From contig OU744448.1 in the NCBI GenBank assembly GCA_916610825.1, forward strand, positions 7,798,650 through 7,862,649: a DNA stretch of 64,000 nt, written 5' to 3'. Positions 1 through 64,000 of this stretch are shown here, in pieces. Position numbers and translations under genes: made by a program. The stretch comes from Haliclystus octoradiatus. Taxonomy: Eukaryota; Cnidaria; Staurozoa; Stauromedusae; Haliclystidae. A model generated the notes under the pieces. That model saw only the letters and a program-made list of their open reading frames with translations. It made no database searches and was not told where the DNA came from. Position 1 is the first letter of the stretch; every line of letters begins with the position of its first letter.

Positions 1-94
1 TAATTTAGTCCAGCGCAAGCTTTCTGTCAATATTACGCAGACCAGGTTACTAATCATCAAAAAAAGATTTGGGTTTGCCCGCTGGCTAATCCTA

Positions 95-470
95 TAAGGA
101 TTAGCTCATATGGCAGAGCAATCAAACTTCAGATCGGATCATATCTGATCAACTGTGGTTTAAATCCCCCGAAAGTCAACTCAGCTTAAACTTTATCTAA
201 AAGCATCAAATGAGAACAATCCAATGATGGCGGATGGAATGGTCCAGAGGGAATTTCATTGTGAGTAGCTGCAGCACATTGTTACGCATTGACAATCAAT
301 GCATATCTGCCATGAATTCTGTTGAAATTGATATGCAGTGTCGCGACTCAGATCAGTAAAGAGCAGTTAACATCATTGAGCTAAGCGAAAAGAGCCACTC
401 CTCTAGAAATAGAGGAGCGGTACGGCTGCCTTCGGTAGGGCGATACAATTATTTATCCTATGATGCTAGA
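95..470 (+). repeat. tRNA-headed SINE-like repeat, copy 1
   Basis: The head at about 95-175 has an A-box-like TTAGCTCATATGGCAGAGC and a degenerate B box (GTGGTTTAAATCC), as in a tRNA-derived RNA polymerase III promoter. The body at about 185-470 is shared with copies at 18530-18790, 46565-46690 and 55855-56122; all have the landmarks GATGGCAGATGG, GGTCCAGAGGGAATT and CTTCGGTAGGGCGATAC. Head and body are joined directly here, whereas at 18225 another repeat sits between them. Confidence 0.7.
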
Positions 471-679
471 AAAACGTTGATTTTTCTTTCCTTCCAGAAA
501 TTCATTATCTATTTGAACAGATTTTCATTTCATTCCACATTTTTGTTCATAAAATACCAAGTATAGTTTGATTGTATCTAGATATTGATTTTGAAAGGTT
601 TTGGTTCAGATGAAGCGCATATTGCTCTTATTTATTTACGAGTTTTGTTGAATTTGAAAATTTTATAAACATTCAACAT

Positions 680-745
680 CTTCACTACGCATTTAAAATA
701 GAGGAGTGGTACGGGTGCCTTCAGTAGGGCGACACAGTCTATATT
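680..745 (+). repeat. SINE tail fragment
   Basis: This matches the 3' end of the 95-470 repeat (AGAGGAGTGGTACGGGTGCC, then TTCAGTAGGGCGAC), detached from the rest of the element. Confidence 0.5.
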
Positions 746-805
746 ACTTTTATTTTTTTGCTACACATTAATTTTCCTAGACATATAAGAATAAACACTA
801 AAAAT

Positions 806-1053
806 ATGTGACGGTTCGTGTCAGAATCAACAATGGGGGAAAAATCCAATTGTACAGTTTGTTGGTGGAAAGAAGTGGGAAATTCATTGAAAATTTAAAC
901 AAATTTTAACAAATAAAATGAGATAGAGTCGTCCAAAATGAAAACAAATTGAAGATTTAAAAATAAATTAAAATTCTAAATAAGATAGCCTAATCATACG
1001 AAACAATATCCAAAATTTGATTGAAATGTTGATTCTGACAAGAACTGTCACAT
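806..1053. mobile_element. MITE with TGTGACGGTTCG termini, copy 1
   Basis: The left end reads TGTGACGGTTCGTGTCAGAA and the right end is its imperfect reverse complement (TTCTGACAAGAACTGTCACA). TA dinucleotides abut both ends, which suggests a Tc1/mariner-type TA target. A second copy of about 240 bp, in reverse orientation, lies at 47608-47848. There is no open frame, so it is non-autonomous. Confidence 0.75.
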
Positions 1054-1349
1054 ATATTAAAAAGAAAAAGTTGGAATTTATACAAACTTGTTATTGTTAC
1101 AATTAGATAAAGATGTTTCAGTCCATGCTGGGGAGCTCCATTGAACTATTTATTGCTTTTGGCGTTCCAACTGGCAGCAGAAGAGGAGGCAGGGGCTCAA
1201 CGAGAACATTTTTCGACGTTTTATGTAATGATTTTGTTAATTGTGATCTCAATAGTGTTGTACATAATCTTAAAGTTTTTAAATCTATGAATGTAAATGT
1301 AATTAAACGTAAGAGGAACGGGTTGTTCAATTGAACAACACCGTCTACA

Positions 1350-1374
1350 AATATATATATATATATATATATAT
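1350..1374. repeat. (TA)n microsatellite
   Basis: This is about 12 TA units without interruption. Confidence 0.9.
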
Positions 1375-1578
1375 TTATTGCTTAATTTGAAGCAGCTGGG
1401 AACAGAAGGTTAACCGATAGGCAAATCATCATAGCCAATAAAAGTTAACCATTTAATGCAGAACATTAGATTATAAATCTGGAATAAGTTATTTATAGCA
1501 GAGAGATTTGAAACATGATTGTGATCTAAAACAATCCTATTTTGAGGTTAAACAATAAGTTGATTTTCAAAACATCAC

Positions 1579-1786
1579 TTAAACAAAAACACTGGAAACA
1601 TTATTGGAACAGTTAAAAAATTCCTGTGCGTCGATATTAATAGCGTGATTGTGCCTAACAAATTGCGTAAGGTCATGTTTTACAATATGCGTGTATCCGT
1701 AGGACCCACATGCAATGAGATTTATGTAAATTACAGCATAACTATTAAGGAGACTTGAATTAAATAATATTGGCAATTTCACATTC
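1579..1786 (-). CDS. Candidate terminal exon of the minus-strand secreted/membrane gene
   Basis: On the minus strand an acceptor (AAATTGCAG) is followed by 208 nt open to a TAA, about 69 residues. They include two cysteines and potential N-glycosylation sites (FNSS and NCSN), which fits a luminal protein. The frame needs an upstream exon ending in phase 2. The signal-peptide exon at 3072-3147 ends in phase 1, so at least one more exon is required. I do not recognise the family. It could be a chance frame. Confidence 0.35.
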
Positions 1787-2196
1787 CTGCAATTTAAATT
1801 TTTTATTAGCCAATGAAATTGCATTGCTTAGTTTGAGTTTGCACATAGAATTTTCAACAGGGAATGCATAGACTTTACTGGATAATAACTGTGTTCACTT
1901 TGAGATCAAGCTTATATCTGTTGGGCGGATTTTATAAGAAGGTTTATAACATTTAATCTAAAGAGAAATCATGACTAAATCAGATATGAAACCATTTGGG
2001 TTAACCACAACATATGCAAGGTGCAAGTCCTCATTCATAAAACTAAAACAGATTTAAAGGTCTGGACGATATGTTTATTGTCATAATGTATATATGTATT
2101 GTCATGCTACAGTTAGACCCATATCAGTGATTGTTTTGATAATACCGCAACACTTCAACATGTACTTCAGGGTCAAAACAAACGTTTACAAATCAC

Positions 2197-2284
2197 TATT
2201 TTGCAACTGTGAACTGTTCAATGCTGTTATTCAGAAAATCAGAAAAGGAGTCACAAATAACTTTAATCACAAAGATAACAGCGT
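2197..2284 (-). CDS. Candidate second exon of the minus-strand signal-peptide gene
   Basis: After an acceptor (GAGATTCAG) the minus strand reads on in exactly the phase left by the exon at 3072-3147. It encodes about 28 residues (DAVIFVIKVICDSFSDFLNN and on) with a hydrophobic strand, a cysteine and an N-glycosylation site. The donor is weak (TAGTGATT) and, if used, does not join in frame to the candidate at 1579-1786. Phase and composition support it; the product is not recognised. Confidence 0.4.
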
Positions 2285-3071
2285 CTGAATCTCATAATTT
2301 TTAAATGTCAATATACATGTATGTACGTTGATAGTACAAAGAAAGCAGTCTATCCAATATTAAAATTACAGGTTCTTCTTTGAAGACATGATTAGGCATA
2401 TATGCTTTAGATTTAGCGGACAAGATAATTTTTTCGGTGTGATGTGTCTGATGTGAAATTCAATGGCGAACAATGTTCATTATTGTTTTAGTAATAAGGC
2501 TATGTCAATAAGATGGATTATAGGTAACCAATCATTTCAGTACAAGTAGTCATTACCCTAGTGATGTATTCAGTTTGTTATTTACATAATACTTCTTATT
2601 TGAGATTTCAATCCTTTCGAAAATTTAGATGTCAAACAAAATTACAAGCACATTTTGTCGAGGCTGCGAAGTGCCTGTAATTGTTTAACCCTTAAAACAT
2701 CATCATTTTTGAGTTCAAAATAAACAAACTTTAAATAATCGGTAATTATAATAGTTTTGTAATTGTCAAGTAGCAATACTGAAGAATAGAATTTATCATT
2801 TGTTCGCGTGTCTGAATGTTCTCGATTTCTTAAGCAACAATATTAAATTTAAACGGGAACTGCAACATTATTTTTAAAATCTGAACATTTTTTGCTACTT
2901 TTTAAATGACTAAAGCCGAGATCATAACAATGATTAGCCCTAAATATATTGAACAAGAACACAAAACATGATTTGTGCATGTAAGTATAAACTAATCCAC
3001 AATCTTAAGCGTTTATCAATTTCTAGAAATAAGCAGCAAACTAATTAAGAAAGAAATAATAATGTACTAAC

Positions 3072-3147
3072 CTTTTTGATTTTCAGACGGTGAGTCTGCG
3101 TAGACAAGTGAAAAAAATATTGCCGCATAAATGTAACAGATTCTCAT
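3072..3147 (-). CDS. First coding exon of an unidentified signal-peptide gene
   Basis: The minus strand opens with ATG at 3147 and encodes MRICYIYAAIFFSLVYADSP and a few more residues: a basic start, a hydrophobic core of about 12 residues and a VYA|D-like cleavage site, so a secretory signal peptide is likely. The exon ends at 3072 in phase 1 before a good donor (GTTAGT). The first ATG was chosen because it starts the signal peptide directly and no upstream in-frame ATG is apparent. The gene lies head-to-head with the SRA1-like gene, 541 bp apart, and runs left toward candidate exons at 2197-2284 and 1579-1786. The protein family is not recognised. Confidence 0.65.
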
Positions 3148-3688
3148 GATTTTAATGAATATAATAAATTAGAAATATGACAACTGATATCAAACAGAAG
3201 ATAAAAATCACTCGTGATTTGCAGGCTATAACGCTTTTCCACGCTGGCTGCAGACAGACTACATCATCCGTGCATAAAAATTGTTATAAAATCTTTGTGG
3301 CACGACTCATCTCCACGGCGCCATGTTGATATCGAATCACCAATTTCCGGTTCGATCTTCATTTTGAATTGTTACTTCGAACAGGGGGTAGTTCTAAGAA
3401 TTTTGAAACAAAAATTCAATTTAATATTTAGGATTGTAGATTTATGTTGAACCAATTATTTATGATATGAAAGTATTGCAAAAATTATTAGTATTTCATT
3501 ATTCGGTTATTAATAAATAGGAATTCTTACAGAATTTCAATTTCCAATACTTCAAAAACAATGCTTTGACATTTCTTATAGAACACCCTTATCTAATTTG
3601 CATAGTTACGTCACTCGTGTTTTCTTTTAGCATAGTTGTCGATCAAGTCGATCGAAAGTGCTACGTCTTCCTTTTCCTACGAGGCATA
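3148..3688. promoter_or_regulatory. Shared upstream region of two divergent genes
   Basis: These 541 bp separate the divergent start codons of the signal-peptide gene and the SRA1-like gene. It is GC-richer than its surroundings around 3235-3345, with a GGCGCCATG block that on the minus strand resembles a YY1-type ATGGCG site. The plus-strand leader just before ATG (3661-3688) is pyrimidine-rich (CTTCCTTTTCCTAC), as in transcripts of housekeeping genes. No TATA box is obvious. That it is a bidirectional promoter is inferred from geometry only. Confidence 0.5.
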
Positions 3689-6600
3689 ATGGCTGATACT
3701 CAAGGCTCAGGTAAATTTTATTTACGCCTCTGTTTAGGTGGTTACTTTCAATGAAATAGATCAAATGATATGTCTTGCTATGAACATATACTAATTGGCT
3801 ACACAATTTTCAATTATCTCTCAACAAGCGCATCTGAATCCTTTGCAAAGTATTAAGATTGTGTCGGCAAATTTTATTTTACCGGCTTTATCATATTGTT
3901 GAATTTAACTTTCAACTGGTAATCTGTTGTGTTGGAAATCTAAATTTACTTTTATTAATATGAATATAACCTGTTATTTATGTATGGTCATTCAGAATGC
4001 AAGTATTATTGAACATTTCATCAAATACAAAAGGTTTGGTCCGTTCTAGCGTCGTGGTCTGTGTGATACCTTAATTTACGAAATATAAAGTTTTTAGGCC
4101 TAGTTTTGTTGTTAACCCGTCATAGTATATCATATTACTTAAGTATGAGCAGCAATGGTGCCTACTATACAGTAGTGCTGATAGCTGAACATCATTGATA
4201 AGATCTATGGATGGTAGGCCTATTTATATATATGTTTTCTGATGTCGAAGATTCATAGCCTAAATTATAATTTTTATATGAATTTTAAAACAATGAAAAC
4301 ATCCTGAGAACTTCCTTCAAAACAACTCATTGAATAGGGTACTGAATAGTGAATTGAGCTATTTTCAGTAGGTTCTCAATTTAAATGAGATTTTACTAGA
4401 TTTTCAATGCAATGATCAGAAGTTAGGTAAAATTTTCTAATGACTTTAATTACCTTTGTTAGTATACAATCCATTTTCAGTAGATTTTCAATAGGTGTTA
4501 CGTCGTTTTAAAAATTCATATCATTATATAATCAAAAATGTACATAGATACATGTGTGTTCAAGGTCTGGATTAATGTTATTCAATGTTATGATTCTCTT
4601 TATCGATTGATATATTTCTGTTATTTGAAACTCAACCTGTTTAGTGTAACTATAGATCCGTTACTGATGTGAACATCATGTATCAGTCGGCTATGTGTAA
4701 CCCTATTAATATTACTACTGTTAATATCACAACACACTTAATTTCACCAAATTTTCAAAACCAGTTTCTAGAATCAAACTCAACTATTTCGCTCCGGTTA
4801 ATATCACTAACCCACTTCTTATCACAATTCTGGGCTGTACCAGAGCAGTGTTATTAACGAGGTTGCACTGTATTAGAAGATAGTAGAAATAAATAGTAGG
4901 CCTAGGCATATAGCACTAGTCTGGATCACTCACATTGAGTCACATAGATGTCCATATCTTTTCTTGTAGGTCAACCTATCTACAACAGTCCTGTTTATGA
5001 CCCAAGTGCAAATCAAAGAGGATGGAATGACCCACCAAGTTTAGCCTTTGCTCAGAAATCTAGCAATGGTCCAACCGGTAGACGGATTGATCCAAGAAAA
5101 CGTGTTGCACACAATTTTAACAGCAATGGATATCCACAAGGTTTGTAAGGCACACCCAACCAATTTGTTCATAGATTCAAGTAGCTTTATGCGTCAATGG
5201 GAATGGGGAAGAATGATGGAAATTATTTTACCATTTAGATCCATATAAAATTTCGGTTCGAAATACAGTGACGAAAATCTCAGCATAGCCTGTAACGTTT
5301 CGACATGACATGAGCTATATCGAAATATCAGAACAAATTATATTCTCATTCATACTCAACTATTTCTTCAAATGATTTTTCAAGGGCGTACACATTTGTA
5401 TTATAATGTGTTACTGTTTTAATTTAGGTTGATCAAATATATGTCTGTTTGAATTTTACATCTTTTTGATGCCCTGTAAAACCCTGTAAGATTTTTACGG
5501 ATTTTATGGATTTTATGCCAACAAATTTGGACTAATTACGATTAATTTTTGAATGTTTGTTTCAAATTGGACTGGATTAGATTTATCAATTATTGCTTTG
5601 TATCAGGTTGGATTCGTATCACTATTAAAGGGTCAAACAAGACCGGCAGCCTTTGTATGAAATTTTTTGAAATTGGATATCGTAGCTTTTTCATTTACGT
5701 CATATTATTTTAGGAGTTGATGATATTTCAGCCGGGAATGATGAAACTCCACTTTTAATATTTTGTAACATTTCTCGAAAACACAAGCAAAGCAATGCGA
5801 GTTGTAATAATGATGACAATCGGGGTTTTAAATATGACATATATATGACCTTGGAACATCATTCCATGCTGAGAAGCCTGAAGCTTTATCAGAATATCTC
5901 CTTCCAAAAATATTGCGGGTTCGAAACGCAGACAAATGAACGACTGGGCACCGGTCATTAATAAAATACAGTTAGAATCAATTTTGTAGCAAACCATAAT
6001 ATCCAAACACCTACAAGCCACACATGATGCTGATATTGTTTCGATCAAGGTTCAGTAATGTCAGTGTTATTGAAATACAAAAATATAAGCTGTTGATTTG
6101 ATGTTGTCAAAATGAATCTATGTTCAATATGTCTCTTCTTTACAACAAATATCACATTCATTGATTTGTAAAAAGAAAAACAGTATCAAATGTGCACAAT
6201 TATCTACATTATGCTTTCTTTCAACAAAATTCTTTATACAATATTGCATTCTTGGTAAACAGTCTTAGCAAACCACGAAACTCTTCTTTGTAGTTTATTA
6301 CCATCGAAACACTTCTCGTGATACAGTATATTCCGGATTTCATCGCTGTGAATACTCAAAACCGAATTGGTGATGTCACAACTGGTGTTTGAAAATGAGG
6401 TTTTGAAAAAAAAACATTTTTTTCAAAGCAATTATTGCCGGTCAATAATGCCCCTTTAACATTCTTACGTGCAATTAGCCTAGGCAGGGACTTTTAAATT
6501 GGCCTACGTCTGCTCTGTGTACGGTATTTCACTTTTTAACAATCAGAAACGATCAGGTTTAATATACAAAAAGATCAACATTTACAAGATTTACTGATTT

Positions 6601-8438
6601 CTGATACCAATTAGTTACCCACAGATTAGTCATAATAATCAGCCGATTAATCGAATTTTGCAATTATTTCCCATTCAAACAGATCATTACAAATACTGGT
6701 TGTCTGACAACTCACAGATCGTAGATATGTTCATCATTTAATTCTCAGTTGAAATGAACCATTAAATATCTTACTCTGACAATTGACAATTGTAAACAAT
6801 TAGTTTTGAATAAAAATAAATGGAAATTAGTTGGCATATTAGTAAATCTGTCAGTTTTCAATAAAATCAAAAGCTTGCTGATATAGGGACCATCCATAAA
6901 GTACATACTTAGTTGTCGGGGGTGGGGAGTCCTACCAAAAGCGTACAGCTGTATACATGCCACATGGAGAGAAGGGTGTCAACCATTGAAGTGTGTATGC
7001 ATTTTAAATGTCTCTGTAGCACTGTTTGAAAAATTATATTTCGATTAATTATCAGTTTATTAATGATAATCTCAATTTTTATTGCAGAAAATTAAACAAT
7101 AAATTCATTATTAACTTTGAAAATTAGCGTTTTTCTAAAAGTAGTTGCACTTGCATACTTTCGGAAGCAACAAAGACAAAATTTACAAAAATGCATAGGG
7201 TTGGTGGTTGCAATACTTCCAGTACATACAGTAACTTCCAGTACATACGCAGTAAGGGTAAGGGGGTTGACCGAAAAGTGCACAGCGGCGTACGGGCTGG
7301 GAGTGTCAAATATTGTGACGTTTACTGAGTACATACTTGATGGATGGCTCCCAAATACATACACAACAAAGATGCTTTCTTGAAACTTAAGTTTCTTCCC
7401 ATAACTGAATTTTTAACATCACTTAATTTGGAGGATTGTTATACATAGAGGACTCTTCTAAAATCATCCAATATGAGTAAGGCTTCCCTCATAATATTAA
7501 ATGGACTGGATATATATATATATATATATATATTTGGAAAGAGACCGCTGAGCCTGGTAGCAAATCCTTTTGTAAAATGGCTATAGTCTACTAAATACAA
7601 ACATTCATTGGACCTTTTTTCTACCAGCTTCAAAAAGGAATACCAGTTTAGCTATGTTTTGACAGTTTTCTAAGGGTTTCCCTCACTTTTGAATGTGTCT
7701 CATGAGCATCAATAAAGTACACACTTTAGCACGTGTCAAACAGGATTGGCCTATGGAACTGAATCTTAAAATTTAACAGATTACAATTCTTTAACATATT
7801 ATATAATATTTTATATAATTTTATATGATTTAGGAACGTCAGCTGGTTTCACTGGTCAACAGCCACCATTAGCAACAAACAATACCCCGCAATACTGTTC
7901 GCCTACCAGTCGACTCCAAAGTAATATTATGCCAAATCCAGCACCACAACCACATATGTCACATAGTTCATCTTATCCAGTCTTATCAACTGCCGCAAGT
8001 ATACAAAGTCCTGCACATTACATGCCAATTACTACAACACAATCTATAAATAACCAAGTAACTTATAACGGTACACCCAGTTATCAAGGTAGTAATACAA
8101 ATCGACCCCCGATTCCACATCAATTTCAAGGTCAATCACCTTCGCCAAATATTGGTCAGCCGCTTCATCAATTTCAAAACTCTCCGTTTATCCCATCGCA
8201 AAATGGTCATCATGGTATTAGCAATGGCTCATTATCGCCCGCTGTTGTAAATCATCACCATTCACAATCAATGCCTAATTTACCAGGCGCAGCAATGTCG
8301 CAGTTGAAACCTACGCAAAACCAAGGACCTCCTCCTACAGATGGGTATTATGCAAAGAGAGCATCGTCAGCAGAGAATTCTCGAGAACATAGTCCAATAA
8401 CAACTGGCTTAGTTCCAAACTTACAGCCAACTGGATAG
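3689..8438 (+). CDS. SRA1-like protein without a visible SRA domain, three exons
   Basis: Exons are 3689-3710, 4970-5140 and 7834-8438. Phases match and all introns are GT-AG; the product is 265 residues. Residues 20-50 hold the motif NQRGWNDPPS followed by GRRIDPRKRVA. This aligns with the start of human SRA1 (steroid receptor RNA activator protein), which has RGWNDPP and a downstream RR..L.KRVA; the C-terminal part of SEC31 also carries GWNDPP. The rest is low-complexity, rich in Pro, Ser, Gln, Asn and His. SRA1 and SEC31 both end in a helical SRA domain of about 100 residues. None is encoded in exon 3, and I found none in the 3 kb downstream. Either the domain is lost or a downstream exon is used through a donor inside exon 3. 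The gene is head-to-head with the signal-peptide gene and tail-to-tail with calnexin. The SRA1 relation rests on the N-terminal motif. Confidence 0.7.
4646..4870. mobile_element. pogo/Tc1-like MITE in intron 1
   Basis: The ends resemble (C)AGTGTAAC... and ...GGTTGCACTG with TA outside. The inside carries repeated TTAATATYAC motifs that recur at 20147-20215 in the calnexin gene. Boundaries are approximate. The open frame 4669-4857 falls inside it and is not a gene. Confidence 0.5.
5625..6459. mobile_element. TTAA-ended DNA transposon, about 835 bp, non-autonomous
   Basis: The left end TTAAAGGGTCAAACAAGACC and the right end (reverse complement TTAAAGGGGCATTATTGACC) form imperfect terminal inverted repeats of about 24 bp, both continuing into GGCA. 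Terminal TTAA recalls piggyBac or Kolobok target sites. Smaller relatives lie at 32562-32769 and 39021-39225. The minus-strand frame at 5755-6048 shows no transposase motif I know. Confidence 0.65.
6886..7352. repeat. Inverted GGGACCATCCATAAAGTAC repeat
   Basis: The left end starts GGGACCATCCATAAAGTACA and the right end, read on the minus strand, starts GGGAGCCATCCATCAAGTAT. They delimit about 467 bp in intron 2 of the SRA1-like gene, and CGTACGC-like blocks recur inside. It is probably a MITE or two inverted copies. The overlapping frames around 7092-7383 come from this repeat. Confidence 0.6.
7510..7533. repeat. (TA)n microsatellite
   Basis: This is an uninterrupted TA run in intron 2 of the SRA1-like gene. 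Confidence 0.9.
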
Positions 8439-8571
8439 TGATTATGTCAATTTTAGATAGTCACAATAATAATAAGGTCAGTAAATTTTAAAAAGATGTT
8501 TAGGTAGTAGGTACTCTATTTAACTGTTAGTACTTTTAAAATGATTTTACCTTCTCTGCAAATCCATTCAC

Positions 8572-8626
8572 AGGGTCCGACAAAAGTAGGAATCCTTCAA
8601 TCCTAGATTCCGGCTTATTTTTGGCT
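8572..8626 (+). mobile_element. hAT MITE family, truncated copy
   Basis: One terminus of the family is present (CAGGGTCCGACAAAAGTAGG, then AATCC and ATTCCGG). The rest is missing. Confidence 0.7.
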
Positions 8627-9953
8627 TTTGCGTTTATTTATTATCACTATTATTTATAATCCATCTTTATTTTTCTTGTTGTGTCAAATGTAATGAATAT
8701 TTTGATCTTATGTTAAGTATATTAAAGTAACTGTGATACCAGGACAGCAGGTCTCAATATTTGCTGTGGGAATGTTGTGGAGTTGTATTTTTTGGGCTCA
8801 GTGAGATTATTTTGGGAAAATGCCCCCTCAACTCTAGAGGGCCCCCTTTCCGTCCTAAGCTGGTTCTGGCATCCCTCCCTGGTTAAAGCTAAATACTTAT
8901 TTCTGAATTGTATAACTTTTATGAATATCATATAACTTTCTTTCAGATTATAAAGTTGGTATATACCTACAAACTTAAGGAAACAGATTAATTAAAGAGA
9001 TGGCAAACTGTGTCGCTATTTGGCGGCGAATAGTTTAAAATGGTACATTTTAAACTATTAAAATCTAAAAGATAACAAGTTTCTAACTAGTTTAATTATA
9101 ACGAAAGATTGGATTATAAAAGAAGAAACAATTTTACTATATATTTATCTTAATTTTCTTAGTTAAGAATAATTACTCTTAACTAATATAAAGTATAATT
9201 CTAAGATTCGAAAACAAATATTTTAGTCTTCATTAAATTATTACAACAATTAATGAACTGGTGTCATTTTTTCTTGTTGATCTTCATATTTTGCTAACCT
9301 GTATGCTGACTTGTCTATGAGTTCCATAAACTCAATAAAGTATGGAACTCTATATTAAATTGCGTATTATACCTTTATGTGTAAGTAATATTAGTCATCG
9401 ACCAAGAAGTCGATACGAAAATCGAGCAATTCAATTGGACGAACAGAGGCCCATTCCTAACTGTATTGACCGCTCCGTGTTTTCTAACCGTTATCGTTAT
9501 GGCGAAAATACCCAACGGATAATTGCGTTTTTGATGCTTTAAAATGCATTGAAATTCATGCTATGATTATATATTACAAAAATTGACCAATTATAGTAAT
9601 TAACTGTTACTAAACAAAATCATATTACTGTACTATATTGTACATTTTATTCTACAATAAAGTTGATTCTAAACTACAAAAAACCACTGAATTTGATTGC
9701 TTTAGATGCAATCAAAAATCTATTTGGCAAACAAACAAACACTAGGTATAAATTGTATAATAGGTATATTTTGCAAACCTTGATATGTTAATAACACATC
9801 ACCTGTCTATTAGCTTAAACATGTTTGACTCATTATGCAGCTGAAAATTAGAATTGAATCATCCAGTTTCCACAGGTGCCGGAATAGCTAGCTGCAACAG
9901 CATAGCTAGTATTGTAGCAGGTGTACAACTTACATAGTAATAACAATAGCAGA

Positions 9954-10085
9954 GGGAAACCTGTATATAACAGCCAGCTATGCGAGGTAGATAAACTGAC
10001 CACTATATGCAGATGGCCTTCATATACATGGTTGATTCAATAGAAAATATTATTTTTGGCAAGTGTGGCAACTGTATAGAGGATT
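9954..10085 (-). mobile_element. pogo-like MITE (CAGTSAAACCTGTTATA family), partial
   Basis: Shares AAACCTGTATATAACAGCC, GAGGTAGATAAACTGACC and GATTCAATAGAAAATA with better copies at 13649-13825, 39921-40097 and 49207-49382, in the opposite orientation. Confidence 0.7.
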
Positions 10086-10379
10086 AATAAGCTTGAATAA
10101 AACGTGCAAAATCAAAATGTTGGTATTTTGGATTTCCTTCTTAGATAAATACTATTCCATCTCATATAATTTTGCATTGGAATTCTTTGGTAAGCTAGGA
10201 TAACAGCATTCTTTAATGTATTTTTGTTTGATTGATGGCTGTTGTCGACATAAGAGACAAAAAGTTTATTAATTTGGGATTAGATTTTACTGATAAGAAG
10301 TTATCTGAAAAAGCTAGAATTGGCTCCTGCTGTTATAAAGTATTTGAATGAGCCTAATATTATTGGCAAGTAAATTGTA

Positions 10380-10656
10380 AATTATAAGGTGGAAGCCAGC
10401 TGGAATGGTCTTGCGTCTGGGATGAAGGCGGTTACCCGTGACGGTGTCAAATTTTAAGCATCTCCTCAAGAATCAAATGCATGTCAACAACACATTTAAC
10501 TACTTTTTACTCACTTATATATATTATTCTCTCTGTCAATAATTCTATTTTCTACTATATCTTATTATAACTTGTTATTATATTTTGCAAATTATGTGCA
10601 GTCCTGTGAAAAAAAAACTCCAAGCCTATCTGGTGCTGAATAAATGATGATGATGA
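10380..10656 (+). repeat. SINE-like repeat with ATGATGATGA tail
   Basis: The 3' part GCAGTCCTGTGAAAAAA...CTGAATAAATGATGATGATG recurs as tails at 28336-28412 (reverse), 34712-34780 (reverse) and 38115-38205 (forward). A simple trinucleotide tail after a conserved block is typical of SINE or LINE 3' ends. The 5' boundary is uncertain. Confidence 0.5.
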
Positions 10657-10794
10657 ATCATAGAAACTAACATTTAATATGAATATGAAATATTTTAATT
10701 CACTTGTTTAGTGACAAGGATAAGAGCACAGTATCCATTTGTGAATGGCACTTACAAACATATAAAAATCGGCATAGTAAGAAGTGAGACTTGG

Positions 10795-11030
10795 GCAAGT
10801 CAACCTTGTGAAATAAGTTCATGAACCTAAAATCGGTGCAACAATATTTTTCTACAATTTTTGTGTTCATGAATCTTCATTTGATTGTAACAATTTTTCT
10901 GTGAACAGTTCATAACATGGCTGCAAGTTCATGAACTTATAACAAAGTTCCGGAAAGACTTTGATGTGGTCAATAAGGGGTTCATCTACAGTTTATGAAC
11001 TCAACAATTATTTTCCGCAGGAGTCCAACC
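10795..11030. repeat. TTCATGAA foldback repeat, copy 1
   Basis: Termini CCTTGTGAAATAAGTTCATG and the inverted TTTATGAACTCAACAATTAT...CCGCAGGAG bracket several GTTCATGAAC-type palindromes. Related copies occur at 41893-42015, 44562-44680, 45465-45735, 53640-53775 and 56755-57085. Confidence 0.65.
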
Positions 11031-11527
11031 CAAGACAAGAGTAAACGTTGAAACTACAGTATATCGGATGGATACAATCATGAAAACTGTTTTAAGTGAG
11101 CTGAGTATTCAATTTAAACTAACAATAATAACAATAATACATTAATGCATTTCTATAGTGAAATTTCTTAAATAACATAATGGCGCATAAAATATTAAAA
11201 TTCAATTTTGGACATTGAAATAAGACAAAATAAAGACTATTCATTTTTCTTATGTTCAATGTTTCAAACACAAGGAACATTCCTTTTAACCATTACACTA
11301 TATACTATCCAAATTTAAAGTAACATTGCAGAATAGTATGGCTGATCACAGCTATGCATCATTTAAGCATTGTGTAGCAAACAATATTATAAAACCAATC
11401 TCCTATCTAGTGTTTTATCAATTTTATCACAATGTTTAGTTTAGTTCTTAATATTAGCACAATGTCTGTGGCTTAACAATCGTTGGCTTCTTGAAATTTG
11501 TTCAGCATCTTCTTCGTTCTTCCACAT

Positions 11528-28870
<17,343 letters not shown>

Positions 28871-29613
28871 TCTAATTAAATAAAAGCTGATAATAAACAG
28901 AAACAACTAACTACAATAGATAATAAAATTAACAACCAGTAGAACAGGCAACAGTTGCACAACAGACGCTAAACTTTGCTTGACGCTTTCAATTTTTGAA
29001 GTGCAGGCGCGTGGTGAACGCTGAATGGCGGTCTGTTGAATAGATTTTCAGAACGAGGCATTTTAGGGAAAGCATAACCCTCGAAACAATCACGCCCCAC
29101 AACATGGACATTTTTGTCAAAAATAATGGAACTCTAATAATAAATGAAATGTTCTATGAAGATCATACAGTTGCCTTTAGCAACGTTGTACAATGTTATT
29201 TCAATATAACACAACTTTCTTTCTCGTGACTGACAACCTATGATTTCATGATTTAACAATTAAAATGTGAATTCAAATCTTGAAAGACCTTAAACATTTC
29301 GCACATTAATTAGTGATGGGATGAATTCAAAGACTTATTACATGCCTGTATTGTTGAAAAATATCGCTTTTCAACTTTCCATGACTTTTAGAGAGCAGTA
29401 ACGTTTTTGGGAAATGAAATTGTTATGACTTCGGAGGGTCGTCTCCGACTCACATGACTAAACCTCGTTGTGGTGTGGAAATATTGTTCAACTTTTCCGA
29501 TTTTCTGGTTCGAGTTTGTTATGTGAGCAGAAATGCTGCAGGATGAAGTAGATTTTGTAAAGGTCGACTTATAATTTGTGCTCAAACATTGATGTCTGCC
29601 TTTTTCGGTGGAG
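28871..29613. promoter_or_regulatory. Shared upstream region of calnexin and the SLC36-like gene
   Basis: 743 bp between divergent start codons. The part nearest calnexin (28980-29045) is GC-richer and holds an ERSE-like site. The transporter side holds the start of an overlapping upstream ORF. The antisense frame at 29388-29675 spans the transporter start and is probably a shadow. Bidirectional activity is inferred from the layout. Confidence 0.55.
29010..29028 (-). promoter_or_regulatory. ERSE-like site upstream of calnexin
   Basis: On the minus strand: CCATT, nine bases, CCACG. The ER stress response element is CCAAT-N9-CCACG, bound by NF-Y with ATF6 or XBP1. The spacing is exact and the CCACG half perfect; the CCAAT half has one mismatch. 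It lies 140 bp upstream of the calnexin ATG, which suits an ER chaperone. Confidence 0.5.
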
Positions 29614-40963
<11,350 letters not shown>

Positions 40964-41052
40964 TTTTATAGATATATTGAATTAAATTTTATTCATCTTT
41001 ATATATATATTGAACACTTTTGTAAGTAAGAAATTTGCTACTACGCACAAAA

Positions 41053-41058
41053 AATAAA
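41053..41058 (+). promoter_or_regulatory. Probable AATAAA polyadenylation signal of the SLC36-like gene
   Basis: A canonical hexamer about 90 bp after the stop codon, in AT-rich 3' flank. Other AATAAA-like hexamers nearby are possible. Confidence 0.5.
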
Positions 41059-41307
41059 ATATGTCATTGTTCTAATGTAGTACAGTATTGCGTTAACTGA
41101 CAGTTGAATAATACTAGTATAAGGAGCTATATTAGATATATGAGTTAATTGATGATTAAAATATATATATTTTATATTTGAGATTGATATAGTAGAAGAT
41201 TAAACCATACTTTTCTATTCAAGGTATGTATCTCATTTATGTCTTCACAAAAAATGCTTGTCATAAACTTATGTCACAGGTTACACAAATATGACATAGT
41301 TAGTATC

Positions 41308-41360
41308 AGGTGGTGGCCACTATAGACAGGTGGCTGCTTGATAGAGTGACCTTTATGCAC
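41308..41360 (-). mobile_element. pogo-like MITE fragment
   Basis: GGTGGCCACTATAGACAGGT and AGAGTGACC are the middle of the CAGTSAAACCTG family. Confidence 0.5.
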
Positions 41361-41369
41361 TGTGACATC

Positions 41370-41546
41370 CAGGGTCCGACTAAAGATTCAGCCTTCTGGA
41401 ATCCTCTTAGGGGCATTTCAACATTTTCTTCTGGATATTTTTGAATAAGCTTGATTAATAAATCATAAAAATATCAATAATCTTCTGAAATTCCTCTAAC
41501 CTTCCGGAATCTAGAATTCAAGGATTCCCACTTTTGTTTGACCCTG
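41370..41546 (-). mobile_element. hAT MITE family, full-length copy
   Basis: Ends CAGGGTCCGACTAAAG and CACTTTTGTTTGACCCTG, 177 bp, with the family interior (CTTCTGGAATCC and CTTCCGGAATCTAG). No 8-bp duplication can be seen. Confidence 0.8.
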
Positions 41547-41892
41547 ACGAAGTTATCTAAACGCCCGCGTTCTTCTTTACCCAACACAGTCAAATATGTG
41601 AATGTGACATGTCGGATTGTATAGCAGTAGCAGTGGTAACCTTTAAATAAATATTGATTCATTGCAAATGTATAAACGTCTTAGTTAGTGAAACCTTAGC
41701 TCACAATCATTATCGCCCTTTTCGTTGACATTTGTTCAAGTGTTTAAAACGTTTGTTGTGTTTTTATGTTTACTTTCACTATTTTTCATGACTTGTTTTA
41801 GGTAGTTGAAAAACTCACATTGAGGATTGTTATTTCTTTACTACGTATTATCATTTTGATTGCAAAAAGAGGTATTTGACGTCCCCTCTGTG

Positions 41893-42015
41893 AAATCAGT
41901 TCATGAAAAAGTCCAAGAAAATTTTGTAATTTAACGTTCATGAACTTTTTAAAAGATGTTTGTAAATAGTTCACAAAAGTTCATGAACTCAACACATTAT
42001 TTCGCTGAGGCTGTA
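41893..42015. repeat. TTCATGAA foldback repeat, copy 2
   Basis: CCCCTCTGTGAAATCAGTTC on the left and AACTCAACACATTATTTCGC then TGAGG on the right, with three TTCATGAA cores. Confidence 0.6.
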
Positions 42016-42724
42016 CCTTACATTTGAATAAATGATGAAAGTATCGATCACCATGCATAGACAGGTGACCTGTAGTGGTAGAGGTTAAGCTTGATAGAAA
42101 ACGAAAATGATATCGTACGAGAGCCATTTAATAGTTTCAGCCTGTCCTCTTTCATCTATTGTTGACTAATTGTATGTGTGTTTCTGCTGCAAGGTCATGT
42201 GTAAAACTGCATCTCTCCTTTTAACATCAATAAGACAGTGGCGGATAGACTTGATTTGTCCATTATCATAACAGAGCTACACTAAGTATATTTGTCGACT
42301 ATAATGTCTCTATCCCACAAGTACTCATTTGATTGTAAATGGTGTATCTTCATACAATCAACGCAATGAGCAATGCGCTGCAACCGTGATCTGATGAGGC
42401 ATCATGAGTTAAAACCTCATTAAAATGTTTTATTTGTAACAAGAACTGTCATCTATAATTATTAATTAATTATTAATGTATAATTATTATTCCAAATTAT
42501 GTGTTATGTGAGTGATTCATATTTCAGATCCAAATTGTCAAACCATTACAAATCATAAATTATTTTAAGATAATTTTGAGCAAAATACTGATTGCTAGAT
42601 ATATTATATTATATAAATTCAAATTATAAAAATCAGTAACTGTGCTATATAAATTTGATATGTATTAACTAGAAATAATGAAACTTTACATACTGAATAT
42701 GATATGTGGCACAATTCTAATTGG

Positions 42725-45700
42725 TTAATTTTTCATTGATTTTAATTGCTTCATCAATGCGTTATTTTCTTCTTTAATATTTTTTAAATCTTTTGTAATC
42801 GATTGTAGGTTTTCATTACATTCTTCTTGATTTGAACTATCGATTTGTTCTTCGATATCTCGAATTTCACGCATAATACTACCAGTTTCTTCTACCATTT
42901 GAACAAGAGATCCAAAATTCTACGAAAGAAGACATGGAAACTTGAAAGATATACAGTGAAATCGGTATATAACAGCAAGCTACTAGAGGTAGATAAATTG
43001 ACCACTACAGACAGATAAATAAGCATTGGTGAGATGACAATTATAGCAGACACGAGAATTCAAATTTTGAAAATACTCTGAAATCTAGAATATCTAGAAT
43101 ATCAAGATAAATTTTCACGAATAATAGTGGGAAGATGAAATAAATAGAGTTTTACAAGGGAAAATATTGTCTGAAATAAATCAGAAAATTCTCATGTCTT
43201 ATTTTAAACAAGTGGCCGGCGTATATGAACCCAGGATATGAATTGTTGAGGTTCAAGAGTTTCAACAATGCAGAGAAGAGACGAAAATGCAAAATTACAA
43301 TTCCTATCTAGTTTTCTGTTCAGATATTACATCACAGATATGTGATGAAATATATAAGTTCCAGAACATCATCCTTACATTATACAGAATACTTACGTCA
43401 TGAACAGACGCTAGTAATTTATATGACTTTCGACTAAAATCATCTTTCTTTGCATCCTAAACAAAACAAATACCAGTAATACATTATCTCATCATATCAA
43501 TTCAAAATCCCATGCAAAGAAGTTCTCTAGACAACATCACAGAATAATGTAATTAGGTAGTGTATCATAGAATAAATGCGATTATGAATTAACAGAGGTG
43601 TACAGCACACGTACAGGAGAAGGAATCGAATTCATCCATCTCCTGTAGAAGTATCAATATTTCAACAGGAGTCGGACTGGAAGGAATTTATTGAAAAACA
43701 GAAGTACGGTACGTGTCAAAGCCAGAGTCTTTGAATGCAATCCTTGTAATTTCTTTATAAATACCGCAAAGTTGAAAATTACCTAGATATTCCAACATAG
43801 AAGTTGGATTGGCTATATATTTTACATTAATTTATATTTCATTCTTTTACTAATGATAAAATGGAGTCAAATACTATACATTCATTTCTGTGACTTTACG
43901 TTTCACGCGTTATGCGAGAAATGAATGTGTAGTCTTTGACTCCATTTTATTATTAGTATTCACGCTCTGTCAATCACTGGCATTGAGCACTATTATCTGC
44001 TGATAGACAACTATATGTCATTATTATTATTTCATTCTTTTATTAATTTACTTTGTATATTTCTCCGTTTGCTGAATTTTGCGTTAATAAATTAGATTCA
44101 TTTTCAGGCTTTTTGATCAACTTTATTTCATTTTCTTAAAATTACAGACATTTTATGAATAGTTCACGAATTTCATGAACTTATCACAAACAATTGATTG
44201 GAAATGCATTCATGTGAAATGGTACACTCCTTCAATTTAATTCGCAAGGGCTTGCAGGGGCATGTTTGTTAGAAGTGACACTTCCGTGAAAGATTTATCA
44301 ACATTTTACATTAGCAAATTTTATATAATATTTCGGAGATTCATATCTGTTATACAAACCTTGAAAAGAAGTTCATCAGCTTCAGTAAATGTCCTGTCAA
44401 GTTTGCCAGACAAAAAGTTAATTGCTTTTTGCAAATTCCTCGTATCAAGTAATACCTGCAGCAAACACAAATAATATTTAATGGGTAGATAATGAACCTA
44501 TAACTTAGTTATATTATACAATTGTTGGATATAAGCTATATTTCAAATTAAAATTTTGTACCCCTGCGAAAAACAGTTCAGGAGTTCATGAACAATTCAT
44601 GAACAGTTCATGAACGCTAAATGGCTCCAATCTTCCTGAACTGTTCATGCTCCTGAACTGTTTTCGCAGGGGTTACACCAAAGAAGTCCAAGAAACTTAG
44701 TTCCCTGCATAATATAGTTTCTGAAGTTGAGTTGACATTATGATGTCAAATGAATGCTGACTGAGAACTGAGAACACTGACTGCCTATAAAGTGTAACAC
44801 ATTCAAATCCAAGTCAAACTTGCCAATGATTAATGTTGCATTATCCAAATTTTCATTTATCCGAAATTGTTTATAAAGGATTTTGACTAGAAAATAATGT
44901 ATAGGGTTTCAGGTCAGGTTGCAGATAAGCGGGATTTCTTCCTACCCGAATTGCATTCAAGAGGATTACACTGTAACAGACTTATGTTTGATTTCGTCTA
45001 ATACAAGTTGCAGCAAAAAGTATGTAATTATTGTGATATACAAATGTTCAAACCCACTTTTTGAATGTCATCTTTTTGACGCTTGATGTTTGCAACAATT
45101 TCAAGGATGCGTTTTGTGTATGATGATCTATTGACATCTTTTGACATTTGCTCATATTCAACAACCTGAATAAGAAATATTGTGAAATTAATAAGCAGAG
45201 TTGTGAACCTATGACTAGAGAACCTTTCGTTCATACCATTTATATATTGTGCTTCCCATTCATATGCACATACATGTATGAAAGAGCTGGATTTATGTTG
45301 TATGGAAATATGGAAGAGCAATAAGGATTTATAACATTTGCTTATCAGAAGAGCAATAAGGATTTATAACGTTTGCTTATCAGAAGAGCCATTAGGATTT
45401 ATAACGTTTGCTTATCAGAAGTTGTGGATAAAAAAACCTATATAATGATCCTGATCACAGTGAAATAATTCATAAGTTCATGAATGTCAAAAACTTTCAG
45501 GAACAGTTGACAATAAATTCTTCTGCGTTTGTGAACAGCTGTGAAAAGTTCATGCACTGTTTATGGACAATTCCATCTCGGTTCGTGAATAGCTGCAAAC
45601 AGTTCATGAACTGGTCCATCGATGTGAAATTGCCCTAATTCTCATGAACATTACATGAACTGTTCATGAACTTTCATGAACATTTGGGCAATTTCACGTC

Positions 45701-48700
45701 TATGAACTCATGAAATTATCTCACAATGGGGATTTGCCTGGGATTGAAGTGGTTTTTCAACCTTTGTGCGTCTCCCAGCACTTTCAATGTTGATAGAATG
45801 CTTGCTATACAGTCCATGAAAAACGACAATTCTCCCCTGTTATATTAATTTCGTTTAATTAGCTGTTGTAATTATATATTGTAACTAACTGTTTAATTGT
45901 TTAAAATTGGATGTAATATGTAATAATTTTATTTCTGTAATGTAAATTACGTGATCTGTGTCAGTCGTTAAAATTGTTAGAAGAAAAAGGTCATTATTGA
46001 AAGTATTCCGTATGGACACATAAGGTATGCCTAATTCACTACACATGACCACACCTTGTAAAACATCGCTTATTGTCATTATTAATTGTTATTTTATCTT
46101 AATCTTAGTAAAACCAGTATTATAGTAACAGTACATTTGAGTACTTATCATTGGAAATAAAAGTTGAAAATATTGCTGCGATTTTACCAAGTCCACGACT
46201 GATCAATTGCGACCTCAAACAAGGATATTCATTTATCCTGTAACAGTCCATACTTTTTGGTCTATATCACATTAATCGTAGTTAACGTGGTAAGCTTCAT
46301 ATCACAAAAATATAATATCTAATTCTTGGTACTATCATAACTTCTCACTAGTTGTTTATGTAATTCTTCTTTCTCTCTGGTGTCATCAGCTACGTCCTTC
46401 ATTTTGATTCTGAGCTGCTTGATTTTTCCAACCATTACTTCAAGTTCACTCTACAGTGGATGGCAAAGATACAAAATAAGATTTGAATATGTAATGAATA
46501 ATCCCAACCCGAAAGAAGAGGTAAGCAATGGTCAAGTAGAGGACTTCTTCTGATAACAGCCACATCACATCTTCAACTGATCTGTTGAAATTGATCTGCA
46601 GTGTCACGGCTGAGATTAATAGAGATAGAAGTAGAAGAGTGGTACAGATGCCTTCGGTAGGGCGTTACCGTCTCAATTACTTTACATCTTCAACAAGTAA
46701 TTCGAGTGAGAAAGTACAGTAAGCAACGAAAAGATAATTTTAATTCAGAGTTACTGTGCAATCTTTAATTAATAGATTCTATCAAATTAAGGTTGATAAT
46801 CTAAAAAATCCACTCAAATGAAAGCTGTAAAATTGAGCAAGTTGTCAACTACCGATCCAATCTTTTTTAAATTGAAAATAAACACTAGAGGGTAGAAATA
46901 TTGCAGTGGCGTTGTCGTACTTCGTATTATTATTATTGACATTTACGTCTTAACAAACCTCTCGTGTTTCTGTTTCATCTTTCAATTTTCTTATTTCATC
47001 AACCATTGGCTTGCGTCGCTTTTCCCACTGACCAGCAAGATTGACCAATCGTTGGCTACTGTTCTCTATAACATCCTATTGTTGGCATAACAAATGTGTT
47101 ATATGTCAATAATATATCTTACTAAGCCTGCAATCTTTGATGTAAAGTGTTAAAAACAACTTCAGACCTACGTCCAACAAAAGTTGGAATCCTGGAATCC
47201 TAGAATCCTAGAATCCAGAACGTTAGATCAAATTCAGAATTATTTTGACATTTTCAATGATTCATTGGTCAAACATCAACAAAAATACAGGAGAAAATGT
47301 TGAAATGCAAAATGTTTTATACTCTTTGTATAGTACTCTGCGGGGTACTATTCGTATAATTCTGTTTCCTGATTTTCTAGTCAACCAAAGCTAAGATCAC
47401 TTCACTACAATGTGGCACAGCAAGTATGTTGAACAGATTCATTACAATTGCATTGCTTAAAATTCATAGCAAAACTTAATCCATGGGTGCAATATGGCAT
47501 ACTTTTCATGAACAGTTTATAAAATATTTGGAAAATTCATGAAACATATGCTTATGTACTACCAGTATGCATGAAATAAAATCACAATTCAGAAAGTTCA
47601 CTAAATGCAACGGTTCGTGTTAGAATCAACATTTCAGTGAAGTTTGGGATTTTGCTTTGTTCGATAATCTTATTTAGAATTTTAATTATTTTCAAATCTT
47701 CAATTGGTTTTCATTTTGGGGGACTCAATCTCATTTTATTTATTAAAATACACTTAAATTTGCAATAAGTTCCCACTTCTTGCTAAACTGAAAAATTGGA
47801 TTTTTCACCGATTGTTGATTCTGACACGAACCGTCACAAATGGTCAGGAAGATTTCCAGGGGGAAATCCTAGCTGATGACAGTTATTAGACTAACATAAA
47901 TTGCAATTGGAATTACAACACTGCACAATTAACAAAGCCAACACATTAAATGCTTACCTCAAGCTTTTTGATGTTATCAGCAGCATCAGGCAATAATTCA
48001 ATGGCTTTCTTTTTCAAACGATATGTCATTTCTTCTTCTTTGTTTTTATTAGCAATCGAAATCTCTTCGTCTACAACCTGTAAATATCAGTATCAAAATA
48101 AGATTGAAACAACAAATCTGTTTATAATCTCCTTTGTAAAAATACCAAAGACATCATAACGTCAACACTTAGCAGCATAACGTCAGCATGACGTCTGGAC
48201 TCATTATGTCAATATTTGTTATTACTGTACCTGGATATGTGGATATCGAATGACGTGTGTGTATAATAAACAATAGGGTTGACTAATAAAAAATTAAAAC
48301 ATCTCATTTGTTGTACAGTACTATAGTGTAACCCGCTTTTGTGCAATTCGGATAAGTGAAATTCCCGCTCATCTGCAACCTGGCTTTGAAATCCGTTAAA
48401 CAATTTTTTGGTCAAGTCCTTGGTAAAAAATTTTGGATAACTGCAAATTTGGATAAATGCAATGAAAACCGTTGGCAATTTTGACTTGTACTTAAGCGGG
48501 TTACACTGTACTTGAATACTTTGCCAAGTTTTTAGATAAGTGTTTTTTGAGAAATGAGCATTTGAAAAAGTGATCTTTTAAATCTTGAAAAGCAGAGATT
48601 CAAAGTCAAGTATGTCAGTGTGTCCAACTTTCTGACACAACGAGTGAGCTGGATATGATCACGATAGCTATCGATCATTGTCCATGACAATGACAAATTC

Positions 48701-51700
48701 AAAAATGAGGTTGTTATGAACAAATACTCAATAAATGTGTATGATGTATATGTGCATAGCATAGTCATCAAGTCTTTTACCCAATAGGTGACCTTTTTAA
48801 CTTATAGATTACAGGTCTAGAAATGATCTATAATCAACTAGTACACAACTTAGAGTCAATCACATGCCAAAAATTATATAGAAACTGCGCATCGGAACTA
48901 TCTCCAGGCCCTTTTGTCAAAATTTACAATGTAATCTTGAAGTATTTCAATTTTTTACCCATTGCCCGAGTTAAACAAATCTCTTTCTATTATATGTTGA
49001 TAAAAAATAACATCGAATTCCTTTATCCAAAATTATTTTTGTATCATGTTTTACTTACTTGGCTGATTTGCGCTTTTCCCTGTTTGGTTTCTATCAATAT
49101 ATCATTGATTTTCTGATTGAGAATGGCAAGGTTTTCTTGTAGATCATTCAACTCATCTTCTTGTCTTTTCTTTCTTTCCTGTATAACACATTGGCACAAC
49201 TTGGTAAGTCAAACATGTTATAACAGTCACCTCTATACAGCGGCCACCTGTCTATAGTGGTCACTCTTGAAATGTCTAAAATTGTATTTTCTACTGAATC
49301 AAACATGTATATAAAGGCCATCTGTCTACAATGGTCAATTTATTCACCTCTAGTAGCTGGCTGTTATATACAGGGTTCACTGTATATGAAACTGTAACTA
49401 GTCAGCTGCAATGGATATAGACAGACTTCAGTAACATACCACAGTCAAACCTGTTTTGAAGATACCTCTATACAGAAGCCACCTGTCTACAGTGGTCACT
49501 TTATAATGTCACAAATGTAAATTTCTATTGTATTTAATTCCCATAGAAAAATCCAACCTTTAGTGGTTGGTAGTTGTAAGGTAAATAATTTCTTTCTTTA
49601 CATGCTGATTAAATAACATTTGATCAAATAGTAATTTCCAAGTTACTATGAATAATAATTGATATAACGACCACCTCTAAAGAGTGACTGATTACTTGTA
49701 GTTAAATGAAATTTTACTGAGATTAAACACTATCTTCGAATCCCGTTGCTTAGCTCTTTTGTTAACTGGCACAAAGTCTACTTGTAGACAAGCAATCTGC
49801 CTTGCTGCTGAATTGAGCACATGTAACAGCATGACCCTGTTAGTTCCTACTTCCTAGGACCCTAGATTAAGCCACTTATCAGTGCAATTCGGGACTATAT
49901 CGTTCTTTCGTTGCTTCAACGCGCCGCTGAATGGTTCAGGAAAGTTAATGAGGAGTTTATGCTTGTCGAGTGGTTTGTTTGATCTCTGACTGTATTTATC
50001 CTATGATCTGTTATGTCAAAGCCATTCATCTCAACAAATGATGTCTAGTTTGTATATTGACACAATTTTAATGCTGTTGCTATTGTTATTTGTTGATGTG
50101 GTTAATTTATTTGCTGCTGATAATTTACGCTGTTTATTATTTACTTTTCCCCCTCCCTTCTCATCCCTTGTTGGTTGACAAAGGTAAGTATAACTAGGAA
50201 TTCCACTGACTTAGCAGTGTGACTGGAGCTTGGTTGGTGGTGTCAGGTCTGCTATTGGTCAACTAGCTATTTTGTTTTGCTGCCAACCTCCCACCAAACA
50301 AGCACCTAGACCAAATTATTGTGATGTTAAGGATTGGAGATAAAGGGTTTAACTGTAGTATAGTCTATAGTGGTATTTCTAACACTATCCACATTATTAC
50401 TTGTTGAATGAGGTTTTTTACTGAATCAACCCTGTATATAATGACCAACAGCATAGAGTGGTCAATTTCTATACATGTCACACTACAGCTCTTCTATACA
50501 GGCTTCATTGTACCTCTTCTGTGTCAACTTTCATATCTTCTGTGGAAGTAGTAGTTGCTGTTGCTGCAGTTTCAGCTATCACCTTGGCAACATCTTCATC
50601 ATCCTTGAGCAAAAAAATAATATATTGCAATCAAAACTAATGTCAATTGATGAGTTCAAAATATGTGTATGTAACAATTATAATTATTTGCAACAGTTTT
50701 GTAAAGTTGAGAGCAGATAACATAAGAAAGACATCAAAATAATAGAAGCCATTTAGAATGAACAGAGCGATCATAAAATCTAAGCTCTGTAACGTCTTTG
50801 ATTCCTAGCCCAAAATTCATAGTAAGTCTATACATGTATGGTTATACAAATATATTGTGCATGGGGGGTAGGTCAGTGGCAGAGTGTTTGTACTTTGTGC
50901 GAGAGGCTGGGGTTCGATTCCTCGTCTGTGCAAATATGTTGTTTGTATTTGTCTGTAAATGTGTCTAATTTATATTTATGTCCCATACAATAAGAAAGCA
51001 TTTGTGACTATCAGTTATCATTATAAATGTAAATGGAATACAGTCCAACTTGCTTAATATCCCCCCTCTGGTACGGATGAAAAGCGGGACATTAAGCGAG
51101 GTGGGATATAAAGCGAGGTAGGATTATGAGAGTTTGTATGGAGAACGGAAAATAGAAATCAATTTTATGTGGGGATATTAAGCAAGGTGGGACATTAAAA
51201 GAGGGGATATTAACCAAGTTTGACTGTATTATTATATGTATACTCCAGTAATTCAACATGATTATGCTTGGTTAACATGGAACTGAAATTCAATCATAAA
51301 ACCAAGTTGAGTATTTAAACTTTAAGAGCAAAGAAGTGTTAAAGTAAACTCACTTTTGCAAATTGAAGTTTTTCAGCATGAGTAAACCGTGACCCTTTAG
51401 ATCCACTTCCTTTGCTGGTTGCTGAGCCTGAATTGAATTTTAGATTTCATTACTTCACATTGCAATATACCTAATCACAAAGTCCAATGTTGTATCAAAC
51501 ATTTTGGAAGAGCGATGGTTTGGAGAGGGTTATAATACACTCAATATTGCAGTAAAATGTCAAGTTGCATTATGAATTTTGAAAAACTGAAATATTACTG
51601 CAAACCTAGTGAATAGGGTACTTAATTCACAAAGCGCTGCTATTGTTCTCCCTACATGGAATGTGGAATCACAGCTTGAAGCAGACTAGAAGGGCTTCGA

Positions 51701-54700
51701 TATTTGCGGCCAAATTCTTCTTAACTAAAAAGCATTATAAATTGGGCAAGAATATAATTTTACATTATCAAAATTATGTGATGCCACGTTAAAAAATTTA
51801 AGAATCTAAGGCTAGGGTTATATGGACGCACCGAACTCAATTCGAATTAGGTGCGACACCGAATAGCATTAAATTCGCATTTGGGGTTATACAGACGAAC
51901 CAAATGTCGACGATGTTTAAAAACTGGCCAAAATGTCACGTGATAGGAAGTAGTTTTCATGGAATTATGCCGCATGGTTTGAAACCAGAGTGTTTTGTTT
52001 GCATTATTTTTCATTTTCAGCGATTTTTCCGTTCTATTTTGCCTATCTATAGTTTGAAACTTGTATGAAGTAGTAATCTCAAAGGTTTGCAAGCATTTTT
52101 ACGGGAGACAGTTTTTGTTCTAGCAAGGCATAGTACTCAGAGCAAATTGAATGCGAATTTCCATTTAGATAACGTATTATGACAAAAGCGACCCCAATTC
52201 TAGTGCTGATGCATTGTGATTGACTAGAAGAAAGCGTTTTTAAATGTTTTGAATCATGATTTTGGAAAACATCAGCTTCCCTGTCAGCCATCTTTCAATC
52301 ATATAAACAAGTCACCATAACGACTTCCCAAAAGCGATGTTCTTTCCATAGCATTGCCATGGAAACATTCTTTAAAATGATTTATGATTTGTACATCCCC
52401 CGGTTTATTGCCATATAAGGTAGATATAGGAGCTCAGTCACGGCACCGTGAGTCGAATGTATTTAGTTCGGTGCGATGATAGCTCGCTCGTATAACGCGG
52501 CGATGAATTTAATTCATGGAGAAGAGCTCCGCACGTCAAGCCTTGACGTGCGGAGCTAGCTTGACGCATTTAATGTTTTTCGAGGAATGTTGATGAACCG
52601 AATGATGTTATACGAAGCGCGCTATCATGAGATTTAATTCGAATGAATGAATCAATTGAGTTCGGTGCGTCCATATAACCCTAGCCTAAATTTATTAAAA
52701 TCTTTCCTAAATCGAGTGAAATGAGTTCTTGATGGTCATAACAGTATATCAGAAATAGCAAGGGTTTGTATAGAAAAGATTGAGAGCTTGCCGCTTGTGT
52801 CAAGCTGTGCTTGACAATTGAATCACTTGACCGCGTTTTGTGAATTGGGTTAAATAAACTACAGGCTTTCAAATTTAAAGATGCCTTTCAGTGGAATGAG
52901 AAGAATCTAGATTGGAGAGTCATTTAAGTATCCAATTTCAATCCAGTATTTTTTCAGTAGGTTACCAGTAACGATTCAGTATATCTGAAGTTCATTGTTG
53001 CATGCCAACAAGCCCTGTTAAATTTCATAGATTTTCCATGAAAAGTTCATGAACTTGTAGGTACAAAGTATGTATGTACATTGTTCACAAACTTCAATCA
53101 TCTAGATTTGATGCATTTCCCAGAGACAATTAAAACATTTATTTTGCTTGGCATACATACACAGCTTATTGTAGCATGTTGTTGATATGAAGAATCTCTG
53201 AGGCAGTGCCAAAATAAAAGATGCATAATAAAACATAGGTAATTGAGTGGTAAAATCCCAGTTGAAAGATTGTGACAATTCTGACCTGATAGACTGTCAA
53301 CCAATTGATCAAGAGTTACTTTGCCAGATTGCGAATCAACTTTTTGCTTAGCAGCTAACAACTGCATTTGGATCTTTTTCATTAGACGTGCTTTCTTCTG
53401 CTCTTTGTATTCCTTAGATAGATCAAAGTTAACAAAATGGCTGTGAAAACAAGCTAGCGATAAATATACCTTCCTTTCCAATAAATTGGCAATTGACCTT
53501 CAGCTATTCAATTAACACAATGTCAACATAATTATCATCATACAAACAATTTTAACAATAAATATTAAAGAAAACATAGAGATATGTTTCAAATAAAATT
53601 CAAGACTTGAAATTAGGGTCTGAAAACAATTAACAGCTGATGAACTTCATGCAATTTTGAATAGTTCTCGAACTCACATCCATTTCATGAACATTTCATG
53701 AACATTTCATGAACTTCAAGAATGATTATTTATGAACAGTTCATAAAAACTTTCTGAAATATTCAAGAACAATTTATTGAAAATTCATGAATTTCTTTTT
53801 AACTTTTTATGAAAGGCTTCCAAGAAGTGTTTCATTTCAAATTCTAGAATTTATTTTCAGGAGTACCGTAGCTTAAAGGCTGAGAGTCTATGAGCAATTA
53901 TGAGCGAGAACATGGATCAGGGTAGTAAAAATACATACCTCTTGTGATAACCTTGATGACATACCAGAATGATGCCATTCATTTTCCCATTCAGCAGCAG
54001 CAACATTCCTCAATGTGTTCATTTCAATTACTGACATTACTAAATCTTTTGACGAAGGGGGTTGGTCTGATATGATCTTCATGTATTTCCCATAATAGAC
54101 TTTTGCATCTGTGGACATGACCAAATCATTTAAATTTATTTTTAATTAATTTACTTTTTAAGTTTCTCATACAGTCAATATTGTATAATACGTTATCGTA
54201 CAATACGTTTTATAGCGTAATACGTTAAATTATTTTTGTCCTGGCCGAAAGGCGGTCAAAGTCAACTAATTATTATTGAATAACACGTTATCACGTAGTG
54301 CGTTTTATCCCACAATACGTTCCAGATAGTTGATCCCAAGAGGGTTTTTTATCACTTAGTGTGTTATTATTGTAATCTGATTCTTTGTGGCTGAGGTGTC
54401 GCCAATTAAAATTTAATCCGTGAAAGCATTAAAACCTACGGAAATCATTTTGCTTTCGGAAATGAACATGATTTTGTTTACATCTCTTTATGTAAACACT
54501 AGCCTATCAAATTTTACGAATAGTCTGAGTGATTGTTGAGATGTTGTTTGGCTAGAACCATTCATAAAATCTTCAAATATTTACATTGCAAGAATTGTAA
54601 TGTACGCGTGATGTCTGATTTTGAATAATAATTTATTATTCAAGAATTTAATGGTGATCAGCGAGGTGATATAAAAATCAAAAGATAAGCTTCAGACATG

Positions 54701-57429
54701 AATAAAGAGGGTGTTTCCAACTATAACGTATTATGCGATATTGACTGTATATCCTCCACAAACAGGGTTGGCCTGAAGCTTTTTTGTCGATATTGCTGGT
54801 TAATTGATAAATATTTTTGAAACGAGTGTGCATTTTATGGTCAAATGACATTTCTAATGCGATGAGTGGCATCAATCAATAGTATCTAGTAGTATCTAGC
54901 TCTTAGGTAGTATAGACATAGACAGTCACATCATAAGAATGTGCTGTCCCTCTTACGCTTAACATATTTGCTACACAAAAAACATCGCAAATCACGGTCA
55001 GATATAGCTGACAAAGAAACTTGTAAAAGCACTATTGATTTAGGATGTGTCTATACTATTTGCGAATACATTGCTCAATACTTCTGTAGTTTGAGCACTC
55101 TGGAATTGCACAGACTTTTTTTTCATGCGGTGAATTTTTCACCACATTGACTAACTCATCTCGACCTAGCTATAACAGGTGAAGTCACTCCTTTGTTCAC
55201 TGAGTAGTACTGATGACAGCTAATGGCTAAATACAAGTGTTTGTCTTCTTCTAATAGCTTGTTTATGGTCAAATCTTCACTTGACATTTCAGGCAAATGA
55301 GAATTCAGATACATGTAATAACAATGAGTAACACTTTCGATTTCAATGATGTCCGATGGAATAAATTTATAGCTAATAATAATATTAAGAACATCAGACA
55401 TTCATGTTAGATAGATTAAATAGTTCCGATAATCGCTTAGTCTTGAAACTATTAGTAGTAAATATGAATTTCTTGATTTTTTACTATTTCTTAATATTAT
55501 TACTAAATATAATAATTATGTTTTAATGATTTTCATATTGTCTGATGATTGCATAAAGCAAGAAAGTTTAAGTAACAGAAACGAATGCGTAGTCCTTCAC
55601 TCATCATATTATTATTATTCAATATAATAATATATATTATCTAATAGCAGTAAAAAGTGCTCACTGTCTGTCGGCAGATCAGTAAATATAAATAGGGGTC
55701 AAATATTACACATTCTGTTACTGTAACTTGAAGTTTTATGCTTTATTACGATCATGACATCCTCTTGCAAATAAATGGTTTTTCTGAAATTTTTATGGAA
55801 GCAATTTTAAATCATTAGAATAATGACTATTCAGGTAAACTCAGCCTTGACTTTATCTAAAACATCAAATGAGTACCATCTTTTGATGGCAGATGGAATG
55901 GTCCAGAGGGAATTGAATTGTGAGTAGCTGTGGCGCATCGTTGCGCATTGACAATCGATACATATCTGTAATGAAATATGTTGAAATTGATTTGCAGAGT
56001 CGCGGCTGAAATCAATAAAGATCGTTTAACATCATTGCTCTCAGCGAAAAGAGCCACTCCTCTAGAAATACAGGGGTGGTATAGGTGCCGTCGGTAGGGC
56101 GATACCATCTCAATTACCAAGTTCTACTATTAGTGAAAGCATGTCAAATTTATTGAAACATGGTTGAGTGAATGATAGAAACAGATCCAAACAGAATCAG
56201 AAAAAGTTATACTTTCGTAATAGCTGGGAATGTGGATAATAACAAATCGGGTGATATGCTTCTTGAAGGTCTGCTGTCAAAATTGACTGAGATTTAGATT
56301 TACATAATACATACATACATACATACATACATACATACATACATACATACATACATACATACATACATACATACATACATACATACATACATACATACAT
56401 ACATACATACAAAGAGAATACATCATTTATACATAGGACATTTATAGTGACATTTATCAAACCTGTAACTTGTAACTTGTACAAATCTGAGGAAAATGTG
56501 TTAACATTGCTTTTTGTAATTGAGGTTACGTTTTTATTTGTAAATTAAATATATTTACCGTACCTGAATCATACTTCGTTTTGTCTTTCAATTGAGAAGG
56601 CCATGAGAGGTCGGTTGTCCGTGTTTGATTATCTGATGCAAAACCCTTAACACATAAAATAAGATAATTACAGTGAGGAAACAGGCAAACCTGTGACAGA
56701 AGCCAGGCATGAGATCTCAATAATATGACCTCATGAAACAGGGTTTTGTATAGTTCAATACTACACAAGCTCACAAGTTCATGAACGTAAAATTGTTCAA
56801 AAACTCATGAAGTGTTAACTGTTCATGAACTATTGAGTAATTTCACGTTCATGAAGAACTGTTCATGAACAGTCACAGACAGTTCATGAAGTATTCACAA
56901 ACCAACAAAAACTGTTCATAGACTGTTCATGAACAGTCACAGACATTTCATGAAGTGTTCACGAACCAACAAAAAATGTTCATAACCTGTTCATGAACAG
57001 TCACAGACAGTTCATGAAGTGTTCATGAACCAACAAAAAATGTTCAGGAATTGTTCATGAACTCATGGATTTTTTCACAAGGGAATATTCTTAAATTAGA
57101 AATTGAAGTAATGATCACTACGGTATTTACTTCGATATGTGCCTAATACTGATTGGTTAATTATTTTGAAGCTGTCAAGCTATACTGCAGTCTTATTTTC
57201 TTGGAAAGTGTAAAAATAACACATATAAAGCATAATGGTGATTGGCATGGAACGCAATTATGAATTACCAGTGAATAACATTGCATTTTGGACTTAATTA
57301 CCTGGGATTTTAGTTGATCTCTTTGCAGCATATGGGCATTTCTTTGTTTACAATAGGCTGGGGTCCAAGGACATGCTAGTTGTCTTTTTAATTCATTAGC
57401 AATTTTACGGTTCAATAAAACAGAACTTC
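42725..57429 (-). CDS. CCDC22: CCDC22, 14 exons, N-terminus outside the recognised part
   Basis: Coiled-coil subunit of the CCC complex (with COMMD proteins and CCDC93) that works with retriever in endosomal recycling of membrane proteins. Exons (minus): 57302-57429, 56564-56645, 53939-54108, 53286-53412, 51354-51427, 50514-50603, 49059-49178, 47958-48077, 46959-47075, 46349-46450, 45058-45165, 44360-44455, 43397-43456, 42725-42919; phases all join, giving 528 residues to TAA. Diagnostic matches to human CCDC22: NRKIANELKRQLACPW; GSRFTHAEKLQFAK; ENSSQRLVNLAGQWEKRRKP; SYTKRILEIVANIKRQKDD; LSGKLDRTF; DAKKDD; ETGSIMREIRDIEEQI. Human CCDC22 is 627 residues, so about 120 N-terminal residues (the NN-CH domain that binds COMMDs) are missing. 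The first exon seen starts in phase 1, so at least one exon lies upstream, beyond the retroelements that begin at 57.9 kb, or beyond the window. The C-terminus is long coiled coil. Introns are rich in MITEs. Confidence 0.96.
42953..43050 (-). mobile_element. pogo-like MITE, partial
   Basis: CAGTGAAATCGGTATATAAC and GAGGTAGATAAATTGACCAC of the CAGTSAAACCTG family, 33 bp from the acceptor of the last CCDC22 exon. Confidence 0.6.
43850..44012 (+). repeat. HHR-family repeat with 39-bp inverted arms
   Basis: Arms 43851-43889 and 43917-43955 differ at three sites. The right arm and the following sequence to 44012 match the pseudo-LTR 60471-60565 almost base for base (GAATGTGTAGTCTTTGACTC, then ACGCTCTGTCAATCACTGGC and ATTGAGCACT). 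Between the arms, the minus strand keeps stem II, GAAAC and AAAGTCACAG of the hammerhead, but the CTGATGA core is gone. Confidence 0.75.
44562..44680. repeat. Short TTCATGAA foldback repeat, copy 3
   Basis: About 119 bp with termini CCCCTGCGAAAAACAGTTCA and TGAACTGTTTTCGCAGGGG, three GTTCATGAAC-like cores inside. Confidence 0.75.
45318..45422. repeat. 35-bp unit, three tandem copies
   Basis: Unit GCAATAAGGATTTATAACRT and 15 more bases (TTGCTTATCAGAAGA), repeated three times with 1-4 differences. Confidence 0.9.
45465..45735. repeat. TTCATGAA foldback repeat, copy 4
   Basis: AGTGAAATAATTCATAAGTT at one end and CATGAAATTATCTCACAATG at the other. The interior has at least seven TTCATGAA or near cores. 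Confidence 0.65.
46565..46690 (+). repeat. SINE body fragment
   Basis: TTGATCTGCAGTGTCACGGC and GTGGTACAGATGCCTTCGGT then AGGGCG, as in the body of the 95-470 SINE. Confidence 0.6.
47167..47317 (+). mobile_element. hAT MITE family, degraded copy
   Basis: CCAACAAAAGTTGGAATCCT with an extra AATCCTAG reiteration, then TTCATTGGTCAAACATCAAC. The right terminus is missing. Confidence 0.65.
47608..47848. mobile_element. MITE with TGTGACGGTTCG termini, copy 2
   Basis: AACGGTTCGTGTTAGAATCA on the left and GATTCTGACACGAACCGTCA then CA on the right. Reverse orientation relative to 806-1053. Confidence 0.75.
48326..48508. mobile_element. pogo/Tc1-like MITE (AGTGTAACCCGC), complete
   Basis: 183 bp with termini GTGTAACCCGC and GCGGGTTACACTG, TA on both sides. 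Relatives at 19010-19176 and 44840-44975. Confidence 0.8.
49207..49382 (+). mobile_element. pogo-like MITE, complete copy
   Basis: AGTCAAACATGTTATAACAG to TATACAGGGTTCACTG, TA at both edges, about 29 bp from the CCDC22 exon 49059-49178. Confidence 0.8.
49441..49571 (+). mobile_element. pogo-like MITE, truncated copy
   Basis: CAGTCAAACCTGTTTTGAAG and GCCACCTGTCTACAGTGGTC. The second half is diverged. Confidence 0.6.
50410..50512 (+). mobile_element. pogo-like MITE abutting a CCDC22 splice donor
   Basis: The terminus TATACAGGCTTCATTG is followed by TA and then directly by the end of exon 50514-50603. On the minus strand the intron therefore begins GTACAATGAAGCC, where ACAATGAAGCC belongs to the MITE and its TA site. 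Confidence 0.7.
50868..50936 (+). repeat. tRNA-like sequence (Ala-like) in CCDC22 intron
   Basis: GTAGGTCAGTGGCAGAGTG (A box) and GGGGTTCGATTCC (B box) at tRNA spacing. The 3' acceptor strand (CTGTGCA) does not pair with the GGGGG-type 5' end, so it is a SINE head or pseudogene. Confidence 0.55.
51041..51226. mobile_element. pogo-like MITE (CAGTCCAACTTGCTTAATATC)
   Basis: 186 bp, ends CAGTCCAACTTGCTTAATAT and GATATTAACCAAGTTTGACT then G, TA duplications at both sides, inner GGGACATTAAGCGAGGTGGG repeats. Confidence 0.85.
51810..52686. mobile_element. PIF/Harbinger-like non-autonomous transposon, 877 bp
   Basis: Termini GGCTAGGGTTATATGGACGC and 14 more bases are repeated inverted at the right end (AATTGAGTTCGGTGCGTCCA then TATAACCCTAGCC). 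TAA flanks both sides (51807-51809 and 52687-52689). A TWA duplication with GG-starting ends is the PIF/Harbinger signature. Minus-strand frames at 52079-52291 and 51847-52092 may be decayed coding remnants; no DDE motif seen. Confidence 0.85.
52525..52557. repeat. Perfect 16-bp palindrome with TGACGT
   Basis: AGCTCCGCACGTCAAG, one base, CTTGACGTGCGGAGCT, inside the Harbinger-like element. It holds two opposed TGACGT cores. Confidence 0.9.
53640..53775. repeat. TTCATGAA repeat, copy 5
   Basis: Three tandem CATTTCATGAA units (53687-53713), then GAACAGTTCATAAAA and a further TTCATGAA. Ends not clear. Confidence 0.55.
54172..54747. mobile_element. pogo-like element, 576 bp, with ATACGTT-rich ends
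   Basis: CAGTCAATATTGTATAATAC at the left and GTATTATGCGATATTGACTG at the right are imperfect inverted repeats with TA outside both. Sub-terminal ATACGTT is reiterated at least five times. No transposase frame. Confidence 0.78.
55400..55775. repeat. Cluster of HHR-family repeats in CCDC22 intron
   Basis: A decayed copy at 55420-55480 (CTTGAAACTATTAGTAGTAA then ATATGAAT), a forward copy with an intact ribozyme core at 55538-55578, ATTATTATT, and a reverse decayed copy at about 55705-55775 (minus strand AAACTTCAAGTTACAGTAAC then AGAATGTG). The layout forward - AT-rich - reverse repeats that of 63580-63830. Confidence 0.7.
55538..55578 (+). ncRNA. Hammerhead ribozyme motif, intact core, weak stem III
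   Basis: CTGATGA at 55542-55548; stem II TTGC/GCAA (loop ATAAA); GAAA at 55562-55565; cleavage base A at 55574; stem I TTGT/ACAG with one wobble. Stem III has a G-G mismatch (AGT/AGT), so activity is doubtful. Confidence 0.65.
55840..56122 (+). repeat. SINE body, copy 4
   Basis: GATGGCAGATGGAATGGTCC, GTTGAAATTGATTTGCAGAG and GCCGTCGGTAGGGCGATACC match 185-470. Frame 55857-56120 is an artefact of it. Confidence 0.7.
56307..56410. repeat. (ACAT)n microsatellite, about 104 bp
   Basis: An uninterrupted tetranucleotide array in the CCDC22 intron. The MYVC-repeat frame is an artefact. Confidence 0.97.
56755..57085. repeat. TTCATGAA foldback repeat, copy 6, with 64-bp minisatellite
   Basis: Ends CTCACAAGTTCATGAACG and TTCATGAACTCATGGATTTT then TTCACAAGGG. 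From 56861 a 64-bp unit (GTTCATGAACAGTCACAGAC...) is repeated three times with a partial fourth to 57062. Each unit holds two to three TTCATGAA-type palindromes. Confidence 0.8.
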
Positions 57430-57904
57430 CTGCAAGATAAATAATGGTGACAGGTTATTTTCAATTAAAGGCAACAGTTTTAAACCAAAGAACAGCTTCA
57501 GACTGAATTTATTTTTTACTTTATAGGCTAATCTATTCATTGCACTCAAACAAGGCGCACGTAAACAATTATTGTTCTGTTCACAAGTATTATAATAGTT
57601 CTTTTTAACCGTATACATCTTTGGTTTGTCAATAGAAGGAAAGGAAATCTTCAATTGTAAAGAAAGTTTTGTTCTACAATGTCTCTGTTATGCAAGAAAG
57701 AAGGACATTATTACATCTACAACATTAAGGCAATATTCTTTCAAATGTGTTACTTTGATGTGCGGTAATGTGGAGTAAACTCAAAGACCAGAGCACACAC
57801 TCACCAGCAAGAAACTTGATAGAAAATGTCCCGAAATATATCTCCTAATGAAGAAACGTGTAATAAATTCATCGGATTTGTTTGGATTGAATTGGATTCA
57901 TCTT
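57430..57904. other. Sequence upstream of the first recognised CCDC22 exon
   Basis: No exon matching the CCDC22 N-terminus is visible on the minus strand here, and no repeat that I recognise. The minus frame 57412-57654 overlaps the exon in another phase. Confidence 0.45.
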
Positions 57905-58096
57905 TGGAAAAGAACCAGTTTTTGTTGCTGGAGATTGTAATATAATTATGCTTGTCAACACACAAAAGTGTGCACAACATTTGCTGAACACATTTCTCAA
58001 AATGAATATGTTTCCCATTACTGTAAAACCCACCAGAATTAGTAAAAACTCTTGCATATTGATTGACAACATCTTTATAAAATTACGCCAAACCCA
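57905..58096 (+). pseudogene. LINE endonuclease fragment
   Basis: The plus strand encodes FVAGDCNIIMLVNT, then LLNTFLKMNMFPITVKPTRI, then SKNSCILIDNIFI. LINE apurinic-type endonucleases end with a GDFN...NTL....P.ITKPTRI...S.TLIDNIF pattern; here GDFN reads GDCN. Upstream the frame is broken. It is on the opposite strand to the LINE at 59-60 kb, so it is probably from another copy. Confidence 0.65.
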
Positions 58097-58159
58097 TGAA
58101 ATCAGGTAGGGATGTGGAGTTGTGAAAAGTTATACAACAAAGAGAAATCTTTCTAAGCA

Positions 58160-58822
58160 ATAAAAACAAATATAACAAATATCAAGACAAATATCGGCAA
58201 AACCTTCTTGAGCCTCGTCAAGAAGCATTTTCCTACATCGCATATTTTTCACAAGATTTTCAACCTCAATACGATCAAAGTCAGCTACAGCTGCACACAA
58301 AACATGGATACAATCATCAAGAGCCACAACAGCAAAATACTCAACAAAGATAACATCAATGCCGCCGAAGCTACGCCGTGTAATTGCAGAGAAAAAAGCG
58401 CATGCCCGCCCAACAATAAATGCCAAATGAAAAATCTCGTTTACAAGGCAAAAGTCACAACAGAAGACAATGACGAAAAATACTACATCGGGCTGACTGA
58501 AGGGACCTTCAAAAAACGATACACACAACACAAATCGGATTTCAGACATAGAAAGCACACTACTAATACGCAACTTTCAAAGCATATATGGGACTTGAAA
58601 GACCAACACATAAAGTACAAAATCGAATGGGCGCCTTTAGCCACTGCCAGACCATACAGCAATATTTCTAAGAAGTGTCATCTATGTTTAGTCGAGAAAT
58701 ACGAAATTATATGCCCTAAAGAGTCATTGCTTAATAAAAGATAAGAATTTATCAGCAAATGCCGGCATGAAAACAAATTTTATCTGTCAAATTTCCAAAA
58801 GCATAAAACCTAACAATATCAA
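58160..58822 (+). pseudogene. Penelope-like element 3' fragment with GIY-YIG domain
   Basis: Frame open from about 58160: NIGKTFLSLVKKHFP, KVSYSCTQNM-type linker (SYSCTQNMDTIIKSHNSK), a Cys cluster CNCREKSACPPNNKC, then YYIGLTEGTFKKRYTQH (GIY-YIG core with its Arg), KKCHLCLVEKY and CPKESLLNKR. A stop at 58742-58744 interrupts the frame, which continues with ISKCRHENKFYLSNF. RT domain absent. It is about two-thirds like the 62-63 kb copy, so an older insertion of the same family. Confidence 0.85.
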
Positions 58823-58919
58823 CTACCGCATAACGGAACCATAATCGCACTGTAGGATAACATAAATAGAATTAACAACAATAGCATTGTAATTAGAACA
58901 ATAGGCAAAAATTTGAATC

Positions 58920-60412
58920 TAAGTAATAATAAATAATAATAATAAATTTTTATAGCGCCTATATCATTTGCTCTAAGCGCTTTACAATATCTAAGTGTAA
59001 AAAAAAATAAATAAAAATTTACAATTAACATCATATTAGTTTCGAACTTTAGTAAAATTAAAAAGTAAAAGTAAACGCTAATGATTAATACACATTTATG
59101 TGCCTAAAATATAGTGTCAATAAAATAAAGTTGAGTTATTAACTGCCAAAAGCTACACAAAACAAATGTGTTTTCAATTTACTTTTGAACACATCTAGTG
59201 ATGCACTACATCTAACTACTTCCGGTAACTTGTTCCACAAAATAGGTGCCGCCACTGAAAATACCTTATCTCCATAGGATTTTAAATTGCTTGAAACTAC
59301 AGTTAATAAAGTTTCTGATGATGATCGAAGACAGCGTTGAGGTTTGTAAGGAGTTAAAAGTTCTTTCAAATAATTCGGAGCAAGATTATGTAAACATTTG
59401 TAAGTCAATAATAAAACTTTGAAGATGATGCGTTGCTCAACTGGAAGCCAATGAAGTGAATATAAAAGAGGTGATACATGATCATATTTGTTAGCGCACA
59501 TTACAAGTTTAGCTGCTGCATTTTGAATGCGTTGCAATTTCTTTATTAGATATTTTGGTAGACCATAATATAGGGAGTTACAATTGTCCAATTTTGATGT
59601 AATAAATGCATGAACTAAAATCTTGGTTGTCCCCATATCAAGGTACCTTCTAATTTTCGAAATACGACGTAGATTGTAAAAAGATGACTTGCAAACTGAA
59701 TTAATATGTTCAACCATTGACAAATCTTTATCAAAAATAACACGTATAAATAAATCTGTATAAGTATCTGTATAATAAATCTGTATAAGTTCAGTTTTAT
59801 CTTTGTTAAGTTTTAACTTATTAACAGACATCCAAGAATCAATTTCAGCAGCACAAGTTTCTATTTGATGAATGGCAGACTGAATTTCACCATCAACAGA
59901 GGGTTTAAAAGTAACAAATAATTGGATGTCGTCAGCATACAAATGAAATGGAATATTATGCTTCCGTAGGATATCACCAATAGGGGAAGTGTACAAAAGA
60001 TACAGAATTGGTCCGAGGACAGATCCTTGGGGTACTCCACAGTGTAGTTTTTTAATTGAAGATCTTGAATCATTTATATGCACAAACTGCTTCCGATCAG
60101 TGAGATACGATTTAAACCATTGTAAAGCTGCACCTTTAATTCCAAATCTGGATGATAGTCGTGATAATAGAATCTGATGGTCAGCAGTGTCAAATGCAGC
60201 AGACAAATCTAAAAGGAGTAGAATTACAGAACTTCGACTATCAAGTGCTCGTAAGATTTCATTTTGAACACGAAGAAGTGCTGTTTCTGTACTATGATGT
60301 TTCTTATAGGCAGACTGGAATAGTTCATTCAGGTTATTGTTATGAAGATGTTCGTTGAGTTGAAAGGCAACTGCTTTTTCAGTACATTTTGAGATAAAAG
60401 TGAGATATATGT
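58920..60412 (-). mobile_element. 5'-truncated CR1/L2-like LINE
   Basis: The 3' end has an AATAATAATAAA-type tail (plus strand 58923-58950), a stop at 59139 and a frame open to about 60405. Motifs in order (minus): FISKCTEKAVAFQLNEHL, FQSAYKKHHSTETALLRV, DLSAAFDTADHQILL (RT Asp), GVPQGSVLGPILYLLYTSPI, FHLYADDIQLF (catalytic YADD), LNKDKTELIQI, LQRIQNAAAKLV, SLHWLPVEQRIIFK, and the end WNKLPEVVRCSASLDVFKSK. This order is typical of CR1/L2/Rex-group ORF2. About 20-30 residues after LIQI are replaced by a small tandem repeat, so it is defective. The endonuclease is lost; truncation abuts the PLE pseudo-LTR at 60425. Confidence 0.9.
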
Positions 60413-60429
60413 ATGTTTTTCATTTAATA

Positions 60430-60470
60430 CTGTCTGATGATCGCATAAAGCGTGAAACTTAAAGTCACAG
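60430..60470 (+). ncRNA. Hammerhead ribozyme (type I, short stem III) in PLE pseudo-LTR
   Basis: Stem I CTGT (60430-60433) with ACAG (60467-60470); CTGATGA 60434-60440; stem II TCGC/GCGT with loop ATAAA (outer U-U, three GC pairs); GAAA 60454-60457; stem III ACT/AGT with loop TAA; cleavage after C60466. All core bases are present. Hammerheads with this short stem III are known from PLEs, where they are thought to process tandem transcripts, often as dimers. Confidence 0.82.
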
Positions 60471-60578
60471 AAATGAATGTGTAGTCTTTTACTCCATTTT
60501 ATTATTAGTATTTACGCTCTGTCAATCACTGGCATTGAGCACTATTATCTGCTGATAGACAACTAATATATATATATA

Positions 60579-60716
60579 TGATTGGCAGAGGGTAAAAGTG
60601 ACTGCCTTACAGCACCCTGTCCCCTAGCATTAGGAACAACACTAGTGCTAATTCAGCTGATGATTCCAAAGCCGGACCCTCAGACGCCCCAATGGAGGAA
60701 GATACAGATAACAATA
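60579..60716 (+). repeat. Direct repeat, PLE unit start, copy 1
   Basis: TGATTGGCAGAGGGTAAAAG to ATACAGATAACAA. Repeated at 63863-64000 with two differences. Confidence 0.95.
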
Positions 60717-61620
60717 CGGTATCTAACCGATTAAAGAAAATCCTAACAATCATCCACATTCTTGGCATATTCCATTCTGCCACTTTAACGAATCCAAATA
60801 AGAGCAAGCTCTTCCATGTAGCCTTCCAATTATTGGCTTTGAACAACAATTCCCAGGAGGAAGACTTTAAAACATTAGTCACACACAGAATCCCAGCTGA
60901 CGAGGAGCATAAATTCAGAGATGTATAATATAATTTTACAAAAATCTTATATTACATCATAGATTTTAATTTCTATCCTGTATATGGTTATGTTCTTGAG
61001 AGTATTGCAAAAACAACAATGCAGACAACCCTCAGAATACATGGACATCTTCCTGATTCTGCTAAAACCAAATTCCAGGAAACCACAACAGAAATCCTGA
61101 AAAATAGCCAACGCCAAATGATTCATGCTATATGCCAACAATTACAAGAGTGTATTGCATTGCACACCATATTGGGGAACTGGAAATTTTGTTAAAGGAA
61201 ATGACTGCAGATGATTAAACCAGATTCCTCAATCGGATTTGTATCATCAATTACAACATGGTGCAAGAAGAGCTGATTGCAAAGACAAAAAACGTTGTCT
61301 ACACGATCCATCTCTAAAATGTAACATATTCAATGCTATTGTATACGCCAATGACAACAGGCGAGTTGTAGAAGATGATCAGCAGTCAAGGCCCAGAAAC
61401 AACATCGTACTGGACGAATTCAAACGTCCTCTCTTCGAATTGCCAAATGCATTGCCAAATGAACAGTCTAGAAATGATGACAACAACAGTCATCAAAACA
61501 AGCGAAACCAACACCACAACAACCCACATGGTAGATCAAAACGTCTTTGGATGACAGGACCAAGATCCCATTTTCAAACCAAAAAACAAATCCACAAAAA
61601 AGGAGGATGACAGAACTGAG
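60690..61620 (+). pseudogene. PLE ORF1-like region, broken
   Basis: Several open stretches in different frames: 60692-60928 (MEEDTDNNTVSNRLKKI, IHILGIFHSATLTNPN), about 60950-61190 (YVLESIAKTTMQTTLRI, ICQQLQECIALHTILGNWKF), and 61239-61610 (YHQLQHGARRADCKDKKRCL, then an Asn/Gln/His-rich end SRPRNNIVLDEFKRPLFELP). They look like one upstream ORF split by frameshifts and stops. DCKDKKRCLHDPSLKC may be a small Cys cluster. I do not know its function; its position suits the extra ORF that some PLEs carry before the RT. Confidence 0.55.
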
Positions 61621-62053
61621 AAAACTACTGACAGACATGCAGACAAAATTGACAATACAAATGCGGACAAAATCGCTGATAAAACAAAATCTACCATCAC
61701 ATCAACCCTGGGTTAAATAGCCTGATAACAACACTAACAATTAAATTTACACTATCTTCGATATTTCAAAATATACAAAATAGAAATTACATCACACAGT
61801 CTCCTAATTCACAGTCTCTCACAAAACACCTCATAACAGAGCAGCCATATAGAAATAAAGGATTGTTAATGAGAAGAATAGGAAGGCGAAGAAGAAGATT
61901 GGGCGACCAGAGTAGGGAAAAAAAGAAGCTGATGCAAATTTGTTTAAATCATTAACATGGGATCAAACAGGAAAAACAGTTCATAGAACTCAATGGTACC
62001 CCTATGAAACGAGTTCATGAACACAAGGTTCATAAACATGTTCATTCATCGTA

Positions 62054-63424
62054 TTTGACATAGAAAACTTCTACCCATCCATCCATGAAAAACTCTTGGA
62101 AAGGGCCGTCACATTTGCCAAGAAATCTACACAAATCTCAGAAGAGGATTACAAAATTATTATGCACACAAGGAAATCTATCTTATTTGACAACAACGAG
62201 GCATGGATAAAAAGAGGCAGCGACAGCCTGTTTGATGTTACAATGGGCAGCTTTGATGGAGCCGAAATATGTGAACTAGTGGGCCTGTTCATATTAAGCA
62301 AATTACAAAAGATAACTGGAATCCGCAGTATAGGTTTATACAGAGATGATGGTCTAGCTGTCTTAGACAAAAAATCAGGGCCACAAGCAGAAAGGATTAA
62401 GAAAAAGATTGCAAAGACATTCATAGATCTAGGGCTGAAGATCACGATTGACACCAACCTCAAAATTACCAATTTTCTAGACGTAACATTCAACCTCAGT
62501 AATTCAACATATCAGCCGTACAGAAAGCCAGACGACCAGCCATCATATATCAACATAAAGTCAAATCACCCACCAAGCATAATAAAACACCTACCAACAG
62601 CGATCACTCAGCGGCTATCAGACCTGTCTCACAATGAAGAAATATTTGACAAAGCCAAGAAGGAATACGAGGCAGCCCTTAAGTCAAGTGGATACAAAGA
62701 CGGACTCAAGTACGTCCCGCGTACTAGCCTAAACAGGGGTAGGAAAAATAGAAAGAGGCAAATAATATGGTTCAATCCTCCATTCAACAAAAGCGTGAAG
62801 ACAAACGTCGGTAGAATATTTCTCAAACTCGTTCTAAAACATTTCCCAAAAGAGCACCCGCATCATAAAATATTTAATCTTAATAAAGTCAAAGTTAGTT
62901 ACAGCTGCACAAAGAATATGAAAGCGATCCTGACAAGCCACAACAGCAAAGTAACTAACACCCAGCAAACAGACGACACACAAGGCAACCGCTTATGCAA
63001 CTGTAGAAAGAAACCGACCTGCCCGCTGGAAAACAACTGCCTTCAAGAATGTCTTATATATAACGCAACGGTTACCACAGAGGAGGATACCGAGGGACAA
63101 AATTACATTGGCCTAACCGAAGGGACGTTTAAACAAAGATACACGCAGCATGCCTTATCATTTCGAAATAAAAAATATGTAAATTCAACTGAATTGTCAA
63201 AACTGATTTGGAAATTGAAAGAAAAAAAGAAAACTTATAAAATAAAATGGTCCGTATTATCATCCGCTATGGCTTACAGCAACACAACAAAGAAATGTGA
63301 CCTTTGCCTCACATAAAAATATTTCATTCTTAACTCAAACAAAAAACTTTTAAATAAAAAAACAGAAATGATATCTAAATGCCGGCACGAGAATAAGTTT
63401 TACTTATCAAACTTTAAAACGTAA
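62054..63424 (+). pseudogene. PLE reverse transcriptase and GIY-YIG endonuclease, RT start missing
   Basis: The first part seen is FDIENFYPSIHEKLLERAV (RT motif A with the catalytic Asp), then TMGSFDGAEICELVGLFILS (motif B region), GLYRDDGLAV (motif C, the YxDD box), TIDTNLKITNFLDVTF, IIWFNPPFNKSVKTNVG, SYSCTKNM, the cluster CNCRKKPTCPLENNC and the GIY-YIG core NYIGLTEGTFKQRYTQH, ending KKCDLCLT. A TAA at 63314-63316 interrupts the frame, which otherwise runs on through ISKCRHENKFYLSNF to 63424. RT motifs before motif A are absent: the preceding 70 bp are TTCATGAA-type repeat, so a deletion or replacement removed them. The unit is therefore non-functional as it stands. Confidence 0.85.
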
Positions 63425-63583
63425 TATAGCAATGTACAGGAACCGCCCACAATAGAATACTATAATTTAGCAGCATAGACAATAAAATAATTAACAATAG
63501 AACATCCACCAATAGAATAATCAACAATAGAATAACCTGCTTGTATGTATAGATGGTATCACTTTTATTTTTCATAGATTAGA

Positions 63584-63623
63584 TTGCCTGATGATCGCTT
63601 AGGCGTGAAACTTGAAGTAACAA
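63584..63623 (+). ncRNA. Hammerhead ribozyme, forward copy in second pseudo-LTR
   Basis: CTGATGA 63588-63594; stem II TCGC/GCGT with loop TTAG; GAAA 63607-63610; stem III ACT/AGT (loop TGA); cleavage after A63619 (GUA). Stem I pairs at only three of four positions (T-A, T-A, G-C), so it is weaker than the 60430 copy. Confidence 0.72.
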
Positions 63624-63781
63624 AAATAAATGTTTGATTTTTTGTGTTTTTCCAATTAATTTAATTATATATAGCTCTGCATTTACAAATGTCATTGAGC
63701 ACTATGAAAACAGTACAGACAACATAAGTACTATTATAAATATATATATATAATTAATAAACGAAAAAATCAGACATTCAT

Positions 63782-63823
63782 ATTTGCTACTATTAGTTTC
63801 GCGCCAAGGCGATCATCAGGCAA
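63782..63823 (-). ncRNA. Hammerhead ribozyme, reverse copy in second pseudo-LTR
   Basis: Minus strand: stem I TTGC (63823-63820) with GCAA; CTGATGA 63819-63813; stem II CGC/GCG with loop CTTG; GAAA 63800-63797; stem III ACT/AGT (loop AAT); cleavage after A63788 (GUA). All core bases are present. Confidence 0.78.
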
Positions 63824-63862
63824 TTTAATCTGTGAAACTGGTCCACAAATTTAATATATATA

Positions 63863-64000
63863 TGATTGGCAGAGGGTAAAAGTGAGTGCCTTACAGCACC
63901 CTGTCCCCTAGCATTAGGAACAACACTAGTGCTAATTCAGCTGATGATTCCAAAGCCGGACCCTCAGACGCCCCAATGGAGGAAGATACAGATAACAACA
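63863..64000 (+). repeat. Direct repeat, start of the next PLE unit (cut by the window end)
   Basis: Matches 60579-60716 at 136 of 138 positions. It marks a second, downstream unit that continues outside the window. Confidence 0.95.

What the first reader, a model, noticed from the sequence alone, without database searches (positions are those of the whole stretch)
60430..63823. Three hammerhead ribozymes with complete cores in one Penelope-like element
At 60430-60470 (+), 63584-63623 (+) and 63782-63823 (-), CTGATGA, a stem II hairpin, GAAA and a 3-bp stem III (ACT/AGT) occur in the right order and spacing, followed by an allowed cleavage base (C, A, A). In two of them stem I is formed by four pairs. 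Known: PLEs carry type I hammerheads in their pseudo-LTRs. New here: an antisense ribozyme facing a sense one in the same pseudo-LTR.
Basis: partly seen in the sequence, partly recalled or inferred. Interest (0 to 1): 0.85.

Follow-up and report, generated by a model that had tools for sequence, protein, structure and literature searches.

The report
Hammerheads from three nested Penelope retrotransposons
The three self-cutting RNA motifs are real relics of a known ribozyme, but they sit in three different jumping elements that landed next to each other, and some sister copies in the same genome begin exactly where the ribozyme should cut.

Summary
The motifs are there as described and are not chance: 6 core matches in the window against 0.31 in shuffles, and 433 + 712 exact core matches in the same 262-Mb genome, with covarying stems I and II. 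They are the minimal type I hammerheads already known from Penelope-like elements (PLEs). The "one element, one pseudo-LTR" reading fails: each motif matches a different PLE family best, and HHR3 is a separate 83-bp antisense insertion. Inverted pseudo-LTRs are a published PLE trait; close neighbours in three partly overlapping listings were head-to-head 17, 11 and 13 times and facing 0 times. No Rfam hit was found, but clean family copies also give none. The useful new result lies outside the window. In a contig-1 census of three families, insertion starts peak 11-14 nt before the core; of 33 starts inside the motif, 7 fall exactly on the predicted cut (uniform null reached in 1 of 200,000 simulations; one family shows no excess alone). 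This suggests that most insertions copy uncut RNA and a minority copy self-cleaved RNA. Cleavage itself was not tested.

The parts
60401..60565 (+). A-like PLE pseudo-LTR fragment carrying HHR1
   Evidence: 91.5% over 165 nt to both arms of L068, 94% over 136 nt to L011
60430..60470 (+). HHR1: stem I CTGT/ACAG (4 pairs), stem II TCGC/GCGT (3 of 4), stem III ACT/AGT, cleavage base C60466
60579..61683 (+). unclassified low-copy repeat X, copy 1, between HHR1 and the PLE
   Evidence: 19 candidates, all scored; 20 match rows; among loci held it matches only the downstream flank L061
62042..63752 (+). 5'-truncated PLE (B3 family): C-terminal part of RT (YRDD by eye), GIY-YIG-like region (by eye) and 3' pseudo-LTR
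   Evidence: 98.0% to L145 over 1711 nt; similarity to L144 and L145 begins at 62042; 47% identity to a Solemya velum protein (name) with a GIY-YIG hit
63584..63623 (+). HHR2 in the B3 3' pseudo-LTR: stem I TTGC/ACAA (3 of 4), stem II CGC/GCG with U.U next to core, cleavage base A63619
   Evidence: pLTR 95-98% to L144/L145
63755..63837 (-). 83-bp antisense insertion of a B2-family pseudo-LTR fragment, from near the family's start site to the AT-rich tail
   Evidence: 98.8% over 83 nt to L217 and L221
63784..63823 (-). HHR3: stem I TTGC/GCAA (4 pairs), stem II CGC/GCG with U.C next to core, cleavage base A63788
63863..64000 (+). repeat X, copy 2 (runs on beyond the window)
   Evidence: 99.3% to 60579-60714; continues to C4:7863119
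55542..55578 (+). decayed A-like hammerhead relic
   Evidence: flanking stretch 82-85% to A loci
34819..34858 (-). hammerhead-like motif, core CTGAAGA, stem II GCGC/GCGC, stem I 3 of 4 pairs

Best explanation
The window holds relics of three different PLE families that inserted close together at AT-rich sites: an A-like pLTR fragment (HHR1), a 5'-truncated B3 element whose 3' pLTR holds HHR2, and a tiny antisense B2 pLTR fragment (HHR3). Each motif is a decayed or near-intact copy of the minimal type I hammerhead that PLE RNAs carry. Proposed mode of action in this genome: transcription starts 11-14 nt before the core, so the ribozyme occupies about the first 50 nt of the RNA (inferred from insertion starts). 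Reverse transcription starts internally in the AT-rich tail of the pLTR and runs to the RNA's 5' end (inferred; internal start shown in vitro for another PLE, PMC11167929). Extension from both nicked strands leaves one long arm and one short inverted stub, hence the many head-to-head ribozyme pairs (pattern shown; mechanism inferred). Most insertions copied uncut RNA; a minority begin exactly at the predicted cut, as expected if self-cleaved RNA is sometimes the template (pattern shown; cleavage inferred).
For: Family assignment of the three pieces and the PLE boundary at 62042. Exact core matches: A 433 places, B 712, reversed-pattern controls 0. Covariation on 31 representatives chosen by me from 95 distinct motifs: 34 cells changed on both sides against 14.1 in shuffles, score 0.290 against at most 0.102 when slid. 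Cleavage base over 116 distinct motif contexts, many of them related: A 90, T 20, C 5, G 1. Orientation: neighbours within 150 bp in the first 100 listed places were 17 head-to-head and 0 facing (A, of 433), 11 and 0 (B, of 712), 13 and 0 (B2, of 303; this list overlaps B). One long and one stub arm in 33 of 34 pairs held. Contig-1 census, all 57 + 39 + 53 listed places covered: of 111 independent groups, 48 start 40-48 nt before the cut, 17 run on into the body, 33 start inside the motif, 13 elsewhere; 7 of the 33 lie exactly at the cut.
Against: No Rfam hammerhead hit and no unusual folding energy in the three window motifs. The 10.1-11.1 pair is not a standard pair in 22 of 31 motifs, which is odd for a hammerhead. 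The B2 family alone shows no excess at the cut (2 of 29, p 0.16; 1 of 16). The uniform null ignores any sequence preference for breaks. No transcript or cleavage data. The patterns find only near-exact copies, so older copies are under-sampled.
Confidence: 0.85

Rival explanations
1. One PLE whose pseudo-LTR carries a functional pair of facing ribozymes, one sense and one antisense.
For: HHR2 and HHR3 lie in 74-nt arms, 84% complementary, 120 nt apart.
Against: The arms match different families at 95-98% and 98.8%, better than each other. 0 facing pairs within 150 bp in three listings of 100 places; one at 291 bp in the A listing, and 3 facing against 25 head-to-head within 300 bp when A and B are pooled on C1. 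HHR1 is separated from the PLE by repeat X.
Confidence: 0.05
2. The insertion starts at the cut come from reverse transcriptase stalling or microhomology joining, not from ribozyme cleavage.
For: Junctions often contain filler and microhomology (L148 is joined through GTTTGCAAAC). B2 shows no excess at the cut.
Against: The starts lie at the exact predicted nucleotide in two families with different sequences there (ACAG.., GCAAACAT..). In L186 and L188 fillers also restart at ACAG (by eye). A stall in front of a stem would be expected on its outer side, several nt away (inference).
Confidence: 0.3
3. Chance or purely decorative motif without a ribozyme past.
For: No Rfam hit and unremarkable folding energies.
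Against: Shuffles, covariation and near-absence of G at the cleavage base.
Confidence: 0.03

Closest known systems
Minimal type I hammerheads of Penelope-like elements (Cervera and de la Pena 2014; Lunse et al. 2017; neither held, known here through passages of PMC7761336 and PMC6155905)
   Same: Core, very short stem III, place in pseudo-LTRs, many dispersed copies; dimeric cleavage reported for them.
   Different: Here stem III is a 3-bp hairpin, and the pair next to the core is U.U in the listed B-type copies. Start-site and cut-site footprints were not mentioned in the passages I read.
PAc, Poseidon PLE of Anolis carolinensis (PMC11167929, section 'Main text' read in both parts)
   Same: PLE with a hammerhead at the pLTR-ORF border; both target strands cut and extended; internal start of reverse transcription; AT-rich targets; uncut RNA the dominant substrate in vitro.
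   Different: In PAc no RNA-seq reads were found beginning or ending at the cut; here some genomic insertions start exactly there. In PAc reverse transcription starts in an AC-rich stem loop; here the short arms end in AT-rich stretches (by eye).
Penelope of Adineta vaga (PMC3846280, passages read)
   Same: Head-to-head inverted pLTR, shorter than the direct ones, palindromes at the junction.
   Different: No hammerhead mentioned (0 occurrences); low copy number there, hundreds here.

Membership tests
Hammerhead ribozyme, type I | CUGANGA ... GAAA core with stem II between and NUH cleavage triplet, H not G | tested here: met
   All three window motifs; H17 A 90, T 20, C 5, G 1 over 116 distinct motif contexts
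Hammerhead ribozyme, type I | Three helices kept by compensatory change | tested here: met
   Stem I 96.0% and stem II 79.0% of cells paired, each with both-side changes at 3 of 4 pairs; stem III shows no compensatory change, so says nothing
Hammerhead ribozyme, type I | Watson-Crick pair 10.1-11.1 at the base of stem II (recalled) | tested here: not met
   No standard pair in 22 of 31 representatives, 3 of the 4 window motifs among them
Hammerhead ribozyme, type I | Rfam covariance match | tested here: inconclusive
   None in window, but none in 10 loci with clean copies either
Hammerhead ribozyme, type I | Self-cleavage | not testable with these tools
   Indirect only: 7 of 33 in-motif insertion starts at the predicted cut
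Canonical Penelope-like element | RT followed by GIY-YIG endonuclease in one ORF | tested here: inconclusive
   Pfam finds neither in the fragment nor in a 739-aa family ORF, and PDB sequences give no match. YRDD and a GIY-YIG-like stretch are seen by eye; 47% identity to a Solemya protein with a GIY-YIG hit
Canonical Penelope-like element | Tandem or partial-tandem copies with pseudo-LTRs, often with an inverted pLTR | tested here: met
   Neighbouring copies in the same and opposite direction in the tblastn list; L063 has two open ORFs head-to-head with hammerhead-bearing flanks; 33 of 34 pairs long arm plus stub
Retrozyme (animal non-LTR) | 150-450-bp tandem repeats with a type I hammerhead | tested here: not met
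   In the loci held, copies lie at PLE pLTRs or as single dispersed fragments; the one tandem array seen (L170, 79-bp spacing) lacks a complete core

The most novel reading that the evidence does not exclude
In these PLEs the hammerhead sits at the very 5' end of the transcript (RNA start 11-14 nt before the core) and trims the leader, cap included. Trimmed RNAs are sometimes reverse transcribed, leaving insertions that begin at the exact cut. The genome would thus hold a fossil record of ribozyme cleavage in vivo, in at least two families.
Probability: 0.5. Interest if true: 0.65.

Novelty: new member of a known kind. Interest (0 to 1): 0.4.

Why it matters
The window itself is ordinary for a PLE-rich genome. 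It matters because the role of PLE hammerheads is described as unknown (PMC7761336, passages), and the one biochemical study I read found cleavage dispensable for insertion in vitro and saw no RNA ends at the cut (PMC11167929). A genome with over a thousand exact hammerhead core matches lets insertion ends be used as a readout of whether cut or uncut RNA was copied. The first such readout suggests both, mostly uncut.

Tried and rejected
Rfam on the window and on clean copies: no hammerhead hit. In one search the microRNA-family matches all lie below their gathering scores, and several fall on palindromic junctions, so I ignore them; the one match above gathering is a tRNA in L041. Minimum-free-energy folding gave no support for a special stability, told as evidence against. 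The idea that HHR2 and HHR3 are two arms of one insertion was rejected by family assignment. The idea that 60579-63752 is one PLE body was rejected because relatives begin at 62042 and 60579-61683 is a separate repeat.

The start-site test was first run without gaps and with an offset wrong by one base for family B1; correct this. Some A loci were picked because one search had listed no intact core there; the bias is removed by covering every listed contig-1 place. Rows dropped before the counts: copies with identical flanks or with under 60 nt held upstream (57, 39 and 53 places gave 50, 36 and 52 distinct rows); then rows whose starts lie within 1 nt and share 80% of 30 flanking nt, and arms of one locus with starts within 2 nt, were merged (to 38, 32 and 41 groups). 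The wider sample, with part of C2 in list order and some places left out, gave 9 of 49; it counts both arms of L186. (contexts of the first 8 nt after the cut) was too unspecific to use. Retrozyme membership was considered and not met. Structure prediction and fold search were not used.

Papers: section 'Main text' of PMC11167929 (passages); passages of PMC7229834, PMC3846280, PMC7761336, PMC6155905; search listings. I saw no report of PLE insertions starting at the hammerhead cut in those, but listings show only titles and abstract starts, and the two key papers on PLE hammerheads are not held.

Full report
What was claimed. Three hammerhead ribozyme motifs with complete cores, at 60430-60470(+), 63584-63623(+) and 63782-63823(-), in one Penelope-like element, the last two facing each other in one pseudo-LTR.

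The observation. The sequence shows all three, with the stated cleavage bases. The pattern CTGATGAN{6,36}GAAAC has 6 matches in the window against 0.31 in shuffles: the three motifs, a relic at 55542(+), and two unassigned. The looser CTGANGAN{6,36}GAAA gives 11 against 4.61, reached by 2 of 100 shuffles, so the tight form carries the signal. HHR1 and HHR3 form 4 of 4 stem I pairs, HHR2 3 of 4. In all three the stem II pair next to the core is a mismatch. Rfam sees no hammerhead, but it sees none in 10 loci with clean, repeated copies either.

Why they are hammerheads by descent. The window lies in a 262-Mb, 33-contig genome, a eukaryote to judge from its size and retroelements (species not determined). 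The A-type core has 433 exact places and the B-type 712, with 0 for the reversed patterns. Among 31 representatives that I chose out of 95 distinct motifs, the hammerhead helices show 34 cells with changes on both sides (14.1 in shuffles) and covariation score 0.290 (0.172 in shuffles; at most 0.102 when partners are slid). Stem I exists as CTGT/ACAG, TTGC/GCAA and CCGT/ACGG. Over 116 distinct motif contexts the cleavage base is A 90, T 20, C 5, G 1. Against: 22 of 31 lack a standard pair at 10.1-11.1 and folding energies of the window motifs are ordinary.

Three elements, not one. HHR2's flank matches B3 elements at 95-98% (L144, L145), HHR3's piece B2 copies at 98.8% (L217, L221), HHR1's piece A-like copies at 91.5-94% (L068, L011). 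The PLE itself starts at 62042, where similarity to L144 and L145 begins. From 60579 to about 61683 lies a low-copy repeat X, found again from 63863 on. HHR3's fragment runs from near its family's usual start to the AT-rich tail and borders an (AT)n run: by sequence it is a small antisense insertion of its own.

Orientation. In the first 100 listed places of each search, neighbours within 150 bp are head-to-head 17, 11 and 13 times and facing 0, 0 and 0 times (A of 433, B of 712, B2 of 303; B and B2 overlap). Within 300 bp there is 1 facing pair in the A list, and 3 facing against 25 head-to-head when A and B are pooled on C1. Of 34 head-to-head pairs held, 33 have one arm that runs on into the rest of the pLTR and one stub in which that continuation is missing within 60 nt; in L106 both run on. 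PMC3846280 describes an inverted pLTR, shorter than the direct ones, as typical for Penelope. PMC11167929 shows a PLE protein cutting and extending both strands, with internal start of reverse transcription. Two-strand extension from one kind of RNA explains the pattern (inference).

Where insertions begin. For families A, B1 and B2 I searched for a stretch that begins 3-8 nt after the predicted cut, so that copies lacking the ribozyme are found too. Every listed place on contig 1 was covered by a fetched locus: 57, 39 and 53. After merging duplicates there are 111 independent groups: 48 start 40-48 nt before the cut (peak 44-46, that is 11-14 nt before CTGATGA), 17 run on into the body, 33 start inside the motif and 13 elsewhere. 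By eye a TTTTTCA-like stretch precedes the peak in A and B2 (also in B3; TTTTTTATCA in B1), compatible with a transcription start; no promoter was tested. Of the 33 inside starts, 7 are exactly at the cut: 3 of 7 in A, 3 of 10 in B1, 1 of 16 in B2. A uniform null reached 7 in 1 of 200,000 simulations. In the wider sample it was 9 of 49, reached in 3 of 200,000, and the cut is the commonest position between -8 and +38. B2 alone is not significant (p 0.16). In L186 and L188 junction fillers restart at the same ACAG (by eye).

How it most likely works. Shown by sequence: motif families, nesting, head-to-head pairs with stub arms, two preferred starts. Inferred: transcription from just before the ribozyme; internal start of reverse transcription in the tail; two-strand extension; mostly uncut, sometimes self-cleaved templates. 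This fits the in vitro finding that uncut RNA is the dominant substrate for PAc and adds a minority route that study did not see in RNA-seq.

Novelty. The three motifs are new members of a known kind. The facing pair is incidental. The start-site footprint is the part worth following; I did not see it in five paper searches, but the 2014 and 2017 papers on PLE hammerheads are not held and were not read.

Noticed in passing
window 60579-61683 and 63863-64000 (on to C4:7863119 and C4:7870381-7870861): Unclassified low-copy repeat X, two copies 98-99% alike flanking the PLE; relatives at 71-93% elsewhere in the genome, the 93% ones only 60 nt long.
   Followed up: partly
L061, about 520-7780 (C4:7863119-7870381): The second X copy is split by a long insert that looks like an LTR retrotransposon; read by eye only.
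   Followed up: no
window 59139-60419 (-): Open frame of 426 aa with a reverse transcriptase domain (PF00078, 1.4e-27), probably a LINE, next to HHR1.
   Followed up: no
window 58180-58800 (+): Another PLE 3' fragment, with a GIY-YIG-like stretch by eye.
   Followed up: no
window about 55426 (+): A decayed B-like hammerhead (CCGATAA core) about 115 nt before the A-like relic at 55542, same strand.
   Followed up: no
L170, C1:38701515-38701855: Five B1 pLTR pieces in a head-to-tail array with 79-bp spacing, without a complete ribozyme core.
   Followed up: no
L018, L016, L041, L029 head-to-head junctions: Palindromic ribozyme pairs give sub-threshold Rfam microRNA-precursor matches; transcripts across them would form long hairpins, a possible source of small RNAs.
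   Followed up: no
B-type hammerheads, 100 listed of 712: The position paired with the pattern's fixed U next to the core is U in the listed copies, a U.U mismatch unexpected for a hammerhead.
   Followed up: partly
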